Shown here: positions 1 to 64,000 of the stretch, in pieces
How positions within the stretch are numbered: position 1 is the first letter of the stretch
Layout of the letters: each line of letters opens with the position of its first letter
NCBI RefSeq assembly: GCF_012933465.1
Contig: NZ_JABBND010000025.1
Span: forward strand, 1 to 64,000
Source: Actinomycetospora sp. TBRC 11914
Lineage (GTDB): Bacteria; Actinomycetota; Actinomycetes; Mycobacteriales; Pseudonocardiaceae
DNA: 64,000 nt
Direction: 5' to 3'
Notes under the pieces: generated by a model
Told to the model about the DNA's origin: nothing
What the model saw: only the letters and a program-made list of their open reading frames with translations
Database searches by the model: none
Program-made: the position numbers and the translations under genes

Positions 1-196
1 CCGCTTCGGCCTGCCCTGTGTGCTCCTGATCAGCCGCCTCGCGGCCCCGCACGTGCCCGGTCTTCGACGAGGGGTACGCCAGGCATCTCCGCGGCCGCCC
101 CGCTCTGCCTGCTGTGCCCTTGATCAACCGACCGTCCGCGCGCTCGTCCAGGAGCTCACCACGCCGGGGTGGCCCCTTCCCGATGAGGGCAGCGTG
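1..196. other. Left edge, no supportable gene
   Basis: No coding frame here looks real; the open plus-strand frame continues as an antisense shadow of the next gene. Two similar stretches are visible: a CTGCCCTGTGTGCTCCTGATCA-like segment ending near position 32 and a GCCTGCTGTGCCCTTGATCA segment ending at 126, 94 bases apart. They may be copies of an interspersed intergenic repeat cut by the window edge. Nothing else is recognisable. Confidence 0.4.
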
Positions 197-673
197 TCAT
201 CGACGGAGGACCTCCCGGGCCGCCCCGTGCCAGAACGGCACCGCGGCGAGGTAGAGACCCCCGACGGCGATGAGCCCGACCGCGGCGTCGACGCTCGTGC
301 GGCCGTCCCGGGACCAGTACACGTCCTCGAGGTCGATCAGCAGCGCGAGCTCGTCGACGATCAGCGCCGTACCGCTGCCGTAGGCGGTCGCGGTGACCGG
401 GTGCCGTCGGTGGCGCTCCTCGCCGCGCAGCGCGACGGCGCCGACGGCGGCGAGCAGGAGGATGCCGATGTTGTAGTGGTGCAGGTGGCGCCCGCCCGCG
501 CTCATCCCGCCGCTCGAGGGCCCGTGGCCCGCCCGGATCCAGTGGGTGATCGCCCGGGTGATGGCGAACGTCGCGCCGAACCCGCTCCAGGCGACGATGA
601 GCGACTGCTCGGTGGGGCCGACCCGATCGCGGGCGACCGCCCGCAGCCGGGTGACGAGACCCTGGTCCGCCAT
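197..673 (-). CDS. Small polytopic membrane protein downstream of CorA
   Basis: A 158-residue protein beginning MADQGLVTRL. Four hydrophobic segments are visible, at about residues 23-45, 63-80, 95-112 and 125-148. Conserved-looking polar motifs sit at membrane borders: HLHHYNIG before the second segment and DELALLIDLEDVYW at the third. I do not recognise a named family, though actinobacterial integral membrane proteins of this size with an HLHH motif are familiar. Its start is only 5 nt beyond the stop of the CorA gene on the same strand, so the two are probably cotranscribed. A role alongside CorA is inference from position only. Confidence 0.75.
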   Translation of the reverse strand: MADQGLVTRLRAVARDRVGPTEQSLIVAWSGFGATFAITRAITHWIRAGHGPSSGGMSAGGRHLHHYNIGILLLAAVGAVALRGEERHRRHPVTATAYGSGTALIVDELALLIDLEDVYWSRDGRTSVDAAVGLIAVGGLYLAAVPFWHGAAREVLRR

Positions 674-678
674 TCTCG

Positions 679-1800
679 TCACACCCATTTCCGGCGCTTG
701 AAGCCGAGGTAGATCCCGCCCCCGATGACGAGCATGAGGACGATGCTGGTGACGAATCCCCAGGACTGCTGGAATCCGGGATACGGGACGTTCTGGCCGT
801 AGAAGCCGGTGACCGCGGTGGGCACCGCGATGATCGCGGCCCAGCAGGTCAGCTTGCGCATGATCTCGTTGAGCCGGTTGCCCTGGATGGTCAGGCGGGT
901 CTCGAGGATCGTGGTGACCAGGTCGCGGAGCGACTCGGTCCACTCGGTGGCTCGCAGGACGTGGTCGTAGACGTCCTGGTAGTAGGGCGTGAGGGCCTCG
1001 TCGAGCAGGTGCAGGTCGCGTCGCATGAGCGTGTTGACGACCTCGCGCATGGGGAGCACCACGCGACGGAGCAGCACCAGCGACTTCCGCAGCTCGAAGC
1101 TCCGCTGCTGCAGCGCCTGGCCGGGGTCGACCTCGGCGAAGAGCTGGTCCTGGAGCTCCTCGATCTCGTCGTCCAGGGACTGCACGGCGGTGAAGTGACC
1201 GTCGACGACCTGGTCGAGCAGACCGTGCAGCAGGAAGCCCACTCCGTGGGCGGCGAGGTCGGGGCTGGCGTCCCACCGGCCGACGAGGGCTTCCGGGTCG
1301 AAGCCGTCGTCCTTGCGGACGGTGATGAGCGCTCGCGGCGTGATGAACGCGGCGATCTCGCTGGCGGCGAGCCGCCCGGTCCCGGCGTCGAGCCGGACCG
1401 CGTAGGCGGAGAGGAACAGGTGGTCGTCGTACCGGTCGACCTTGGGCCGCTGGTGCTCGTTGACCGCGTCCTCGACGGCGAGCGGGTGCAGGCCGAACTC
1501 CTCGGTGATCACCTCGAGGTCGCCGGTGTCCGCGTCGTGCAGGTCCAGCCAGACGAACGTGTCGGGGTGGGTGTCCAGGTGGTCGCTGAGCTCGGCGACC
1601 GGGAAGCCCTCGTCGATCAGCCGGCCGCCGCGGTAGGCGCGGGTCCGTGCCGGGCAGCGCGGCGGGCTGTGCCCGGTGACCGTCCGACCGGCGGCGGCCG
1701 CCGGGTCGCCCCCGGCGAACGTGGTCCCGTCGGCCGGCCGGGCGCGCAGGCCACCCCCGGGCGCCGGCCCGGCGTCCGTGGTCACCGTCTCGGAGCTCAT
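679..1800 (-). CDS. corA: CorA-family magnesium/divalent cation transporter (GQN variant)
   Basis: A 373-residue protein of CorA architecture: a long soluble N-terminal domain rich in charged helices (for example HPLAVEDAVNEHQRPKVDRY near residue 110-130) and two C-terminal transmembrane helices ending in the basic tail FKRRKWV. The family's selectivity loop is normally YGMN; here it reads FYGQNV, so the Met is replaced by Gln. The ATG at 1800 is chosen because GGGAGAGG precedes it; an open frame continues upstream to 1938 without better support. CorA proteins form pentameric Mg2+ channels in the inner membrane. The next gene (membrane protein at 197-673) lies 5 nt downstream. A second CorA with a canonical loop is at 12111-13061. 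Confidence 0.9.
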   Translation of the reverse strand: MSSETVTTDAGPAPGGGLRARPADGTTFAGGDPAAAAGRTVTGHSPPRCPARTRAYRGGRLIDEGFPVAELSDHLDTHPDTFVWLDLHDADTGDLEVITEEFGLHPLAVEDAVNEHQRPKVDRYDDHLFLSAYAVRLDAGTGRLAASEIAAFITPRALITVRKDDGFDPEALVGRWDASPDLAAHGVGFLLHGLLDQVVDGHFTAVQSLDDEIEELQDQLFAEVDPGQALQQRSFELRKSLVLLRRVVLPMREVVNTLMRRDLHLLDEALTPYYQDVYDHVLRATEWTESLRDLVTTILETRLTIQGNRLNEIMRKLTCWAAIIAVPTAVTGFYGQNVPYPGFQQSWGFVTSIVLMLVIGGGIYLGFKRRKWV

Positions 1801-2207
1801 CGTCGTCCTCTCCCGTCCCGCGCCGATGTGAACGGAGGGATGACACGGAGGAGCCACGGGGAATCGGCGAGAACTGCTCCGCCGACGAATGGACGCCGGA
1901 GATCGGTGACCGGTGGATCCGTGTCGAGAGAGATCCACACGATTCCCAAGGAATGGTCATCACCCGGCGAATGGCGTGGCAACGCCGGACGCCGTCAACG
2001 GCCGAGGACGGGGACTCGGGCGGCCCGGTGCGCCGACTGCCGCCCTCTGTCCCTCGTTCGCCGGCCACGAACTCGACGGCTCTGCCCGACGGGCGACATC
2101 GGCCGCACAGCCGGCCGCCTGTCCGGTCGATTGACCCCGAAAACTTCTGCGCGACCATGACAGACAGTCGCCGGGATTCGCCCGGCCGGGGTGCGGGAGG
2201 AGGAAAC
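1801..2207. other. 407-bp divergent intergenic region
   Basis: This lies between the divergently transcribed corA and the small gene at 2208. All frames lack convincing start sites and codon bias on either strand. It should contain both promoters, but I cannot identify convincing -35/-10 pairs. The stretch just before 2208 carries a clear GGAGGA ribosome site. Confidence 0.5.
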
Positions 2208-2582
2208 GTGAGCGGCACATCGATCGTCGACGTTCCGGCTCCGCGGACCGAGGGCCCGGTGTTGCAGGCCCACGAGAAGGCGCGGTGCCGCGCCGCGGCC
2301 GCCCAGGCCCGAAGGGTCCTCCCGGAACCGGTGGGCGAACTGATCGCCCGGGAGCTCGACGCCTACGCGGACTTCGCCCACCGTTTCGACGCCTCCGGGC
2401 TCGTGCCCCGGGTCGTCCTCGCGGTCCTCGGTCGCCCCTCCCCGCCGCCGACGCCGTCGGCTCTCCCGGGCAGCGCGCCACCGCCGGCCGCCCCGGCGCA
2501 GGCGATCCGGAAACGGGTGGCGACGAGGCCGGAGAAGGTCACGCGCGTGCCGCACACCGGCCCGTTCTTCCGCGACCGGTGA
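2208..2582 (+). CDS. Hypothetical 124-residue protein
   Basis: GTG start with an excellent ribosome site (GGGAGGAGG, 5-6 nt before). The N-terminal half is helical and charged (HEKARCRAAAAQARRVLPEP, then VGELIARELDAYADFAHRFD), and a short hydrophobic stretch (LVPRVVLAVLG) follows. The C-terminal third is Pro/Ala-rich and ends in a basic segment. There is no signal peptide and no catalytic motif. I do not recognise the family. It reads away from corA and is followed by a tandem repeat, then by a convergent DUF4188-like gene. Confidence 0.6.
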   Translation: MSGTSIVDVPAPRTEGPVLQAHEKARCRAAAAQARRVLPEPVGELIARELDAYADFAHRFDASGLVPRVVLAVLGRPSPPPTPSALPGSAPPPAAPAQAIRKRVATRPEKVTRVPHTGPFFRDR

Positions 2583-2592
2583 CACGGCGAGC

Positions 2593-2740
2593 CGGGTCGG
2601 GGGATTCCGGCGAGGGGCGCCCGCCACCAATAGAGCCGACCGGAGGTGCCCTTCGCTCGGAAACGACCTCGGGTCGCGGGATTCCGACGAATGGCGCCCC
2701 TCGCCCATAGGGCCGACCGGAGGTGCCCTTCGCTCGGAAC
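2593..2740. repeat. Two tandem copies of a 77-bp intergenic repeat
   Basis: Copy 1 runs 2593-2669 and copy 2 from 2670 to about 2740. Shared blocks are CGGGTCG, GGGATTCCG, then GGCGCCC/GGCGCCCC, and the identical 3' block CCGACCGGAGGTGCCCTTCG that continues into CTCGGAA. The copies differ by scattered substitutions in the middle. It fills nearly the whole gap between two convergent genes. Translations of the minus strand give repeated FRAKGTSGR-type strings of the kind often mis-annotated as hypothetical proteins, so it is probably an interspersed repetitive element rather than coding sequence. Confidence 0.7.
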
Positions 2741-2742
2741 AC

Positions 2743-3228
2743 TCAGCCCGTGGGGACCGTCCCGTCGACGTCGTCCCGGCGCCGCACCCGCAGCCGGGCG
2801 GTGCTCGCGTCGGACAGCGGCACGAGCCGGCCGACCTTGCCCAGCCCGAAGGGCGGCATGTTGCCGTAGATGGCCTCGTACTGGCCGGCCTTCACGAGGT
2901 ACGTCTCGTGCCAGATCCCGGTCCGGCCGTTGCGGCGGTAGTAGTTCCGCCACGCCTCGAGGTGCGGGTCGTCCTGGTCGCGCGCGAACGCCTCGAGGTG
3001 CTCGAAGGACCGCCAGTACTGCACGATCACCGGGAACCCCATCGTGTAGCCGAGCAGGCCCTTCTCCGGGTGGGCGACGAGGTGGTCGAGCATGTGCCGC
3101 ATGCCCCGGCGACCACCGAGGTCGAGGAAGGTCCGGACGGGGTGGCGCAGGTCGGGTCGCGCCCCGATGAGGAAGACGACGAAGTCGCCGTCCACCTCCG
3201 CCGTCTTCCGGTCCTGTGCCGGTGCCAT
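2743..3228 (-). CDS. DUF4188-like protein
   Basis: A 161-residue soluble protein. It contains DFVVFLIGARPDLRHPVRTF near residue 20, YTMGFPVIVQYWRSFEHLEA in the middle and WRNYYRRNGRTGIWHETYLV later, a pattern I associate with the DUF4188 family (dimeric alpha/beta-barrel-like, distantly similar to heme-binding monooxygenase or aldoxime dehydratase folds). The ATG at 3228 is preceded by AAGGGGG; the frame extends 8 codons further upstream without an advantage. No enzymatic activity can be assigned. The gene ends directly at the tandem repeat. Confidence 0.7.
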   Translation of the reverse strand: MAPAQDRKTAEVDGDFVVFLIGARPDLRHPVRTFLDLGGRRGMRHMLDHLVAHPEKGLLGYTMGFPVIVQYWRSFEHLEAFARDQDDPHLEAWRNYYRRNGRTGIWHETYLVKAGQYEAIYGNMPPFGLGKVGRLVPLSDASTARLRVRRRDDVDGTVPTG

Positions 3229-3307
3229 GACGGTCCCCCTTCTGTCGTCCACCGATAGGGCACACCCGGGACGTTCCGCCCACCAGGGCCGAATGGGCAG
3301 GAAGTGC

Positions 3308-4351
3308 TCAGAGGTCGATGAGGACCTTCATCCGCTCGCCGCGTCGCAGCTCGTCGTAGACCGTGAGCAGGTCGTCGAGCGGGGCGTGGTCGACCCAGCC
3401 CTCGCCGGTGATCCCACCGCGGGACATGGCGTCGATGACGTGGCGGTAGTCGTCGTCGGTGTAGACCAGCGAGGCCACGATCTGGGCCTCGCCGAGCAGC
3501 AGGGCGGTGGGGTTGAGCTCCATGGGCTGCTCGTGGATCCCGACGACGACGACCTTGCCCTGCGGTGCGAGGGCGCCGATCCCGGTGAGGATCGCGGCGC
3601 CGACCCCGGCCGCGTCGAAGACGACCCGGGCACCGAGGCCGTCCGAGGCCTCGTGGGCGGCGGTGGCGACCTCAGTGACCGTCGGGTCGATGACGGTCGA
3701 GGCGCCGAGGCGGGACAGGATCGCGCGCCGCTGCGCCGACGGGTCGCTGGCGATGATGTCCGTGATGCCCGCGGAGCGCAGGGCGAAGAACAGGCCGACG
3801 CCGATGGGGCCGAGCCCGGCGACGACGGCGAGCTCGCCCGGACGGATCCCCGAGAGCTCGACCGCGTGGTACGAGACGGCCATCGGCTCGACGAGCGCGC
3901 CGAGCTCGAGCGACACGTCCTCGGGCAGTGCGAAGACCATGGTCTCGGGCAGCACGGTGTACTCCGAGAGCCCGCCGCCGGGCCCGGACAGGCCGTGGAA
4001 CGCCAGGATCCGGCAGGTGTTCGGGTGGCCCGCGCGGCACGAGGGGCACGTGCCGCAGGTGTAGGTCGGTCGGACCGCGACCCGGTCGCCCTCGCGGACC
4101 GAGGTGACGCCCGCGCCCATGGCGGTGACGGTGCCGGAGAACTCGTGCCCGAGGGCGACGGGCGCCTGGATCCCGGTCTGGGGGTGGGGCGCGACCGGCA
4201 CGAACGTCTCGGAGGCGAAGTACTCGTGCAGGTCGGAGCCGCAGACGCCGTTGTGGGCCACGCGGAGCTGGACCTCGCCGGAGCCGGGTTCGGGGGTCTC
4301 GACGTCCTCGATGCGGATGTCGTGGGGGTGGTGGTAGATCGCGGAGCGCAT
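3308..4351 (-). CDS. Zinc-dependent alcohol/polyol dehydrogenase (2,3-butanediol dehydrogenase-like)
   Basis: A 347-residue medium-chain dehydrogenase. Catalytic zinc site: NGVCGSDLHEY (Cys about 38) and GHEFSG (His-Glu about 70). Structural zinc lobe: CGTCPSCRAGHPNTC (four Cys, about residues 100-114). Rossmann nucleotide-binding motif GLGPIGVG near 175. It should oxidise a secondary alcohol or polyol with NAD(P)+ in the cytoplasm; the layout resembles 2,3-butanediol, threonine or sorbitol dehydrogenases, and the substrate is not decidable. It lies 32 nt downstream of an SDR gene on the same strand, so both probably act on one alcohol/ketone pair. The start lies close behind the SDR gene. 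Confidence 0.88.
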   Translation of the reverse strand: MRSAIYHHPHDIRIEDVETPEPGSGEVQLRVAHNGVCGSDLHEYFASETFVPVAPHPQTGIQAPVALGHEFSGTVTAMGAGVTSVREGDRVAVRPTYTCGTCPSCRAGHPNTCRILAFHGLSGPGGGLSEYTVLPETMVFALPEDVSLELGALVEPMAVSYHAVELSGIRPGELAVVAGLGPIGVGLFFALRSAGITDIIASDPSAQRRAILSRLGASTVIDPTVTEVATAAHEASDGLGARVVFDAAGVGAAILTGIGALAPQGKVVVVGIHEQPMELNPTALLLGEAQIVASLVYTDDDYRHVIDAMSRGGITGEGWVDHAPLDDLLTVYDELRRGERMKVLIDL

Positions 4352-4383
4352 CGGTGGGCCCGCCTTCCTCGAGGTGGTGGGGG

Positions 4384-5142
4384 TCAGCCGCTCATGCCGC
4401 CGTCGATCGCGAAGGTGGAGCTGCTGACCATCGCCGAGGCGTCGGAGGCCAGGTAGAGCGCGGCCGCGGCGATCTCCTCGGGGGTGGTGTGGCGCCCGAG
4501 CGGGATCAGCCCGTCGAAGTCGAGGGCGGCGTCGGCCTGCGACTTGCCGGTCGCGCGCATCTCGATGTCGTCCTGGAACGGCGTGGAGGTCGGCCCGGGG
4601 TGCAGCGTGTTGACCCGGATGCGGCGCTCCGCGACCTCCTTGGCCGCCGAGCGCATCAGCCCGACCTGGCCGTGCTTGGCGGCGACGTAGGCGGAGAGGT
4701 CCCCGAAGCCGACCAGCCCGACGACGCTGGAGGTGATGATGACGCTGCCGCCGTCGTTCATCCGGGGCAGCGTGTGCTTGAGGACGTGGAAGGCGCCGCC
4801 GACGTGCACCGCGAGCACGCGGGCGAACACGTCCTCGGGGTAGTCGACGATCTTCGCGACCTCGCCGGAGATGCCGGCGTTGGAGAACACCACGTCGAGG
4901 CGCCCGAAGCGGTCGACCCCGGTGGCGACGGCGGCGGCGACCGCGGCGGAGTCGGTGACGTCGGCGACGGCGGAGACCGCGTGGTCGGGTCCGAGCTCCT
5001 CGACCGCGGCCTTGAGCAGGCTCTCCTCGATCCCGACGAGCACGACCCGCGCGCCCTCGCGGACGAACAGGCGGGCCGAGGCGAGACCGATCCCGCTCTC
5101 CCCGCCGGTGATCAGGGCGACCTTGCCCGGCAACTGCGCCAT
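4384..5142 (-). CDS. SDR-family oxidoreductase
   Basis: A 252-residue classical short-chain dehydrogenase. Cofactor motif TGGESGIG near residue 13, NAG motif (FSNAGISG) near 90, catalytic Ser in ITSSVVG, and the YxxxK active site YVAAKHG near 155. The C-terminal SSSTFAIDGGMSG is typical of the family. Length is normal for the class. The ATG at 5142 follows GAGG; the frame is open 61 codons further upstream into the divergent promoter region but no better start is visible. First gene of a likely two-gene operon with the zinc dehydrogenase at 3308-4351. Substrate unknown. Confidence 0.88.
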   Translation of the reverse strand: MAQLPGKVALITGGESGIGLASARLFVREGARVVLVGIEESLLKAAVEELGPDHAVSAVADVTDSAAVAAAVATGVDRFGRLDVVFSNAGISGEVAKIVDYPEDVFARVLAVHVGGAFHVLKHTLPRMNDGGSVIITSSVVGLVGFGDLSAYVAAKHGQVGLMRSAAKEVAERRIRVNTLHPGPTSTPFQDDIEMRATGKSQADAALDFDGLIPLGRHTTPEEIAAAALYLASDASAMVSSSTFAIDGGMSG

Positions 5143-5308
5143 CGGGCCCACCTCGGTTCTCGGGACTCGCGCGGGCTCCCATGAGACGACGGATCGCGTG
5201 CCATGGGCAAGGACGCAATCCGGGGACGCGGAGCGCGACGACGTGGACACCGCAGCCCGGCCGAGACGCACTTGAGCAGTCTGCGGACCTGGCCACTGGA
5301 CAATCGTT

Positions 5309-5355
5309 CGGAGAGACTGGAACAATCTCCGTCATGTGATCAGCCACCGCTGATC
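5309..5355. promoter_or_regulatory. Candidate operator region before the 2-oxoacid dehydrogenase operon
   Basis: Within the 290-bp divergent gap are two short inverted repeats: CGGAGA-N11-TCTCCG (5309-5331) and GATCAG-CCACCG-CTGATC (5338-5355). GACAATC and GAACAATC also form a direct repeat here. The position, 80-120 bp before the E1alpha start, suits a regulator such as the Lrp protein encoded at the end of the operon. Binding is inferred only. Confidence 0.35.
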
Positions 5356-5432
5356 CCGACGAGCGTCCGACGCGCCCGGAGACCCCGGACAGGACGTGGA
5401 CCCGCACACCGCGACCCGGTGGAGGAACACCC

Positions 5433-6485
5433 GTGGAGACCTTCCAGCTCGTCTCCCCCGAGGGGGTACTGGCCGACGACCCGGCCGCCGCGGACGTCGA
5501 CGGCGACCTGTGTCGTGGCCTCTACCGCGACATGGTCCTGGCCCGCCGGCTCGACGCCGAGGCGTACAGCCTGCAGCGCCAGGGCGAGCTCGGCCTGTGG
5601 CTGCAGTCCTGGGGCCAGGAGGCCGCCCAGGTCGGATCGATCCGCGCGATCCGCGACACCGACTGGGTCTTCCCGTCCTATCGCGACCACGCCGCCGCGA
5701 TGTGCCGCGGCATCGGCCCCGAGGAGCTGCTCGCGCAGTGGCGCGGGGTGCGCCAGAGCGGCTGGGACCCGGCCCGCCACCGGTTCCACCTCTACACCCT
5801 GGTGCTGGCGGCGCAGCTCCCGCACGCGGTCGGCTACGCGATGGGCGTCCAGCGCGACGGCGCCGACGAGGTCGTCATGACCTACTTCGGCGACGGATCC
5901 TCGAGCGAGGGCGAGGCGAACGAGGCCTTCAACTGGGCCGTGACGATGGCCGCCCCGGTGCTGTTCTTCTGCCAGAACAACGGGTGGGCGATCTCCACGC
6001 CCACCTCGGCGCAGTACGGCGCCCCGCTGCACCGGCGCGCGGCCGGGTTCGGGCTGGCGACGCAGCTGGTCGACGGCAACGACGTGCTGGCCGTCCGCGC
6101 CGCCACCGCCCGGGCCGCGGCGGCGGTGCGGGCGGGGGAGGGGCCGGCGCTGATCGAGGCGGTCACCTACCGCATGGCCGGCCACTCCACCTCCGACGAC
6201 CCGACGCGCTACCGCAGCGGCGCCGAGCTCGACCACTGGGCCACGCTCGACCCGCTCGAGCGCCTCCGGCGGCTGCTCGACGACCGCGGCTGGGCCACGC
6301 CCGGCTTCGTCGAGGAGCTCGAGACCGAGGCCACCGAGCTGGCCGCCGAGGTCCGGCGGGTCTGCCGGGCCATGCCCGACCCGGACGCCGACGCCATGTT
6401 CGCCCACACCCTCGCCGTCGAGACCCGCAGCCAGGCCGCCGAGCGCGCCGGGTACGCGGCCTACACGGCGTCGTTCGTGGACTGA
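5433..6485 (+). CDS. bkdA: 2-oxoacid dehydrogenase E1 alpha subunit (branched-chain type)
   Basis: A 350-residue thiamine-diphosphate E1 alpha. Visible motifs: LWLQSWGQEAAQVGS near residue 53, DWVFPSYRDHAA, the ThDP/Mg motif GDGSSSEGEANEAF followed by FFCQNNGWAIS (GDG...NN), and the loop YRMAGHSTSDDPTRYR. It decarboxylates a 2-oxoacid and passes the acyl group to E2 lipoate. GTG start with GGAGGA 8 nt upstream. The order E1alpha-E1beta-E2 with an Lrp gene resembles mycobacterial bkdABC, so branched-chain 2-oxoacids are the favoured substrates, although pyruvate cannot be excluded. No E3 gene is in the window; a shared dihydrolipoamide dehydrogenase is presumably encoded elsewhere. Confidence 0.88.
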   Translation: METFQLVSPEGVLADDPAAADVDGDLCRGLYRDMVLARRLDAEAYSLQRQGELGLWLQSWGQEAAQVGSIRAIRDTDWVFPSYRDHAAAMCRGIGPEELLAQWRGVRQSGWDPARHRFHLYTLVLAAQLPHAVGYAMGVQRDGADEVVMTYFGDGSSSEGEANEAFNWAVTMAAPVLFFCQNNGWAISTPTSAQYGAPLHRRAAGFGLATQLVDGNDVLAVRAATARAAAAVRAGEGPALIEAVTYRMAGHSTSDDPTRYRSGAELDHWATLDPLERLRRLLDDRGWATPGFVEELETEATELAAEVRRVCRAMPDPDADAMFAHTLAVETRSQAAERAGYAAYTASFVD

Positions 6486-6499
6486 GGACGGAGGACGCC

Positions 6500-7477
6500 G
6501 TGCTCACCCTGTCCCAGGCGATCAACCGCGCGCTGCGCCACGGTCTGGAGTCCGACCCGAAGGTCCTGGTCATGGGGCAGGACGTGGGCCGGTCCGGCGG
6601 CGTGTTCCGGGTGACCGACGGACTGCAGAAGGACTTCGGGGCCGACCGCGTCGTCGACACCCCGCTCGCCGAGGCCGGCATCGTCGGGACCGCGATCGGG
6701 CTGGCGATGCGCGGCTACCGCCCGGTGTGCGAGATCCAGTTCGACGGGTTCGTCTACCCGGCGTTCAACCAGATCACCTCGCAGCTGGCCAAGCTGCACG
6801 CCCGCTCCGGCGGCCGCATCACGGTCCCCGTCGTCGTCCGCATCCCGGTCTCCGGCGGTATCGGCGCGGTCGAGCACCACTCGGAGTCCAACGAGGCCTA
6901 CTTCGCCCACACCGCGGGGCTGCGGGTGATGGTCGCGGCGACCCCGCAGGACGGGCACTGGATGCTGCGACAGGCGATCGAGTCGGACGACCCGGTGATC
7001 TTCTTCGAGCCCAAGTGCCGCTACTGGTCGAAGGGCGAGGTCGCCGAGACCGCCGACGACCCGCTGGTGCTGCCCGCCGAGGTCGCGCGCACGGTGCGCC
7101 CCGGCACCGACGTCACGCTGCTGACCTGGGGCTCGATGGTCGAGACCTGCCTGGCCGCGGCCGCGGCGGCCGACGGCGAGGGCCGCTCGCTGGAGGTCGT
7201 CGACCTGCGCTCGCTCTCCCCGATCGACACCGACGCCCTCGTGGCCGCGGTCGCCCGCACCGGCCGCGCCGTCGTCGTCCACGAGGCGCCGACCTTCGGC
7301 GGGCTCGGCAGCGAGGTCGCCGCGATGCTCTCCGAGCGGTGCTTCACCAGCCTCGAGTCACCCGTCCTGCGCGTCGGCGGCTTCAACGTGCCCTACCCGG
7401 CCGCCCGCCTCGAGGGGCACTACCGCCCCGACCTCGACCGCGTCCTCGACGCCGTCGACCGCGTCCTCGCCTGGTGA
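6500..7477 (+). CDS. bkdB: 2-oxoacid dehydrogenase E1 beta subunit
   Basis: A 325-residue transketolase-like subunit. Key segments: VMGQDVGRSGGVFRVTDGL near the N-terminus, DTPLAEAGIVGTAIGLA (glutamate that activates ThDP), EIQFDGFVYPAFNQI, SESNEAYFAHTAGLRV, and the C-terminal half starting TVRPGTDVTLLTWGSM. It pairs with the E1 alpha encoded just upstream to form the heterotetramer. GTG start at 6500 after GGAGG, 14 nt beyond the E1 alpha stop; an open frame extends far upstream but is antisense-type shadow of E1 alpha. Same transcription unit as its neighbours. Confidence 0.9.
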   Translation: MLTLSQAINRALRHGLESDPKVLVMGQDVGRSGGVFRVTDGLQKDFGADRVVDTPLAEAGIVGTAIGLAMRGYRPVCEIQFDGFVYPAFNQITSQLAKLHARSGGRITVPVVVRIPVSGGIGAVEHHSESNEAYFAHTAGLRVMVAATPQDGHWMLRQAIESDDPVIFFEPKCRYWSKGEVAETADDPLVLPAEVARTVRPGTDVTLLTWGSMVETCLAAAAAADGEGRSLEVVDLRSLSPIDTDALVAAVARTGRAVVVHEAPTFGGLGSEVAAMLSERCFTSLESPVLRVGGFNVPYPAARLEGHYRPDLDRVLDAVDRVLAW

Positions 7478-7485
7478 GGGGAACC

Positions 7486-8793
7486 ATGGCCACCGAGACC
7501 TTCGTGCTGCCCGACGTCGGGGAAGGGCTGACCGAGGCCGACGTCCTGTCCTGGCACGTCGCCGTGGGGGACGAGGTGGGCGTCAACCAGGTCGTCGTCG
7601 AGGTCGAGACCGCCAAGGCCGCGGTCGAGCTGCCCTGCCCGTTCGACGGCACCGTCGCCGAGCTGTTCGCCGCCGAGGGCGAGACGGTGCCGGTCGGCGC
7701 GCCCCTCATCGCCGTGACCACCGCCGCCGTCGAGCAGGCCGCCGAGCACTCTCCCGACGACGAGGCTCCCGACGACGAGGCTCCCGACGACGGGGCTCCC
7801 GACGACGAGGGCAGCGGGAGCGTCCTGGTCGGCTACGGCACCAGTGCCGCCCGCACCCGGCGGCGTCGTCGGCGGCCCGCGAGCCCGGAGCCGGCCACCG
7901 GTCGGCCGAGCCGGCCCCCGGCGACGCCGCCGGTGCGCAAGATGGCGAAGGAGCTCGGCGTCGACCTGGCCGAGGTGACCTACGACGGCGACCGCATCCG
8001 TCGCGAGGACGTGCGCCGCCACGCCGGGACCCCGTCCGCGCCGGCCGCCTCGGCCGCCGCCCCGTCCGCCCCGTCCGCCGTCGTCGAGGAGCCCGGCGAC
8101 CGGCGGGTGCCGATCACCGGCGTCCGGCGGGCGACCGCGGCGGCGGTGACCTCGAGCGCGTTCACCGCCCCGCACGTCACCGAGTTCGTGACCGTCGACG
8201 TCACGGCGATGACGGAGACCGTCGAGGCCCTCAGGGCCCACCGCGCCTTCGAGGGTGTGCGGGTGACCCCCCTGCTGCTGGTGGCCCGCGCGCTGCTCTC
8301 GGCGGTGCGCCACTTCCCCGACATCAACGCGCGCTGGGACTCCGAGGCCCAGGAGATCGTCCACCCGCGGGCGGTCAACCTGGGCATCGCGGCGGCGACC
8401 CCCCGCGGGCTGATCGTCCCGAACATCAAGGACGCCGCCGCGCTGACCCTGGTCGACCTCGCCCGCGCGCTTGCGGAGCTGACCACCACCGCCCGCGCCG
8501 GCCGGACCACGCCGGAACAGATGTCCGGGGGCACGATCACGATCACCAACGTCGGCGTGTTCGGCGTCGACGCCGCCACCCCGATCCTCAACCCCGGCGA
8601 GGCGGCGATCCTCTGCTTCGGGGCGGTGCGCCGCCGGCCGTGGGAGTACCGGGGCGAGGTCGCGCTGCGGGAGGTCACCGAGCTGTCGTTGTCGTTCGAC
8701 CACCGGCTCGTCGACGGGGAGCTGGGCTCGCGGGTGCTCGCCCGGGTCGCGGCGGTGCTCGCCGACCCCGCCGGCGAACTACTCCTGGACTGA
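7486..8793 (+). CDS. bkdC: Dihydrolipoamide acyltransferase E2 component
   Basis: A 435-residue E2. Lipoyl domain at residues 1-80 with the lipoylated lysine in VEVETAKAAVELP. A very acidic linker follows containing four PDDxA/G repeats (about residues 87-106), then an Arg-rich stretch and a peripheral E1/E3-binding domain (PPVRKMAKELGVDLAEV). The catalytic domain ends with SFDHRLVDGE, the HxxxDG acyltransferase motif. One lipoyl domain only. ATG at 7486 lies 8 nt after E1 beta, with GAGGGGA before it. Its last 15 nt overlap the end of the convergent lrp gene. Confidence 0.9.
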   Translation: MATETFVLPDVGEGLTEADVLSWHVAVGDEVGVNQVVVEVETAKAAVELPCPFDGTVAELFAAEGETVPVGAPLIAVTTAAVEQAAEHSPDDEAPDDEAPDDGAPDDEGSGSVLVGYGTSAARTRRRRRRPASPEPATGRPSRPPATPPVRKMAKELGVDLAEVTYDGDRIRREDVRRHAGTPSAPAASAAAPSAPSAVVEEPGDRRVPITGVRRATAAAVTSSAFTAPHVTEFVTVDVTAMTETVEALRAHRAFEGVRVTPLLLVARALLSAVRHFPDINARWDSEAQEIVHPRAVNLGIAAATPRGLIVPNIKDAAALTLVDLARALAELTTTARAGRTTPEQMSGGTITITNVGVFGVDAATPILNPGEAAILCFGAVRRRPWEYRGEVALREVTELSLSFDHRLVDGELGSRVLARVAAVLADPAGELLLD

Positions 8794-9327
8794 CCCGTTG
8801 GTCATCGGGTCCGCGTGCTCGGGCACGAGCTCGGCGAGGCCGGTCCGTGCCGGGCGCGGCTGGTCGAGCCCGACCCGCTGGCGCCGGTCGAGGATGATCA
8901 TCGTCTCGCTGTGCTGGAAGTCCGCGACCGACCACACGTCGCCGAGCAGCACCTCGCGCAGGTGGTGCTGGTCGCGGACCAGCAGGGAGAGCACCAGGTC
9001 CCAGCGGCCGGTCACCAGCTGGATCGCCTGCACCTCGGTGATGCCCCAGAGCAGGTCGATGGTGTTCTCGACGGGGCTGCCCTGGCGCAGCTCGATCGCG
9101 ACCAGCACCTCCAGGCCGAACCCGAGGGCCGAGGGGTCGATGTCGAGGCTGAACCCCCGGATGACGCCATGTTCCTGGAGGCGGTCGAGGCGCTCACCGA
9201 CCGCCCCCGGGGACATGCCGATGTCGCGGGACAGCTTGCGGGTCGACGCGCGCGGGTCCGCGCTGAGCAGGCTCAGCAGCTGACGGTCGACGTCGTCGAT
9301 CCGTCGTGGTCCCTCCCGCTCGACCAT
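8779..9327 (-). CDS. Lrp/AsnC-family transcriptional regulator
   Basis: A 182-residue regulator. N-terminal helix-turn-helix: IDDVDRQLLSLLSADPRAST and RDIGMSPGAVGERLDRLQ, then the linker HGVIRGFSLDIDPSALG and a RAM effector domain (VEVQAIQLVTGRWDLVLSLL-like). An unusual C-terminal extension of about 25 residues follows. ATG at 9327 with AAAGGGG upstream. It converges on and overlaps the E2 gene by 15 nt. Lrp proteins that sense amino acids commonly regulate adjacent branched-chain dehydrogenase genes (BkdR type); that assignment here is inference from context. Confidence 0.88.
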   Translation of the reverse strand: MVEREGPRRIDDVDRQLLSLLSADPRASTRKLSRDIGMSPGAVGERLDRLQEHGVIRGFSLDIDPSALGFGLEVLVAIELRQGSPVENTIDLLWGITEVQAIQLVTGRWDLVLSLLVRDQHHLREVLLGDVWSVADFQHSETMIILDRRQRVGLDQPRPARTGLAELVPEHADPMTNGSVQE

Positions 9328-9401
9328 CCGAACCCCTTTCCGGCCGGACTGGAGCGTAACCGCCGGGTGCGGGGGGTGACCGGTGTCGGGGCGCGGGAGG
9401 G

Positions 9402-9836
9402 TCAGGGCGCGGCGTGGGCGCCCGTGGTGCCGAGGGCCTTGCGCTTGAGCGCGTCGAACTCCTCCTGGGTGATGGCGCCCTCGTCGAGGAGGCGCTTGCC
9501 CGCGGCGATCTGGTCGGTCGGTCCTCCGGCGTGGCCGTTGGCGGCGATGTTCCGGACGTCGCGCTCGTAGTCGGCGCGCGCGGCGGCGACGTCGGCGGTG
9601 CGGCGCTCGGCCATGTTCCGGCCCTGGGCGATCAGGTAGATGAGGCTGCCGAAGATCGGGATGACGATGATCAGCACGGTCCACCCGGCCTTGCCCCAGC
9701 CGCTGATGTCGTGGCGCCGGAAGACGTCGCCGAAGATCACGAACAGCAGCCAGAACCAGATGACGAAGCCGAAGAACACGAGCATCGTCCAGAACAGGTC
9801 GAGCAGCGGGTAGGTGGCGCTCTGCGCGAGCAGCAT
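9402..9836 (-). CDS. Membrane protein with PLDc_N-like and SHOCT domains
   Basis: A 144-residue protein starting MLLAQSATYP, with GGAGGAG directly before the ATG. Two transmembrane helices lie at about residues 12-33 and 44-66; the second region (GWGKAGWTVLIIVIPIFGSL) is the phospholipase D N-terminal-type membrane module with the usual W..I..P..G..YL pattern. The C-terminal 28 residues (GKRLLDEGAITQEEFDALKR) form a SHOCT motif, a short C-terminal oligomerisation/peptide-binding module. Such proteins are common and uncharacterised in Actinobacteria. Confidence 0.85.
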   Translation of the reverse strand: MLLAQSATYPLLDLFWTMLVFFGFVIWFWLLFVIFGDVFRRHDISGWGKAGWTVLIIVIPIFGSLIYLIAQGRNMAERRTADVAAARADYERDVRNIAANGHAGGPTDQIAAGKRLLDEGAITQEEFDALKRKALGTTGAHAAP

Positions 9837-10080
9837 CTCGGCTCCTCCCGGCGGCGCGGAGGGCCGGTACGTCCCGCGAGGTGCTCCTCGGGTGTCGCCG
9901 CGTCGTCGTCGGACGACCATGGCCCGCACCGGCCCCCGGTTCCTCATCCCCGGCGGATGATTCGTGCTCCCGGGACGACCGTGACCCACGCCACGAGCAG
10001 GGGTACAGTCGGTTGCGTCACCCGTTCGGGTGAACGATGTCGGGGATCGCGGGGCAGACCGCGGAGTCGGAGGTCACCAC

Positions 10081-10242
10081 ATGAACATCGGGCAGCCAGT
10101 GCGCACCCTCGTCGTCGAGCCGATCGTCAGTCCCGTCCCCGACGGCGACCTGCCCGGGCGCCCCGCCGAGCTGCCGCCCACCCCGACGACGCCGACGTCG
10201 GGCGCCGCGGCCGCGACCACCACCGGCGACCTCGACGGGTGA
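10081..10242 (+). CDS. Small 53-residue protein coupled to the next gene
   Basis: Short ORF beginning MNIGQPVRTLVVEPI, then Pro/Thr/Ala-rich (PTPTTPTSGAAAATTT) to the end. The evidence for coding is a GGAGG 8 nt before the ATG and a 4-nt GTGA overlap of its stop with the next start, which implies translational coupling. A 7-bp hairpin (TCACCCG-TT-CGGGTGA) lies about 50 bp upstream (10018-10033) and may be part of the promoter or leader. Function unknown. Confidence 0.6.
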   Translation: MNIGQPVRTLVVEPIVSPVPDGDLPGRPAELPPTPTTPTSGAAAATTTGDLDG

Positions 10243-10901
10243 CCCTCGTCCCCGACGTCGCCTCCCCCGTCGCGGGGTGGCGGGTCTGGACCGTGGCGGA
10301 CCGCGGGCGGGGGCCCGAGCTCGTCTCGCCGGTCCGCCCGATGTCGTGGATCCACCGGGAGCCGGCCACCGCGACCTGCCTCGAGGGCTGCGCGGCGTGC
10401 CCGTCGGTGGAGTGCCGGTGCGGCCTCTACGCAACGGCCGGGCTCGCGCCGCTGGTGCTCGCGTGCCGGCGCGGGGCGGCGGTCCTGGGGTGCACCGCGC
10501 TCTGGGGCCGGGTCGTCGAGCACACCGACGGCTGGCGCGGCGAGCACGGCTACCCCCTGGTGCTCTTCGTGATGTCGGGGCTCCTGCTCGACCCGGTGTC
10601 CCGGATCCGGAGCACCCGCCGCGTGACCTCGGCGGTGCGGCACGGGCTGCCGTCGGGCCACGACCACGTCACCGGTCCGGAAACGCTCGCGCGGGAGCTG
10701 GCCCGGCTCTACGCGGTGCCGGCCCACCCGGCGCCCGGCCTGGCGGCCGACCGGCTGCGCGGCTGGGCGCGGTCGGGCGGCCAGGCGGCGGACGCGGTGC
10801 GCTCGGAGGCGGCCGACGGGCTCGCCGGGCGCCGCCTCGGCGACCCGGCGGCACACGCGCGCCTCGCCCGCCGCGCGCAGGAGCTGGTCGACGCGGCGTG
10901 A
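10239..10901 (+). CDS. Hypothetical protein with a Cys cluster (CLEGCAACPSVECRCGLYA)
   Basis: A 220-residue soluble protein. Near residues 45-70 it has WIHREPATATCLEGCAACP followed by CRCGLYA, giving five cysteines in a short span, reminiscent of actinobacterial hypothetical proteins with a CxCGLYA motif. A LWGRVVEHTDGWRGEHGYP motif follows, and the C-terminal half is helical and Arg/Ala-rich. A zinc or Fe-S role is possible but not shown. GTG start overlaps the stop of the 53-residue gene by 4 nt, so the two form a coupled unit. Confidence 0.7.
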   Translation: MTLVPDVASPVAGWRVWTVADRGRGPELVSPVRPMSWIHREPATATCLEGCAACPSVECRCGLYATAGLAPLVLACRRGAAVLGCTALWGRVVEHTDGWRGEHGYPLVLFVMSGLLLDPVSRIRSTRRVTSAVRHGLPSGHDHVTGPETLARELARLYAVPAHPAPGLAADRLRGWARSGGQAADAVRSEAADGLAGRRLGDPAAHARLARRAQELVDAA

Positions 10902-10925
10902 CCCGGACTCGCGGGGACGTGACGA

Positions 10926-11318
10926 CTACGCGTCGAAGCGGACCACCTGGCGGGTGTCGCGGTGGGAGACCGTGACGGGGTTGTCCCAGGTCGAGTCGCG
11001 GACCTCCCCGGCGGGGCCGGCGTCGGTCACCACCGCCCAGGAGTCGCCGACGGCGAAGATCGCCTGCACCGAGGCGGGGTCGGAGACCGTGCGGGAGGGC
11101 GCGGACGCGCGGCGGACGGGGTGCCGGGCGGTCCTCGTCATCTGCCCCGAGAGCGGCTCCCCGACGGTGGCGGTCCACTCCTCGGCACCGTGGACGAACC
11201 GGATCGACCGGACGCGGTCCTCCGGGCCGGACGGCTCGGCCCCCGCGATCGCGGCGAGCTCGGCGTAGCGGCTCTCGGCCCGGTCGGGGCCGACGCCGGG
11301 CACGAAGAACGCCGTCAC
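10926..11318 (-). CDS. Hypothetical 130-residue protein
   Basis: Begins MTAFFVPGVGPDRAESRYAE and contains VRSIRFVHGAEEWTATVGEP, then VQAIFAVGDSWAVVTDAG and a C-terminal WDNPVTVSHRDTRQVVRF. It looks like a small alpha/beta protein without signal peptide or membrane segments. GTG start at the end of the frame. Codon bias fits a real gene, and no overlapping better frame exists. Family not recognised; it converges with the coupled pair at 10081-10901. Confidence 0.6.
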   Translation of the reverse strand: MTAFFVPGVGPDRAESRYAELAAIAGAEPSGPEDRVRSIRFVHGAEEWTATVGEPLSGQMTRTARHPVRRASAPSRTVSDPASVQAIFAVGDSWAVVTDAGPAGEVRDSTWDNPVTVSHRDTRQVVRFDA

Positions 11319-11358
11319 CGTCCCGACAGTAGTGCGGCCGGCGTCGTCGCCGGCACCG

Positions 11359-11949
11359 TCAGCCGGCGACGATCTGCTGCCGCGGCCACGGGCCGCGGCA
11401 GGACAGGTCGTCGTGCCGTGCCTGCTCGGTGCGCTCTGTCAGCCAGTCGATCCCCACGATCTCCCGCGGCGACCACGCCGTCTCGCCCCACACCAGCCCG
11501 GCGCGCTCCGCGGTGGCGGTGGCGAGCCCGTCGCGGTGGGCGGGCAGCAGGTCCGAGTCGGCCAGGGCCGCCAGGTGCTCGAGGTCCACCGCGACGACGG
11601 GCCCGGGGGAGCGGAGCGTGGCGCCGACGTAGGCGTGCAGGTGCGGGCGCAGGCCGTTCACCCGTGGGACGCGCTCCTCGACGATGTGCGTGATCCGCGC
11701 CCGCGGCGACGCGCCGTCGGCGGCGGGGTCGCAGAACCCGGCCTGGATGCCGCGGACGGTCTCCCGGGCCTGGTCGACGTGGATCTTCCGGAGCACGGCG
11801 AGCTCGGCCGCGTGCCCGGTCGACTCGAGCATCGTCATGTAGACGGCGAGCGACAACGGGATCGGCAGCACCACGTCCACCGCGTCGTCCGGAGGGAAGC
11901 CGGTGACCAGGTCGAAGAGCGGGGCGGGGTCGGCACGCGGCCCGGACAT
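11359..11949 (-). CDS. Hypothetical 196-residue protein
   Basis: Soluble protein starting MSGPRADPAPLFDLVTGFPP. The ATG at 11949 is chosen because GGAG stands 9 nt before it; another ATG lies three codons upstream but directly abuts GGAG. Segments include PIPLSLAVYMTMLESTGHAA, HIVEERVPRVNGLRPHLHAY, and GPVVAVDLEHLAALADS. No catalytic pattern or domain is recognised. It is divergent from the second corA, whose start is 161 bp away. Confidence 0.6.
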   Translation of the reverse strand: MSGPRADPAPLFDLVTGFPPDDAVDVVLPIPLSLAVYMTMLESTGHAAELAVLRKIHVDQARETVRGIQAGFCDPAADGASPRARITHIVEERVPRVNGLRPHLHAYVGATLRSPGPVVAVDLEHLAALADSDLLPAHRDGLATATAERAGLVWGETAWSPREIVGIDWLTERTEQARHDDLSCRGPWPRQQIVAG

Positions 11950-12110
11950 CGACGTCATCTCCGACCACCCCCGGGCGCCGCCGTCGGCGCGAAACCCCAG
12001 CGTAGGGCGCCGTCGGGCGTGCCGCCGGGCGAGCGACGGGCCGCGCCTCCCGGCGCCCCGGGCACCGTCGGGAGGGGCCGCGCGGCGCGCGAGCGGGTAG
12101 TCCGCCCGCC

Positions 12111-13061
12111 GTGCAGGCCCTCGACGAGATCGACATCGACACGCTGCGGGAGCTGCGGGCCCGGGACGAGCCCGTGTGGCTCGATCTGCGCGACCCGGAC
12201 GACGAGGGGCTCGCCCGCGTCGCCGACCTCCTCGGGCTTCACGAGCTCGCGCTCGAGGACAGCCGCGAGTTCGGCCAGCGCCCCAAGGTCGACCGCTACG
12301 ACGACCAGCTCCTCCTCGTCCTCTTCGGCCTGGCCGTCGCCGACGACGGGACACCGCAACCGGTCGAGGTCCACGTCCACGTGGTCCGTGGATGTGTGCT
12401 GACCATCAGCCGCGTGCCGCCGGCCGAGCTCGAGCGGGTCCGGAGCAGCCTCCGGCACGACCCGGACCGCAGCGGGACCGACCTCCTCTACCGCGTGGTC
12501 GACGCGGTCGTGGACTCGCTGACCGACGGTCTCGAGCTGGTGGCCGCGGAGGTCGACGCCTTCGAGCAGACGATCTTCGACCACCCGCGGGCCCGCGACC
12601 GGGACCGCATGGCGGTCCTGCGGCGCACCCTGAACGGCCTGCGCCGGACGCTCGTGATCCAGCGCCAGGTGTTCCCCCGGGTCGTCGAGCACCTCACGGC
12701 CGTCGCCGACGACGCCGAGACCATGCGGACCTACCTGGCCGACGTCGGCGATCACCTCGGGCAGGCGCTGGACGAGGTCGAGGCCGACCGGGAGACCCTC
12801 CAGGGGATGCTCGACACCTACTCCAACGAGGTGCAGGAGCGGCTCACGATCGTCGCCACGGTCTTCCTGCCGCTGACGGCGCTCACCGGGTTCTTCGGGA
12901 TGAACTTCACGTGGATGATCGACCACCTCGGCGCCGCCTGGGCCTTCTTCGGGCTGGGCGTGGGTGGCCTGCTCGTGTCGTGCCTGGTGATCATCGGGTG
13001 GTTGCGGCGCACCGGCCTGCTCGCCCCGTCGATCTCGCGGGGGACGGGTCAGAGGTCGTAG
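12111..13061 (+). CDS. corA: CorA-family magnesium/divalent cation transporter (canonical GMN)
   Basis: A 316-residue CorA protein. The soluble domain includes LLGLHELALEDSREFGQRPK and DRYDDQLLLVLFG; the helical stalk runs to ERLTIVATVFLPLTALTGFF, and the pore loop GMN (FFGMNFTWM) follows the first transmembrane helix. The second membrane helix is WAFFGLGVGGLLVSCLVIIG. Unlike the CorA at 679-1800 this has the standard selectivity motif. GTG start at 12111. Its end overlaps the convergent AhpD-like gene by 13 nt. Confidence 0.88.
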   Translation: MQALDEIDIDTLRELRARDEPVWLDLRDPDDEGLARVADLLGLHELALEDSREFGQRPKVDRYDDQLLLVLFGLAVADDGTPQPVEVHVHVVRGCVLTISRVPPAELERVRSSLRHDPDRSGTDLLYRVVDAVVDSLTDGLELVAAEVDAFEQTIFDHPRARDRDRMAVLRRTLNGLRRTLVIQRQVFPRVVEHLTAVADDAETMRTYLADVGDHLGQALDEVEADRETLQGMLDTYSNEVQERLTIVATVFLPLTALTGFFGMNFTWMIDHLGAAWAFFGLGVGGLLVSCLVIIGWLRRTGLLAPSISRGTGQRS

Positions 13062-13642
13062 CCGCGGCGGAGCAGCATCGCGGCGGCCCGGGCGTTGCCC
13101 TGGGGGCCCATGCCCTCGACGCCGAGCGCGGAGGCGACACGGTTGCAGATCTCGAGCAGGGCCGCGGCGTGTGCGGCCTCGCGGACGGCGTCGTCACCGA
13201 TGCCGACCGCCCGCAGCGGGGCGAGGTCGGCGGCCGTCAGGGCGTCCGGGTCGCGGGAGAGCCGGCGGAGGAACTCCGCCATCGCCGGCAGCGCGGACCC
13301 CGTCCCGTCCGGTGGCTCCGCCGTCCGGTGGACCAGGGCGTCGACGACGGGGTCGCCGAGGCAGTCGGCGGCGATCCGGGCGTGGACGCCGATGCAGTAG
13401 CTGCAGACGTTGGCGGCGGAGACGGTGGCACCGAAGAGCTCGCGCTCGCCGACGGTCCACCGTCCCGGTCCCCGCAGGACCGCGTCGGCGTAGCGGCCGA
13501 GGGGCTTGCCGAAGAACGCCGGACGGAACATCAGGACCTGGACGAACCCGGGGACGGACCCGCCGTACAGGACCCCCAGCACCGGCCCCATCACCCGCGC
13601 CGCGACCCCCCGGCCACGGCGGATCGACCGGAGCCGGATCAC
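13049..13642 (-). CDS. AhpD-like / carboxymuconolactone decarboxylase-fold protein with CxxC
   Basis: A 197-residue all-helical protein. The AhpD-type redox motif is present: SAANVCSYCIGVHARIAA, with the C-x-x-C followed by a His three positions later, as in alkylhydroperoxidase AhpD and peroxidase-related proteins. A second conserved helix, DDAVREAAHAAALLEICNRV, completes the active-site bundle. GTG start at 13642 overlaps the stop of the upstream gene by 4 nt. Likely a peroxide or redox enzyme; substrate unknown. Confidence 0.8.
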   Translation of the reverse strand: MIRLRSIRRGRGVAARVMGPVLGVLYGGSVPGFVQVLMFRPAFFGKPLGRYADAVLRGPGRWTVGERELFGATVSAANVCSYCIGVHARIAADCLGDPVVDALVHRTAEPPDGTGSALPAMAEFLRRLSRDPDALTAADLAPLRAVGIGDDAVREAAHAAALLEICNRVASALGVEGMGPQGNARAAAMLLRRGYDL

Positions 13643-13965
13643 GACGGTTCCGCGAGCAGGCGTTCCACGGCCCGCAGGCGGGAGCCGCCGGCGGCGACCG
13701 CGACGGCGACGACGCACTCGAACACCGCGTCCTCGCTGTACCCGGCCGCGCGCAGCGTCGCGACGTCGTCGTCGGTCACCGCCAGGCCCCCACCGGCCAC
13801 CTTCGCGACGAGCCCGGCCAGGTCGTCGGGCGGCGCGGTCCCGACGACGAGCGATTCCCGCACCGCCACCGGCAGGACCCCCGCGCCGTGCACCACCGCG
13901 GCCACCAGCTCACGGAAGCGCCGGTCGCGCGTGGCGGCGGCCGACGCCTGGTCGTCTGCGTCCAT
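13639..13965 (-). CDS. Short CMD/AhpD-like protein lacking CxxC
   Basis: A 108-residue helical protein (MDADDQASAAATRDRRFREL...). It contains VRESLVVGTAPPDDLAGLVA and LRAAGYSEDAVFECVVAVAV, which match the helical pattern of carboxymuconolactone decarboxylase-like proteins, but the CxxC pair is absent and only one Cys remains. Its TGA overlaps the GTG of the following AhpD-like gene by 4 nt, so the products are probably made in fixed ratio and may form a hetero-oligomer. That is inference. Confidence 0.65.
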   Translation of the reverse strand: MDADDQASAAATRDRRFRELVAAVVHGAGVLPVAVRESLVVGTAPPDDLAGLVAKVAGGGLAVTDDDVATLRAAGYSEDAVFECVVAVAVAAGGSRLRAVERLLAEPS

Positions 13966-14231
13966 GCGCTCCCCCTCGTCGAGCCCCCCGTCGAGCAGCG
14001 CCGACGCTGGCCCGCGCGGGTCGCGATCAGGGGGACGACGCGGTCACGACTCGGCGGCCGGCTCCCGGTCCGTGGGGTCGGCGAAGCGTCGCAGGAGCGC
14101 GGTCAGGGTCGCCCGCGCGCTGATCTCCCGGGGGTGATGTTGACCCCGGGGTGCTTGGCGAGGTCGGCGTCGTCGGACACCGTGCGGGGCGGGAGCGGCC
14201 CGGCTCCCGCCCCCTCGCCCAGGAGCACGCC

Positions 14232-15788
14232 GTGACCAGCCCTTCGGCCCTCGACCCGCGCACCCCGGTGCTGGTCGGCGTCGGCCAGTGCAGCGACCCC
14301 GTCGACGGCGCCCACCACCGGCGGGCCTCGGCGGTCGAGCTCGCGGCGACGGCCGCCCGCCGGGCCCTCGCCGACACCGGTGCCGATCCGGTCGCGGTCG
14401 CGACGGCGGTCGACACCGTCGCGGGCGTCCGCCAGTTCGAGATCTCCATCCCGGGAGCGCCGTCGCCGCTGGGCCGCTCGGACAACTACCCGCGGTCGGT
14501 CGCGGGGCGGATCGGCGCCGAGCCCCGCCGGGCGATCCTCGAGGTCGCCGGCGGTCAGGGGCCACAGCACCTGGTCACCGAGCTCGCCGGGGCGATCGCG
14601 GCGGGCGAGGGCGAGGTCGCCCTGCTGTTCGGCTCCGAGGCGATCTCCACCGCGCGGCACCTCGCCGACGCGCAGGACCGGCCCGACTTCACCGAGACCG
14701 TCGGCGGCGACCTCGAGGACCGCGGCTTCGGCCTCGAGGGGCTCATCAGCTCCTACACCCTCGCGCACGGTCTCACCGACACCCCGAGCCAGTACGCGCT
14801 GCTGGAGAACGCCCGCCGCGCGCGGTGCAAGCAGTCCCGCGACGAGTACCTCCAGGGGATGGGCGAGCTGTTCGCCCCGTTCACCCGCGTCGCGGCGGTG
14901 ACCCCCTACGCCGCGGCCCCCACCGAGCGCAGCGCGACCGAGCTCGCCACCCCCACCGCGGCGAACCGGCCGATCGCCGACCCCTACCTGCGCTACCTCG
15001 TGGCCCGCGACCAGGTGAACCAGGGCGCGGCGGTGCTCGTCGTCTCGGTGGCCGCCGCGCGGCGGCTCGGCATCGCCGAGGACCGGTGGGTGTTCCTCCA
15101 CGGGCACGCCGACCTGCGCGAGCGGGACCTGCTCGACCGCGCCGACCTCTCGACGGCACCGGCGGCGGCGACGGCGGCGCGCCACGCCCTCGAGGTCGCC
15201 GGGATCGGCGTCGACGACCTCGCCACGATCGACCTGTACTCCTGCTTCCCGATCGCCGTGTCCGTGGTGGCCGAGGAGCTCGGTCTCGAGCCCGACGACC
15301 CGCGCGGGCTGACGCTCACCGGCGGCCTGCCCTTCTTCGGCGGGGCCGGCAACGACTACTCGATGCACGCGATCGCCGAGACGGTCGCGGCCGCGCGCCG
15401 GACGCCGGGCAGCTACGGGTTCGTCGGCGCCAACGGCGGCATCCTCAGCAAGTACTCGGCCGGGGTCTACTCCACCGCCCCCACCGGGTGGCGGGCCGAC
15501 CGCAGCGCCGAGCTGCAGGCCGAGCTCGACGTCCGGCCGGCCCCGGAGACCGTCGAGCGCGCCGAGGGCCCCGCGACGATCGAGACCTGCACGGTCAAGC
15601 ACGACCGCCGCGGGAACCGCACCGGCATCGTCGTCGGGCGCCTCGACGCCACCGACGCCCGCTTCCTCGCGCTCGTCACCGACGACGCCACCCTCGACCT
15701 GCTCACCGGCGCCGAGGAACCCATCGGCGCCGCCGTGCACGTCGCCCAGGCCGAGGGCCACAACGTGGCGACGGTGCCGGCCCCGTGA
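14232..15788 (+). CDS. Thiolase-like protein (TLP1 type, extra C-terminal domain)
   Basis: A 518-residue thiolase-fold protein annotated in relatives as acetyl-CoA acetyltransferase. Thiolase landmarks: TPVLVGVGQCSDPV at the N-terminus, LYSCFPIAVSVVAEELGL, GGLPFFGGAGNDYSMHAIAE and GANGGILSKYSAGVYS. The last ~100 residues (TCTVKHDRRGNRTGIVVGRL...) form the added C-terminal domain of thiolase-like protein type 1. The usual nucleophile region reads LEVAGGQGPQHLV with no Cys, so classical thiolase chemistry is doubtful. GTG at 14232 follows AGGAG by 7 nt. Coupled (4-nt overlap) to the MBL gene downstream; a CoA-thioester role is plausible. Confidence 0.85.
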   Translation: MTSPSALDPRTPVLVGVGQCSDPVDGAHHRRASAVELAATAARRALADTGADPVAVATAVDTVAGVRQFEISIPGAPSPLGRSDNYPRSVAGRIGAEPRRAILEVAGGQGPQHLVTELAGAIAAGEGEVALLFGSEAISTARHLADAQDRPDFTETVGGDLEDRGFGLEGLISSYTLAHGLTDTPSQYALLENARRARCKQSRDEYLQGMGELFAPFTRVAAVTPYAAAPTERSATELATPTAANRPIADPYLRYLVARDQVNQGAAVLVVSVAAARRLGIAEDRWVFLHGHADLRERDLLDRADLSTAPAAATAARHALEVAGIGVDDLATIDLYSCFPIAVSVVAEELGLEPDDPRGLTLTGGLPFFGGAGNDYSMHAIAETVAAARRTPGSYGFVGANGGILSKYSAGVYSTAPTGWRADRSAELQAELDVRPAPETVERAEGPATIETCTVKHDRRGNRTGIVVGRLDATDARFLALVTDDATLDLLTGAEEPIGAAVHVAQAEGHNVATVPAP

Positions 15789-16852
15789 CCGGCACGGACA
15801 CCGTCGTCGAGGTCCTCGGGACCGAGCAGCACGCGTGCTGGGCCGAGCGGGTCCTGCCGCCGGTCGAGCAGCTCGCCGGGTGGCTGTGGTCGGTGCCGGT
15901 GCCCATCCCGGACAACCCGCTGCGCTACACGTCGAGCTACGTCCTGCTCGGCGACGACGGGCCGGTGGTCGTCGACCCGGGCTGGGACAGCCCGGACGGG
16001 TGGACCGCGCTCACGGCCGGGCTCGCCGCCGCCGGGACCACGGCCGGTGAGGTCGCGGGCATCGTCGTCACCCACGTCCACGCGGACCACCACGGGCTGT
16101 CCTGGCGGTTGCGGGAGCAGTCCGGGGCGTGGGTGGCGATGCACCCGGCCGAGCGCGACACCCTCCCGCAGCGCACGCGCACCGCGGATCCCACCGAGCG
16201 TCGCCGGGCCGTCGAGCGCTGGTTGGCCCGCAGCGGCGCGCCGGCGGCCGACGCCGCGGAGCTGCTGGCGCCGTTGCGCGGTGACCAGGACCCGGGCGGG
16301 ATGGCGGAGCCCGACGTCCTGCTCGACGACGGCGACCTCGTCCCGGTCCGCGGCCGGACCGTACGGGCACTGTGGACCCCGGGGCACACGCCCGGCCACC
16401 TGTGTCTACGCGACGAGGACGCCCGGCTGCTGCTCACCGGGGACCACGTGCTGCCCCGGATCACCCCGAACATCGGGCTCGCCCCGGAGACCGAGCGGCC
16501 GGCGCTGGCGGACTTCCTGACCTCGTTGCGGCGGGTGGCGGCCTTCGACGACCACGACGTGCTGCCGGCCCACGAGTGGCGGTTCCGGGGGCTGGCGGCG
16601 CGGACGGCGCAGCTGGTCGAGCACCACGAGCGGCGCTGCGCCGAGCTCCTCGGCGTCGTCGCCGAGCTCGGGGCGCCCACGATCTGGGCGCTCGCCGAGC
16701 ACCTCACGTGGTCCCGCCCGTGGTCGGAGGTGGGCGCGATGCGCTTCGGGGCGATCGCGGAGACCGCGGCGCACGTCGGGTACCTGGAGAGCCTGGGGCA
16801 GGTGACGCGCTCGCGCGGCGAGGACGGCGCCACGGTCGTGCGTCTCGCCTGA
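15785..16852 (+). CDS. MBL-fold metallo-hydrolase
   Basis: A 355-residue metallo-beta-lactamase-fold hydrolase. Metal motif THVHADHHG near residue 97, then TPGHTPGHLCL (third His) and GDHVLPRITP (bridging Asp). A C-terminal region of about 100 residues with LPAHEWRFRGLAART and a helical bundle resembles the LACTB2-like/winged-helix tail of glyoxalase II relatives. GTG start overlapping the thiolase-like stop by 4 nt indicates translational coupling. Hydrolysis of a thioester or phosphoester is likely; substrate unknown. Confidence 0.88.
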   Translation: MTGTDTVVEVLGTEQHACWAERVLPPVEQLAGWLWSVPVPIPDNPLRYTSSYVLLGDDGPVVVDPGWDSPDGWTALTAGLAAAGTTAGEVAGIVVTHVHADHHGLSWRLREQSGAWVAMHPAERDTLPQRTRTADPTERRRAVERWLARSGAPAADAAELLAPLRGDQDPGGMAEPDVLLDDGDLVPVRGRTVRALWTPGHTPGHLCLRDEDARLLLTGDHVLPRITPNIGLAPETERPALADFLTSLRRVAAFDDHDVLPAHEWRFRGLAARTAQLVEHHERRCAELLGVVAELGAPTIWALAEHLTWSRPWSEVGAMRFGAIAETAAHVGYLESLGQVTRSRGEDGATVVRLA

Positions 16853-16952
16853 CGAGCCCGCGGATCAGGCACGCAGCAGGGTCTCGGCCGCGCGTCTGCG
16901 TCGTGGCGGTCGGCCTGGTCCACGTCCGGCCGTCGGTGCCTAGGGTGGAGCC

Positions 16953-17129
16953 ATGACGGCGTTCGGCGGCATCTTCCGGGGTCCGAAGATCGAGGGCGTC
17001 GAGGAGTCGGACGAGAACGGACAGCGGGCCCGGGTCGTCGGGCTCGACCTCGACAGCGGTGTGGTCCGCGTGCGGGCGGCGAGGCCCGAGCCGGAGACCG
17101 ACGAGCTCCCGGAATCGCCGGCCGACTGA
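16953..17129 (+). CDS. Small 58-residue protein
   Basis: ATG preceded by TAGGGTGGAG. The product begins MTAFGGIFRGPKIEGVEESD, has a compact middle (ARVVGLDLDSGVVRVRAARP) and an acidic tail (EPETDELPESPAD). It is a low-molecular-weight acidic protein with no membrane segment. The frame shows normal high-GC third-position bias and ends shortly before the next gene. Family unknown. Confidence 0.5.
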   Translation: MTAFGGIFRGPKIEGVEESDENGQRARVVGLDLDSGVVRVRAARPEPETDELPESPAD

Positions 17130-17167
17130 CCCTGCTGTGCGGGGCGCTCCCCGACTTACCGTGGGGT

Positions 17168-17860
17168 GTGCTCCTCCAGCCGCTGGCCTCGCTGACCGAC
17201 CTCGCGCTCGGGCTGGTCACGCTCTACCTCTGGCCCCGGGTGCCCCGGGACGTCGAGGGGGCGAAGTACTGGCGCGCGGCGTTCGCCTGGACGGCGGTGA
17301 CCGCGCTGATCGGGGCGGTCTACCACGGCTTCCTCGTCGGCGATCCCCGCTGGGGCCAGGTCACCTGGGCTGTCATGAGCATCATGGTCGTCGTCGTCAT
17401 GTCCTACCTGCTGGCGGCGACCGTGGTGCAGGTCCTCGGGCCGACCCGCGCCATCGTCTTCTGGCCGCTGCGCCTCATCGGGTTCATCGCGTACGCGGTC
17501 ATCGCCGTCACCGGCCACCCCAGCATCATGGCGATCATGTGGTGCGAGAGCCTGACGATGGCCTGCGTCGTCGGACTCTGGGTCTGGGCGTGGTGGCAGG
17601 GGCATCCGGCCGGGGGCGCGGTGCTCGTCGCCATCGGGGTGAGCATCGTGGGCGCGCTGTTCCGGCTCGTCCCGGGCGCGACGGACCTGCTGCGGATCGA
17701 CCCCGACTCCGCATACCACATCGGTCAGGTCGCCGGGATGGTGCTGCTGGCCCGGGCCGTCGCCCACGGGCGGCCGTCGGCGGCCGTGGTGGCCGGCGGG
17801 GCGGGCGCCGGCGAGCAGGCGGCCGACGAGGTCGGTGGCGCCGCTACCCGGCGCGACTGA
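17168..17860 (+). CDS. Polytopic membrane protein
   Basis: A 230-residue protein with about seven hydrophobic helices between residues 5 and 200 (for example PLASLTDLALGLVTLYLW, TWAVMSIMVVVVMSYLLAAT, AIVFWPLRLIGFIAYAVIAV). Two His lie at comparable positions in helices (AVYHGF and SAYHIGQVAGM), a weak resemblance to the alkaline-ceramidase-type superfamily, but the rest of that signature is not evident. GTG start. The C-terminal 30 residues are soluble, and its 3' end overlaps the convergent PLP enzyme gene by 17 nt. Confidence 0.65.
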   Translation: MLLQPLASLTDLALGLVTLYLWPRVPRDVEGAKYWRAAFAWTAVTALIGAVYHGFLVGDPRWGQVTWAVMSIMVVVVMSYLLAATVVQVLGPTRAIVFWPLRLIGFIAYAVIAVTGHPSIMAIMWCESLTMACVVGLWVWAWWQGHPAGGAVLVAIGVSIVGALFRLVPGATDLLRIDPDSAYHIGQVAGMVLLARAVAHGRPSAAVVAGGAGAGEQAADEVGGAATRRD

Positions 17861-19220
17861 CCGCGGCGATGGCGTCGGTGACGGCGGCGACCGACCGGCT
17901 GATGTCCCCCGGCGTGGTCGACCAGTTCGACACGGAGAGGCGGACGGCCGGTCGGCCGTGCCACGTCGTGCCGCCGACCCAGCAGGTGCCGTCCCGCTGC
18001 ACGTGGTCGACGACGGCGGCCGTGTCGGCGTCCTCGACGCGGAACAGGACCTGGTTCAGCACGACGTCGTTGAGCACCCGGACCTGCGGGCAGCGGGCGA
18101 GCTCGTCGGCGGCCTGGCGGGCCAGGGCGCAGCACCGGTCGACCAGCTCGGCCACCCCGTGCCGGCCCAGCGCACGGAGCGCCGCGTACACCGGGAGGGC
18201 CCGCGCCCGCCGCGACGACTCCGGGGTGAGGGCGGACGGGTCACGGCCGCCGACGGCGAGGTAGGAGGCGGTCACGCTGAGGGCCGCCACGGCGGCCGCC
18301 GGATCGCGGACGATCGCGAGCCCGCAGTCGTAGGGCACGTTGAGCCACTTGTGGGCGTCGACCGCCCACGAGTCGGCGCGCTCGACCCCGGCCAGCAGGG
18401 GCCGGCGCCCGGGACTGGCCGCCGCCCACAGGCCGAACGCACCGTCGACGTGCAGCCACGCCCGCTCCCGGGCACTGACGACGTCGGCGATCGCGTCGAG
18501 CGGATCCACAGCGCCCGTGTTGACCTCCCCGGCCTGGGCGCACACCAGCACGGGGCCCTCGACCTCGACGAGCGCCGCCGCCAGGGCGTCCGGCCGCATC
18601 CGGCCCTGGTCGTCGGCGGGCACGCGCCGCGCGCGTCGCGCACCGAAGCCCAGCAGCCGCAGCGCCTGGACCGCCGTCGCGTGGACGTGGTCCCCGACCA
18701 GCACCGTCGGGACCGGTGCCCCCGCGAGCCCGTCGGCCTCGACGTCCCACCCCTCCCCGGCCAGCAGGGCGTGCCGTGCCGCCGCCAGGCAGGAGAAGTT
18801 GGCCATCTGCCCGCCGGTCACGAACCCCACCGACGCGCCGGCCGGCAGCCCCAGGAGCTCGAGCACCCACGCCGCGGCGACCTGCTCGACCGCCGCGACC
18901 GCGGGGGACAGCACGGCGACGGCGGGGTTCTGGTCGAACGCCGACACCAGCCAGTCCGTCGCCAGGGCCGCGGGGAGCGTGCCGCCGGTGACGAAGCCGA
19001 AGTAGCGCGGGCCGCTCGTCGCCACCAGGCCCGGTTCCAGCGCGGCGACCAGCCGGTCGAGTACCGCCACGGGGTCGGCGCCGTCGTCGGGCAGCGTCGG
19101 GTCCAGGCGGTCGCGCAGCGCCTGCGGCTCGACGGGCACGCCGACCGGTCGCTCGGGCAGGGATCGCAACCACGAGCCGGCCAGCTCGGCCGCCCGGTGC
19201 AGGACGTCGTCGTGCCCCAT
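17844..19220 (-). CDS. PLP-dependent (group II) decarboxylase
   Basis: A 458-residue fold-type I PLP enzyme of the aromatic-amino-acid/glutamate decarboxylase family. Visible landmarks: GPRYFGFVTGGTLPAALA near residue 70, GFVTGGQMANFSCLAAARHA (phosphate-binding), HVDGAFGLWAA (PLP-pyridine Asp) and the Schiff-base lysine in WAVDAHKWLNVPYDCG at about residue 291. Length is slightly shorter than typical DDC enzymes. Predicted cytoplasmic decarboxylase of an amino acid; the substrate cannot be inferred. ATG at 19220. No cofactor or transport partner is adjacent. Confidence 0.87.
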   Translation of the reverse strand: MGHDDVLHRAAELAGSWLRSLPERPVGVPVEPQALRDRLDPTLPDDGADPVAVLDRLVAALEPGLVATSGPRYFGFVTGGTLPAALATDWLVSAFDQNPAVAVLSPAVAAVEQVAAAWVLELLGLPAGASVGFVTGGQMANFSCLAAARHALLAGEGWDVEADGLAGAPVPTVLVGDHVHATAVQALRLLGFGARRARRVPADDQGRMRPDALAAALVEVEGPVLVCAQAGEVNTGAVDPLDAIADVVSARERAWLHVDGAFGLWAAASPGRRPLLAGVERADSWAVDAHKWLNVPYDCGLAIVRDPAAAVAALSVTASYLAVGGRDPSALTPESSRRARALPVYAALRALGRHGVAELVDRCCALARQAADELARCPQVRVLNDVVLNQVLFRVEDADTAAVVDHVQRDGTCWVGGTTWHGRPAVRLSVSNWSTTPGDISRSVAAVTDAIAAVSRAG

Positions 19221-19443
19221 CGCCGTGACGGTAGCCGCGGCGTGACGGTGCGGCCACGGTCCGGAAGTCCGGGCCGGGAGGGTAGGCCGTTCGTGAGGGC
19301 GAACGAGCCGAACCGACTACAGACCGCAGCGCCCACCCCGGCCTAGCGTCGTCCACGGGGGAACCACGTGCGTGCGATCCACGGCACGGAGAGCGCCCCC
19401 GGTCCGGCGGCCAGGCGCTGCCGGGGAAGGTGAGGGGATCGTC

Positions 19444-20058
19444 ATGTGGGTCATTCCTCCGCTCCTGCCAGGGGCGAGCCGTGCCGACCGGGACTGGCAC
19501 CGTCGCGAGGTGGCGGCCACCGAGCGCGAGATCAAGGACATCTGGACCAACGTCTGCCTGGTCACGCACCTCGCCCAGGTAATCCCGCCGCCCGGCGCCA
19601 TCCTCCAGGCGCCGCTGGTCGGCACGATCACCCTCGACTCCGTCCCCGCCCGCTTCTCGGTGAAGCTGCGGCCCGGGCAGCTCCCGATCGACTTCGCGAA
19701 GCGGACCGCCCGCTTCGCGGCCGCCTTCGGGGTCCCCGCCGTCGAGGTCGCCACGCTGACCCAGGACAACCAGTGGATCTCCATCCGGCTGATGGAGCCG
19801 GTGTGGATCGAGTGGCCCGACGAGTACGTCCTCGACACGGCGGCCCTCGACGAGCCCGTCCCGCCGCTCGCGGCCACGGTCGCCGGCGACGACGGCCGGC
19901 TGCCGGCCGGCGCGACGAGCGCCGCGCCCGGCCGGCACCGTGCGACGGAGCCGGGCGCTGCGCCGTCGACGGAACCCCGGCCCACCACCCCGCTCGGCAG
20001 CGTGCTGCGGTTCCTCGGCGACTTCTGGCGCCTGCCGGACGCGAGCACGACGCCGTGA
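19444..20058 (+). CDS. Orphan FtsK/TraSA N-terminal-domain-like protein
   Basis: A 204-residue protein. Residues 15-115 (HLAQVIPPPGAILQAPLVGT, ARFSVKLRPGQLPIDFAKRT, ARFAAAFGVPAVEVATLT) resemble the domain preceding the ATPase in actinomycete FtsK/SpoIIIE-type plasmid and ICE transfer proteins (TraB/TraSA). There is no Walker A motif: the second half is a low-complexity Ala/Pro linker ending in a short helix, GSVLRFLGDFWRLP. ATG at 19444 with GGTGAGGGG upstream. It may be a relic of an integrated element or a free-standing adaptor; no other transfer gene is nearby. Confidence 0.5.
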   Translation: MWVIPPLLPGASRADRDWHRREVAATEREIKDIWTNVCLVTHLAQVIPPPGAILQAPLVGTITLDSVPARFSVKLRPGQLPIDFAKRTARFAAAFGVPAVEVATLTQDNQWISIRLMEPVWIEWPDEYVLDTAALDEPVPPLAATVAGDDGRLPAGATSAAPGRHRATEPGAAPSTEPRPTTPLGSVLRFLGDFWRLPDASTTP

Positions 20059-20172
20059 GCCGCTGAACGCGGGGGTCTGCCCCCGCGCCCTCGGGGGCGC
20101 GCCCCATCCCGCCCCGCCCGGCCTCCGGGCACCGTCGTCACCACACGACGACGGGCCCGGAGGGAGGGCGCG

Positions 20173-20412
20173 ATGGACACGACGAGGAGCCCCGGGAGGC
20201 CCGAGCCGGTCCCGGTCCTGCTGCCGCGGCGCCGCTCGCCGGAGTCCTGGGCGGTCAGCTGCGCGGCGTGCGGCCTGACCGTCGGCGCGCGCCGCTGCGC
20301 GGCCTGCGGGCGGGGTGTCTGCCTGCCGACGCGCTGCCCCGGGTGCGGGAGCGGGCTGCGGGGCCGGCGGGGGTGCTCCGATTGCGGGGCACCCGGGCCG
20401 ACCACGCCGTGA
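20173..20412 (+). CDS. Small double zinc-ribbon-like protein
   Basis: A 79-residue Arg-rich protein with many CxxC-type pairs: SCAACGLT, CAACGRG, a lone Cys before LPTRCPGCGSG, and CSDCGAP. Spacing fits two small treble-clef or ribbon knuckles that would bind zinc. GGAGGGAGGG precedes the ATG. No enzymatic domain. Probably a protein- or nucleic-acid-binding factor; function unknown. Confidence 0.65.
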   Translation: MDTTRSPGRPEPVPVLLPRRRSPESWAVSCAACGLTVGARRCAACGRGVCLPTRCPGCGSGLRGRRGCSDCGAPGPTTP

Positions 20413-20424
20413 CGCGCCGGGCCC

Positions 20425-21258
20425 TCACAGCTCGAGCGCCCCGGCCAGGGACGTGAGCGCGGGGATGTAGTCGCCCGGGTCGCCGACGAGGACCTGGGCG
20501 CACACGTGGTCCGCGCCCGCGTCGAGGTGGGCGGTGAGGCCGGCGGCGACGGTGGCCGGGTCCCCGTGGACCGCGAGCGCGTCGACCAGGGCGTCCGACG
20601 CGGTGTCGAGGTCCTCCTCGGTGAAACCGGTCCGCAGGAGGTTGTTCCGGTAGTTGGTGAGCTTCAGGTAGGGGTTGCGCACCTTCTCGCGCCCGATCGC
20701 GCGCGCCCGCTCGACGTCGGTGTCGACCACGACCTTCTGCTCCGGCGCCAGCAGCGGGCCGGCGCCGAGGATCTCCCGCGCGCCGCGGGTGTGCGTCGGC
20801 GTCGTCAGGTACGGGTGCGCGCCAGCCGTGCGGTCCCGCGCGACGGCGAGGACCTTCGGTCCCAGCGCGGCGAGGGCGCGGCCCTCGACCGGCACCCCGC
20901 CGGCGTCGAGCTCGTCGAGGTACTCGACGATCGTGGCGTAGGGCTTCCGGTACTGCCCGACCGCCTCCGGGTGCCCGATCCCGACGCCGAGCAGGAACCG
21001 GTCGGGGTAGCGCTCGGCGATCCGCCGGTAGGACGTCGCGACCTCGGCCGCCGGCGATGCCCACATGTTGACGATGCCCGTGGCCACCACGAGGCGGTCG
21101 GTCGCGGCGAGGAGCGACTCGGCGTGCTCCAGGTCCGCCGGCGGGCTGCCGCCGAGCCAGACGGCGCCGTACCCCAGCCGCTCGATCGTCGCCACGAGCT
21201 CCGGGGACAGTTCCGTCCCCCGCGCGAACACCCCGTACCGACCCGGTGCCACCGTCAT
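20425..21258 (-). CDS. LLM-class F420-dependent oxidoreductase
   Basis: A 277-residue luciferase-like TIM-barrel protein. Typical segments: LGYGAVWLGGSPPADLEHAE, ATGIVNMWASPAAEVATSYR, ERYPDRFLLGVGIGHPEAVG and LDAGADHVCAQVLVGDPGDY. This matches the mycobacterial F420-dependent LLM subfamily, which uses reduced coenzyme F420 for hydride transfer. ATG at 21258. It is single, convergent with the zinc-ribbon gene and divergent from arr. Substrate not predictable. Confidence 0.85.
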   Translation of the reverse strand: MTVAPGRYGVFARGTELSPELVATIERLGYGAVWLGGSPPADLEHAESLLAATDRLVVATGIVNMWASPAAEVATSYRRIAERYPDRFLLGVGIGHPEAVGQYRKPYATIVEYLDELDAGGVPVEGRALAALGPKVLAVARDRTAGAHPYLTTPTHTRGAREILGAGPLLAPEQKVVVDTDVERARAIGREKVRNPYLKLTNYRNNLLRTGFTEEDLDTASDALVDALAVHGDPATVAAGLTAHLDAGADHVCAQVLVGDPGDYIPALTSLAGALEL

Positions 21259-21393
21259 GAGCGCCTCCGTCGTCCCGCCGGCTGTCTCCTCGCCGGCTCC
21301 TCTGTCCCGGCCAACCCGCTCGTCCCGGGCCGCATTCCGGCCCGTGAGGGCTCGTCCGTCCCGCGGCGCGGCGCACTCTCGACGAACGTGACG

Positions 21394-21522
21394 ATGTCGG
21401 ACAGGAGATGGGTGACGACGCCGCCCTCGTCGCGAACGAGATCCCGCCGGAGCCGGGTCGTGGATGCCATCCTGGAAGGCCTGCCGGAGCTGCTCTCCCG
21501 AGAGGGTCACGACGAGTCATGA
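21394..21522 (+). CDS. Possible 42-residue ORF coupled to arr
   Basis: Short ORF beginning MSDRRWVTTPPSSRTRSRRS and ending VVDAILEGLPELLSREGHDES. Its TGA overlaps the ATG of arr in ATGA, which suggests a translationally coupled leader ORF. No strong ribosome site is visible, and an antisense frame is also open, so this is tentative. If real, it could set arr expression. Confidence 0.3.
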   Translation: MSDRRWVTTPPSSRTRSRRSRVVDAILEGLPELLSREGHDES

Positions 21523-21944
21523 CCGGGCCGACGCCCTTTGAGGTCCACGAGTCGGGGTCGTTGCTGCACGGGACGAAGGCGGACCTGCGGGTCGGCGACC
21601 TGCTCGTCCCGGGCCGCCTGTCGAACTTCGAGGCCGGCCGGGTGATGAACCACGTCTACGTCACGGAGACGCTGGACGCCGCGGCGTGGGCGGCCGAGCT
21701 CGCCCTCGGCGACGGACCCGGGCGCATCTACCTCGTCGAGCCGACCGGGCCGATCGAGGACGATCCGAACGTCACCGACAAGAAGCTCCCCGGCAACCCC
21801 ACCCGCTCCTTCCGTACCCGGGAGCCGGTGCGCATCGTCGGGGAGCTGGAGGGCTGGGTCGGCCACACGCCGGAGCAGTTGGCGGCGATGCTGGAGGGCC
21901 TCGCCGACCTGCGGCGCCGCGGGGCCGCCGTCATCTACGACTGA
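21519..21944 (+). CDS. arr: Rifampin ADP-ribosyltransferase (Arr)
   Basis: A 141-residue protein closely matching the Arr family, which ADP-ribosylates the C23 hydroxyl of rifamycins using NAD+ and confers rifampin resistance. Family landmarks: LLHGTKADLRVGDLLVPG near residue 15, NHVYVTETLDAAAWAAELA, RIYLVEPTGPIEDDPNVTDK and KKLPGNPTRSFRTREPVRIV. Length is normal (about 140). No divergent rifamycin genes are nearby. It may be cotranscribed with a tiny upstream ORF. Environmental actinobacteria often carry it chromosomally. Confidence 0.92.
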   Translation: MTGPTPFEVHESGSLLHGTKADLRVGDLLVPGRLSNFEAGRVMNHVYVTETLDAAAWAAELALGDGPGRIYLVEPTGPIEDDPNVTDKKLPGNPTRSFRTREPVRIVGELEGWVGHTPEQLAAMLEGLADLRRRGAAVIYD

Positions 21945-21963
21945 GCCGCTCCCGTCGCCTGCC

Positions 21964-22128
21964 GTGAACACCCGCGAGCAGGACCTGGCCGAGATCTACG
22001 TCGAGATGCTGAACGCCCACGAGCCCGACATGGTCGACCGGTCCGTGGCCGAGAACTACGTGAACCACAATGATTTCGTCGCCGACGGTCGCGAGGCGAA
22101 CCGGCAGTTCTGGCGTGCGTTCTTCCTC
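21964..22128 (+). pseudogene. Truncated SnoaL-like ester cyclase fragment
   Basis: The first ~55 codons read like the N-terminus of an ester cyclase/SnoaL-like polyketide-cyclase protein: EQDLAEIYVEMLNAHEPDMV, DRSVAENYVNHNDFVADGRE, ANRQFWRAFF. The frame then leaves the family and runs into unrelated, Ser/Pro/Arg-rich sequence over a hairpin and an antisense gene. A complete family member has about 130 residues, so this is a 5' remnant. GTG start. Confidence 0.7.
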
Positions 22129-22166
22129 GGGGCCTGTGCCACCGGGAGACCCGTGAGTGGAGAGAG

Positions 22167-22197
22167 CTCGGGGGCGGACCGGCGGCCCGCCCCCGAG
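22167..22197. terminator. Bidirectional hairpin terminator
   Basis: Perfect 10-bp stem CTCGGGGGCG / CGCCCCCGAG with an 11-nt loop. It lies between the plus-strand arr/cyclase remnant and the minus-strand Cys/His-rich gene that ends 17 bp away, so it probably terminates both. No T-run is present, as usual in high-GC Actinobacteria. Confidence 0.6.
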
Positions 22198-22213
22198 TCA
22201 CCCGGCCGTCAGA

Positions 22214-22357
22214 TCAGTCGTCGCAGTGCGACTTGTGCTTCGGCTTGCACTCCTTCGGGGCGCAACAGTCCTGCGGCGGCTTGCACTGGTGGCAGCCACA
22301 GCCGCGGTGGTGGTGGTGCTTGTGGCGGGGCGGCGCGCAGAGGTCCAGCAGTCCCAT
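22214..22357 (-). CDS. Cys/His-rich metal-binding microprotein
   Basis: A 47-residue ORF starting MGLLDLCAPPRHKHHHHRGC and ending PKHKSHCDD, with 8 Cys and 8 His. GAGAGGA lies a few bases before the ATG. The cluster HKHHHH, then CGC, HQC, DCC and ECK motifs resemble metallothionein-like or metal-chaperone peptides rather than a folded enzyme. It is isolated in a non-coding pocket between arr and the HNH gene and faces a terminator. Zn, Cu or Ni binding is the obvious inference; no metal regulator is seen nearby. Confidence 0.7.
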   Translation of the reverse strand: MGLLDLCAPPRHKHHHHRGCGCHQCKPPQDCCAPKECKPKHKSHCDD

Positions 22358-22713
22358 CGGTGTGTCCTCTCGATCTCCGGGTCGAACCCTCGTCTCGGGG
22401 GCTCGGGGTTTGGTCGCGGAGACGATGTCGCCGCGTCCGTGATCCAGGTATCTCCGGTTCGTGATCTGTCGTTACCTGCCCGACGTAAGTTGCGTCGAAC
22501 AGATGTGGTCGCTGAGCCGATCGGCGGCTACAGATTCCTGGAGAACCGGTCAAAACAATACGAATGGCCACGTACGTGCGAATTGTCCTATTCGGGCGCG
22601 GGGCGGGTCATCCGCTCTCGGCGACGGTCTCCTGCGCCGTCCGTTCCGGCGGTCCAGCGCCGCACGGTTCTCGAACAGTGATGGTCCTCGCGGGACCTCG
22701 ACCAACCAGGGTC
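22358..22713. other. 356-bp gap with lower G+C, no gene
   Basis: Between the Cys/His-rich microprotein and the 3' end of the HNH gene. Base composition is visibly less GC-rich around 22480-22600. Short plus-strand frames exist but lack ribosome sites. It should contain the promoter of the microprotein on the minus strand; no motif is convincing. Confidence 0.4.
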
Positions 22714-24027
22714 TCAAGGTCCGGCTCGGCTGGTGTATGTGTGGCCGGTCGGGGTGGTGGTGCGCACGGTGTGGGGGTGCTGGCCGTGCCCGTCGTGGAC
22801 GGTCTCGACGGTCCAGTCGGGCATCTCGCGGGTGTAGTTGCCGCGGGCGCAGACCCCGCGGCCGTTGGCGAGGCTGGCGGGGCCGCCGGCGCGGGACTGG
22901 ACGATGTGGTCGTGGTGCCTGATCGGGGCATCACAGAACGGTTCCCGGCAGCGGCCGTGGTCGCGGAGGTCGATCAGCCGGGCGAGGAACCCGTCGAAGC
23001 GCCGCTTCTGGGGGTCACCGCCGAGCAGGCCGCCGTGGCCGGGGTGGGCGAACAGCCGCCGCCACCACCGCTTGCCCTGCGTGGAGCGCAGCAGGTCGCG
23101 CACGATCCCGGCGGGTAGCGGCCCGTGGCCGACCAGCTCACCGGGGGTGGGGCTGTCGGGGTCGGTCAGGGCGTCGAGGGGCAGCACGATCCCGACCTCG
23201 ACATCCACGTCCTCGGCGCGGGCCTGCCCGGTCACCCGCTCCACGAGGGTGTCAGCCATGACCTGGTCGCGGCTGCGACCGCCGGTGTCACCCGTGGCGA
23301 TCAACCCGTCAGCGTGGCGGCGCAGCGCGGCCAGGCAGGCCACGCCTTGTTCGACCGGCAGCAGCGCCGAGAGGACGCTCATGGTGTCCGGGGCGGGGCG
23401 CACCGTGACCCGCCGGTCCTTCCGCGCGGTGCGGCCGCGCTGGGTGTAGCCGGCGGGGTCGGTCTCGTAGGCGGTCTTCTTCACCGTCGCTTCGGCCCGG
23501 CGGAATGCCAGCTCGTCGAGGCGAGCGTCTCCGAGTTCCTTGTCCACCGCACGCCGTGCCGCCGCGTCGAGGTGGCTGGTCTGGGCGACCACGGTCTCGG
23601 CCAGCCGCTCACTGATCCGCCCCGCCGCCAGCAGCCGCCGGGTCTCGGGCAGGTCGGCGGCCAGGGCGCGCGCGATGCTCAGGCGCCGCGAGCCCTGCCA
23701 GGACGAGACGTGGGCGGCGAGGGCGATCTGGTCGGCGATGCCCTTGCCCAGCTTCTCCGGGTCCAACTGCCCGGCGGCGACCAGCTGGGCCTGCGCTTCG
23801 ACCTGGGCACGTCCGAAGGCGACCATGGCGGTGTGCTGGGCCGCGGCGAGCGCGGCGCGCATCTGTTCCAGCACCGCGACCCGGTCGATCAGGGCGGCGC
23901 CACCGTCGCCGCCACGCTCGCCGTCACCGGTCGGGTCGGTGGGGGCCTGCGCGAGTTCGCCGAGGCGGGCGAGCATCGCGGCCAGCTCGTCGCTGACCGC
24001 ATCACCCACTGCCTCGTTCGAACTCAT
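22714..24027 (-). CDS. 13E12-family protein: DUF222 plus HNH nuclease domain
   Basis: A 437-residue protein of the 13E12 repeat family that is abundant in mycobacteria and relatives. The N-terminal DUF222 part is helical (ALIDRVAVLEQMRAALAAAQ; IADQIALAAHVSSWQGSRRL). The C-terminus has an HNH-type site: CREPFCDAPIRHHDHIVQSR, then GGPASLANGRGVCARGNYTR. The function is unproven; these genes multiply like selfish elements and are thought to be endonucleases. No flanking repeats are evident. Start at ATG 24027. Confidence 0.9.
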   Translation of the reverse strand: MSSNEAVGDAVSDELAAMLARLGELAQAPTDPTGDGERGGDGGAALIDRVAVLEQMRAALAAAQHTAMVAFGRAQVEAQAQLVAAGQLDPEKLGKGIADQIALAAHVSSWQGSRRLSIARALAADLPETRRLLAAGRISERLAETVVAQTSHLDAAARRAVDKELGDARLDELAFRRAEATVKKTAYETDPAGYTQRGRTARKDRRVTVRPAPDTMSVLSALLPVEQGVACLAALRRHADGLIATGDTGGRSRDQVMADTLVERVTGQARAEDVDVEVGIVLPLDALTDPDSPTPGELVGHGPLPAGIVRDLLRSTQGKRWWRRLFAHPGHGGLLGGDPQKRRFDGFLARLIDLRDHGRCREPFCDAPIRHHDHIVQSRAGGPASLANGRGVCARGNYTREMPDWTVETVHDGHGQHPHTVRTTTPTGHTYTSRAGP

Positions 24028-24436
24028 GTGCGAAGAATAGCGAGACCCCCTGACATCCAGGTTCGGTGTAGCTCCGGGAGGGCCCCGGGGTGAGGCTCGC
24101 GGCGCGGGTGTCCACGGCTGCCACCAACTGGATGCTCACCGACGGTCGAGACACCCGTGGCGCGGCCGAGGCGAGCGAGCCGTCGTCGGCCGGTTCGTGC
24201 GGTGGTGGGGCGCCGGGGCCGCCGGCCGCGGGTCGCGCCGACTCGGCCCCGGGCGGCGCGGCAGCGGACGGATCCGTGGCGGCGCGACCGAGTCGCGGCG
24301 ACTCGGTCGCTCCGGAGGCCTTCGTCGTGGGGAACGCGGAGCCGTCGACGACTTCTGCGCAGATGTCCGGTCGAGGGCTCGCCGTGGTCGTGGCAAGCAG
24401 CGGGCCCGCGTCGCTCGGCCGCTGCTGCGCGCCGGA
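24028..24436. other. 409-bp non-coding region
   Basis: Between the HNH start and the end of the carbohydrate operon. A plus-strand frame is open through most of it but is low-complexity and without a ribosome site. The only clear structure is the 12-bp hairpin annotated at 24284-24310. It probably includes the HNH gene promoter. Confidence 0.4.
24284..24310. terminator. Strong 12-bp hairpin
   Basis: Perfect inverted repeat GCGACCGAGTCG-CGG-CGACTCGGTCGC with a 3-nt loop, positioned 127 bp past the end of the minus-strand histidine phosphatase gene. Best read as the terminator of the MFS-kinase-phosphatase operon. Confidence 0.6.
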
Positions 24437-25045
24437 TCAGACGCTCGGGACGTTGTACGCGAGGAGGGCCGCCGGACCGGCCGGTGCGGGCCGCACGACG
24501 GTGCGCGCCGCGCCGCCCACCCGCGGGAACACGCGGCGGTAGTCGTCGAGGGGGATGCCCAGGAGCTCACACAGCAGCAGCCGGATCAGGGTCTGGTGGG
24601 CGACGACGAGGACGCGCCCGTCGGGGTGCGCCGAGCCGACCTCCCGCAGCACCGGCATCGCCCGCGCCACCGCGTCGCGACCGGGTTCGCCGCCCGGCAG
24701 CGGCTGGGTCGCCGGCCGGGCGAGGAAGGCGTCGCGCTCGGCGGGGAACCGCGCGGCCATCTCCTCGCGGGTGAGGCCGTCGCCGGCGCCGAAGTCGACC
24801 TCGACCAGCCGCGGGTCGACCTCCGCGACGTGGCCGGCGGCCTTCGCGGCGGCCTCGGCGGTGTCCCGGGCACGGGGCGACGGCGAGGTCACCACCGCGT
24901 CGAGCCCGGCCGTCGCCGCCCAGCGGGCCAGCGCCGCGGCCTGCTCGCGACCCCGTGCGGACAGGGGGACGTCGGAGCGGCCGGTGTAGCGGTTCTCGGC
25001 GTGCCAGACGGTCTCGCCGTGGCGGACCAGGACGATCTCGGTCAC
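24437..25045 (-). CDS. Histidine phosphatase family protein
   Basis: A 202-residue phosphoglycerate-mutase-like phosphatase. RHG motif in VLVRHGETVWHAENRYTGRS at the N-terminus, the second Arg/Glu region (DFGAGDGLTREEMAARFP), and the distal catalytic His in RVLVVAHQTLIRLLL. It hydrolyses a phosphomonoester through a phosphohistidine. GTG at 25045 overlaps the preceding kinase stop by 4 nt, so it is the last gene of the MFS-kinase-phosphatase operon; an ATG three codons upstream is possible. The target may be a sugar phosphate from this pathway (inference). Confidence 0.85.
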   Translation of the reverse strand: MTEIVLVRHGETVWHAENRYTGRSDVPLSARGREQAAALARWAATAGLDAVVTSPSPRARDTAEAAAKAAGHVAEVDPRLVEVDFGAGDGLTREEMAARFPAERDAFLARPATQPLPGGEPGRDAVARAMPVLREVGSAHPDGRVLVVAHQTLIRLLLCELLGIPLDDYRRVFPRVGGAARTVVRPAPAGPAALLAYNVPSV

Positions 25046-26529
25046 GGCCCGCATCCTTCCGGCAGCCACCCGCGCGCGACGAGTGCGGCCCGGAAGGTCT
25101 CGTAGCGCTCGTCCGCGGCCGGCGCGTGCCGGGGCTCGAGGACCTCGCCCCGGTGCACCATGACCTCGGCGGTCGCGACCAGGTCGGGCTCGTCGTCGGC
25201 GGCCGCACGCGCGAGCACGGCCATGCCGAACGCGGGCTCGGCGTGGCGGGGCCGGTGCAGGGGGACGCCGAGGACGTCGGCGCGACGCTGGTTCCACCAC
25301 CGGTTGGCGGTGGCGCCGCCGGTGATCGTGCGCGGGCCGGTGACGTCGGCGCCCAGTCCAGCCAGGTGCTCGAAGGCCAGCCGCTCGACGAACGCGACGC
25401 CCTCCGCGATGCCGGCGAAGGCCTGCCGCTCGCCGACCGCGCCGACCAGCTCGTCCAGCCCCCGGGCGTGCCGATCGTCCAGCCAGAAGCCGGCCGCGTC
25501 GGGCGCCGCGAACGGGAACCGCTCGCCCCGCCCTGACAGCGGGTAGACGACCGGTACCACCGGCGGCTCGTGGGCCAGCAGGGCCGCGGTGTGCTCCTCG
25601 AAGCGCCCCGGCGCGACGAGCTCGGCGAGGACGGCGGCCCCGGTGCTGGACGCCCCGCCGGGCCACCAGCCGCCCTGGGGCCCGAGGTGGCAGTAGACCG
25701 ACCCGGTGGGGTCGCGCAGCAGTTGCTCGGTGACGCCCTTGAGCACCAGCGTGGTGCCGAGCACGGTGTTCCAGGACCCGGGGGTGACCGCGCCGGCGGC
25801 GAGCTGGGCGGCGCAGCCGTCGGTCATGCCGGCGACCACCGGCGTGCCCGCTCGCAGCCCGGTGCGCTCGGCGACCGCAGCGTCGACGCCACCCACGACG
25901 GTGCCCGGCCGGACGACGTCGGGCAGCTGCGCCGGGTCGATCCCGAGTGCGCCGAGGACCTCGGTGGGCCAGCGGCGCGCCACGAGGTCGTAGCCGGTCT
26001 TGAGCGCGGAGCTGGTGTCGGTGGCGACCGGGTGCCCGACGAGGTGGGCGTTGACCACGTCGCCCTGGTGGCGGACCCGTCCGCCCGGGTGGTCGGCCAG
26101 GAGCGGGAGCAGGGTGGGCAGCGCCCAGGTGGGGCCGACCACGTAGCCGAGCCGCTCCCACACCGCCGCCCCGGCCTCGCGGACGCGGTCGAGGTGGGCC
26201 GCGCCCCTGGCATCGTCGTACATGACGCCCGGGGTCAGCGCGGCCTCCCGCTCGTCGACCAGCACGACGCTGCCCGAGGTGGCGTCCACGGCGAGCCCGT
26301 GGACCCGGCCGACGTCGACCGCCCCGGCGATCTCGCCGAGGACCTCCTCGGCCGCGCGGCACCACTCCTCGGGCCGCTGCTCGTGACGGGCGCCGCCGTC
26401 GGCGCCCCGGTCCCGGCGGCTGTGCAGCGGCCGCGATGCCGCCGCGCGGACCTCGCCGTCGTCGTCGACGGCGAGCGCCCGGACGCCCTGGGTGCCGAGG
26501 TCGACCCCGACGACGACGCGTCCGGTCAC
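25042..26529 (-). CDS. FGGY-family carbohydrate kinase (operon 1)
   Basis: A 495-residue sugar kinase. Phosphate-1 motif VVGVDLGTQGVRALAVDDDG at the start, a substrate region (YVVGPTWALPTLLPLLADHP), TGYDLVARRWPTEVLGALGI, GSWNTVLGTTLVLKGV, and an ATP-site segment TITGGATANRWWNQRRADVL. It phosphorylates a pentulose, polyol or related sugar. GTG start overlaps the MFS stop by 4 nt and its own stop overlaps the phosphatase start by 4 nt: a tightly coupled operon. It differs clearly from the FGGY kinase of the divergent operon (30584-32098), so the two probably act on different substrates. Confidence 0.86.
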   Translation of the reverse strand: MTGRVVVGVDLGTQGVRALAVDDDGEVRAAASRPLHSRRDRGADGGARHEQRPEEWCRAAEEVLGEIAGAVDVGRVHGLAVDATSGSVVLVDEREAALTPGVMYDDARGAAHLDRVREAGAAVWERLGYVVGPTWALPTLLPLLADHPGGRVRHQGDVVNAHLVGHPVATDTSSALKTGYDLVARRWPTEVLGALGIDPAQLPDVVRPGTVVGGVDAAVAERTGLRAGTPVVAGMTDGCAAQLAAGAVTPGSWNTVLGTTLVLKGVTEQLLRDPTGSVYCHLGPQGGWWPGGASSTGAAVLAELVAPGRFEEHTAALLAHEPPVVPVVYPLSGRGERFPFAAPDAAGFWLDDRHARGLDELVGAVGERQAFAGIAEGVAFVERLAFEHLAGLGADVTGPRTITGGATANRWWNQRRADVLGVPLHRPRHAEPAFGMAVLARAAADDEPDLVATAEVMVHRGEVLEPRHAPAADERYETFRAALVARGWLPEGCGP

Positions 26530-27887
26530 GCCGCCTGCGTGCGCGGGGCCGCCGGGAGCCGGCGGGCGACGCCGGGATCGACGTCCGAGCGGATGAGCAG
26601 CGAGATCCCCGCGACGACGAGGTACATCAGGCAGTAGGCCACCGCGACGCCGCCACCGCCGGTGAGCGGGTAGAGGGCGGTGACGGTCAGCGGGCCCAGC
26701 AGGGCGGCTCCGCCTGCGCCCGTGTTGAGGATCGCCAGCGCCGCCCCCTTGTCCTTGGGCGCCACCATCGACGGCATCAGCGCCGACAGCGGGACGAACC
26801 CGGCCAGCACGATCCCGTACACGGCGCCGAGGATGGCGGTCAGCAGGAAGTCCTGCGAGGCGATCGCCCCGAAGTACCACAGCGGCGTCGCCACGGCGCA
26901 GCCCAGACACCCGAAGACGGTGACGGTGCGGCGCCAGCCGAAGCGGTCGCCGAAGACGCCGAAGAACAGGTTGGCGCCGATGTTGGCGGCGTAGGCCACC
27001 GTGGAGAGCACCGCGACCTGGGCGGTCGTCAGGAAGCCGCCGCCCGGGGTGTCCGGGCCGAACACGAACGGGAACATCGCGAAGAACCCGTACTGCGGGG
27101 CGGTGTTCACCAACCGCACGAAGAAGCCGGCGACGGTGCGCTTGTCGCGCCACAGGATGTCGATGCCCTCGAGCAGCCGGCGCGGGCTGCGCGGGTGGGC
27201 GACGGTCTCGTCGGCGATCGGCCGCAGCCCGTGGGCCTCGGTGACGGCGAAGCACCCGATGGCCGCCCCGACGACGACCAGCACCAGCGAGATGACCAGG
27301 GTGCTGTACTGGCTGATCCCCAGCGGCCCCACGCACAGCGCGGCGAGCGCGGCCCCGAGCGTCGGCAGGCCGCCGGTGAACGCGAACCAGAACCAGCCGG
27401 CGGCCGAGCCCCGCATCCGCGCGGGGGCGATCGTCTGGATCCACACCAGGAACGAGAAGGCGAACAGGGGATAGGCCAGGCCGCGGACCGCATAGGAGGT
27501 GATGATCAGCGGGGCGTTCTGCGCCGGCACCGCGACGAACAGGAACACCAGCTCGAAGACCACCCAGATCGCGGCGCCCAGCCACATCACCCGGCGCGGG
27601 CCCCAGATGGCCGAGAGGGTGCCGGAGAACCACGACGCCACCAGCGCGGCCACGCCGTAGAGGGTCACCGTGGCGAACGAGGCCTGGCTGCCCGACAGAC
27701 CGCCGCCGGCGGGGTCGGCGAGGAAGGCCGACAGGAAGCTGGTCTCGACGCCGTCGCCGATCATGAAGACCAGGACGGCGACGAACCCCCACCGCAGCGC
27801 GTACGGGATCCCCCAGCGTTCGAGCAGGGGCCGGGGCGTGCCCTCGACGTCGTCGGTGCGGATCGGGGCGTCGTTGCCCTCGCTCAT
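26526..27887 (-). CDS. MFS polyol/sugar transporter (RbtT/DalT/CsbX type)
   Basis: A 453-residue, 12-helix major facilitator. The N-terminal PLLERWGIPYALRWGFVAVL and VFMIGDGVETSFLSAFLA match the RbtT/DalT/CsbX polyol:H+ symporter group. GWFWFAFTGGLPTLGAALAA and PSMVAPKDKGAALAILNTGA are further family-like segments. The ATG at 27887 follows GGAGG (5 nt). First gene of operon 1 after deoR. Probably imports a pentitol-like polyol. The DeoR-type motif at 27935 lies 48 bp upstream. Confidence 0.84.
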   Translation of the reverse strand: MSEGNDAPIRTDDVEGTPRPLLERWGIPYALRWGFVAVLVFMIGDGVETSFLSAFLADPAGGGLSGSQASFATVTLYGVAALVASWFSGTLSAIWGPRRVMWLGAAIWVVFELVFLFVAVPAQNAPLIITSYAVRGLAYPLFAFSFLVWIQTIAPARMRGSAAGWFWFAFTGGLPTLGAALAALCVGPLGISQYSTLVISLVLVVVGAAIGCFAVTEAHGLRPIADETVAHPRSPRRLLEGIDILWRDKRTVAGFFVRLVNTAPQYGFFAMFPFVFGPDTPGGGFLTTAQVAVLSTVAYAANIGANLFFGVFGDRFGWRRTVTVFGCLGCAVATPLWYFGAIASQDFLLTAILGAVYGIVLAGFVPLSALMPSMVAPKDKGAALAILNTGAGGAALLGPLTVTALYPLTGGGGVAVAYCLMYLVVAGISLLIRSDVDPGVARRLPAAPRTQAA

Positions 27888-27934
27888 GGTGGCCTCCACG
27901 GGGCTGTGCGGCGCACCACGTTTACCAATCTGAG

Positions 27935-27947
27935 TGTTAATATCACA
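27935..27947. promoter_or_regulatory. Candidate DeoR operator, copy 1
   Basis: TGTTAATATCACA, an imperfect palindrome in a short AT-rich island, 48 bp before the MFS start and just past the deoR stop. An equivalent (TGTTAACTTCACA) precedes the divergent aldolase operon at 28819. They match at 11 of 13 positions. Binding by the DeoR protein is inferred. Confidence 0.55.
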
Positions 27948-27962
27948 ACCCTCGACGAGACT

Positions 27963-28754
27963 TCAGGTGGGCGCCACGGTCACCCGCGTGTGCTCCCGGA
28001 GCTCGACCAGCAGGTCGTCGCCGACGCCGTCGTCGATCACGAGGGCGTCGAAGACCTCGAGCGGGCGCACCTGGTGCAGCGCCCGCCGGGGCGCCTTGCT
28101 GGAGTCCATGAGCAGCACCGTGCGGGTCGCCGCCTCGATCATCGCCCGCTTGACCAGGACGATGTCCTGCTCCTGGTGGTAGGTCATCGAGCCCGTCATC
28201 GACGAGGTGGAGACGAAGGCCGAGTCCACCGCCATCGAGGCCACCGACTCACAGCAGGCGATGCCGCCGAACGAGTCGTGGGTGCGCGAGTAGTCGCCTC
28301 CCAGCCCGATGAGCCGCACCTCGGGGACGTCCTTGAGCAGCTGCAGCGCCGGCAGGTAATTGGTCACCACGGTCAGCGGACCGACCTCGTGCAGGCGCTC
28401 GACCAGCGCCAACGTGGTGGAGGAGTCGTCGACCATGATCGACGAGCCCGGCTCCACCATGGCCAGGGCGGCGTCCGCGATCGCCGCCTTCTGCGCGCGG
28501 TGGCGGGTCCGCCGGAACTCCGAGTGCGACTCGAACACCGACGTCGGCTGCGCGGAGACCCCGCCGCGGTACTTGCGCACCAGGCCGCGCCGGACGAGCT
28601 CGTCGACGTCGCGGTGCACCGTCATCAGGCTGACCCCGGTCAGCTCCACGAGCTCGGCGGCGCTGGCCGACCCCGCCGCGAGGACGTGGTCGACGATCTG
28701 CTGCTGACGAGCGGTGCGCGGGTGCACCGCCCCGCCCGGGGCCGGGGGACTCAT
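27963..28754 (-). CDS. DeoR/GlpR-family transcriptional regulator
   Basis: A 263-residue repressor. N-terminal winged helix (TARQQQIVDHVLAAGSASAA; ELTGVSLMTVHRDVDELVRR), then the DeoR effector domain with SIMVDDSSTTLALVERLHE and a C-terminal VLLMDSSKAPRRAL. Such proteins sense phosphorylated sugars. It sits at the junction of two divergent carbohydrate operons and the 13-bp motif occurs on both sides of it, so it probably controls both. ATG at 28754. Confidence 0.9.
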   Translation of the reverse strand: MSPPAPGGAVHPRTARQQQIVDHVLAAGSASAAELVELTGVSLMTVHRDVDELVRRGLVRKYRGGVSAQPTSVFESHSEFRRTRHRAQKAAIADAALAMVEPGSSIMVDDSSTTLALVERLHEVGPLTVVTNYLPALQLLKDVPEVRLIGLGGDYSRTHDSFGGIACCESVASMAVDSAFVSTSSMTGSMTYHQEQDIVLVKRAMIEAATRTVLLMDSSKAPRRALHQVRPLEVFDALVIDDGVGDDLLVELREHTRVTVAPT

Positions 28755-28818
28755 GGACCCAGCCTCCCGGACGTGGTGGCGCGCGCCACAACGAGGGGTT
28801 TCGTCCTCACATTCGCGA

Positions 28819-28831
28819 TGTTAACTTCACA
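28819..28831. promoter_or_regulatory. Candidate DeoR operator, copy 2
   Basis: TGTTAACTTCACA lies between deoR and the aldolase gene, 38 bp before the aldolase start. It shares TGTTAA-NN-TCACA with the copy at 27935 in the same orientation. It could repress the aldolase operon and autoregulate deoR. Confidence 0.55.
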
Positions 28832-28868
28832 GGCGGTCCGCAACGGTGCGACGAGGGGAGCAGGCCCC

Positions 28869-29513
28869 GTGCTGATGGAGCAGGAACGCCTCGAGCTGGT
28901 CGAGTACTGCCGCCGGATGCAGGCCGACGACCTGACCGTCGGGACGTCGGGCAACCTCAGCATCCGTCGCGGGGACCACGTCGCGATCACCCCGAGCGGC
29001 GCGGCCTACGAGGACCTCACCGCGGAGTCGATCTGCGTGGTGACGGTCGACGGCGAGCAGGTCGACGGGACGCTGGAGCCCTCCTCCGAGGTCCCGATGC
29101 ACACGCTGGTCTACGAGCACACCGACGCCACCGCCGTGGTGCACACCCACCCGCTGTACGCGAGCGCGTTGTCGGTGCTGCTCGACGAGCTCCCGCCCGT
29201 GCACTACATGATCGCCCTGCTGGGCGGCCCGGTCCGGGTGGCGCCCTACGCCACGTACGGCAGCCGCGAGCTGGCCGAGCACAGCGTCACCGCGATGCGG
29301 GGGCGCTTCGGGGTCCTGTTGCAGAACCACGGCGCCACCACCCACGGCGAGAGCCTCGCCAAGGCCTACACCCGCAGCGTGTACCTCGAGTGGATCTGCC
29401 GGATGTACCACCAGGCGCGGCTGCTGGGCGAGCCCCGGCTGCTGCCCCTCGACGAGATCGACCGGGTGGCGGCGAAGCTCGACAGCTACGGCCAGACGGT
29501 GCCGTCGCGCTGA
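28869..29513 (+). CDS. Class II aldolase (L-fuculose/ribulose-phosphate aldolase-like)
   Basis: A 214-residue zinc-dependent class II aldolase. Landmarks: TSGNLSIRRGDHVAITPSGA, the zinc His pair in TAVVHTHPLYASALS, a catalytic Glu in LEPSSEVPMHTLVYE, and the third His in LLQNHGATTHG. It splits a ketose 1-phosphate to a triose phosphate plus an aldehyde. GTG at 28869 has GGGGAG 8 nt upstream; an ATG two codons later is less well spaced. First gene of operon 2. Confidence 0.88.
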   Translation: MLMEQERLELVEYCRRMQADDLTVGTSGNLSIRRGDHVAITPSGAAYEDLTAESICVVTVDGEQVDGTLEPSSEVPMHTLVYEHTDATAVVHTHPLYASALSVLLDELPPVHYMIALLGGPVRVAPYATYGSRELAEHSVTAMRGRFGVLLQNHGATTHGESLAKAYTRSVYLEWICRMYHQARLLGEPRLLPLDEIDRVAAKLDSYGQTVPSR

Positions 29514-29531
29514 CGTCGGCAGGAGGACGCC

Positions 29532-30587
29532 ATGCAGGTGCTGTGCGCGGGGGACGAGTTCATCACCCCGACGATGCTGGTCGAGGCCGTCCGGTCCGAG
29601 CTGGCCGGGGAGGACGCCGGGTTCACCACCCACGCCAGCCGGTGGCCCGGCGAGCCCTGGTACGCCACCGGCGAGGTGGCCGAGGCGGCCGGCGCCGAGG
29701 ACGAGATCGTGGAGGCGGTCCGCGGGGTCGACCTGCTGGTCACCCACCTCGCGCCGGTGACCGAGCGCGTGCTCGCCGCCGCCGACCGGCTCCGGCTGGT
29801 CGCCACGCCCCGGGGCGGCCCCACCAACGTCGACCTCGACGCCGCGACCCGCCACGGCGTCGCCGTGGTGAACCTGCCCGGCCGCAACGCCCGCGCCGTC
29901 GCCGAGTTCACCGTCGGCATCCTCATCGCCGGCCGGCGCAACATCGCCCGCAGCCACGCGCGGATGCGCGAGGGCGAGTGGACCGGCGACCTCTACCGCT
30001 ACGACGAGGCCGGACCCGAGCTCGCCGGGCAGACGGTCGGTCTGGTCGGCCTCGGCCAGGTCGGCACCCGGGTCGCCGAGCTGCTGCGCGCCTTCGGCGT
30101 GCGGCTGCTGGCCGCCGATCCCTACGTCGACCCCGACGTCGCCACCGAGCGCGGCGTCCGGCTGGTCGGTCTCGACGAGCTCGTCGAGTCCAGCGACGTG
30201 ATCAGCCTCCACGCCCGGCTCACCCCCCAGACCCGGCGCATGATCGACGAGAAGGTGCTCGACCGGGTCCGGCCGGGCGCCTACCTCGTCAACACCGCCC
30301 GCGGCGACCTCGTCGACCACGACGCCCTCGTCGACGCGCTGCGCGCGGGCCGGCTGTCCGGCGCCGCGCTCGACGTCTACGCGGTCGAACCGCCCGCCGC
30401 CGATGACCCGCTGCGCACCATGCCCCAGGTGGTCACCGTGTCCCACCTCGCCGGCGCGTCCCGCGACGTGGCCCACCGGGCGGCCCGCCGGATCGCCGCC
30501 GACGTCGGCCGCTTCGTCGCCGGCCGCCCGCTCGAGCACTGCCTCAACCCCGAGGTCCTTCCGGCCCGACCGGGGGTGGCGTCGTGA
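29532..30587 (+). CDS. D-2-hydroxyacid dehydrogenase (PGDH-like)
   Basis: A 351-residue NAD(P)-dependent dehydrogenase. Rossmann motif GLVGLGQVGTRVAELL near residue 170, then PGAYLVNTARGDLVDHDALV and the catalytic His region (VVTVSHLAGASRDVAHRAAR). The Arg (TARGD) and Glu positions of the D-2-hydroxyacid family appear present. It lies between the aldolase and the kinase, starts 18 nt after the aldolase and overlaps the kinase by 4 nt. It may oxidise or reduce a pathway 2-oxo/hydroxyacid; the substrate is unknown. Confidence 0.85.
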   Translation: MQVLCAGDEFITPTMLVEAVRSELAGEDAGFTTHASRWPGEPWYATGEVAEAAGAEDEIVEAVRGVDLLVTHLAPVTERVLAAADRLRLVATPRGGPTNVDLDAATRHGVAVVNLPGRNARAVAEFTVGILIAGRRNIARSHARMREGEWTGDLYRYDEAGPELAGQTVGLVGLGQVGTRVAELLRAFGVRLLAADPYVDPDVATERGVRLVGLDELVESSDVISLHARLTPQTRRMIDEKVLDRVRPGAYLVNTARGDLVDHDALVDALRAGRLSGAALDVYAVEPPAADDPLRTMPQVVTVSHLAGASRDVAHRAARRIAADVGRFVAGRPLEHCLNPEVLPARPGVAS

Positions 30588-32098
30588 TCGTCGGTGTCGA
30601 CGTCGGGACCTCGCTCACCAAGGCGGACGCCTACGACGACCGCGGCCGGACGCTGGCCTCGGCGGAGCGGGCGTCCCGGCTGGAGCAGTACCCCGAAGGG
30701 CGGGTCGAACAGGACCTCGAGGACGTCGTCGCGTCGGTGGCCGACGTCGTGCACCGCGTGGTCGCCGACGCGGGCGGCGAGGAGGTCCGGGCACTGGCCC
30801 TGACCGGGCAGGGCGACGGGCTGTGGTTGCGCGACGCCGCGGGCGCCGCGACCCGCCCGCCGATCTCCTGGCTAGACGACCGCGCCGCCGACGTCGTCCG
30901 CGCCTGGCAGGACGACGGCACCCTCGCCGCGGTCTACCGCCGCACCGGGGCCGCCCTGTTCCCCGGCTGCCACGCCCCGCTGCTGGTCTCCCTCGAGCAC
31001 GACGAGCCGGAGGCGCTCGAACGGGCCGCGGTGGCCGGCTACTGCGTCGACGCGCTGGTGCAGCGGCTGACCGGCGTCGTCACCGTCGACGCGTCGGACG
31101 CCTCGCTGCCCTTCCTCGACGTCGTGTCCCGCCGGTACGACGACGCCGCCCTCGCGGCGTGCGGGGTCTCCCACCACCGGAGCCTGCTGCCGGACCCGGC
31201 ACCGTCGGGATCGCTGTTCGCCCTCGACCGGCGGGGCGCCGGGATCACCGGTCTGCCGATCGGCACGCCGGTGACCGGTGGGCCGTTCGACCTCCCGGCC
31301 TGCGCGGTCGGCGCCGGGCTGTCCACCCCCGGCGACGGCCTGCTCATCATCGGCACGACCCTCGCGTGCGAGGTCTTCACCGACCGCGTCGCGCCGGAGG
31401 AGCCCGACGACGCGGCGGGCCCCGAACCGGCCGGGATGTGGCTCTGCACCCCGCGGGAGGAGATGTGGCTGCGGGCCATGCCCGCCATGGTCGGCACCGC
31501 CGGGCTCGACTGGCTCCTCGACCTCCTCGGGGTCGGCATCGACGCGCTCCCCGGGCTGCTCGAGGGCACGCGGCCCGGCGCCGGGGGCGTCTCGGCGCTG
31601 CCGTTCCTGTCGGCGTCGGGGGAGCGCGCCCCGTTCGTCGACACCCGCGCCCGCGGCCAGCTCGAGGGCGTCACCCTGGGGACCTCGCGCGGGGACGTCG
31701 TCCGCGCCGTGTGCGAGGGCATCGCCTACACCGCCAAGCACTGCTTCGAGCGGGCCGCGTCCGCCGCCGACCGGGCCGGACGGCTCGTCGCGTGCGGCGG
31801 TGGTTCCCGCTCCCGGGCCTGGGCGCAGATCTTCGCCGACGTGCTCGAGCGTCCGCTGGTGGTCCCCGACGATCCCGGCCTCGGCACCCGGGGCGCGGCG
31901 ATGACCGCCGCGCGGGCGCTCGGCGACGACGTCGACCCCGCCACCTGGGCCGCCCCGTCCCACACCGTGGAGCCCGGCCCCGACGCCCACACCTGCTACG
32001 CCGAGGGCTACCTGCGCTACCGCGCCCACGTCGACACCGCCCGCGAGTTCTGGGCCCGGCAGGCCCAGGGCTTCCGACGCGCGCCCCACCCGGAGTGA
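30584..32098 (+). CDS. FGGY-family carbohydrate kinase (operon 2)
   Basis: A 504-residue kinase. Phosphate motif IVGVDVGTSLTKADAYDDRG, substrate helix EQYPEGRVEQDLEDVVASVA, DGLWLRDAAGAATRPPISWL, GTTLACEVFTD and the ATP-binding segment LVACGGGSRSRAWAQIFADV. It resembles erythritol kinase/AI-2 kinase-like FGGY proteins more than xylulokinase. GTG start overlapping the dehydrogenase stop by 4 nt, and coupled to the FucP-like transporter. Phosphorylates the operon's imported sugar (inference). Confidence 0.86.
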   Translation: MIVGVDVGTSLTKADAYDDRGRTLASAERASRLEQYPEGRVEQDLEDVVASVADVVHRVVADAGGEEVRALALTGQGDGLWLRDAAGAATRPPISWLDDRAADVVRAWQDDGTLAAVYRRTGAALFPGCHAPLLVSLEHDEPEALERAAVAGYCVDALVQRLTGVVTVDASDASLPFLDVVSRRYDDAALAACGVSHHRSLLPDPAPSGSLFALDRRGAGITGLPIGTPVTGGPFDLPACAVGAGLSTPGDGLLIIGTTLACEVFTDRVAPEEPDDAAGPEPAGMWLCTPREEMWLRAMPAMVGTAGLDWLLDLLGVGIDALPGLLEGTRPGAGGVSALPFLSASGERAPFVDTRARGQLEGVTLGTSRGDVVRAVCEGIAYTAKHCFERAASAADRAGRLVACGGGSRSRAWAQIFADVLERPLVVPDDPGLGTRGAAMTAARALGDDVDPATWAAPSHTVEPGPDAHTCYAEGYLRYRAHVDTAREFWARQAQGFRRAPHPE

Positions 32099-32103
32099 TC
32101 CCC

Positions 32104-33462
32104 GTGCTCATCAAGAACCCCGCCCGGCAGCTGGACTCCGGATACCTGGACCGGACCCCGCTCTTCCAGTTCGTGCTGCTGTCGCTGCTGTTCCCGATGT
32201 GGGGCGCCGCCGCCGGGCTGAACGACATCCTGATCACGCAGTTCAAGCACGTCTTCACGCTCTCCGACGCGGCGACCGCATTCGTGCAGTCGGCGTTCTA
32301 CGGCGGCTATTTCCTGATCGCCATCCCGGCGTCGCGGATCGTGCGGCGGACGTCGTACAAGGTGGGCGTCCTGATCGGGCTGTCCGTCTACATCATCGGG
32401 TGCGGACTGTTCTTCCCGGCCAGCATGCTCGCGACCTACGGGATGTTCCTGTTCTGCATCTTCGCCGTCGCGATCGGGCTGAGCTTCCTCGAGACCAGCG
32501 CGAACACGTACTCCTCGATGCTCGGACCGCGCCGGACCTCGACGCTGCGGCTGAACATCTCGCAGACGTTCACCCCGCTCGGCAACCTGACCGGCGTGAT
32601 CCTCGGGAAGTACCTGATCTTCGGTTCCGGGGACTCGATCCAGGCGCAGCTGGACGCGGCACCGACGCCCGAGGCGAAGCTGGCCCTCGGCCACGAGCTG
32701 CTGCAGAACACCCTGCTGCCCTACAAGTACATCCTCGTCGTCCTGGTCTGCCTGCTCGTGCTGTTCCTCGTCACCGAGTACCCGCGGAGCAAGCCGCGGG
32801 GGGAGACCGCGGAGCAGCCGGCCGGCCTGGGCGAGACGTTGCGCGTCCTCGGCCGCATCGCGCAGTACCGGAAGGGCATCGTCGCGCAGTTCCTCTACGT
32901 CGGCCTGCAGACGGCGGTGTGGTCGTTCACGATCCGGGTGGCCCTCGAGCTCTACCCCGGCATGAACGAGCGCGAGGCGACCAACTACATGATCGTCGGG
33001 TTCATCTGCTTCCTCGCGGGCAAGTTCGTCGCGAACGCCCTCATCGCGCGGTACTCCGCCGCCCGGGTGCTCGTCGTCTACTGCGCCATCGGCGCGGTCC
33101 TGCTCGTGCTGGCCGCCTTCGGTCCGGCCGCCTCCGCGATCTGGTTGGTGATCGCCTCGAACCTGGTGATGGGCCCGTGCTGGCCGACGATCTTCGGTCA
33201 GACCCTCGACACCATCACGGACAAGCGCTACCAGGAGACCGGCGGCGCCATCCTCGTGATGGCGATCGTCGGCGGTGCGGTCGTGCCGGTGGTGCAGGGT
33301 GCGGTGTCGGACGCGCTCGGGTCGCTGCAGCGGTCGTTCGTGGTCTCCGCGGTCTGCTTCCTCGGCATCCTGCTGTACTTCCGCAGCAACCTGCGCCACC
33401 ACGTGACCGACGCCGAGGAGCCCGCCGTCGAGGCCGGCGCCCTGCGGGAGGAGCGCGCCTGA
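32104..33462 (+). CDS. FucP-like sugar:H+ symporter (MFS)
   Basis: A 452-residue 12-helix transporter of the L-fucose permease type. Typical FHS-family segments: QFVLLSLLFPMWGAAAGLND, FYGGYFLIAIPASRIVRRTS, LSFLETSANTYSSMLGPRRT and LNISQTFTPLGNLTGVILGK. Two starts compete: GTG at 32095 overlapping the kinase stop, and GTG at 32104 with GGAG 8 nt before it; the latter is used. Last gene of operon 2. Confidence 0.87.
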   Translation: MLIKNPARQLDSGYLDRTPLFQFVLLSLLFPMWGAAAGLNDILITQFKHVFTLSDAATAFVQSAFYGGYFLIAIPASRIVRRTSYKVGVLIGLSVYIIGCGLFFPASMLATYGMFLFCIFAVAIGLSFLETSANTYSSMLGPRRTSTLRLNISQTFTPLGNLTGVILGKYLIFGSGDSIQAQLDAAPTPEAKLALGHELLQNTLLPYKYILVVLVCLLVLFLVTEYPRSKPRGETAEQPAGLGETLRVLGRIAQYRKGIVAQFLYVGLQTAVWSFTIRVALELYPGMNEREATNYMIVGFICFLAGKFVANALIARYSAARVLVVYCAIGAVLLVLAAFGPAASAIWLVIASNLVMGPCWPTIFGQTLDTITDKRYQETGGAILVMAIVGGAVVPVVQGAVSDALGSLQRSFVVSAVCFLGILLYFRSNLRHHVTDAEEPAVEAGALREERA

Positions 33463-33474
33463 TCCGGCGCCGGG

Positions 33475-33687
33475 TCACTCCGGGGCGCCCACGTAGGTGC
33501 CGCGCCGGTAGACGACCGTGACCACTCCCTGGGCCTGCAGGAACCCGATCGCCCGGGTCAGGGTGGACATCGACACCCCGTGCTCCTCGGCGACCACCCG
33601 AGCCGGCGGGAGCCGCTCTCCCGGCCGGAACTCCCCGGCCTCGATGCGGGATCGCAGCGCCACGGCGGCGGCCTCGGCCGGCTTCAC
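33475..33687 (-). CDS. Stand-alone GntR-type winged-helix protein
   Basis: A 70-residue protein that is only the DNA-binding domain of a GntR regulator: AVALRSRIEAGEFRPGERLP, VVAEEHGVSMSTLTRAIGFL, QAQGVVTVVYRRGTYVG. No effector domain follows, since the stop comes right after the wing. GTG start. Convergent with the FucP-like gene, 12 nt away. It may be a real short regulator or a decayed longer one. Confidence 0.6.
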   Translation of the reverse strand: MKPAEAAAVALRSRIEAGEFRPGERLPPARVVAEEHGVSMSTLTRAIGFLQAQGVVTVVYRRGTYVGAPE

Positions 33688-33761
33688 GGTCGTCGAGCGT
33701 AGGCAGCTCGCCCCTGGCCCGGAATGGACCTGGGTCCAGTCTTCGGGCTGGCCGGCGGCGT

Positions 33762-35006
33762 TCAGGGGAAGCCGACGGCGCTCTCCGAGAGCGGCAGTTC
33801 GTCGGTGCGTGGTCCCGGTGGCGGGTCGGTGACGACGGTGTCCGGGGTGACCGTGCCCTCCCAGGTCAGGGTGTCGATCTCGAAGGGCAGGTTCGTGGCG
33901 GACAGCGGTGCCGGGGAGTCCATGAGCTGGAAGTGCAGGTGGGACTCGGTGGTGTTGCCGGAGTTGCCGGCACGGGCGAGCACCTGGCCCCGCCGCACGC
34001 GGTCACCGACCCGCACCGCCGGCGACCCGGTCTGCAGGTGGGCGTAGAACGCGTAGGCGCCGCCGCCGAGGTCGAGGACGATCCGGTTCCCGCCCAGGTC
34101 GTTCAACGGCAGCGTCAGGAACTGGTGCGGGGGAGCCTCGGGCATGTCGCCCACCACGGCGACGACCGTCGCGTCCGCGACCGCGAGCACCGGCTGGCCG
34201 AAGGTGAAGTAGTCCTCGTTGCGGTTCGGGTCCCCGGCGAACGTGGCCTGCGTGCCGCGGGTCAGGTCGACGAGGGGCCGGGCGGCGAGGTCGAAGCGGG
34301 ACCAGTCGACCGCGTACCGCTCGCCGCCGTTGATGCGCCCTCCGAGCGGGACCATGGCGGCCCGGTGCGGGGTGAGGTCGCAGCAGCCGTTGACCGCGAC
34401 CCAGCCGGGCCCGGTCAGCGGCGGCCCGATCACCCGCGGCGCCGGTCCGTCGATCCCGACCGGCCCGGTGACCTGCTCGCTGCTCGACGGGAACGTCGCC
34501 GCCGCGAACGTCGCCTGGTTCGGCGGCAGCGGGCCGAACGTGGCCCGGACGCGGTGCACCACGGACGCAGGCACCGCCTCGCGGGTCGCGTAGACGTCGT
34601 CGAGGAGGAGCAGGACGGTGCGGCCCGCCGCGATCTCGGCGACCGGCGTCGGGGGGAGCGTGTAGTCGCCCACGAGCAGGGACCGGGCGGTGATCGCCGA
34701 CCCGGTGAGGGTCCCGACGACGCGGCCGCCCGGACCGTCGGCGAGGGACTCCACCGAGGTGAGGGTCGCGGCGCGCGGCCCGGCGTTGAGCACCTGCAGC
34801 TCGTAGACGACGTGGAATCGCCCGTCCGTGCCCCGGACCGGCGACGGGGCCTGGGGCACCGGTGTGATCACCAGCGGCAGGAACGTCGGCGGGTCCTGCG
34901 GCACCGGTGTCGCGGGCGGCGGGCTCGCGGTGGTCGAGGTGCTCGCGCATCCCGCGAGGACGACGAGGGTCGTCAGGACGACGACCGCGAGAGGGTGTCG
35001 ACGCAT
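33762..35006 (-). CDS. Secreted lipoprotein with C-terminal M23 peptidase domain
   Basis: A 414-residue protein. Lipoprotein signal peptide MRRHPLAVVVLTTLVVLAGC with a lipobox LAGC, then a Thr/Pro-rich linker and a ~180-residue beta-rich domain. The C-terminal M23/LytM domain shows GERYAVDWSRFDL (H-x-x-x-D-like region), GGGAYAFYAHLQTGS and ESHLHFQLMD (HxH). It would act in the cell envelope on peptidoglycan crosslinks or as an EnvC-like activator. ATG at 35006. It is divergent from a sensor kinase gene starting 142 bp away, which might respond to envelope stress. Confidence 0.85.
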   Translation of the reverse strand: MRRHPLAVVVLTTLVVLAGCASTSTTASPPPATPVPQDPPTFLPLVITPVPQAPSPVRGTDGRFHVVYELQVLNAGPRAATLTSVESLADGPGGRVVGTLTGSAITARSLLVGDYTLPPTPVAEIAAGRTVLLLLDDVYATREAVPASVVHRVRATFGPLPPNQATFAAATFPSSSEQVTGPVGIDGPAPRVIGPPLTGPGWVAVNGCCDLTPHRAAMVPLGGRINGGERYAVDWSRFDLAARPLVDLTRGTQATFAGDPNRNEDYFTFGQPVLAVADATVVAVVGDMPEAPPHQFLTLPLNDLGGNRIVLDLGGGAYAFYAHLQTGSPAVRVGDRVRRGQVLARAGNSGNTTESHLHFQLMDSPAPLSATNLPFEIDTLTWEGTVTPDTVVTDPPPGPRTDELPLSESAVGFP

Positions 35007-35148
35007 CCTCGCCCCCCGGGGATTCGAGCCGAACCTCGACCGTAGGGAGCGTCGCGAGATGTGGACATGGGCCTGGGTCCCGTCCCGGGACGCGAGTTGG
35101 GTCCCGTCCTCGTGGACCCGGAGCCGGACCCGGTGACAATCTTGGTCG

Positions 35149-36849
35149 GTGCGACGACCAGCCACCGGGGCGCCGACCGTGGCACTGCGGCAGCTCGCTG
35201 CGCTCGGTGTCGCGTTCGGTGTCGTGGAGATCGTGCTGTTCCCTCCGGGACGGTGGCAGGACGTCGCCCACGCGGTCGCCTACACGGTGACCGCCTGGGT
35301 GTACCTCGGCGCCGGCATCGCGGCCTGGTCCCGCCGCCCGGGGAGCCGGATCGGGCCGCTGCTCACCGCCGGCGGCGGGATGTGGTTGCTCTGCGGCCTG
35401 GCGAGCACGACGGTCCCCGTCCTGGTCGGCCTCGGCATCGTCGTCGCGACGATCCCGGTGGCGGTCCTGCTGCACGTGCTGCTCGCGTTCCCCTCGGGCC
35501 ACCTGGGAGATCGCTGGTCCCGACTGCTGGTCGTCGGCGGGTACGTCACGACGACGGTGCTGCAGGCGCCGGTGTGGCTGTGGGACCCGGCGTCCCCCTT
35601 CCTCTTCGCGGACCGTCCGGACCTGCTGTTCGCGGGCCGTCTCGTCAACTCGACGTGCGCCTTCGTCGTGATCCTCGGGACGGCCGCCGTGGTGGTCGCC
35701 CGGCTGCGAGCCGCCCGGACCGCGGACCGGCCGGTCCTCGCGCCGCTCTACCTCTACGGTGGCGGCGCGATCGTCGTGGTCGTCGTGGCCGGCAACCTGT
35801 ACCGCGTCGCGCCGGTCGACCCGGTGGTGGTCGACTGGGTGCAGGTCGCCCTGCTGGCCGGGGTGCCGATCGCCTTCGCCGCCGGGGTGCTGCTCGGCGG
35901 GTTCGCCCGCACCGCGGCGATCGAGGAGCTCGGGGTGTGGCTCGGGAGCACCGAACGGCGCCGCGGCGAGGTCGGGCCGGCCCTGGCCCGCACCCTCGGG
36001 GATCCGTCGCTGACGCTGGCGTTCCGGGGCGACGACGGGAGCTGGGTCGACGGCGACGGCCACCCCGCGGTGGTGCCGCCCGGCCTGGCGCTGGTCCCCA
36101 TCGAGCTGGCGGGGCGGCCCGTCGGCGCGATCGTGCACGACCCGTCGCTGCAACCGAACCCCGACACCGTCCGGGCGGCGGGCCGGGTGGTGGCGATCGC
36201 CGTCGACCGCGAGCGGCTGACCGCGCGGCTGCTCGCCGAGCAGGAGCAGCTGCGCGAGTCCCGGACCCGCCTGGTCGAGGCCGGGGACCGCGAGCGGCGC
36301 CGCCTCGCCCGCGACCTGCACGACCGGCTGCAGAGCCGCCTGGTCCTGCTCGCCCTGCGCGCCGGGACCGCGCGGCCGGAGACCGCCGACCTCGAGGCGT
36401 TCCGCCGCGACGTCGACCAGGTCGCCGCCGAGGTGCGGTCGATCGTGGCCGGCGTGATGCCCGCCCTGCTCATCGAGCGCGGGCTGAGCTCCGCGGTCGA
36501 GGACATGCTGGCCCGCACCCCGCTGCAGACGAGGCTCGACACCGACGACCTCGACGGGCCGGGGCTCCCGCCGTCGGTGGAGGGCACGGCGTACCACGTC
36601 GTCGCCGAGTCGATCACCAACACGGTGAAGCACGCGGTGGCGTCGTCGCTGGTGGTCGGGCTGCACCACCGCACCGGCGTCCTCACCGTCTCGGTGCACG
36701 ACGACGGGTGCGGAGGTGCCGTCGCGTCCGGTGGGACCGGTCTGCGGGGGTTGCGGGACCGGGTCGAGGCGCTCGGTGGACGCTTCGCGGTGGACAGCCC
36801 GGACGAGGGCGGGACGACGGTGGTCGCGGAGATCCCGTGCGCGTCCTGA
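35149..36849 (+). CDS. Membrane sensor histidine kinase (NarX/DesK type)
   Basis: A 566-residue kinase with about eight transmembrane helices in the first 250 residues, a linker, a HisKA_3 domain with phosphoacceptor in RRRLARDLHDRLQSRL (His about 391) and an HATPase_c domain (AESITNTVKHAVASSL, VHDDGCGGAV, TGLRGLRDRVEALGG). The signal sensed is unknown. GTG start lacks a strong ribosome site. Its 3' end overlaps the response regulator by 13 nt. Confidence 0.85.
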   Translation: MRRPATGAPTVALRQLAALGVAFGVVEIVLFPPGRWQDVAHAVAYTVTAWVYLGAGIAAWSRRPGSRIGPLLTAGGGMWLLCGLASTTVPVLVGLGIVVATIPVAVLLHVLLAFPSGHLGDRWSRLLVVGGYVTTTVLQAPVWLWDPASPFLFADRPDLLFAGRLVNSTCAFVVILGTAAVVVARLRAARTADRPVLAPLYLYGGGAIVVVVVAGNLYRVAPVDPVVVDWVQVALLAGVPIAFAAGVLLGGFARTAAIEELGVWLGSTERRRGEVGPALARTLGDPSLTLAFRGDDGSWVDGDGHPAVVPPGLALVPIELAGRPVGAIVHDPSLQPNPDTVRAAGRVVAIAVDRERLTARLLAEQEQLRESRTRLVEAGDRERRRLARDLHDRLQSRLVLLALRAGTARPETADLEAFRRDVDQVAAEVRSIVAGVMPALLIERGLSSAVEDMLARTPLQTRLDTDDLDGPGLPPSVEGTAYHVVAESITNTVKHAVASSLVVGLHHRTGVLTVSVHDDGCGGAVASGGTGLRGLRDRVEALGGRFAVDSPDEGGTTVVAEIPCAS

Positions 36850-37475
36850 TCGGCGAGGACGAGGCCCTGCTGCGCGAGGGCCTGACCCTGCTGCTGCGCC
36901 GCGAGGGCTTCGAGGTCGTCGCGGCCGTGGCCGACGCGTCCTCGCTGGTCGACCAGGCGCTGCGGCTCGCGCCGGACCTGGTGCTCACCGACATCCGGAT
37001 GCCTCCCGGACGCACCGACGACGGGCTGCAGGCGGCGATCCGGCTCCGGGCCGCCCGTCCGGGGCTGGGCGTCGTCGTGCTGTCCCAGCACGTGCACGGG
37101 CAGTACGCGCTCGAGCTCCTCGGTGCCCGCCCGCGCGGGGTCGGTTACCTGCTCAAGCAGCGCATCGCCGAGGTGACGAACTTCGTGCGCGACCTGCGCC
37201 GCGTCGCGGGTGGCGACGTGGCCCTGGACCCGGAGGTCGTCTCGGCGATGCTGGAGCGACGCGACGACGGGGTCGAGCGGCTCTCGGTGCGCCGCCGGGA
37301 GGTGCTCGCGCTGGTCGCCGAGGGGCGCAGCAACGCCGCGATCGCCCGCCGTCTGGGGATCACGGAGAAGGCGGTGGTCGCCCACGTGTCGGGGATCTAC
37401 GAGACGCTCGGGCTCCCCGACGACGCCGACGACCACCGCCGCGTCCTCGCGGTCGTCCGCTACCTCACCCACTGA
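36837..37475 (+). CDS. NarL/FixJ-family response regulator
   Basis: A 212-residue regulator. Receiver acidic pair VRVLIGEDEALLREGL, phospho-Asp in DLVLTDIRMPPG (Asp52) and the Lys in YLLKQR. C-terminal LuxR helix-turn-helix: LSVRRREVLALVAEGRSNAA IARRLGITEKAVVAHVSGIY-like. Partner of the overlapping kinase. GTG start. Its own 3' end overlaps the convergent RibD-like gene by 11 nt. Confidence 0.88.
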   Translation: MRVLIGEDEALLREGLTLLLRREGFEVVAAVADASSLVDQALRLAPDLVLTDIRMPPGRTDDGLQAAIRLRAARPGLGVVVLSQHVHGQYALELLGARPRGVGYLLKQRIAEVTNFVRDLRRVAGGDVALDPEVVSAMLERRDDGVERLSVRRREVLALVAEGRSNAAIARRLGITEKAVVAHVSGIYETLGLPDDADDHRRVLAVVRYLTH

Positions 37476-38070
37476 CCGGGGCAGCGCCCGGAAGACCGCT
37501 GCGGACCACCTCGTAGGTCACGACGGCGAGCCCCTTCCCGAGGGTGCCGACGCGCACGAGCCGCAGCGGTGTCCGGTCGGTGGTCGGGCCGAAGAGCCGC
37601 GCGCCGTCCCCGAGCAGGACGGGGAAGACCACGAGTCGCAGCTCGTCGACGAGGCCGTGCTCGAGGAGGGCGTGGACGAGCCGGGCGCTGGCGTACACCA
37701 GGATCTCGCCGTCGACCTCCCGGGCGAGGGCCGGGACGCGGTCGACCACGTCCGCGCCGATGAGCGTCGAGTTCGACCACCGGGGCGGCGCCGTGCCGGA
37801 GGACACCACGTACTTCGGCAGCCCGTTCAACCGGTCGGCCCACGTCCCGGTGCGTGACTGCCAGCGCGCGGCGAAGAACTCCTCGCTCCGTCGGCCCATC
37901 AGCAGCGCGTCCGCGCCGAGTGTCTCCGCGGTCGCGGCCTCGGCCCACTCCTCGAGGTCCTCGCCCCCGAACCGGCCGAACCAGCCGCCGCGCCGGAACC
38001 CCTCCTGGCCGTCGGGGTCCTGCACGATCCCGTCGAGCGAGACGTTCGCGCTGACGACGATCCTTCCCAT
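37465..38070 (-). CDS. RibD C-terminal/dihydrofolate reductase-like protein
   Basis: A 201-residue DHFR-fold protein. VVSANVSLDGIVQDPDGQEG at the start, ALLMGRRSEEFFAARWQSRT, KYVVSSGTAPPRWSNSTLIG and EILVYASARLVHALLEHGLV are hallmarks of the RibD_C family widespread in Actinobacteria, usually of unknown substrate. GGAGAGGAG precedes the ATG. Divergent from an ECF sigma gene. Confidence 0.85.
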   Translation of the reverse strand: MGRIVVSANVSLDGIVQDPDGQEGFRRGGWFGRFGGEDLEEWAEAATAETLGADALLMGRRSEEFFAARWQSRTGTWADRLNGLPKYVVSSGTAPPRWSNSTLIGADVVDRVPALAREVDGEILVYASARLVHALLEHGLVDELRLVVFPVLLGDGARLFGPTTDRTPLRLVRVGTLGKGLAVVTYEVVRSGLPGAAPVSG

Positions 38071-38220
38071 GTCGGTCTCCTCTCCCGGTCCCGTGACCCG
38101 TCGGCGATACGGTCCCCGCGACGGCCCGGAACCGGGCGCTCCCGGGCCGCCCAGTTCGCCCCCGCGCCGGTGTCCACCCGACGACGGGGAGCGCGGCGGA
38201 CCCGGGACGGAGGCGCGGCG

Positions 38221-39258
38221 GTGGGCACGGACGAGCTGGTGGCCCGGGCACGGGCGGGGGACGGTGCGGCGTTCGAGCAGCTCACCGAGCCGTACCGTCG
38301 TGAGCTGCAGGTGCACTGCTACCGCATGCTCGGGTCGCTCCACGACGCCGAGGACGCCCTCCAGGACACGCTGCTCGGAGCCTGGCGCGGGCTCGGCGGG
38401 TTCGAGGGCCGATCGTCCGTGCGGACCTGGCTCTACCGGATCGCCACCAACCGGTGCCTCAACCTGCGCCGCTCGACGGCCCGCCGCCCGGCGAAGGCGT
38501 GGGACGTGCCCGGGGTCGAGCCGCCCGAGCCGACGCGGCTCGGCGAGTGCCCGTGGCTGGAGCCCTGCCCCGACACCCTCGTGGCGGACGTGCTCGACGG
38601 CCCGCCCGGACCCGAGGCCCGGTACGAACGGACCGAGTCGATCTCGCTCGCGTTCGTGACCGCGCTGCAGCTGCTCCCGCCGCGCCAGCTCTCGGTACTC
38701 CTGCTGCGCGACGTCCTGGGCTTCCGGGCCGCCGAGGTCGCGGACGTGCTCGACACCTCCGTGGAGTCCGTGACGAGCGCCCTCAAGCGCGCGCGGGCAC
38801 GCCTGCGCGGCCTGGACGCGGCTCGGCCGCCCGCACCCGCACCCCTGTCGCCGGCCGAGGACGTCGTGGTGGCGCGGTTCGTCGCGGCGTACGAGTCGGC
38901 CGACCTCCCCGCACTCGTGGCGCTGCTGAGCGACGACGTCTTCGTCTCGATGCCCCCGCTGCCGCACGAGTACGAGGGGCGTGAGGCGGTGGGCCGGCTG
39001 TTCGAGCGCATCTTCGGGGCCGGGCGACGGTTCGACCTGGTGCGCACCCGGGCCAACGGGCAGCCGGCCTGCGGGGCCTACCTCCGCGGTCCCTCGGCCC
39101 CCGGGGTGGGGCTGTACGTCCTCACCCTCGCCGGGGACCGCATCGTAGCGCTGACCCGCTTCGAGCACACCCTGCTCGGTCCGTTCGGACTGCCTCCCGC
39201 CCTGACGGACGCACCGGGCGGACACGACGCGGCCGTTCCCCGGTCGGTCCGGCGCTGA
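38221..39258 (+). CDS. ECF sigma factor with C-terminal SnoaL-like domain
   Basis: A 345-residue sigma-70 family protein (SigJ/SigG-like group). Region 2: QVHCYRMLGSLHDAEDALQD, WLYRIATNRCLNLRRS; region 4: LSVLLLRDVLGFRAAEVADV and LDTSVESVTSALKRARARL. The C-terminal ~130 residues (AEDVVVARFVAAYESADLPA; LSDDVFVSMPPLPHEYEGRE) form a SnoaL/NTF2-like domain that replaces a classical anti-sigma partner. GTG at 38221 with GGAGG upstream. No anti-sigma gene is adjacent. Confidence 0.88.
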   Translation: MGTDELVARARAGDGAAFEQLTEPYRRELQVHCYRMLGSLHDAEDALQDTLLGAWRGLGGFEGRSSVRTWLYRIATNRCLNLRRSTARRPAKAWDVPGVEPPEPTRLGECPWLEPCPDTLVADVLDGPPGPEARYERTESISLAFVTALQLLPPRQLSVLLLRDVLGFRAAEVADVLDTSVESVTSALKRARARLRGLDAARPPAPAPLSPAEDVVVARFVAAYESADLPALVALLSDDVFVSMPPLPHEYEGREAVGRLFERIFGAGRRFDLVRTRANGQPACGAYLRGPSAPGVGLYVLTLAGDRIVALTRFEHTLLGPFGLPPALTDAPGGHDAAVPRSVRR

Positions 39259-39265
39259 CGGACGA

Positions 39266-40099
39266 TCAGTCCGCGACCGCGAGCCGCGGAGCGTCCGCGC
39301 CCAGGGTCTCCACGGCCACCGTCGCGAAGTCGAGGACGCGCTGCTCCCGACGGTCCTCCGCGACGACCACGCAGGTCTGCGCCGGTTCGGCGTCGGTCAG
39401 CGGGCGGTGGACCAGGTCGGGGCGGGAGTAGGACCGCGCCACGCTGCGGGGGACGACGGCGATGGCCGTCCCCGAGGCGATGAGCTCGAACTTCTCCTCG
39501 AGCGAGTCGGTGCGCCGCCCCTGCGTGTTGAGGAGCGGCCGGCCCTCCAGGTCGGCGAGGTGCAGCCGTCGTCGGCGGGCCAGTGGATGCGACGCGGGCA
39601 GGCAGACCACCTTCGGGTCGCTGCCGACGGGCACGCTGCGCAGGCCGGTGTCGTCGAACGGGCGGCGCAGCAGGCCGACGTCGGCCCGGCCGTCGCGCAG
39701 CGGCGCGTCCTGCTCCCACCAGTCCAGACGCAGCAGCGCGATCTCGACGTCGGGATGGGTCGCGGTGAACGCCCGGACGGCCTCGGAGACGTGCAGACCC
39801 GGGGCGAACGCGACGACGACCCGTGCCACGCCGCGGTCGACCTCGTGGACACGGCGGAGGGCGGAGTCGACGGCGGCGAACAGCCCGCGCGTCTCCTCGT
39901 GGAGCTGCTCGCCCGCCGGGGTCAGCTGCACCCGGCGGGTCGTGCGGGCGAGCAGGGTGCAGCCGAGCTCGTGCTCGAGCGCGCGGATCTGCCGGCTCAG
40001 CACCGGCTGCGCGATGTAGAGGGCCTGAGCGGCGCGACCGAAGTGGCGGTGCTCCGCCACCGCGGCGAAGTACCGCAGCTTGCGGAGATCCAGGTCCAT
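39266..40099 (-). CDS. LysR-family transcriptional regulator
   Basis: A 277-residue LysR regulator: N-terminal winged helix (RKLRYFAAVAEHRHFGRAAQ; ALYIAQPVLSRQIRALEHEL) and a periplasmic-binding-like effector domain. Divergent from the NAD(P)-binding protein at 40169 with 69 bp between starts, the classical LysR arrangement, so it probably controls that gene. ATG at 40099. Confidence 0.9.
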   Translation of the reverse strand: MDLDLRKLRYFAAVAEHRHFGRAAQALYIAQPVLSRQIRALEHELGCTLLARTTRRVQLTPAGEQLHEETRGLFAAVDSALRRVHEVDRGVARVVVAFAPGLHVSEAVRAFTATHPDVEIALLRLDWWEQDAPLRDGRADVGLLRRPFDDTGLRSVPVGSDPKVVCLPASHPLARRRRLHLADLEGRPLLNTQGRRTDSLEEKFELIASGTAIAVVPRSVARSYSRPDLVHRPLTDAEPAQTCVVVAEDRREQRVLDFATVAVETLGADAPRLAVAD

Positions 40100-40106
40100 G
40101 CCCTCA

Positions 40107-40134
40107 AGGTATCAATCTCGGCGGACAGGTATTG
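40107..40134. promoter_or_regulatory. Candidate LysR operator
   Basis: Inside the 69-bp divergent gap: direct repeat AGGTAT (40107-40112 and 40127-40132), overlapped by an inverted CAAT-N14-ATTG. LysR proteins often bind such T-N11-A-like elements between divergent genes. Binding is inferred. Confidence 0.45.
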
Positions 40135-40168
40135 GACGCTCGCGGCCGGGCGGACGGAGCCTGGACGC

Positions 40169-41059
40169 ATGATCGTCCTGACCACGCCCACCGGTGACAT
40201 CGGTGGGCAGCTCCTCGAGCTCCTCCTCTCCCGGGCCCCCGACGAGCCGCTCCGGGTCGTCGTCCGTGACCCCGCGAAGCTCTCCGGCGCCGTCCGGGAC
40301 CGGGTCGAGGTCGTGACCGGGTCCCACGGCGACGCCGACGTCGCCGACCGCGCGTTCGCCGGCGCGGACGCCGTGTTCTGGGTCGTCCCGCCGGATCCGT
40401 CGGCGCCCAGCCTCGAGGCCGCCTACTCCGGGTTCACCACGCCCGCGGTGAAGGCGTTCGCCGCGCACGGGGTCCGGCGGGTCGTCGGGGTGTCCGCGCT
40501 CGGACGCGGCACGACGGTCGCCGACCGCGCCGGCCTGGTCACGGCCTCGCTCGCGATGGACGACCTCATCGCCGGCAGCGGGGTGGCCTACCGGGCGCTC
40601 GCGAACCCCGGGTTCATGGACAACGTGCTGCGCCGCACGGCCTCGATCCGCGACGAGGGCGTGTTCGCGGACACGGCGTCGCCCGCCCGCCGGGCCCCGC
40701 TCGTGGCCACCCGCGACATCGCGGCCCGGGCGGCCGAGCTGCTGCTCGACCCGTCGTGGGAGGGCGTCGGCAGCGTCCCGGTCCTCGGGCCGGAGGACCT
40801 CTCGCCCGAGGACATGGTCCGCACCATGTCCGAGGTCCTGGGTCGGCCGGTGCGCTACGAGCGGCTCCCGCTCGAGACCCTCGCTGCCGGGATGACGGCC
40901 GGCGGGGTGGGCGACGCCTTCGTCCGGGGCATGGTCGACATGATGCGGGCCAAGGACGAGGGGCTCGACGCGGGCGTGCCGCGGACCCCGGAGACGACGA
41001 GCCCGACGACGTTCCGGCAGTGGTGCCAGGAGGTGCTCGTCCCCGCGGTCGGGGCCTGA
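40169..41059 (+). CDS. NmrA/SDR-type NAD(P)-binding protein
   Basis: A 296-residue atypical SDR. Nucleotide motif IVLTTPTGDIGGQLLELLL at the start and DAVFWVVPPDPSAPS; GSVPVLGPEDLSPEDMVRTM near 200. No YxxxK active site is obvious, as in NmrA-like and quinone-oxidoreductase-2-like proteins, which act as redox sensors or reductases. ATG at 40169, 69 bp from the divergent LysR gene. Confidence 0.84.
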   Translation: MIVLTTPTGDIGGQLLELLLSRAPDEPLRVVVRDPAKLSGAVRDRVEVVTGSHGDADVADRAFAGADAVFWVVPPDPSAPSLEAAYSGFTTPAVKAFAAHGVRRVVGVSALGRGTTVADRAGLVTASLAMDDLIAGSGVAYRALANPGFMDNVLRRTASIRDEGVFADTASPARRAPLVATRDIAARAAELLLDPSWEGVGSVPVLGPEDLSPEDMVRTMSEVLGRPVRYERLPLETLAAGMTAGGVGDAFVRGMVDMMRAKDEGLDAGVPRTPETTSPTTFRQWCQEVLVPAVGA

Positions 41060-41110
41060 GCCGGTGGAGACACAGCCCGCCGCCCCGGAGGGCTCTGGCA
41101 CGCTGCCGCG

Positions 41111-42703
41111 GTGACCACGCCGCGCCGCCTGCTCCTCGCGGTCGCGGTGGCGGTCCTCGTCGCGGCGGGCCTGGTCTGGCGGCTCGGCCTCGGGACCGAC
41201 GGCGCGCTCGGGGCGGCCGACAACGCCGACGGCGCCCGCCTGTTCTGCACCGCGTGGCTGGCCCCGGACGCCACCGACGGGCACGCGTCGGGCCACGGCA
41301 TCGTCGTCACCCGGTTCCGCACCGGCGGCCCCGCCTGCCGCATCCCCGCCCCGGTCACCTCCGCCGGCGTGGTCCTCGGCGCGGTCGTCGCGGCCACCAC
41401 CGGCCCGGCGGAGCCCGCGCCGTTCGACCTCGAGGCGCTCGCCGCGGCGTACGCCGGGCTGTTCGGCCTCGGAGCCGGGATCGCGGCGTGGGCCGCCGGC
41501 GCCCGGGCGAGGCCGGGCCTCGTGGTGCTCGCGGTGGTCGCCCCGCCGGTCCTCCCGCTACTGGTCGTCCCGTGGTGGTCCCGGTTCCTGGTGTCGACCT
41601 ACGACGAGCCGGCGGGGCTGCTCGGCGCGGCCTGGATCGCCGGCGGACTGCTGGCGGTCGCCGTCACCCGCCCCGCCGACCGGGCCGCCCGCACCGCCGC
41701 GCTCGCCCTGCTCGCGGCCGGGGCGGTGGTCGCGGCCACCGCCAAGCCCGCCTTCGTCCCCCTCGGGCTCACGGCCGCGGCCGCGTGCCTGCTCGTCGCG
41801 GTCGGCGCGACCCGGTGGCGGCGCCGGGTGCCGGGCCTCGTCGCGGGCGTCGTCGCCGTCGCCCTCGCCGCCTCCCCGGTGCTCGCCGGGATCCGCTACC
41901 AGGACACGCTCTACGAGGTCCCGAACACCCACGACCTGGTGTTCACCGCGATCCTCCCCGAGTCCGGCCCCGCCGCGCTCCCCGCGCTCGGGCTGCCCCC
42001 CGAGGCGTGGCAGCGCTCCGGCGAGCACTACTACCTCGACCTCGGCCGGAACGTCCCCGGCTGGACCGAGGTCCCCGGCCCGCGGACCACGGCGATCCGC
42101 GCGGCCGCCCGCGCCTACGTCGCGGCGCACCCGCTGCTCCTGGCGAGGATGGTGCACCGGGGCCTGATCGCGACCCTCCGCCCGCAGGTGCCCTACCTGG
42201 TCCCGACGACGGCGGGCGCGCGGACCGTGAGCGGCTCGCTCCCCGTGCCCGACGTCCCGGAGGGGGCGCAGCACATGGGGGTGACCTTCGCCTACTTCGA
42301 CCGGCTCCCGGGCCGCTGGGTGCCGCCGACGATCGTCGCGGCGGCCCTGCTCGCCGCGGCCGCGGCGACGGTCCTCCCGCGCCGCGGCCGGGGCCGGACC
42401 GCCCGGGGCCTGGCCCGCGTCTCGGGGGTCCTCGCCGTGGCCGCCGTCGGGACCGTGGTGCTGGCCGTGCTCGGCGACGGCTACGTCGAGCTGGCCAAGC
42501 ACGTGTGGCTCGCGTCGTACCTGCTGGTGGTGACGGCGACGGTGCTCCTGCTCGCGGCGGGGACCGCCCTGGCCCGGCGCCGGCCTCACTCCCCGTTGAG
42601 CGACACCGCCGCGGCGTCCGCGCCCGAGGGGTCGAGCACGAGCCGGCCCGGACCGCGGCCGGGCACGTCGGTCGGCCAGCCGGGCCCGGTGCCCTTCACG
42701 TAG
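41111..42703 (+). CDS. Polytopic membrane glycosyltransferase (WsfD-like hexose transferase)
   Basis: A 530-residue protein with about ten membrane segments. An extracytoplasmic-type NADNADGARLFCTAWLAPDA follows the first helix and is the likely acidic active-site loop; later VFTAILPESGPAALPALGLP and HYYLDLGRNVPGWTEVPG. The pattern fits actinobacterial WsfD-like glycan hexose transferases that use lipid-linked donors. GTG start at 41111. The last 118 nt overlap the convergent glycosyltransferase gene. Probably acts in the cell envelope with the Emb protein nearby. Confidence 0.7.
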   Translation: MTTPRRLLLAVAVAVLVAAGLVWRLGLGTDGALGAADNADGARLFCTAWLAPDATDGHASGHGIVVTRFRTGGPACRIPAPVTSAGVVLGAVVAATTGPAEPAPFDLEALAAAYAGLFGLGAGIAAWAAGARARPGLVVLAVVAPPVLPLLVVPWWSRFLVSTYDEPAGLLGAAWIAGGLLAVAVTRPADRAARTAALALLAAGAVVAATAKPAFVPLGLTAAAACLLVAVGATRWRRRVPGLVAGVVAVALAASPVLAGIRYQDTLYEVPNTHDLVFTAILPESGPAALPALGLPPEAWQRSGEHYYLDLGRNVPGWTEVPGPRTTAIRAAARAYVAAHPLLLARMVHRGLIATLRPQVPYLVPTTAGARTVSGSLPVPDVPEGAQHMGVTFAYFDRLPGRWVPPTIVAAALLAAAAATVLPRRGRGRTARGLARVSGVLAVAAVGTVVLAVLGDGYVELAKHVWLASYLLVVTATVLLLAAGTALARRRPHSPLSDTAAASAPEGSSTSRPGPRPGTSVGQPGPVPFT

Positions 42704-44178
42704 CGCAGGACGTGGTCCGTGGGCCGCACCGGCGCGCGGTCGGCGTGCAGGGTGTCGAGCCGCAGCAGGAACCTCCCGACGGGGCCCGACGTCGCCTCGC
42801 GCTGCGCGACGAGGGCCATCAGCCGGGCGTGGTCGGAGAACCCGTCGACGATGTCGCAGCGGCAGCCGTAGGCGAGCGCGCCGATCTCGCCGGGCGCGAG
42901 CACCGACTGCCCCGGCGGCACCGCCCGCGCGAGCTGCTCGCCCGCCGCGAGGTACTGGCCCGACGTCGCCCAGTTGCCGAACAGCGCCGGCTGCGCCCAG
43001 GGCACCCCCAGGGCGGTCTGCAGCCCGATCCCGGCGCCCGCGACGACGGCGAGCGCGGCGGCGAGCGCGCCGGTCCGCCGGACGGCGAGGTCCGCGGCGC
43101 CGAGCGCCGCGCAGACGGTGAGCAGCCCGAGCGACGGGCAGTAGTACCAGAGGTAGGACGAGACGCCCATCGCCGCGTAGACCGCGTAGTGCGCGAGCCC
43201 GGCCACCCCGCAGGCGACCACGACCCGGTCGGCGAGCCGGCCCGAGCCCCGGGCCCACGCCACGGCGGCCACGACGAGCGCGCCGAGCCCGGCCGCCACG
43301 ACCGCGGAGATCAGCACCATCGCCACCGGCCAGCGCTGCGCGAAGAACAGCGGGCCGTTGCCGAAGACCTCGCCGTTCGGGAACGCCCCGCCGGTCTTGA
43401 TCACGAGCGTGTCGGGCACGAAGCCGCCCAGCACGAACCACGACCACAGGTGCCAGGGCAGCACGACGACGGCGGCCGTGCCCCAGGCGAGGAACATCCG
43501 GCGCGGGGCGCGTGGCGCGGCCCCGACGAAGAGCACGGCCAGCAGGACGACGGCGGGGACCGCGAGGTCGGGCCGGCACAGCACCGCGAGACCGGTGACG
43601 ACGCCGGCCGCCACCGCCCGCCGCGCCGCCGCGTACCGGGCCACCCCCAGCAGGAGGGCCGCGCCGAGGAACGACTCCATGCCGACCACGCTCGCGAAGA
43701 GCGGCGAGGTCACGACCAGGCCGACGACCAGGCCGACCACCACCGCGCGGCGCCGCCCGAGCGCGCCGGCGAGCCCGGCGGCCCAGCCGCCCAGCAGGGC
43801 CGTGGCGAGGACGAGCACGAGGCCGGCGGCCACCACCGGGCGGCCCCCGGTGACCAGGATCCCGGCGGCCAGCAGCCAGACGTTCAGCGGCGAGGTGGCC
43901 GTGTTGGCGTCGCGGAACAGGGTCAGGCCCCAGTGGCCGTGCTCGGCGAGGTTCCGCGCGTAGTCCAGCGTGATGTAGGAGTCGTCCGGCATGCCCCGGT
44001 GGGCGAGCAGGAACAGCACCGCGCCGGCGAGGGCGCCGCACGCCGCCGCGGGCGCGGTCGGTGTCCACACCGTCCGCCACCGCGACGTCGCCGTCCCGAC
44101 GGCGGGGGTGGTCCCGTGCGCCGGGACGGTCGCCTCGTCGACGAGCTCCCGCCCGGGCGCGGTGGTGGGCTCGGCCGA
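42586..44178 (-). CDS. GT-C family membrane glycosyltransferase
   Basis: A 530-residue protein with about twelve transmembrane helices. The hallmark is the acidic loop after the first helix: LLAHRGMPDDSYITLDYARN (DD motif), typical of GT-C enzymes such as arabino- and mannosyltransferases. Later segments include TATSPLNVWLLAAGILVTGG and SYLWYYCPSLGLL, with a soluble C-terminal domain. ATG at 44178. Divergent from the Emb gene (202 bp apart), so the region looks devoted to arabinan or glycan assembly. Confidence 0.75.
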   Translation of the reverse strand, partial: SAEPTTAPGRELVDEATVPAHGTTPAVGTATSRWRTVWTPTAPAAACGALAGAVLFLLAHRGMPDDSYITLDYARNLAEHGHWGLTLFRDANTATSPLNVWLLAAGILVTGGRPVVAAGLVLVLATALLGGWAAGLAGALGRRRAVVVGLVVGLVVTSPLFASVVGMESFLGAALLLGVARYAAARRAVAAGVVTGLAVLCRPDLAVPAVVLLAVLFVGAAPRAPRRMFLAWGTAAVVVLPWHLWSWFVLGGFVPDTLVIKTGGAFPNGEVFGNGPLFFAQRWPVAMVLISAVVAAGLGALVVAAVAWARGSGRLADRVVVACGVAGLAHYAVYAAMGVSSYLWYYCPSLGLLTVCAALGAADLAVRRTGALAAALAVVAGAGIGLQTALGVPWAQPALFGNWATSGQYLAAGEQLARAVPPGQSVLAPGEIGALAYGCRCDIVDGFSDHARLMALVAQREATSGPVGRFLLRLDTLHADRAPVRPTDHVLRYVKGTGPGWPTDVPGRGPGRLVLDPSGADAAAVSLNGE

Positions 44179-44380
44179 CATGGCTGCTCCAGCTGGGGGT
44201 CGACACGCACGACGGGCGGAGCGCTCACCGTAGCGGGGCACCGCGCTGCGCCGTCCGAGGCCCGCCCGTCGCGGAAATCCACCCACCTGCGACGACACAC
44301 CGGTGAGGACCCTGCAGGCGCCGCGGGGGACCTCCCTAGTCTCCTCCTCGGCGGTACCCCGACCGTCGAGGGGAGGCGCG

Positions 44381-47300
44381 ATGACCACGGGGACGACCCT
44401 CGGGTCACCGGCCGTGCCCGACGAGGCCGACGGCGAGGCGGCTTCCGAGCGCCCGGCCCACCTCGGTCGGCGGGCGCGCCTGCTCGTGGCGCTCGGCGCG
44501 CTCGCCGTCGTGCTCGCGGTCGCGGCCGCGCTCGCGCCCGTCGTCGTCTCGACCTCGACGGTCCTCTGGCCCCCGCCCGGACGTCCGGCCACGTCCACGA
44601 CGCTCGCCCTCGCCCCGCCGCGACCGCTCTCCTTCGACGCGACCGTCCCGTGCGCGGCGCTGGCCGGTCCCGGACCCGTGGAGGGGCTGCGCACGGTTCC
44701 GCCCGGCGAACCGCGCGGGCTGCTGGTCGCCGCCCGGGGCGAGGGCGCCGCCCGACGCGTGACCGTCGACCTGGACGGCGCCCGCCTGGTGGACGCCCCG
44801 CTCGGGACCGCACCGTGCACCTGGCGGGTGGACGTGGCGGCCGGGTCGCCGCCGCATGTCACCCGGGACGGCGCCCCGGTCCCCCCGGCCTGCGGGGCGT
44901 GCGCGGAGGTCGAACCGCCGCAGGTGACGCGCCTGTCCACCGGCCGCCCGGGCACCCCCGGGCTCGCCGTCTCGCTCCAGCCCGACGACCGCTACGACTC
45001 CTCGCCCTCGACGCTGAAGACCTGGCTGCTGATCGCCCAGCTCGTGGTGCTCGCGGTCCTGGTGGTGGTGCTGGCCGGCCGGCCCCGACGCGGGCCGCCC
45101 GGCCCCGGCGCGCGACTCGCCGCCCGGCTGCGGTCGGGGATCGCCCGGGTCCGCGGGCACGCGTCGCCCGCGGACGCCGTCGTCGTGGTCATCTCGGGGG
45201 TGTGGGCCGTGATCGGCCCGACCAACTTCGACGACTCCTGGTACCCGCTGATGGCCCGCGCGGCCGAGCGCACGGGGACCATGGCCAACGCGGTCTACAT
45301 GTGGAACGCGACCGAGAGCCCGTTCGTCGCGTCCCAGTACCTCGTCGGGGCCTGGGGCGCCCTGGGTGGCTGGTCGCTGCTGTGGATGCGCCTGCTCGCG
45401 GTCCTGCTCGGGCTGCTCGCGTGGGCCGGGCTGCGCGTCTACACGGTCCTGGCCCTGCAGGGGACCGGTGTGCGGGACGCCAAGGTGCCGTGGGCGCTGC
45501 TCGTCGCGCACCTGCTGTGGTGGCTGCCCTACGGGCTGACGCTGCGCCCGGAGCCGCTGATCGTGCTGCTGTCCGTCGTGGTCCTGGTGTGCGGGCAGCT
45601 CGCACGCCGGTGGGGCGGGGCGGGCGCGGTGGGCGCCGTCGCGGTGGCCGTCGGCGCGGCCGCGCTGGCGGTGACGTGCTCCCCGACCGGGCTGGTCGCG
45701 ATCGCCCCGCTCGTCGTGGACGCCGGGCGGGGCTGGGCGTGGCTGCGGGCCGAGTGGGGACCGCACCGGTGGTCGGCGCTGGCCGCGGTCGCGGTGGTGG
45801 TCGCGGCGGGGACGATCGCGGTGCCGGTCGGGCTCGGCGACGCCTCGGTCGGCGACGTGCTCGAGGCCCAGGCCGTGCACTCCTGGTACTACGCGACCGT
45901 CCCGTGGTTCGACGAGCTGGTCCACTACCAGACCCTGCTCAGCCCCCAGGTGACGCCGTGGGCGCGGCGGGCGCCGGTACTGCTCACCCTCGCCGTGCTC
46001 GCCGTCGCCGCGGTCTCCAGCGGCGCCCGGGACGACCGCGACCCGCTGCGGCGGCTGCTCCTCACCAGCGCGGCCACCACCGCCCTCGCGTTCGCCCTGC
46101 TCGCGGTCAGCCCCACCAAGTGGGTGCTGCACTTCCCGGCCGTCGCGGCGTCGGGCACCGTGCTCGTCGCGGTCGCGCTGCTGCGGGCCGCGCTGCCCCG
46201 GCAGGACCGGGCCCTCGCCACCGCCGCGAGCGTCGCGGTGCTGGTCACCGCCGCGGCCATGACGTTCGCGGGCCTCAACGTCTGGCGGCCGTTCTCCGAC
46301 CGCGGCCAGCCGTTCGGCCCGCACGCCGCCGGCGACCTCACCCGCGCGGAACAGGGCCTGCTCGCCCCGCACCTGGGCCCGATCTACCTGCGGAACCCGC
46401 TGGTGTGGCTCGCGATCGCGCTGCTCGCGGCCTGGTGGGCGCGCGCGCGGTGGATGCCGCGGGCCCCTCGCCCGTCGCCGGCCCGCGCAGTGCTCGTCGC
46501 GGCCTGCCTCGCCGTCGTCGTCGGGCTGGTCGGGGTGTTCACCCTCGCGCCGCTGCGGCAGTACCCGGGGTGGACCGTCGCGCTGGGCAACGTCCACGAC
46601 GTCGCGCACTCGGCCTGCGGCCTCGAGAACGAGGTGTCGGTGCTGCGCCCCTCGCCGACCCCGCTCGGCGCCCCGACGCCGGCCGTGCTCTCCGGCGACT
46701 TCCTGGCCGCGGTCGACAGCCCCGTCCCGCGGCCCGTGCCGGGGATGGGCACCGTCTGGCACACCGACGGGCCCGCGGTCTCCGGCACCGGGTCGCTCGA
46801 CTCGGGGTGGTACCCGCTGCCGCGCGGCGCGGGCCGCCCGGCCGCGGCCGGCGACCCCCGGCCCGCGGCGACCGACGTCGTCGTCCCGGTCCTGCCGCGC
46901 CCGGACGGCGCCACCGAGGCCGGCGTCCGCCTCGAGATCGGCACCGGACCCGTCGGCGCCCCGACCTCGGTGACCCCGGAGAAGGTCGGCCTCTCGCCCG
47001 CCGCCGACGAGCGGACCTGGCAGGAGATCCCGATCTCGCTGGTCGGGCTCCCGGGGCCGCCGACCGCGGTCCGGGTCGTCGCCGACTCACCGACCGGGGT
47101 GCTCGCCGTCGCCCAGCCCTGGATCGGGGGACCGCGCCCGATCCGGGAGCTGCTCGCGCCCGACGGCGGCCCCGGGGTGCCGGTGCGCGCGGACCAGATG
47201 ACCTCGGCGTTCTGGCCGTGCGTGGACCAGCAGTTCGTCGAGGACGGCGTTGCTCCGCCCACCCGCTACCGGTTGCAGGCGGGGGAGGACCTCGGCGACA

Positions 47301-47569
47301 ACTTCACCGGGCTGTGGACCGACAACACCCTCGGCGGGGTGTGGCGCGGCGAGGACCTGGAGTCCACCTACGTGCGCCTCCCGACGGCGGTCCCGGTGGG
47401 CGGCCCGCCCACCCGCCCGTGGGGGTCGGTCGACCTCGTGGTGCACGACCTGCCGACCGGCGGGACGGCCCTCGACCACGGCACCACCACCCGGTCGGGG
47501 CTCGCACGGCTGCCGACGATCGCCCGGCAGTCCTACGCGGACGTCAAGTTCCAGGGCATGGACGACTGA
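44381..47569 (+). CDS. EmbA/B/C-type arabinosyltransferase
   Basis: A 1062-residue protein of the Emb family, matching its usual 1,050-1,100 length. N-terminal membrane anchor (ARLLVALGALAVVLAVAAAL), an extracytoplasmic jelly-roll domain, then about thirteen membrane helices containing the catalytic loop AVIGPTNFDDSWYPLMARAA (Asp-Asp about 284-285). The C-terminal ~300 residues form the soluble carbohydrate-binding domain. It polymerises arabinan from decaprenyl-phosphoarabinose, the ethambutol target in mycobacteria. GGGAGG precedes the ATG at 44381. Only one Emb paralogue is in the window, and whether it is EmbA, B or C cannot be decided. Confidence 0.9.
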   Translation: MTTGTTLGSPAVPDEADGEAASERPAHLGRRARLLVALGALAVVLAVAAALAPVVVSTSTVLWPPPGRPATSTTLALAPPRPLSFDATVPCAALAGPGPVEGLRTVPPGEPRGLLVAARGEGAARRVTVDLDGARLVDAPLGTAPCTWRVDVAAGSPPHVTRDGAPVPPACGACAEVEPPQVTRLSTGRPGTPGLAVSLQPDDRYDSSPSTLKTWLLIAQLVVLAVLVVVLAGRPRRGPPGPGARLAARLRSGIARVRGHASPADAVVVVISGVWAVIGPTNFDDSWYPLMARAAERTGTMANAVYMWNATESPFVASQYLVGAWGALGGWSLLWMRLLAVLLGLLAWAGLRVYTVLALQGTGVRDAKVPWALLVAHLLWWLPYGLTLRPEPLIVLLSVVVLVCGQLARRWGGAGAVGAVAVAVGAAALAVTCSPTGLVAIAPLVVDAGRGWAWLRAEWGPHRWSALAAVAVVVAAGTIAVPVGLGDASVGDVLEAQAVHSWYYATVPWFDELVHYQTLLSPQVTPWARRAPVLLTLAVLAVAAVSSGARDDRDPLRRLLLTSAATTALAFALLAVSPTKWVLHFPAVAASGTVLVAVALLRAALPRQDRALATAASVAVLVTAAAMTFAGLNVWRPFSDRGQPFGPHAAGDLTRAEQGLLAPHLGPIYLRNPLVWLAIALLAAWWARARWMPRAPRPSPARAVLVAACLAVVVGLVGVFTLAPLRQYPGWTVALGNVHDVAHSACGLENEVSVLRPSPTPLGAPTPAVLSGDFLAAVDSPVPRPVPGMGTVWHTDGPAVSGTGSLDSGWYPLPRGAGRPAAAGDPRPAATDVVVPVLPRPDGATEAGVRLEIGTGPVGAPTSVTPEKVGLSPAADERTWQEIPISLVGLPGPPTAVRVVADSPTGVLAVAQPWIGGPRPIRELLAPDGGPGVPVRADQMTSAFWPCVDQQFVEDGVAPPTRYRLQAGEDLGDNFTGLWTDNTLGGVWRGEDLESTYVRLPTAVPVGGPPTRPWGSVDLVVHDLPTGGTALDHGTTTRSGLARLPTIARQSYADVKFQGMDD

Positions 47570-47582
47570 CGGACGGGCCCGC

Positions 47583-48281
47583 TCAGCGGCGGCCGAACAG
47601 CATCTCGACCGGGACCATCAGGGTCTTGGTGATCTCGCCGGAGAGCCGCAACCACCACCGCAGCGGACGTGGGACGACGAGGAAGTCCCCGCGGGCGGCG
47701 GAGCGCAGGACCTGGCGGACGAGGCCGTCGTCGGGCGCCGCGCCGTGACCGGCGGTGCTGACGCGGAGCGTGGAGATGCCGTCCTGCTGGGCGGCGTCGT
47801 CGACCTCGCCGAGGTGTTCGACGAGCCGGCGGATGCCGCTGTTGTCGGTGAGCACCTCGGCGGTGAACTCCTCGACGCCCTCCTCGGCGGCGCGGCGCGC
47901 CAGGTCGTGGGCCAGTTCGGTTCCCAGGCCACGCTGCTGCCAGGTGTCGGCCACGGTGATGGCCATCTCGGCGACGGTGTGGTCGTCCCCGTCCCGGATC
48001 CAGCGGGCCTCGCCGACCACGTCGCCCTCCTCGGCGGTGACGGCGACGAGCGCCTCGTGGTCGCGGTGGTCGACGTCGGCCAGCCGGCGCAGCGCGTGGG
48101 CGGACACGGTCGGCTTGCCGCTCAGGAAGCGCTGGAAGCGGGAGCTGGTGCTGAGCTCCTCGAACATCGCGCCCAGGCCGGCCTGGTCCTCGGGACGCAG
48201 GGTGCGCAGCACCACCGGGTCGCCGGAGCGCAGCCGGACACGACGGTGCACCGCCGGCGCCTCGTGACGGGGAGAGACCAT
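47583..48281 (-). CDS. GNAT-family N-acetyltransferase
   Basis: A 232-residue acetyltransferase. Acetyl-CoA site: AITVADTWQQRGLGTELAHD (QxxGxG/A pattern) and TAEVLTDNSGIRRLVEH. N-terminal RLRSGDPVVLRTLRPEDQAG. Similar proteins often occur as the acetyltransferase domain of acyl-CoA ligase-like fusions, but here it stands alone. The substrate is unknown. Convergent with the Emb gene, 13 nt apart. Confidence 0.83.
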   Translation of the reverse strand: MVSPRHEAPAVHRRVRLRSGDPVVLRTLRPEDQAGLGAMFEELSTSSRFQRFLSGKPTVSAHALRRLADVDHRDHEALVAVTAEEGDVVGEARWIRDGDDHTVAEMAITVADTWQQRGLGTELAHDLARRAAEEGVEEFTAEVLTDNSGIRRLVEHLGEVDDAAQQDGISTLRVSTAGHGAAPDDGLVRQVLRSAARGDFLVVPRPLRWWLRLSGEITKTLMVPVEMLFGRR

Positions 48282-48382
48282 GACTCCAGGGAAGCGGGTC
48301 CCGGCGGATCTGCCAACCGCCGTTCCACGACTCTCATCGTCGTCACAGCGCGGTCAGGTCCCCCGCGCCGCGTCACGCACCG

Positions 48383-48661
48383 TCAGCCCCGAGGTGCGCT
48401 GTCCTCGGGGACCGGGCGGGGCCGGCGGCGCAGGTGCTTGCCGAACCTCTGCTGGGCCCCCTGCTTGGTGGTCCCGTAGAGCACGCCGATCTCGTGCCAG
48501 GTGGTGCCGGCCCACCGCGCCTCGGCCGCGGCGGTCTGCTCGATCTCCTCGGCCGCCTCGCGCAGCCGCCGGGCCGCGTCGAGCACCTGCCGTGGATCGT
48601 CCGTGGCCGCCAGCGACTCCAGCGCTGCCCGTGCCCGCCGTCGCGGGGCACCGTCATCCAT
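48383..48661 (-). CDS. Small helical DNA-binding-like protein
   Basis: A 92-residue protein with a long helix (VLDAARRLREAAEEIEQTAA) and a motif TTWHEIGVLYGTTKQGAQQR followed by FGKHLRRRPR that resembles a helix-turn-helix with a basic tail, common in actinobacterial regulators or sigma-like small proteins. ATG at 48661. No partner is evident. Upstream is the divergent coiled-coil gene. Confidence 0.6.
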   Translation of the reverse strand: MDDGAPRRRARAALESLAATDDPRQVLDAARRLREAAEEIEQTAAAEARWAGTTWHEIGVLYGTTKQGAQQRFGKHLRRRPRPVPEDSAPRG

Positions 48662-48748
48662 CGGTCAACGATAACTTGACGTCTCTCCGGCGGATGGACA
48701 CCATGGGTCAACGGGTCGTTGACCGTGGCGGGGTCGGGGGAGGGCGTC

Positions 48749-49231
48749 GTGGGCAAGAACAAGAAGAAGGCGAAGTCGAACGGCACGTCCACCGGCAGCG
48801 CGAACGGGACGGCCCCGGCCGGGACGCACGACGAGGCCGCCGGGGGCGACGACGCGGCCGCGCCGCGGGACGAGCAGCGGCCCACCCTGCAGCGCCGCCG
48901 CGAGAAGCTGCAGTCGCGGATGCGGGCGCTCGAGGCCGCCCAGCAGCAGGTGTCGCGGCTCGAGCAGGACCTGGACGACACCGCCCGCACCGCCCGGGAG
49001 CAGGAGTCCGCGCTCGCGGCGGCCACGGCGCGGGTCGCCCGGCTCGAACAGGCGCTGCTGGCCGTCGACCGCCGGCGCGCCGAGCTGCAGTCCGCGCTCG
49101 AGGAGGTCCGGTCCGACGTCGCGCGGGCCCGGGAGCGGGCCGCCGCGGCGGAGCGCAAGTACGACGGCGCGGTGCTCGCGGAGCTCGTGCGGCGCGAGAA
49201 GGCCGTGGACCTCGCCCTGCACACGCCCTGA
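48749..49231 (+). CDS. Coiled-coil protein
   Basis: A 160-residue protein with a Lys/Gly/Ala-rich disordered start (VGKNKKKAKSNG) and a long coiled coil from about residue 50 to 150 (QRRREKLQSRMRALEAAQQQ; ARVARLEQALLAVDRRRAEL). GTG at 48749 is preceded by GGGGGAGGG. No membrane segment. Possibly a scaffold; it is followed by the GAF-ANTAR gene 57 nt later. Confidence 0.65.
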   Translation: MGKNKKKAKSNGTSTGSANGTAPAGTHDEAAGGDDAAAPRDEQRPTLQRRREKLQSRMRALEAAQQQVSRLEQDLDDTARTAREQESALAAATARVARLEQALLAVDRRRAELQSALEEVRSDVARARERAAAAERKYDGAVLAELVRREKAVDLALHTP

Positions 49232-49288
49232 CCGGGGCTGGTCGAGACCTGACCGTCGCCCGTCGGGCCGGCAGGGTAGGAAGGCTCC

Positions 49289-50107
49289 ATGGTGCCGGAG
49301 TCGGAGTGGCAGGCAGCGCGGCAGCGGTTCGTCGAGCACGCGACCGGACCGTTGCCCGAACTCGTGGCGCCCCGCGAGGTAGCGCTCGATCTGGGGCCCC
49401 TGGCCGCCCAGTTCCTCGAGCTCGGCGAGGTGCTGTTCCACGTGCCGCTCGAGACCGGCGTGATCGGGGTCCTCGAGCGGGTGGTGCAGCAGGCGCAGGC
49501 GCTGGTCCCGGCGGCCGACATGGTGTCGGTGACCCTGCGGGAGCGCGACGGCAGCTTCCGCACCCCGGTCGAGACCGACCCGCTGGCCACCCGCGCCGAC
49601 CTGATCCAGTACGAGACCGGGGAGGGGCCCTGCATCGAGGCCACCGCCGCGGCGAGCCCCGGCTTCGTCGTGAGCCGGGATCTGGGCCGCGACCCGGCCT
49701 ACCCCCGGTTCGGCCCCCGGGTGGTCCAGCTCGGCATGTCGGCGCTCTGCGCGACCGGAATGTTCCCCGGCGGCGAGACGCCGCGGTCGGGCGCGCTCAA
49801 CTACTACTTCCGCGATCCCGAGGACCTCGCCGGGGTCGACCCCGACGTGATGCTGCTGCTGGCCGCGCACGGTGCGGTCGCCCTGCGCGCCGCCCGTGCC
49901 GTCGAGGCCGAACAGCTGCGGAGCTCCCAGCTCTCCGAGGCCTTGCAGTCCCGGGACGTCATCGGGCAGGCCAAGGGCATCCTGATGGAGCGTCGCGGGA
50001 TCGGCGCCGAGGAGGCGTTCGACGTCCTGCGCCGCACGTCCCAGGACCTGAACATCAAGCTGCGCGACCTCGCGAGCACCATCGCCCTCCGCCGCGCCGA
50101 GCTCTAG
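49289..50107 (+). CDS. GAF-ANTAR RNA-binding antiterminator
   Basis: A 272-residue protein. GAF sensor domain about residues 50-190 (VETDPLATRADLIQYETGEG; CIEATAAASPGFVVSRDLGR) and C-terminal ANTAR domain (LQSRDVIGQAKGILMERRGI; GAEEAFDVLRRTSQDLNIKL). ANTAR proteins bind hairpins in nascent mRNA and prevent termination. It sits just before a very strong hairpin. Signal unknown. Confidence 0.88.
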   Translation: MVPESEWQAARQRFVEHATGPLPELVAPREVALDLGPLAAQFLELGEVLFHVPLETGVIGVLERVVQQAQALVPAADMVSVTLRERDGSFRTPVETDPLATRADLIQYETGEGPCIEATAAASPGFVVSRDLGRDPAYPRFGPRVVQLGMSALCATGMFPGGETPRSGALNYYFRDPEDLAGVDPDVMLLLAAHGAVALRAARAVEAEQLRSSQLSEALQSRDVIGQAKGILMERRGIGAEEAFDVLRRTSQDLNIKLRDLASTIALRRAEL

Positions 50108-50150
50108 CTCGTCGCCACGCCTCGTAGCGGCGGGGCGTGACCCCGGGGCG

Positions 50151-50199
50151 AAGGAGCCACGACGAGCCGACCCCTCAATCGGCTCGTCGTGGCGTCCTT
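50151..50199. terminator. Strong inverted-repeat terminator
   Basis: Stem GCCACGACGAGCCGA / TCGGCTCGTCGTGGC (15 bp, perfect) with loop CCCCTCAA, extended outward by AAGGA / TCCTT through one bulged G. It lies 44 bp after the GAF-ANTAR stop and is the clearest intrinsic terminator in the window; no T-run. Confidence 0.75.
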
Positions 50200-50565
50200 C
50201 CGACCCTCGAACTCGCCGAGGGTCGCCATTCCCGGCTCGGGGTGCCGGGCAGTCCGGAAAGTGCTCCACCGTTCGGCGCGTGGAGCGGCGCTCGCGGTTC
50301 CGCAAGTGCGCAGGAACTGCGGTATCGGCGGGGATTCACCGCTCGGCGTCGGCGGAGATCCGCATTCCTCCGGGACGCCGTGTGGTCAGGGCAGGCCGGC
50401 GACGCCGGGGCGTGCCGGTGCCGCTCTCCGCTCCCGGTGACGGTCGGCGTCCGACGTCGTCACGGCACCCGGTGGCCGCCGGGGGCGGGTCGGGACAGTG
50501 ACCTCAGGACCGACACGGGGGCGTCGGTCGTCGTGGGGCGCGCAGCGCGGGAGTGCGGACGGACC
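50200..50565. other. 366-bp gap, no gene seen
   Basis: Between the terminator and the 3' end of the Pro/Ser-rich surface-protein gene. Frames here are poor and no ribosome sites stand out. Slightly lower G+C stretches occur around 50260-50330. Nothing functional can be supported. Confidence 0.35.
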
Positions 50566-52035
50566 TCAGCCCGGTCCGACCACGATCTCGGGGGACCACC
50601 ACGTCGCCCGGCGGCGCACGGCGGCCAGGGCCAGGCCGGCTGCGGCCAGCAGCACGGCAGACGTCTCGGGAGAGAGCCCCACCGGGGCCCACGAACCGTC
50701 AGCACCGGTCGTGGCGGCCGACCCCGCGCCGGCGGGCATCGCGAGCGGCTCCGGGAGACCCGGCGTCACCGGTGTGGAGTGGTCGGTCAGACCGTCGTAC
50801 GCACCTGGGGGACCGTGCCCCGGAGAGACGACGACCTCGCGTGGTGGGCCCGGGGGCGCCGGCGTGGCCGACCCTGTCACGGGCGCGCCGAGCGTCGTCG
50901 GGGGAGCCGGCGTCGCCCCGACCGGGGCGAGGGACGGGGCCCGTGGCGGGTCACCGGACGACGTCGGGGGTGTGGCCGCGGAGAGCGGGGCGAGGGGCAG
51001 CGACGTCGCGGCGGCGCCGACGGAGCCGACGGGCTCGGGGCCGACGGAGACGGGGCCGACGGAGACGGGGCCGACGGAGACGGGGCCGACGGAGACGGGG
51101 CCGACGGACAGGGGGCTGACGGACAGGGGGCTGACGGAGACGGGGCCGACGGACAGGGGGCCGACGGACAGGGGGTCGACGGACAGGGCGGTCGTGAGGG
51201 CGCCGTCGGTCGAGCGCGCCGGTGAGGTATCGAGCGCCGGCACCGCCGCGGGCACGGCGAGCGCCGGGATCGAGGTCGTCAGCGGCGGGCCGAGCGCATC
51301 GCTCACGAGCCGGACCGGCTGGGTCCGGGCCACGTCCGGCGGGGTCGGCTCGGGGATCACCGCGGTCGTCGGCCGCGGGACGGAGCGGGCCGGGGTCGAC
51401 CCGCCGCCGGGCAGCACCGTCGGCGCCACCGGCACGGCCGCCGGGATCGGCGCGCCGGCGAACGCACGAACGGCCGGTTCGTGACCTTCTTCGGTGATGA
51501 ACCGGCCGTTCGTGTCCCGGCGGGCCGGAGCCGTCGCCACCCCGGCCGGCGGCGAGGCGCTGCGTGCACCACCGGCGCCCCGGGTCGCGGGCTCGGTCGG
51601 CCGGCGCGCGCCCGCCGCGGTGCTCGCGGCCGCGGACCGGCCGGCACCCGCACGCGCAACAGCGCGGTCCGCGGGCTCGTCCGACGCCCGCGTCGCCGGC
51701 CGACCGGCACCCGGTGAGCGGTGGCCGGTGACCGAGCCGCTCGGCCGCGTCGTGCTCCGTGGTTCGTCGGTGTGCGTCGCCCGGCGGACGCTGACCGACG
51801 CGCCGGTGCCGACCGAGCGAGCGGCGGGCTTGGTGGCCTGGTGGGCGGGGGCATGGGCGCCGGGCGTCGACCCACCGGACGGGCGGCCACCGCCGGTGTC
51901 GGCGTGGGCCTGGGCGGCGAACACCGCACCGAGGAGCAGCATCCCGGCGAGCAGGCCCACGAGCAGCAGCAGGCGCCGCACGGCCGCGCCGAGCGCGGAG
52001 CCGGGCTCAGCGGGGCTGCTCCCTGCGTCGATCAT
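50566..52035 (-). CDS. Pro/Ser/Thr-rich surface protein with pentapeptide repeats
   Basis: A 489-residue protein with a membrane signal/anchor near the N-terminus (LLLLVGLLAGMLLLGAVFAA then QAHAD, a possible cleavage site) and a C-terminal hydrophobic helix followed by basic residues (SAVLLAAAGLALAAVRRR). Between them is a low-complexity Pro/Ser/Ala/Val region including ten (V/L)SV(G/S/D)P repeats. This layout suits a wall-spanning stalk tethered at the membrane, without LPXTG. ATG at 52035 preceded by GGGAG; an in-frame GTG at 52050 is possible. No enzymatic domain. Confidence 0.65.
   Translation of the reverse strand: MIDAGSSPAEPGSALGAAVRRLLLLVGLLAGMLLLGAVFAAQAHADTGGGRPSGGSTPGAHAPAHQATKPAARSVGTGASVSVRRATHTDEPRSTTRPSGSVTGHRSPGAGRPATRASDEPADRAVARAGAGRSAAASTAAGARRPTEPATRGAGGARSASPPAGVATAPARRDTNGRFITEEGHEPAVRAFAGAPIPAAVPVAPTVLPGGGSTPARSVPRPTTAVIPEPTPPDVARTQPVRLVSDALGPPLTTSIPALAVPAAVPALDTSPARSTDGALTTALSVDPLSVGPLSVGPVSVSPLSVSPLSVGPVSVGPVSVGPVSVGPVSVGPEPVGSVGAAATSLPLAPLSAATPPTSSGDPPRAPSLAPVGATPAPPTTLGAPVTGSATPAPPGPPREVVVSPGHGPPGAYDGLTDHSTPVTPGLPEPLAMPAGAGSAATTGADGSWAPVGLSPETSAVLLAAAGLALAAVRRRATWWSPEIVVGPG
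51037..51186. repeat. Ten-copy 15-bp tandem repeat inside the surface-protein gene
   Basis: Unit GGGG(C/T)(C/T)GACGGA(G/C)A(C/G), ten units in exact 15-nt register over 51037-51186, encoding (V/L)SV(G/S/D)P on the minus strand. Because the period is a multiple of three, length change would add or remove pentapeptides without frameshift. Confidence 0.9.
51465..51514. repeat. 16-bp perfect inverted repeat within a coding region
   Basis: CACGAACGGCCGGTTC (51465-51480) and GAACCGGCCGTTCGTG (51499-51514) separated by 18 nt. It lies inside the Pro/Ser-rich gene, where it encodes DTNGRFITEEGHEPAVRAF-like sequence that stands out from the low-complexity context. Confidence 0.8.
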
Positions 52036-52336
52036 CGTGCTCCCGGACACCCCACGGCCGCCGCGTCCCGACGACGACGTGGTCGCATTTCCCTTTCGTG
52101 GGCACCCAGATTGGCACGACCGTCGCCCGGATACGAGACCCCGCGGACATTCTTCGTGTTCCCGATTCCGACGTCCTCGGGCCATTCGACACTGAGCGAC
52201 GAATTCGCGGTGAGACTAGGCCGTTCTCGTCAATCCGGCGGGAGAAGATCCCATTTTGTCGCTCCCGGTCACCAGTCGTCCCGCCGCCCGAGCGGCCGGA
52301 GCCCGCTCGTCCGCGGCTGACGGGTTCGGCGGAGGC
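52036..52336. other. 301-bp intergenic region
   Basis: Upstream of the surface-protein gene and downstream of the VOC gene. It should contain the surface-protein promoter (minus strand). A less GC-rich stretch occurs around 52090-52260. No confident motif. Confidence 0.35.
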
Positions 52337-53026
52337 TCAGCCCTCGGAGGGGTCGAGCACGCAGAACTCGTTCCCGGAGGGGTCGGCGTACACCCGCCAG
52401 GGCAGGCCCTCGGCCTCGTCGACGGGTTGGGCGCCGAGGGCCCGGAGCTCGTCGTCGCCGGGGGAGGTCCGGCGCACGTCGAGGTGCAGCCGGTTCTTCG
52501 TCGTGTGCGGGGCGGATTCCGGGCACAGCTCGAGCAGGGGGCCCACACCGGCCGGGTGCCGCAGTGTCCGGATGCCGGGGGTGCCCTCCGCCGGTACCCA
52601 CCCCGTCAGGGCGGCCCAGAACCGGGCGTCCCGGTCGGGATCCGCGCTGTCGAGGGGCAGGGCCGCGATCGGGCCGGTCGCCCGGTACTCGGCGCGGTCG
52701 TCCATCACACAGAACGGGTTGCCCTCCGGGTCGGCCAGCACCACCCAGGGGACCTCGCCCTGGCCGATGTCGGCACGGGTCGCGCCGAGGGCGAGGAGCT
52801 CGTCCACGCGGGCGGCCTGGGACGCCCCACCGAGGACGTCGAGGTGGAGCCGGCGGCCGTCGTCGGGACCGTCGGGGACCGGCTGGAAGCACAGGTCGAG
52901 CCAGGTGTCCCCGAGGTGGAGGCGGTGGCAGTCGTCCCCGGCGGGTTCCGCGCCCAGGGCCGCGGCCCAGAAGCGCCCCAATCGGTCCGGGTCGCGGGCG
53001 TCCCACACGATGTTCTCGAGGTGCAC
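52337..53026 (-). CDS. Two-domain VOC-family protein
   Basis: A 229-residue glyoxalase/bleomycin-resistance-fold protein made of two similar halves: residues 1-112 (HLENIVWDARDPDRLGRFWA ... DPEGNPFCVMD) and 118-229 (LDSADPDRDARFWAALTGWV ... DPSGNEFCVLD). Each half ends with the D-P-x-G-N-x-F-C motif typical of VOC domains. Possible metal-dependent or drug-binding protein. GTG at 53026 follows GAGG; 47 nt downstream of the MFS efflux gene and same strand, so they may be cotranscribed. Confidence 0.82.
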   Translation of the reverse strand: MHLENIVWDARDPDRLGRFWAAALGAEPAGDDCHRLHLGDTWLDLCFQPVPDGPDDGRRLHLDVLGGASQAARVDELLALGATRADIGQGEVPWVVLADPEGNPFCVMDDRAEYRATGPIAALPLDSADPDRDARFWAALTGWVPAEGTPGIRTLRHPAGVGPLLELCPESAPHTTKNRLHLDVRRTSPGDDELRALGAQPVDEAEGLPWRVYADPSGNEFCVLDPSEG

Positions 53027-53073
53027 GTCGCCGATCCTCGCGGGCCCACCCGGCGCCGGACCTCCGAGGGCGG

Positions 53074-54483
53074 TCACGACGCCGTCCGCCGCGAGCCGCC
53101 CCGCGCCCGGAGGAGGACGGCGACGACGGCGGCGGCGGGCAGGAGCGCCACCGCGCCGAGCGCGCCGGGCACCCCGACGACGCCGAGGAGGCCGCCCACC
53201 GCGGCCGGTCCCACGGCTCCGCCCTCGAAGACGGCGAAGTTGAGCAGGCCCGCCGCGACGGTCCGGTCGTCCGCGGCGACGAGGTCCGGGACGAGACCGG
53301 TGACGACGGCCTGCGCGCCCGCGAACCCGATCACGGTGAGGCCGGTGCCCGCGACGGTGACGACGACCCCGGCGCCCGCCACGGGCACGGCGACGAGGAG
53401 GGCGCCCAGCGCGGTGAGTGCCGCGAGCCCGCCCAGGACCCGCCACGATCCGAGGCGCCGCACCACCGGGCCGACGCCCCGACCGGCCAGGACCGCGCAG
53501 GCCGCTGCGGGGACGAGCACCGCCCCGGCGACGAGGCTGCCGCCGCCGACGGCGTGCTGCACGAGGCTCGGGGCCACGAACAGCACGCCGTAGTACCCCG
53601 CGAAGACCGCGCCACCCGCGGCGCCGGCGACCACGAGGCCCGGGGCCGCGACCACCCGCCGCGGCACGAAGCGGTCGGGTCGGGTGCGCAGCCGCCGGAG
53701 CACGACGACGACCGCGACGATCCCGGCGACGCCCACGACCGCGGCCGCGGCCGCGGGCAGCCCGACCGCCCGGGTCTGGAGCAGGACGACCACCGCGGCG
53801 GCGAGGGTCGTCAGGGCCGCCGCGCCCACCACGTCGAGGCGGCCGACCTCGGCGTCGAGCGGGGCCGGCACCGCCCGCAGGGTCCGCCGCCCGAGGACAC
53901 CGAGCAGCAGCAGGACGGGCAGGGCGACCGCCGGGACCGCGAGCACCACGCGCCATCCCGCCCAGGCGTCGAGGGCACCGCCCAGCAGCGTGCCCAACGC
54001 CGACGCCGTCCCCGCGGACGCCGCGACCGCGCCGAGTGCGCGCAGCCGGGCCCGGGCCGGGAGAGCACCGGGGAGCGTGACGGCGGCGATCGTCGCCGCT
54101 CCGGCACCGACGCCGCCGACCAGGCGCCCGACGACGACCACCGCCAGCGTCGGCGCGAGGGCGGCGACGATCGAGCCCGCCGCCACCAGCGCCATGCCGA
54201 CGACGAGCAGCCCGCGGGCTCCCCGGCGGGCCGCCCACCGTCCCGCGAGGGGCATGGTCGCCGCCGAGGTCAGCGACCAGCCGGCGAGGATCCACGCCGT
54301 CGCCCCGAACGGCACCCCGAGCGCCGTGGCGACGCCCGGCAGCGTCACCGACGGAGCCCCGACGGAGACGAACAGCGGGAGGACGGCCACCCCGAGCAGC
54401 AGCCCGAGGCGGGCGCCGATCCGCTCCGCGTCCGGGCCCGCCTCGTCGGGAGGCGCCGTCGTCAGGCCGGGGGCGTCGGTCAT
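53074..54483 (-). CDS. MFS efflux transporter (DHA2-like)
   Basis: A 469-residue protein with about 13-14 membrane helices. Motif A (GRWAARRGARGLLVVGMALV) and motif C-like GTASALGTLLGGALDAWAGW are characteristic of drug/H+ antiporters. ATG at 54483. Divergent from a CGNR-type regulator, with a 7-8-bp inverted repeat in between. Probable multidrug efflux pump controlled by that regulator. Confidence 0.84.
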   Translation of the reverse strand: MTDAPGLTTAPPDEAGPDAERIGARLGLLLGVAVLPLFVSVGAPSVTLPGVATALGVPFGATAWILAGWSLTSAATMPLAGRWAARRGARGLLVVGMALVAAGSIVAALAPTLAVVVVGRLVGGVGAGAATIAAVTLPGALPARARLRALGAVAASAGTASALGTLLGGALDAWAGWRVVLAVPAVALPVLLLLGVLGRRTLRAVPAPLDAEVGRLDVVGAAALTTLAAAVVVLLQTRAVGLPAAAAAVVGVAGIVAVVVVLRRLRTRPDRFVPRRVVAAPGLVVAGAAGGAVFAGYYGVLFVAPSLVQHAVGGGSLVAGAVLVPAAACAVLAGRGVGPVVRRLGSWRVLGGLAALTALGALLVAVPVAGAGVVVTVAGTGLTVIGFAGAQAVVTGLVPDLVAADDRTVAAGLLNFAVFEGGAVGPAAVGGLLGVVGVPGALGAVALLPAAAVVAVLLRARGGSRRTAS

Positions 54484-54528
54484 CGGGAGCTCCTCGTCGG
54501 TCGCGGCGCGTGCCGCCGACGGGGTCGT

Positions 54529-54560
54529 CGTGACACACTAGAAGGCGATCGCGTGTCACG
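54529..54560. promoter_or_regulatory. Inverted-repeat operator in the MFS/CGNR divergent region
   Basis: CGTGACAC-N16-GTGTCACG: 8-bp perfect arms in the 104-bp gap between the efflux pump and the CGNR regulator. Placement suits repression of both divergent genes. Confidence 0.55.
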
Positions 54561-54587
54561 CTACGAGCCGGAGGAGTTACACGTCAA

Positions 54588-55145
54588 ATGCTCGACGCGT
54601 ATCACCAGAGCGGCGTGGACCTCGCCGTCGACCTCGCCAACACCCTCAAGCCGGTCAGGGGCGAGGACCTGCTCGACTCCGTCGCCGCGCTGCGCGCGTT
54701 CCTCGGGGAGCACCTCCCGGCCGCCGAGCGCGCCAAGCCTCCGTCCGCCGCCGACCTCGAGGCGGTGCGGGCGGTGCGGACCACGGTGCGCGAGGCCCTC
54801 GAGCGAGCGGCCGACGACCCGGAGCACGTCGCCCGGCTCGTCAACGATGCCCTGCGGGAGTGCCGGGCGGTCCCGCAGCTGCGGCCCGACGGCGACGGCT
54901 GGCGTCTCGAGACCGCCCCGGGCCACGGCGGCTGGGCGGAGGTCGTGGCGGTGCGGGCGCTCGACGCCCTGGCCGCCGTCCTGGTCGAGTACGGGCCGAC
55001 CCGTCTCGGGGTGTGCTCGTCGCCGACCTGCCGCTCGACCTTTGCCGACCTGTCGCGGAACGGCTCGAAGCAGTACTGCAGCCGCGGCTGCGCCCACCGC
55101 GCGAGCGTCGCGGCCTACCGGGCCCGGGGGCGGTCGTCGTCCTGA
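54588..55145 (+). CDS. ABATE/CGNR zinc-finger regulator-like protein
   Basis: A 185-residue protein: N-terminal ABATE-type helical domain (VDLAVDLANTLKPVRGEDLL; SVAALRAFLGEHLPAAERA) and a C-terminal zinc finger (LGVCSSPTCRSTFADLSRNG, QYCSRGCAHRASVAAYRAR). The usual CGNR signature appears as CAHR. GGAGGAG lies before the ATG. Presumed stress-response regulator of the divergent MFS gene. Confidence 0.78.
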   Translation: MLDAYHQSGVDLAVDLANTLKPVRGEDLLDSVAALRAFLGEHLPAAERAKPPSAADLEAVRAVRTTVREALERAADDPEHVARLVNDALRECRAVPQLRPDGDGWRLETAPGHGGWAEVVAVRALDALAAVLVEYGPTRLGVCSSPTCRSTFADLSRNGSKQYCSRGCAHRASVAAYRARGRSSS

Positions 55146-55160
55146 GCCGGTCGGACGCGT

Positions 55161-55787
55161 TCAGCGGTCCAGCGCCCCCGAGAGCACCGTGTCGAGGACC
55201 GCGGTGAGCTCCGCGTCCAGGCGGAACGGCTCCGGGTCGACGTGGATCCACCGCACGACCGCGGAGTAGTAGCCCAGCGCGAGCAGGCGCCCGACCTGGG
55301 CGGCGTCGGTGCTCGGGCGGAGGGCCTCCCCGCTCGCGGTGACCAGCGCGGCGAGGTCGCGGCCCAGGGTGTGGCCGAGGAAGACGTCGCTGTGGTTCAG
55401 CGACAGCGTCAGCAACGCCCGGGTCTCGCGGCGGGTCTCGAGGTTCACCTCGGCGAGTCCCGCGAAGTAGCGCTCGAGGACATCGCGCAGGCTGCGCCCC
55501 GCGTGGTCGGGGTCGTGGTCGGGGTCGCCGAGCGCGGCGGCGGCCCGCTGCCGGCGGCGCAACGCCCACTCCTCGAGGAAGGCAGCCTTGCGGGGGAAGT
55601 GGTTGAACACCGTCGTGCGCCCGAGGACCGCCCGCGCGGCGATGTCGTCCATCGAGGTCTGGTCGAACCCGTGCTCGACGAACAGGGCGATGGCCGCGTC
55701 GTAGACCCGGTCCCGCCGCTCCTGGCGCTTGCGGGTCCGCGTGCTCAGCGGGGGGAGTTCCCCGAGGTCGGCCGCCTGAACGTCCAT
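55161..55787 (-). CDS. TetR-family regulator
   Basis: A 208-residue TetR protein. N-terminal HTH: RVYDAAIALFVEHGFDQTSM, DDIAARAVLGRTTVFNHFPR, KAAFLEEWA. Divergent from the FAH-MBL-MetE-like operon with a GTACTCGGGT repeat pair in the gap. ATG at 55787. It likely represses that operon in the absence of an aromatic or related inducer. Confidence 0.87.
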   Translation of the reverse strand: MDVQAADLGELPPLSTRTRKRQERRDRVYDAAIALFVEHGFDQTSMDDIAARAVLGRTTVFNHFPRKAAFLEEWALRRRQRAAAALGDPDHDPDHAGRSLRDVLERYFAGLAEVNLETRRETRALLTLSLNHSDVFLGHTLGRDLAALVTASGEALRPSTDAAQVGRLLALGYYSAVVRWIHVDPEPFRLDAELTAVLDTVLSGALDR

Positions 55788-55815
55788 CCCGATCAGTAGA
55801 GCACAGCACGAATCC

Positions 55816-55879
55816 GTACTCGGGTCTTGATACACGTCACATTCACACTCTAGCGTCGCCCACGAACGTGTACTCGGGT
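55816..55879 (+). promoter_or_regulatory. Promoter and repeated TetR-type motif before the FAH operon
   Basis: GTACTCGGGT at 55816-55825 and again at 55870-55879, 54 bp apart. Between them is a plausible promoter: TTGATA (55827-55832), 18-nt spacer, TAGCGT (55851-55856). The second copy extends to GTAC-TCGG-GTAC, a near-palindrome. This geometry fits repression by the divergent TetR protein. Confidence 0.5.
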
Positions 55880-55908
55880 ACGGCTTCGACGACGCGGTGG
55901 AGGCTGTC

Positions 55909-56853
55909 GTGCAGTGGGTGACGTACGAGGCGGGAGCCGGCCCGCGGGTCGGGCTGCTGACCGACGACGGCGTGCACGGGCTGGCCGCCGAGGTCTCGCT
56001 GGCCTCGCTGCTCGGCGACGACGGGTCGGCGCTCGCCGAGGCCGCGACGACGGCCCGCGCACGCCCGGCCGAGGTGCGTCCCGTCGGCGAGGTGCGGTTG
56101 CTCGCGCCGATCCCGCGACCGCCGGCGATCCGCGACGGCCTGTGCTTCCTCGACCACCTCCGCGGCTGCTACCGCGCGCTGGGGCGCCCGCCGGAGCTGC
56201 ACCCGGCGTGGTCGCAGGCGCCCGCGTTCTACTTCGCCAACCCGGCCGCGGTGATCGGTCCGCACGACGACGTCCCGATCGCGCCGGGGTCGCGGTGGTT
56301 CGACTTCGAGCTCGAGGTCGGGGCCGTGATCGGGCGCGGCGGTCGCGACCTCGACCCGGGGTCCGCCGAGCAGCACATCGCCGGGTTCACCTTCTTCAAC
56401 GACTGGACCGCCCGCGACCACCAGGTGCGGGACATGGCGCAGGGCATCGGGATGGGCAAGGGCAAGGACAGCGCGATCACGCTCGGGCCGGCGCTGGTCA
56501 CCGTCGACGAACTCGAACCGTTCCGGGGCGAGAGCGGATACACGTTCGAGGTGGCGGCCACCGTCAACGGCCGGGAGATCGCCAAGGGCTCCCTGGCGGG
56601 CATGGACTGGACCTGGGGCGAGCTGCTCGCCTACCTCTCCCGCGGCACCGAGCTGCGCCCGGGCGACGTCGTCGGGTCGGGCACGGTCCCCGGCGGGTGC
56701 CTGCTCGAGCACGTCGACACGGCCGACCCCGGTGACTTCACCGGGTGGCTCGCGCCCGGCGACGTCGTCGTGCTGACCTCGCCCGCGCTCGGCGAGACCC
56801 GGCAGACCGTCCGGCCGGCGACCCCGATGACCCCGCTGCGCACGGGCTTCTGA
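55909..56853 (+). CDS. Fumarylacetoacetate hydrolase family protein
   Basis: A 314-residue FAH-fold hydrolase/isomerase. Metal site: WFDFELEVGAVIGRGGRDL (ExE motif) and GFTFFNDWTARDHQVRDMA (Asp); IGMGKGKDSAITLGPALV (Lys). FAH-family enzymes cleave or isomerise beta-diketo or fumarylpyruvate-type ring-fission products. GTG at 55909 has GGTGGAGG before it. First gene of a three-gene operon. Confidence 0.86.
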   Translation: MQWVTYEAGAGPRVGLLTDDGVHGLAAEVSLASLLGDDGSALAEAATTARARPAEVRPVGEVRLLAPIPRPPAIRDGLCFLDHLRGCYRALGRPPELHPAWSQAPAFYFANPAAVIGPHDDVPIAPGSRWFDFELEVGAVIGRGGRDLDPGSAEQHIAGFTFFNDWTARDHQVRDMAQGIGMGKGKDSAITLGPALVTVDELEPFRGESGYTFEVAATVNGREIAKGSLAGMDWTWGELLAYLSRGTELRPGDVVGSGTVPGGCLLEHVDTADPGDFTGWLAPGDVVVLTSPALGETRQTVRPATPMTPLRTGF

Positions 56854-56863
56854 GAGGACCTCC

Positions 56864-57820
56864 ATGGACTACCGCAAGGGACACCACGACCTCGGCGACG
56901 GGTGCCACGCGTGGCTCCAGCCGGACGGCAGCTGGGGCTGGAGCAACTCCGGCCTCGTCGTCGGGTCCGGCGCGTCGCTCATGGTCGACACGCTGTTCGA
57001 CCTGCCGCTGACCCGGGAGATGCTCGAGGGCCTCCGTCCGGTGACCGACCGGTATCCGCTGCGGACGCTGGTCAACACCCACTCGGATCCCGACCACGTC
57101 AACGGCAACGAGCTGCTCGCCGCCCGCGACGTCGAGATCCTCGCCTCCGAGCCGGCGGCCGCGCTGATGACCCAGGAGGCGCTCGACGCCGTCGCGAAGG
57201 TGAAGCACCTGCCCGGCACCCTCGGCGACTTCGCGCGCCACATCTTCGGCCCGTTCGAGCTGGACGGGGTCACCGCCACCGGGCCCGACCGCACCTTCAC
57301 CGGACAGGAGAGCGTCGACGTCGGCGGCCGCGAGGTCCGGCTGATCCAGGTCGGCCCGGCGCACACGCCCGGCGACGCGCTCGTCCACGTCCCCGACGCC
57401 CGCCTGCTCTACGCCGGCGACATCCTCTTCGTCGGCGGGACGCCGATCGCCTGGGCGGGACCGATCGACCGGTGGATCGACGCGCTGGACCTCGTGCTCG
57501 ACATGGACGTCGCGGCGATCGTCCCGGGCCACGGCCCGGTCAGCGGCAAGCCCGAGGTCTCCGAGATGCGCGAGTACCTCGTGACCGTCGAGGCCCAGGC
57601 CCGCCGCCGGTACGAGGAGGGCCTCGACGTCGACGCAGCGATCGCCTCGATCGACCTCGGGCGCTTCGCCGACCTCCCCGAGCACGGGCGGCTCGCCCAG
57701 AACGTGCTCAACGTCTACCAGCAGCTCGACCCCACCGTCCCGCGCCCCGACCGCCTCACCGTCCTGACGAAGATCGCCGCGCTCGAGGGATTCGACCCCG
57801 CGTGGATCACGTCTCCCTGA
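56864..57820 (+). CDS. MBL-fold metallo-hydrolase
   Basis: A 318-residue metallo-hydrolase. Motif VNTHSDPDHVNGNELL near residue 75, PAHTPGDALVHVP and GDILFVGGTPIAW carry the remaining ligands. The first ligand position is THSDPDH rather than HxHxDH, a known variant in alkylsulfatase or glyoxalase-like groups. ATG follows the FAH stop by 10 nt. Role in the operon unknown. Confidence 0.84.
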   Translation: MDYRKGHHDLGDGCHAWLQPDGSWGWSNSGLVVGSGASLMVDTLFDLPLTREMLEGLRPVTDRYPLRTLVNTHSDPDHVNGNELLAARDVEILASEPAAALMTQEALDAVAKVKHLPGTLGDFARHIFGPFELDGVTATGPDRTFTGQESVDVGGREVRLIQVGPAHTPGDALVHVPDARLLYAGDILFVGGTPIAWAGPIDRWIDALDLVLDMDVAAIVPGHGPVSGKPEVSEMREYLVTVEAQARRRYEEGLDVDAAIASIDLGRFADLPEHGRLAQNVLNVYQQLDPTVPRPDRLTVLTKIAALEGFDPAWITSP

Positions 57821-57847
57821 CGCCGAGCACCGAGAGGAACCGCCGCG

Positions 57848-58960
57848 ATGACGACCGTGCGCACCACCCACGTGGGCAGCCTGCCGCGCCCCGAGTCCCT
57901 GGTCCGCCTCATGTACGCCCACCAGGAGGGCGGCGGCGACCCCGCCGAGCTCGAGGCCGCCGTGACCGACGCGGTGCACGACGTCGTCGCGATGCAGCAC
58001 GGCGCCGGCATCGACGTGGTCTCCGACGGCGAGATGGGCAAGCCGGGCTTCGTCAACTACGTGCGCGAGCGGCTGTCCGGGTTCGGAGGGCAGGCCGCCC
58101 CGTGGAGCATCGACGACCTCGAGGCCGCCCCGGAGCTGGCCGTCGCGCAGTACGCCGGCCACATCATGCCGCCGAACTGCGAGGGCGAGGTGGCCTACGT
58201 CGGGCAGGCGGGCGTCGCCCGCGACGTCGAGACCCTCCGGCTGGCCCTCGACAAGACCGGCCACGACGCCGCGTTCCTCCCGGCCGCCTCCCCGGGGTGC
58301 ATCGCGACCTGCAGCCCGAACCTGCACTACCCCGACTACGACAGCTACCTCGACGCCCTCGCCGACGCCATGGCGCACGAGTACCGGGCGATCGTCGACG
58401 CCGGGCTGGTCCTGCAGCTCGACTGCCCGGACATCCCGATGGCCGGGCACACGAACTTCTGGTGCCGCGACGAGGTCGAGCGGCGGGGCCTGGTCGGGTT
58501 CGCCGAGCGCCACGTCGCCGCGATCGACCGGGCCCTCGAGGGCATCGATCCCTCCCGGGTGCGCCTGCACCTGTGCTGGGGGAACTACGAGGGCCCGCAC
58601 CACCTCGACGCCCCGCTGGCCGAGCTGCTCCCCGCCGTCCTCGCGGGTCGCCCCCGGATGATCTCGTTCGAGGCGGCCAACCCGCGCCACGAGCACGAGT
58701 GGGAGGACGTGCGCCGGCTCGCCATCCCCGACGACGTGGTGCTGGTGCCCGGCGTGGTCGACACGCTCAACAACATCGTCGAGCACCCGCGCCTCGTCGC
58801 GCAGCGTCTCCGGCGGTACGCCGACGTCGTCGGGCCCGAGCGCGTCATCGCCAGCACCGACTGCGGGTTCGGGACGTTCGTCGGCTTCGGTCGCGTGGGC
58901 GCCCAGGTCGCGCAGATGAAGCTGCAGGCGATGGCGGAGGGAGCGGCCCTCGTCGGGTGA
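57848..58960 (+). CDS. MetE C-terminal-like zinc alkyl-transfer enzyme
   Basis: A 370-residue cobalamin-independent methionine-synthase-type barrel without the N-terminal MetE half. Putative zinc ligands: His and Cys in RLHLCWGNYEG, Glu in MISFEAANPRHEHE, and Cys in STDCGFGTFVG, matching the H-C-E-C set. Proteins of this length include epoxyalkane:coenzyme M transferase and methylcobamide-related enzymes, so methyl or alkyl transfer to a thiol is likely. Last gene of the FAH-MBL operon. Substrate unknown. Confidence 0.82.
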   Translation: MTTVRTTHVGSLPRPESLVRLMYAHQEGGGDPAELEAAVTDAVHDVVAMQHGAGIDVVSDGEMGKPGFVNYVRERLSGFGGQAAPWSIDDLEAAPELAVAQYAGHIMPPNCEGEVAYVGQAGVARDVETLRLALDKTGHDAAFLPAASPGCIATCSPNLHYPDYDSYLDALADAMAHEYRAIVDAGLVLQLDCPDIPMAGHTNFWCRDEVERRGLVGFAERHVAAIDRALEGIDPSRVRLHLCWGNYEGPHHLDAPLAELLPAVLAGRPRMISFEAANPRHEHEWEDVRRLAIPDDVVLVPGVVDTLNNIVEHPRLVAQRLRRYADVVGPERVIASTDCGFGTFVGFGRVGAQVAQMKLQAMAEGAALVG

Positions 58961-59033
58961 GGCTCGGCCTGTACCGCGCGCGTCGCCCGATCGAGTGCTG
59001 TGATGGGGCGAGCAGCCGGACGGAGGGCCTGCC

Positions 59034-59600
59034 ATGGACGGCGTCGTGCTCGGGATCGTGGCCGCCGCCGTCGTGGTGGTCCTGCTCGGGGTGGTCCTCC
59101 TCCTCGTCGCCCGGCGTCGGGCGCGCGGGAGCACGGCGGCCCTGCGCAGCCGCTTCGGCGCCGAGTACGACCGCGTCGTGCGCTCCTACGGGCGCCGGAA
59201 CGGGGAGAAGGAGCTGAGGGCCCGGTTGCGCCGCCGGCGTCGGCTCGACCTGCGCGACCTCGTGCCCGACGAGCGCGAGCGCTACTCCCGGGCCTGGGAG
59301 ACCGCGCAGGCGACGTTCGTCGAGAACCCGTCCACCGGTCTGCGCGACGCCGACCTGCTCGTCCAGCAGGTCATGCGGGACCGCGGCTACCCCTCCGAGC
59401 GTTTCGAGGAGCGGGAGAAGCTGGTCTCGGTCGACCACCCCGACCTCGTCGAGCACTTCCGCTCGGCCCACGAGGTCGCCGTCGCCGACGAGCGGGACGA
59501 GCAGCGCCTCGAGGACCGGCGCCAGGCGATGGTCGACCACCGCTACCTGTTCGACGCGTTGCTGCAGGGCGGCGACGCCGAACGGACCCGTCGTCTGTGA
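59034..59600 (+). CDS. Single-pass membrane protein, actinobacterial family
   Basis: A 188-residue protein with an N-terminal membrane helix (VLGIVAAAVVVVLLGVVLLL) and a cytoplasmic helical domain (FGAEYDRVVRSYGRRNGEKE; LRARLRRRRRLDLRDLVPDE; ETAQATFVENPSTGLRDADL; LVQQVMRDRGYPSERFE). This pattern is familiar from actinobacterial hypothetical membrane proteins. Its stop overlaps the kinase start by 4 nt, so the two are translationally coupled and possibly functionally linked. Confidence 0.7.
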   Translation: MDGVVLGIVAAAVVVVLLGVVLLLVARRRARGSTAALRSRFGAEYDRVVRSYGRRNGEKELRARLRRRRRLDLRDLVPDERERYSRAWETAQATFVENPSTGLRDADLLVQQVMRDRGYPSERFEEREKLVSVDHPDLVEHFRSAHEVAVADERDEQRLEDRRQAMVDHRYLFDALLQGGDAERTRRL

Positions 59601-60643
59601 CCCGACCCGAGACCGATCCCGGCTCCGGCGGGTCCCCGCGGGAACCCCTCGTGCTCGGGGACCGCTACGAGCTGGTCGAACCACTCGGCCACGGCGGGAT
59701 GGCCGAGGTCCACCGCGCCCTCGATCGCGCCCTCGACCGCGTCGTCGCGGTCAAGCTGCTCCCCGCCGACCAGCGCCACGACTCGACGCAGTCCCGCCGG
59801 CTGCACGACGAGGCCCGGGCCGCGGCCGGCCTCAGCCACCCCCACGTCGTCCCGGTGCACGACGTCGGGTGGTCCTCGCAGGGGGTGTACGTGGTCATGG
59901 AGCTCCTCGACGGCCGCCCCTGGCGGCAGCGGATCGCGGAGTGCGGACCGCTGCCCGAGCGCGAGTCGGTGGGGGTGGCGGCGGCGGTCGCGTCGGCGCT
60001 CGCCCACGCGCACGCCCGGGGCACCACCCACCGCGACGTGAACCCGGCGAACGTCATGCTGCTCGCCGACGGCACGCCGATCCTGATGGACTTCGGGATC
60101 GCGCAGCTCGCGCACGCCGGGGGACTGACCGAGACCGGCGCGGTCGTCGGCACCCCCACCTACATGTCGCCCGAGCAGGTGCGCGGGGAGGAGCTCGACG
60201 GACGCTCGGACGTGTACTCCCTGGGATGCGCCCTCTACGAGGCGCTGACCGGGACTCCGCCGTTCCGCGGCACCGGCTCGGCGGACGTCGCCTCGGTGCG
60301 GCTGCGCGAGGCGCCGGTCCCGCCCCGGGCGCTGCGGCCGGAGCTCTCGGTCGCGGTGGAGGACCTCGTGATGCGGACGCTGTCCGTGGATCGGTCGGCC
60401 CGCCCGGACGCCGCCACGCTGACCGAGGCACTCCGGGACCTGGGCCCCGCCGTCCCGACCCAGCGCAGCTCCTCGTCGCGGCCCGGCCCGGTCGGCGACG
60501 CCGACGCCCCGTCGGGAGAGCCGCCCGCGGCCGACGCGCCCGCTCCGGGGGCGGGCCGGCTGCACCGCGTCGGGAGCGTCCTGGTGGTCCTCGGCCTGCT
60601 GGCGCTCGTGGTGGTCTGCCTGGTCCTGTTCGTCCCGTGGTGA
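59597..60643 (+). CDS. Membrane serine/threonine protein kinase
   Basis: A 348-residue kinase. ATP lysine in VVAVKLLPADQ (Lys53), catalytic HRD motif (HRDVNPANVML, His145), DFG (Asp165) and APE-like PTYMSPEQVRG. The C-terminus has one transmembrane helix (VGSVLVVLGLLALVVVCLVL) with a short tail and no PASTA domains. The usual HRDLKPxN reads HRDVNPAN, so the catalytic-loop Lys is Asn. GTG start overlaps the preceding stop by 4 nt. Presumed sensor kinase; partners unknown. Confidence 0.83.
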   Translation: MTRPETDPGSGGSPREPLVLGDRYELVEPLGHGGMAEVHRALDRALDRVVAVKLLPADQRHDSTQSRRLHDEARAAAGLSHPHVVPVHDVGWSSQGVYVVMELLDGRPWRQRIAECGPLPERESVGVAAAVASALAHAHARGTTHRDVNPANVMLLADGTPILMDFGIAQLAHAGGLTETGAVVGTPTYMSPEQVRGEELDGRSDVYSLGCALYEALTGTPPFRGTGSADVASVRLREAPVPPRALRPELSVAVEDLVMRTLSVDRSARPDAATLTEALRDLGPAVPTQRSSSSRPGPVGDADAPSGEPPAADAPAPGAGRLHRVGSVLVVLGLLALVVVCLVLFVPW

Positions 60644-60656
60644 GGCGGGCGGCGGG

Positions 60657-61127
60657 TCAGTCCCCGGGGTGGACGACGAGCACCGGGCACTGGGCGCCCA
60701 GCACCACACCGAGGACCACCGAGCCGATCAGCCGGCTCGCCAGCTGACCGCGGCCCCGGTCGCCGATCACGAGCAGCGTCGCGTCCCGGCTGATCCGGCA
60801 GAGCACGTCCGCCGGCGACCCCGTCCGCAGTCCGGCCCGCACCGGCGGCACCTCGTTGCCCTTCCGGCGCTCCTCGGCGACCACCTCGTCGACGAGTTGC
60901 TGGATCGCCTTCGTGACCTCCCCGACCAGGCGGTCCTCGTCGAGCACCCTCGCCACCTGCGGGGCCCACGCGGACTGCGAGTGGTAGACGGTGAGCGCGA
61001 GCACGTGCGTGCCGCGCCGGGCGCCCTCCTCGAGTCCGTGCCGCAGCGCGACCCTGGCGCTGGGGGAGTCGTCCATCCCGACGACGATCCCCCCGGCCGC
61101 GGCCTCGAGCAGGTCATCTTCCGCCAT
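60657..61127 (-). CDS. Universal stress protein
   Basis: A 156-residue UspA protein. ATP-binding features: IVVGMDDSPSARVALRHGLE and GDRGRGQLASRLIGSVVLGV (G-x2-G-x9-G-S-like). The HELP-type conserved core is intact. ATG at 61127. Convergent with the kinase gene and downstream of the M50 protease gene on the same strand, with a 121-bp gap. Confidence 0.88.
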   Translation of the reverse strand: MAEDDLLEAAAGGIVVGMDDSPSARVALRHGLEEGARRGTHVLALTVYHSQSAWAPQVARVLDEDRLVGEVTKAIQQLVDEVVAEERRKGNEVPPVRAGLRTGSPADVLCRISRDATLLVIGDRGRGQLASRLIGSVVLGVVLGAQCPVLVVHPGD

Positions 61128-61248
61128 GAGCTGTCCTGCCCCGCGCGTCGACGATCGAGCCTGGTGGGGCGCGACTGTAGGCGTCTTCGCCGCGATCGGC
61201 GCGCGCGGACGAGACCGGCCGTCAGGGCCCGGCCGATCAGCGTCGCAG

Positions 61249-62433
61249 CTAGGAGCCCGACGCGACGACCGAGGCCGACCTGTCGTCGGCCGGTTCACCG
61301 GGCAGCAGATCCAGGATGAGGCCGAGCAGGCTGATCACCAGGCTGGTGGTGATCGGCCCGACGAGGACGAGCCCGACGAGGATCTCGGCTGGGTTGCCGG
61401 TGAACAGGGCAGTGGCCAGGTCGCCGGCGGCGGACCACCACACCCACACGCCGACGGCGAGGGCGGCGAGGCCGCCGAGCAGGCTCGCAGCGCCGTAGCC
61501 CACGAGCCAGCGTGGCCCGCCGGTGGGCTGGTGGCGAAGGGCCCGACCGAGGGCGGCGCGGGCGCGGGCGGCGAGGTCGGGTTCGTCGAGGTAGTCGGCC
61601 AGGGCCCAGTGGCCGTCGACCTGCAGGATCGGCAGCAGGTTCATCATGATCCCGAGCGCACCGAGGACCGCGACCCGCCAGGCGACGGCGTACACGAGCA
61701 CCGGGGACGTGACGAGAGCGGCAGTGATCGCGAGCACGCTGGTCGTCACGAGATCGACCCCGAGCCCGACGAGGGCCTGGGTGACTCGGGCCCGCCGCGG
61801 CAGGGTCAGGGCCTCGGTGGAGTCGACGTAGAAGGAGATGCCGCCCCAGTAGAACCCGAACCCGGCGCGGCGGGGTCGGCGGCCGTACCCGACCAGAGCG
61901 ACGGCGTGGGCGAGCTCGTGCGCGGCGGAGGCCAGCCAACTGATCGCAAGGCCGAGCAGCGCATCCACCCAGGGGTGTGTGCTGACCGACGGGCCCGCCG
62001 GCCGGCCCTGCAGAAGCGCGACCACTCCACCCAGGACGACGAGGCCGAGCAGCAGCCGCCCGGGCAGGGATGCCCACACCCAGCGCAGGTGCTGGTGGAT
62101 CCAGCGGGCGGGTCGCTCGATACCGGTGAACTCCATCCCCGAGCGGGTCACGGTCACCGCCCGCTTGCGGGCGACCGGAGCGCTCCCGGGTGTGGTGGCG
62201 TCGAGGTCAATCAACAGCCCGGTATCGACGAGCTCGGTGACCAGCTCGCGGGGGCGGGGCTCGCCGAGCCGCTCCGCCAATTGCTCGGCGCTCGGGGTGT
62301 CGGCGAGCAGGTCGGGGAGCTGCTCGGCGCGGGGGTGCTCGAGCAGCGCGCCGTCGCCGGCGTCGCCGGCGAGCACCAGGCCGTGCCGCGACACTCGCCA
62401 GCGGGTCGATCCCGCCCATACCAGCCGACTCAT
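61249..62433 (-). CDS. M50-type membrane metalloprotease linked to the peptide array
   Basis: A 394-residue protein. Residues about 1-85 are soluble and winged-helix-like (SAEQLAERLGEPRPRELVTE). The rest has about six membrane segments with the zinc-protease motif HELAH in SAAHELAHAVALVGYG (His about 172) and NLLPILQVDGHW (N-x-x-P-x4-DG, Asp about 273), the M50/site-2-protease pair. ATG at 62433 is chosen because GGAGG stands 5 nt before it; another ATG at 62466 is possible. It lies directly downstream of four identical-length micropeptide genes and a hairpin. The N-terminal domain could recognise a peptide substrate (inference). Confidence 0.75.
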   Translation of the reverse strand: MSRLVWAGSTRWRVSRHGLVLAGDAGDGALLEHPRAEQLPDLLADTPSAEQLAERLGEPRPRELVTELVDTGLLIDLDATTPGSAPVARKRAVTVTRSGMEFTGIERPARWIHQHLRWVWASLPGRLLLGLVVLGGVVALLQGRPAGPSVSTHPWVDALLGLAISWLASAAHELAHAVALVGYGRRPRRAGFGFYWGGISFYVDSTEALTLPRRARVTQALVGLGVDLVTTSVLAITAALVTSPVLVYAVAWRVAVLGALGIMMNLLPILQVDGHWALADYLDEPDLAARARAALGRALRHQPTGGPRWLVGYGAASLLGGLAALAVGVWVWWSAAGDLATALFTGNPAEILVGLVLVGPITTSLVISLLGLILDLLPGEPADDRSASVVASGS

Positions 62434-62492
62434 CAAGTCCTCCAGGCCACCGACACGGCGAGACATCTCTGCGCGTTCACGAGGTACAGCAG

Positions 62493-62523
62493 GGCGCCGG
62501 AGCGGACGACTCGCTCCGGCGCC
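62493..62523 (-). terminator. Hairpin between peptide array and M50 protease
   Basis: GGCGCCGGAGCG / CGCTCCGGCGCC, 12-bp perfect stem with a 7-nt loop, in the 105-bp gap between the last micropeptide and the protease start. It could act as a partial terminator or mRNA stabiliser giving more peptide than protease transcript. Confidence 0.6.
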
Positions 62524-62538
62524 TCCCGCACCTTCCGG

Positions 62539-62583
62539 TTAGGTCCGCCAGTTGCGCGCGAGCCGGCGAAGACGACGCAGCAC
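62539..62583 (-). CDS. 14-residue cationic micropeptide, copy 4
   Basis: VLRRLRRLARNWRT from a GTG start. GAGGAAGGGGG stands 8 nt upstream. The same DNA permits a 17-residue form starting at an earlier GTG (VIVV...), but the spacing favours the 14-codon form. Six Arg and leucines every three or four residues give an amphipathic, strongly basic helix with one Trp. Stop is TAA. Nearest of the four to the protease. Confidence 0.75.
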   Translation of the reverse strand: MLRRLRRLARNWRT

Positions 62584-62632
62584 GACGATCACCCCCTTCC
62601 TCGTGCCATCAGGACGCAGATGCCGATCCAGC

Positions 62633-62677
62633 TCAGGAGCGCCAGTTGCGGGCCAGTCGGCGAAGACGACGCAGCAT
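62633..62677 (-). CDS. 14-residue cationic micropeptide, copy 3
   Basis: MLRRLRRLARNWRS, ATG start, with a strong GGGAGGAGG 7 nt upstream. Differs from copy 4 mainly at synonymous codons (for example R7 CGA versus CGG, L8 CTG versus CTC) and at the final residue, as expected if selection acts on the peptide. Confidence 0.78.
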   Translation of the reverse strand: MLRRLRRLARNWRS

Positions 62678-62727
62678 GGAGAAACCTCCTCCCGATGTCG
62701 TGGTTGATACGAAGGGGCTTCTCGCGG

Positions 62728-62772
62728 TCAGATCCGCCAGGTCCGGGCGAGACGGCGAAGACGACGCAGCAC
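62728..62772 (-). CDS. 14-residue cationic micropeptide, copy 2
   Basis: VLRRLRRLARTWRI, GTG start with GAGGGGG 8 nt before. It carries Thr in place of the Asn before Trp and a C-terminal Ile, the most divergent copy. Like copy 4 it could be read from an in-frame GTG three codons upstream (VIVV...). Confidence 0.75.
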   Translation of the reverse strand: MLRRLRRLARTWRI

Positions 62773-62816
62773 GACGATCACCCCCTCACTGGATCGCAGG
62801 TCAGGCGATACGATGT

Positions 62817-62861
62817 TCAGCCGCGCCAATTGCGGGCGAGACGACGGAGACGACGCAACAT
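62817..62861 (-). CDS. 14-residue cationic micropeptide, copy 1
   Basis: MLRRLRRLARNWRG, ATG start with GAGAGGGGG 5 nt upstream. First of the array in transcription order. It shows the largest set of synonymous differences (L5 CTC, R6 CGT, N11 AAT), again consistent with conservation of the amino acid sequence. Confidence 0.78.
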   Translation of the reverse strand: MLRRLRRLARNWRG

Positions 62862-63265
62862 CACGACCCCCTCTCACTGATTTCCGGGCGCGGCGAAAAC
62901 CGGGAGCAGCGGTGTCGCTCCTGTCGAGGCAGTTCCTCGGGCTTTTGCAGGCTCGTCGGTGGCACACCGGGGATGGATCTCTCCGGGCTGACCGCTCATC
63001 GGAGATCCCGGTCACGTCGTTACCGGTGAAATCGAGCCCGATGGACTCGATCACCGGCTGGAGTTCGGCAGATTCGCACGGTACGGACCGAATCGGACCA
63101 TTCCGCCGCCAATGACACAGACCGACCTCTGCGAGGAATCAGGAGGCCCCCGCGTCGGAGGGGCCGGCCTCGTGCGCGTTCGTGGGCTGATCGTCGCCAG
63201 GAGTAACGCCGCCGGCGCGCCGTCGATGGACAGCACGACTTCATCAACGGATCTCGGGGGACCCT
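62862..63265. other. 404-bp region upstream of the peptide array
   Basis: Between the first micropeptide and the divergent membrane-protein gene. The array promoter should lie here on the minus strand, but I find no firm -35/-10 pair. A GGCCCC / GGGGCC hairpin-like stretch occurs near 63142-63165. A minus-strand ORF (61 residues) and a longer frame running into copy 2 are open but show no ribosome site. No fifth peptide copy was found. Confidence 0.4.
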
Positions 63266-63727
63266 ATGTCGACGTGGGAGCGCCGCACCTACCAGGCGAC
63301 GGTGGCGCACGACCAGTACGTGCGGAACGCCGACCGGGATCGGTGGCTCGTCGAGCACCCCGGGGTGCCCTTTCCGCCGAGCATGCTCACAACCGCCGAG
63401 CAGCGCGCCGAGACCTACATCCGACGGCTGTACGACTCGACCTGGGAGCAGGTCCGCACCACGCTGATCGTCCAGTGGGTGCTGACTGCGGTGTTCGCGA
63501 GCCTGTTCCTCGCGGCCGGCGTCGTCGGAGTGCTCATCAGCCTCGGCATAGTCGTCGCGATGGCGGTGCACCATCACCGGGGGCGCACCCTCTGGCACGA
63601 GCTGCACGAGCCGGCCCCGGAAGCGTCGCCGAAGCCGCTGTCTCCCGAGGAGGCCGCCCGGATCGTCGCCGACTGGGAGCCGCCCACCGAACGGATCGTC
63701 CTCAGGCCGTCGCGTCACGCGGCGTAG
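63266..63727 (+). CDS. Membrane protein
   Basis: A 153-residue protein. A soluble N-terminal part (MSTWERRTYQATVAHDQYVR; LTTAEQRAETYIRRLYDS) precedes two membrane helices (IVQWVLTAVFASLFLAAGVV and GVLISLGIVVAMAV), with a C-terminal acidic tail. GGGGGACCCT stands before the ATG. Divergent from the peptide array; whether it is connected (for example as immunity or sensing protein) cannot be told from sequence. Confidence 0.65.
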   Translation: MSTWERRTYQATVAHDQYVRNADRDRWLVEHPGVPFPPSMLTTAEQRAETYIRRLYDSTWEQVRTTLIVQWVLTAVFASLFLAAGVVGVLISLGIVVAMAVHHHRGRTLWHELHEPAPEASPKPLSPEEAARIVADWEPPTERIVLRPSRHAA

Positions 63728-63787
63728 AGCTCCGCGTTCCGGGGGCGCTCGAGCAGCTCCCGGGATCCTGGGCAGAAGCCTGACGCG

Positions 63788-64000
63788 TCAGGCGCGCGTC
63801 AGCAGCACGAGCGGGATCTCGCGCTGGGTGCGCTCCTGGTACCCGCGGTAGTTGCGGTACTTGTCCGCGATCAGGGGCCACATCCGTGCGCGCTCCTCCG
63901 GCGACGCGACGGCGGCCCGCCACGTCTCGGTGGGCCCACCCTGGAGGGAGACCTCGACCTCGGGGTTCGCGCGCAGGTTGAGGTACCAGGCCGGGTGGAC
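63788..64000 (-). CDS. Deazaflavin (F420)-dependent nitroreductase-like protein, partial
   Basis: The C-terminal 70 residues of a Ddn-family protein run off the right edge: HPAWYLNLRANPEVEVSLQG, then WRAAVASPEERARMWPLIAD and ALIPLVLLTRA-like end. The HPxWYxNLxANPxxxV motif is diagnostic of the F420H2-dependent nitroreductase/split-barrel family in mycobacteria. Start is outside the window. Confidence 0.85.
   Translation of the reverse strand, partial: VHPAWYLNLRANPEVEVSLQGGPTETWRAAVASPEERARMWPLIADKYRNYRGYQERTQREIPLVLLTRA

What the first reader, a model, noticed from the sequence alone, without database searches (positions are those of the whole stretch)
62539..62861. Array of four 14-codon micropeptide genes next to an M50 protease
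Seen directly: four minus-strand ORFs of exactly 45 nt with start-to-start spacing 89, 95 and 94, each with its own Shine-Dalgarno, encode MLRRLRRLARNWRG, VLRRLRRLARTWRI, MLRRLRRLARNWRS and VLRRLRRLARNWRT. An M50-type membrane protease follows on the same strand. Six Arg, regular Leu and one Trp predict an amphipathic cationic helix. I know of no characterised family with this layout. Candidate roles: antimicrobial/bacteriocin-like peptides, quorum signals processed by the protease, or RiPP precursors without a classical leader. Gene callers with a 60-90 nt minimum would miss it.
Basis: partly seen in the sequence, partly recalled or inferred. Interest (0 to 1): 0.95.

Follow-up and report, generated by a model that had tools for sequence, protein, structure and literature searches.

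The report
Arg-rich micropeptide arrays beside M50 protease
Scattered actinobacteria carry one to more than a dozen tiny arginine-rich peptide genes (mostly 14-17 codons) near one particular membrane protease, an apparently undescribed gene family too short for ordinary gene finders that probably makes small processed peptides.

Summary
Four 45-nt ORFs, each with a Shine-Dalgarno-type stretch, lie upstream of an M50 metalloprotease gene in an Actinomycetospora genome. Codons 2-10 differ only synonymously between copies (23 synonymous, 0 nonsynonymous pairwise differences), so they look like translated, selected peptides. Related loci repeat the arrangement: I listed 70 distinct peptides of 14-22 aa from 17 genomes of several families; 69 of 70 share a core ending (L mostly)-(T/A mostly)-R. 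Of 17 subfamily protease loci (16 with an unbroken frame), 15 have such genes in the fetched locus, one has a fused-repeat ORF, and in A. termitidis the array is about 18 kb away; an eighteenth, whose protease has an internal stop codon, has none. Three genomes hold 13-14. Forty loci of other M50 proteases and 35 other Actinomycetospora loci gave no motif hit. The protease is related to, but not a member of, the daptide protease family; no gene family of modification or export recurs beside it. Best explanation: the peptides are substrates of this RiPP-type protease, cut to small signal or bioactive peptides. Translation, processing and activity are untested. The literature searches made found no description.

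The parts
62817..62861 (-). micropeptide gene 1, MLRRLRRLARNWRG
   Evidence: GAGAGGGGG upstream; a GTG sits directly before the ATG
62728..62772 (-). micropeptide gene 2, VLRRLRRLARTWRI (GTG start)
   Evidence: GAGGGGGTGATC upstream
62633..62677 (-). micropeptide gene 3, MLRRLRRLARNWRS
   Evidence: GGGAGGAGG upstream
62539..62583 (-). micropeptide gene 4, VLRRLRRLARNWRT (GTG start)
   Evidence: GGAAGGGGGTGATC upstream
62493..62523 (-). GC hairpin between the last peptide gene and the M50 gene (terminator- or attenuator-like, no T run)
   Evidence: arms 62493-62504 / 62512-62523, 100% complementary; stretch around it folds with z -4.8; hairpins after the peptide gene also in relatives
61249..62433 (-). 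M50 metalloprotease, 394 aa (alternative start 62466), HELAH + DG motifs, several TM-like segments, N-terminal part of about 90 residues of unproven fold
   Evidence: best named relative daptide_HExxH, 113 bits (cut-off 300); Pfam Peptidase_M50 only 12.9 bits (cut-off 27.2)
62990..63024 (-). conserved promoter-like block GGTAACG-N2-GTGAC-N2-GGATCTCCGATG-N2-CGGTC about 130-160 nt upstream of gene 1
   Evidence: shared with A. endophytica at about the same distance; role inferred

Best explanation
The four ORFs belong to a widespread but patchy family of leaderless, strongly basic micropeptides (14-22 aa, core mostly R-L-(T/A)-R) made as substrates for one dedicated RiPP-type M50 intramembrane protease. 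The genes are mostly translated from their own ribosome-binding sites, probably on a transcript that largely ends at a GC hairpin, so the peptide is made in excess over the protease. The protease, a relative of the daptide protease MpaP and of YydH/LiaK, recognises the basic peptide at the membrane and cuts it, releasing a short peptide that acts outside or is re-imported, in the way Eep serves pheromone precursors. Multiple copies raise dosage and diversify the product. Shown by sequence: the genes, selection on the peptide, pairing with this protease subfamily, catalytic motifs, kinship to MpaP. Inferred: transcription, translation level, cleavage, release and activity. I favour a signalling or bacteriocin-like output without being able to choose.
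For: Coding: codons 2-10 pN/pS 0.00 (window), 0.21 (A. endophytica), 0.15 (Mycobacterium MYCO198283), and 0.42-0.62 in three more arrays. Company: of the 14 loci not used to build the scoring profile, 12 hold ORFs scoring 22.4 or more; the best score in 40 control M50 loci is 18.3; 48 motif hits in 20 family loci (399 kb; 47 look genuine), 0 in 40 control M50 loci (150 kb) and 0 in 35 other Actinomycetospora loci (119 kb). New loci: 2 of 3 proteases not seen before had a peptide; the third has an internal stop codon. Of 18 Actinomycetospora genomes the 4 with a full-length protease are the 4 with arrays. In Actinoplanes and Spirilliplanes the peptide gene starts 4 and 5 nt after the protease stop codon. 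No other gene cluster was shared by more than 2 of 15 loci, and among 49 neighbour proteins no transporter, daptide or other RiPP enzyme family except a distant P450 match recurred in two or more. Protease: 13 of 13 members hit the NCBIfam daptide_HExxH and LiaK models at E<=1; profile comparison with a protease beside daptide-like precursors, probability 97. One locus (G339) has a 66-aa ORF with three fused repeats of the peptide, as expected of a precursor. Precedent: MpaP removes the daptide leader (PMC10036551, passages); Eep contributes to SHP pheromone production (PMC3150281, passages).
Against: No direct evidence of transcription, translation or cleavage. No conserved exporter, modifying enzyme or receptor. 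The protease's N-terminal domain could not be shown to be an RRE. Basic 14-mers have no obvious transmembrane segment for an intramembrane protease. No constant boundary between a conserved leader and a variable core: the C-terminus varies most in the window and MYCO198283 arrays, but the N-terminal part varies in the G1259/G1270 arrays. In A. termitidis the array is about 18 kb from the protease. A few listed ORFs (for example L140 3304, L141 3492 and 11554) lack a clear Shine-Dalgarno stretch. The control loci partly overlap or are related to one another.
Confidence: 0.5

Rival explanations
1. The intact peptides are cationic membrane-active antimicrobials (leaderless-bacteriocin-like), and the M50 protein is their immunity, receptor or degrading partner rather than a maturation enzyme.
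For: Net charge +5 to +10, 65 of 70 peptides lack Asp/Glu; window peptide 1 helical moment p 0.029. Precedent: the bacteriocin EntK1 depends on the M50 protease RseP (PMC9672952, start of abstract in the listing).
Against: Amphipathic helix significant in only 7 of 23 peptides, and not in the three short peptides tested from A. termitidis and NBRC 106375; no exporter conserved nearby.
Confidence: 0.2
2. The peptides are small regulators or subunits of the protease (for example activators, inhibitors or anchors), and are not cut.
For: Constant company with one protease subfamily and 4-5-nt gaps in two loci; the conserved core could be a docking motif.
Against: Thirteen or fourteen different peptides for one protease in three genomes and a fused repeat ORF fit a substrate or product better than a subunit.
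Confidence: 0.15
3. The ORFs are regulatory leader ORFs (Arg-codon attenuation or ribosome stalling) controlling the protease gene.
For: In most loci they lie upstream of the M50 gene with a hairpin between.
Against: They lie downstream of M50 in Actinoplanes, Spirilliplanes, NBRC 106375 (one of two arrays) and the Microthrixaceae MAG, partly or wholly on the other strand in G339, G1259 and G1270, and about 18 kb away in A. termitidis; many are tandem; selection acts on Leu and Ala positions too and Arg codons vary synonymously.
Confidence: 0.07
4. Toxin-antitoxin type arrangement: basic peptides are self-toxic and the protease removes them.
For: Two-gene minimal cassette, patchy distribution (2 strong matches among 394 class genomes, one of them the window's own); the protease with an in-frame TGA (L133) has no peptide in its fetched locus.
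Against: So many toxin copies would be unusual (recalled). The protease has no match in the phage and plasmid collections; IS110-type transposases do occur among the neighbours (2 of 49).
Confidence: 0.08

Closest known systems
Daptides (MpaA precursors, MpaP intramembrane peptidase; NF041824)
   Same: Several similar short ORFs beside one homologous M50 peptidase; known from Actinomycetota and Bacillota (PMC10036551). One Clostridia MAG relative of our protease (L099) lies a few kb from daptide-like precursors
   Different: Peptides 14-22 aa, Arg-rich, without the ELExMEAP motif or invariant C-terminal Thr; no modifying enzymes or ABC transporter recur nearby; protease 113 bits against a cut-off of 300
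Epipeptides YydF with YydH/LiaK protease (NF058609)
   Same: Small ribosomal peptide with a dedicated M50 protease; all 13 proteases hit the model, weakly
   Different: No radical SAM epimerase (recalled partner) recurs nearby; window score 29 against a cut-off of 225
SHP pheromones with Eep (M50) and Rgg receptors in streptococci
   Same: Short pro-peptides whose activity needs an M50 protease; active part at the C-terminus (PMC3150281, passages)
   Different: SHPs are hydrophobic and paired with Rgg regulators (PMC3679016, abstract start in listing); no such regulator here
Leaderless bacteriocins (EntK1/LsbB type)
   Same: Small leaderless peptides; an M50 protein is the receptor (PMC9672952, PMC5413573, abstract starts in listing)
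   Different: Those are longer peptides (recalled); here 14-22 aa and often in arrays
Biarylitides (5-aa precursor, 18-bp gene)
   Same: Precursor gene too short for gene callers (PMC13417212, abstract)
   Different: Cross-linked by P450; unrelated sequence; no M50 partner (recalled)

Membership tests
Daptides | Intramembrane peptidase of the MpaP equivalog family | tested here: not met
   Window protease 113 bits against cut-off 300; homologous but outside the family
Daptides | Precursors with ELExMEAP-type leader and C-terminal Thr | tested here: not met
   1 of 70 peptides ends in Thr; 65 of 70 have no Asp/Glu at all; defining features from PMC10036551 passages
Daptides | Modifying enzymes (MpaB/C/D/M) and ABC transporter nearby | tested here: not met
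   No gene cluster besides the protease shared by more than 2 of 15 loci within 7 kb (my ORF caller was incomplete and missed the protease itself in some loci); of 49 neighbour proteins from 12 loci no daptide or ABC-transporter family recurred in two or more (families found once are shown only in part)
RiPP system with RRE domain | RRE (PqqD-like) domain in the protease | tested here: inconclusive
   No Pfam PqqD hit in three N-termini scanned; hhalign probability 0.5 and 4.4 against N-termini of other M50 proteins, one set of which does match PqqD; no meaningful PDB hit; structure prediction unavailable
RiPP system | Post-translationally modified peptide product | not testable with these tools
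   needs mass spectrometry
M50 site-2-type metalloproteases | HExxH and DG motifs in a multi-pass membrane protein | tested here: met
   H172 E173 H176 D273 G274 invariant in 13 of 13; six hydropathy peaks, three of them overlapping, in the window protein; Pfam Peptidase_M50 below its cut-off for the window protein
SHP/Rgg signalling | Rgg-type receptor gene beside the peptide gene | tested here: not met
   No regulator family common to the loci; large LuxR-type regulator beside 3 loci (L090, L097, G339) and FHA-domain genes in 2 Actinomycetospora loci
SHP/Rgg signalling | Peptide processed with an M50 protease and re-imported | not testable with these tools
   experiment needed
Leaderless bacteriocin | Antimicrobial activity without leader removal | not testable with these tools
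   experiment needed
Attenuator leader peptide | Located upstream of the regulated gene, single copy | tested here: not met
   Downstream, opposite-strand, distant and multi-copy examples

The most novel reading that the evidence does not exclude
A new class of ribosomal peptide system: arrays of independent genes of mostly 14-17 codons encode a diversified set of leaderless Arg-rich peptides matured by a single RiPP-type intramembrane protease and used as secreted signals or effectors. It is scattered through Actinomycetota and invisible to standard annotation.
Probability: 0.45. Interest if true: 0.92.

Novelty: new variant of a known kind. Interest (0 to 1): 0.82.

Why it matters
It shows a recurrent, selected gene family of 14-22-residue peptides that gene callers with a usual minimum of about 90 nt (recalled) would skip. 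It comes with a ready-made enzyme partner and so a direct experiment: does the protease cut these peptides, and what is released? If so, it would be a minimal two-component peptide-maturation system and a large untapped set of small peptides in actinobacteria. The pairing also offers a way to find tiny genes: look beside orphan RiPP-type proteases.

Tried and rejected
Attenuator reading: rejected by position and copy number. Known RNA family: no Rfam match in the window at gathering scores. Daptide membership: rejected. Phage or plasmid origin: no tblastn match to the protease; in viral contigs 3 stretches matched a pattern but none encodes a relative. RRE domain: attempted four ways, inconclusive. 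A uniform amphipathic helix: 7 of 23 only. A conserved regulator partner: only in subsets. 'Conserved leader, variable core': holds for the window and MYCO198283 but not for the G1259/G1270 arrays. Weak hits of models R1 and R2 (E above about 0.001) in other Actinomycetospora genomes were not followed one by one, except those in L023 that led to its large array. A truncated second M50 copy in A. endophytica (L024, no HExxH) has no motif hit in its 19 kb.

Limits of the controls. The profile was built from 7 peptides of the window and A. endophytica, so those two loci are not independent evidence. One ORF unlike the family (L092 9517, score 21.7) also exceeded the best control. The regular expression was written after seeing the family, so its family hits are descriptive; its zero background is the informative part. 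It finds nothing in the A. termitidis (L022, L083) or G339 (L142) stretches, and one of its 48 hits (L090 3579) looks like chance. The 40 control M50 loci include overlapping or related ones (for example L017 and L018). The 35 'other Actinomycetospora' loci are not random: 34 are weak hits of R1 or R2, plus L024. Models R1 and R2 were made from copies in the window genome, A. endophytica and NBRC 106375, so of the four genus genomes with arrays only A. termitidis was found without being in a model. The stretches folded were cut around hairpins first seen, which favours low z-scores. The two new positive loci (L134, L135) are close relatives of each other.

The long A. termitidis and NBRC 106375 ORFs and the fused ORF of G339 are not among the 70. 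A Microthrixaceae MAG with a divergent protease (36% identical, no HExxH found in the matched frame) is one of the 17 genomes but not one of the 17 protease loci of the summary, where G339 takes its place.

Full report
WHAT IS THERE. The window lies in an Actinomycetospora genome (G000:C18). The four 45-nt ORFs are exactly where reported. Codons 2-10 differ only synonymously between the four copies. Over the seven window and A. endophytica copies, variable sites in codons 2-10 fall 3, 1, 6 on codon positions 1, 2, 3. Spacers are less conserved than the ORFs. A GC hairpin separates the array from the protease gene. A 35-nt promoter-like block about 130-160 nt upstream is shared with A. endophytica.

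THE SAME ARRANGEMENT ELSEWHERE. A. endophytica has three copies upstream of a protease 78% identical to the window's. A collection search with four proteases returned 15 loci. Mycobacterium sp. MYCO198283 has four 16-aa genes at spacings 88, 91, 91 upstream of the protease, much like the window, and M. manitobense has two plus a probable third. Blastococcus, Geodermatophilus, Williamsia, Mycolicibacterium arenosum, Humibacillus and a Frankiales MAG have one upstream; Actinoplanes has one and Spirilliplanes two downstream; a Microthrixaceae MAG with a divergent protease has one downstream. The fifteenth locus (a Clostridia MAG) has daptide-like precursors instead.

LARGE ARRAYS. A. sp. NBRC 106375 has nine 15-aa genes in about 750 nt next to an FHA-domain gene, followed by a hairpin with a T run, and four more 16-22-aa genes about 0.5 kb downstream of its protease, which carries an extra FHA domain. 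A. termitidis has six short genes, interleaved with about 37-aa forms that end in a similar Arg-rich tail, about 18 kb from its protease. G1270 and G1259 (same genus label as M. manitobense and M. arenosum, so taken as mycobacterial) each have one gene about 0.4 kb upstream of the protease, eleven more 2-3.5 kb away on the other strand, and one or two beyond the other side. G339, of the same genus label, has a 66-aa ORF with three fused repeats on the strand opposite the protease. In all I listed 70 distinct peptides from 17 genomes, median 16 aa, net charge +5 to +10; aligned on the core, Arg holds its last position in 69 of 69 and Leu its second in 53 of 69.

CONTROLS. Of the 14 subfamily loci not used to build the profile, 12 contain high-scoring ORFs; the two misses are A. 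termitidis (array outside the locus) and G339 (fused form). The best of 183 ORFs in 40 loci of other M50 proteases scored 18.3, below the 27 rows at 22.4 and above. A motif scan found 48 hits in 399 kb of family loci and none in 150 kb of control M50 loci or 119 kb of other Actinomycetospora loci. I wrote down a prediction first: of three proteases not seen before, two had a peptide scoring 26.6 and the third, with an internal TGA, had none. Among 18 Actinomycetospora genomes, the 4 with the full-length protease are the 4 with strong array matches; very different arrays in the other 14 could be missed by these models. Limits of these controls are given under Tried and rejected.

THE PROTEASE. 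It is rare and patchy: 4 of 394 genomes of the class matched at E<=1e-30, of which 2 (one the window's own) are strong; 4 of 297 in the family, all Actinomycetospora; 24 of 396 in the phylum, only the window's own strong; 7 of 326 in G339's genus and 6 of 397 in the order at E<=1e-60 (some genomes recur in several samples). HExxH and DG are invariant in 13 of 13. All 13 hit the daptide_HExxH and LiaK models at E<=1; the window's copy is below both cut-offs. No gene cluster besides the protease recurs in more than two of the 15 loci compared by my incomplete ORF caller. Of 49 neighbour proteins from 12 loci, the only Pfam families found in two or three were AAA_16, Pyr_redox_2, p450, GerE and NAD_binding_1. 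Large LuxR-type regulators stand beside three loci (L090, L097, G339).

HOW IT PROBABLY WORKS. The steady pairing with a RiPP-type protease, the tight operons in Actinoplanes and Spirilliplanes (gaps of 4 and 5 nt), the ribosome-binding sites, hairpins after the peptide genes (10 of 12 chosen stretches fold with z of -2 or lower), copy-number expansion and the fused repeat ORF suggest a peptide made in quantity and processed by the protease. This step is inferred. In the daptide system the homologous peptidase MpaP removes the leader (PMC10036551, passages read). In streptococci the M50 protease Eep contributes to production of short pheromones whose active part is the C-terminus (PMC3150281, passages read). 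Rivals are listed with confidences.

NOVELTY. Searches of open-access full text found no description of these peptides, and no paper held the four peptide strings tried. Subscription journals and most preprints are outside that library. Tiny RiPP precursor genes as such are known: biarylitides use an 18-bp gene (PMC13417212, abstract and outline). I therefore call it a new variant of a known kind, peptides paired with a dedicated M50 protease, and keep the stronger reading as the novel case.

Noticed in passing
L099:454-742 (+) and 5214-6470 (+): Uncultured Clostridia MAG with two daptide-like precursors (FEELETVE..., ending in Thr) a few kb from an M50 protease; probably an ordinary daptide cluster.
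   Followed up: partly
L024:9718-10293 (+): Second, truncated copy of the subfamily protease in A. endophytica lacking HExxH, beside a 964-aa ORF that looks patatin-like (recalled, not searched); no motif hit near it.
   Followed up: partly
L094:5888-7756 (+): Protease fused to a C-terminal FHA domain, next to a Ser/Thr kinase with beta-propeller and an FHA gene; suggests phospho-signalling around this version.
   Followed up: partly
L083 minus strand, about 5650-6720: About 37-aa forms (TTIITGETAEPTRSTGLRRL.RRTTRGRR-like) interleaved with the short peptides; seen by eye, at least two are preceded by a similar upstream stretch.
   Followed up: partly
L133:1501-2649: Subfamily protease with an in-frame TGA and no peptide in the fetched 4-kb locus; looks like a decaying copy.
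   Followed up: no
window 63266-63727 (+): Small protein (153 aa) divergent from the array, with only weak Pfam/NCBIfam matches below cut-off; no match among the other loci compared.
   Followed up: no
L023:15600-16060 (+), contig end: Transposase-like ORFs (recognised from memory) just beyond the nine-gene array of NBRC 106375; IS110-type transposase also near the Humibacillus locus.
   Followed up: no
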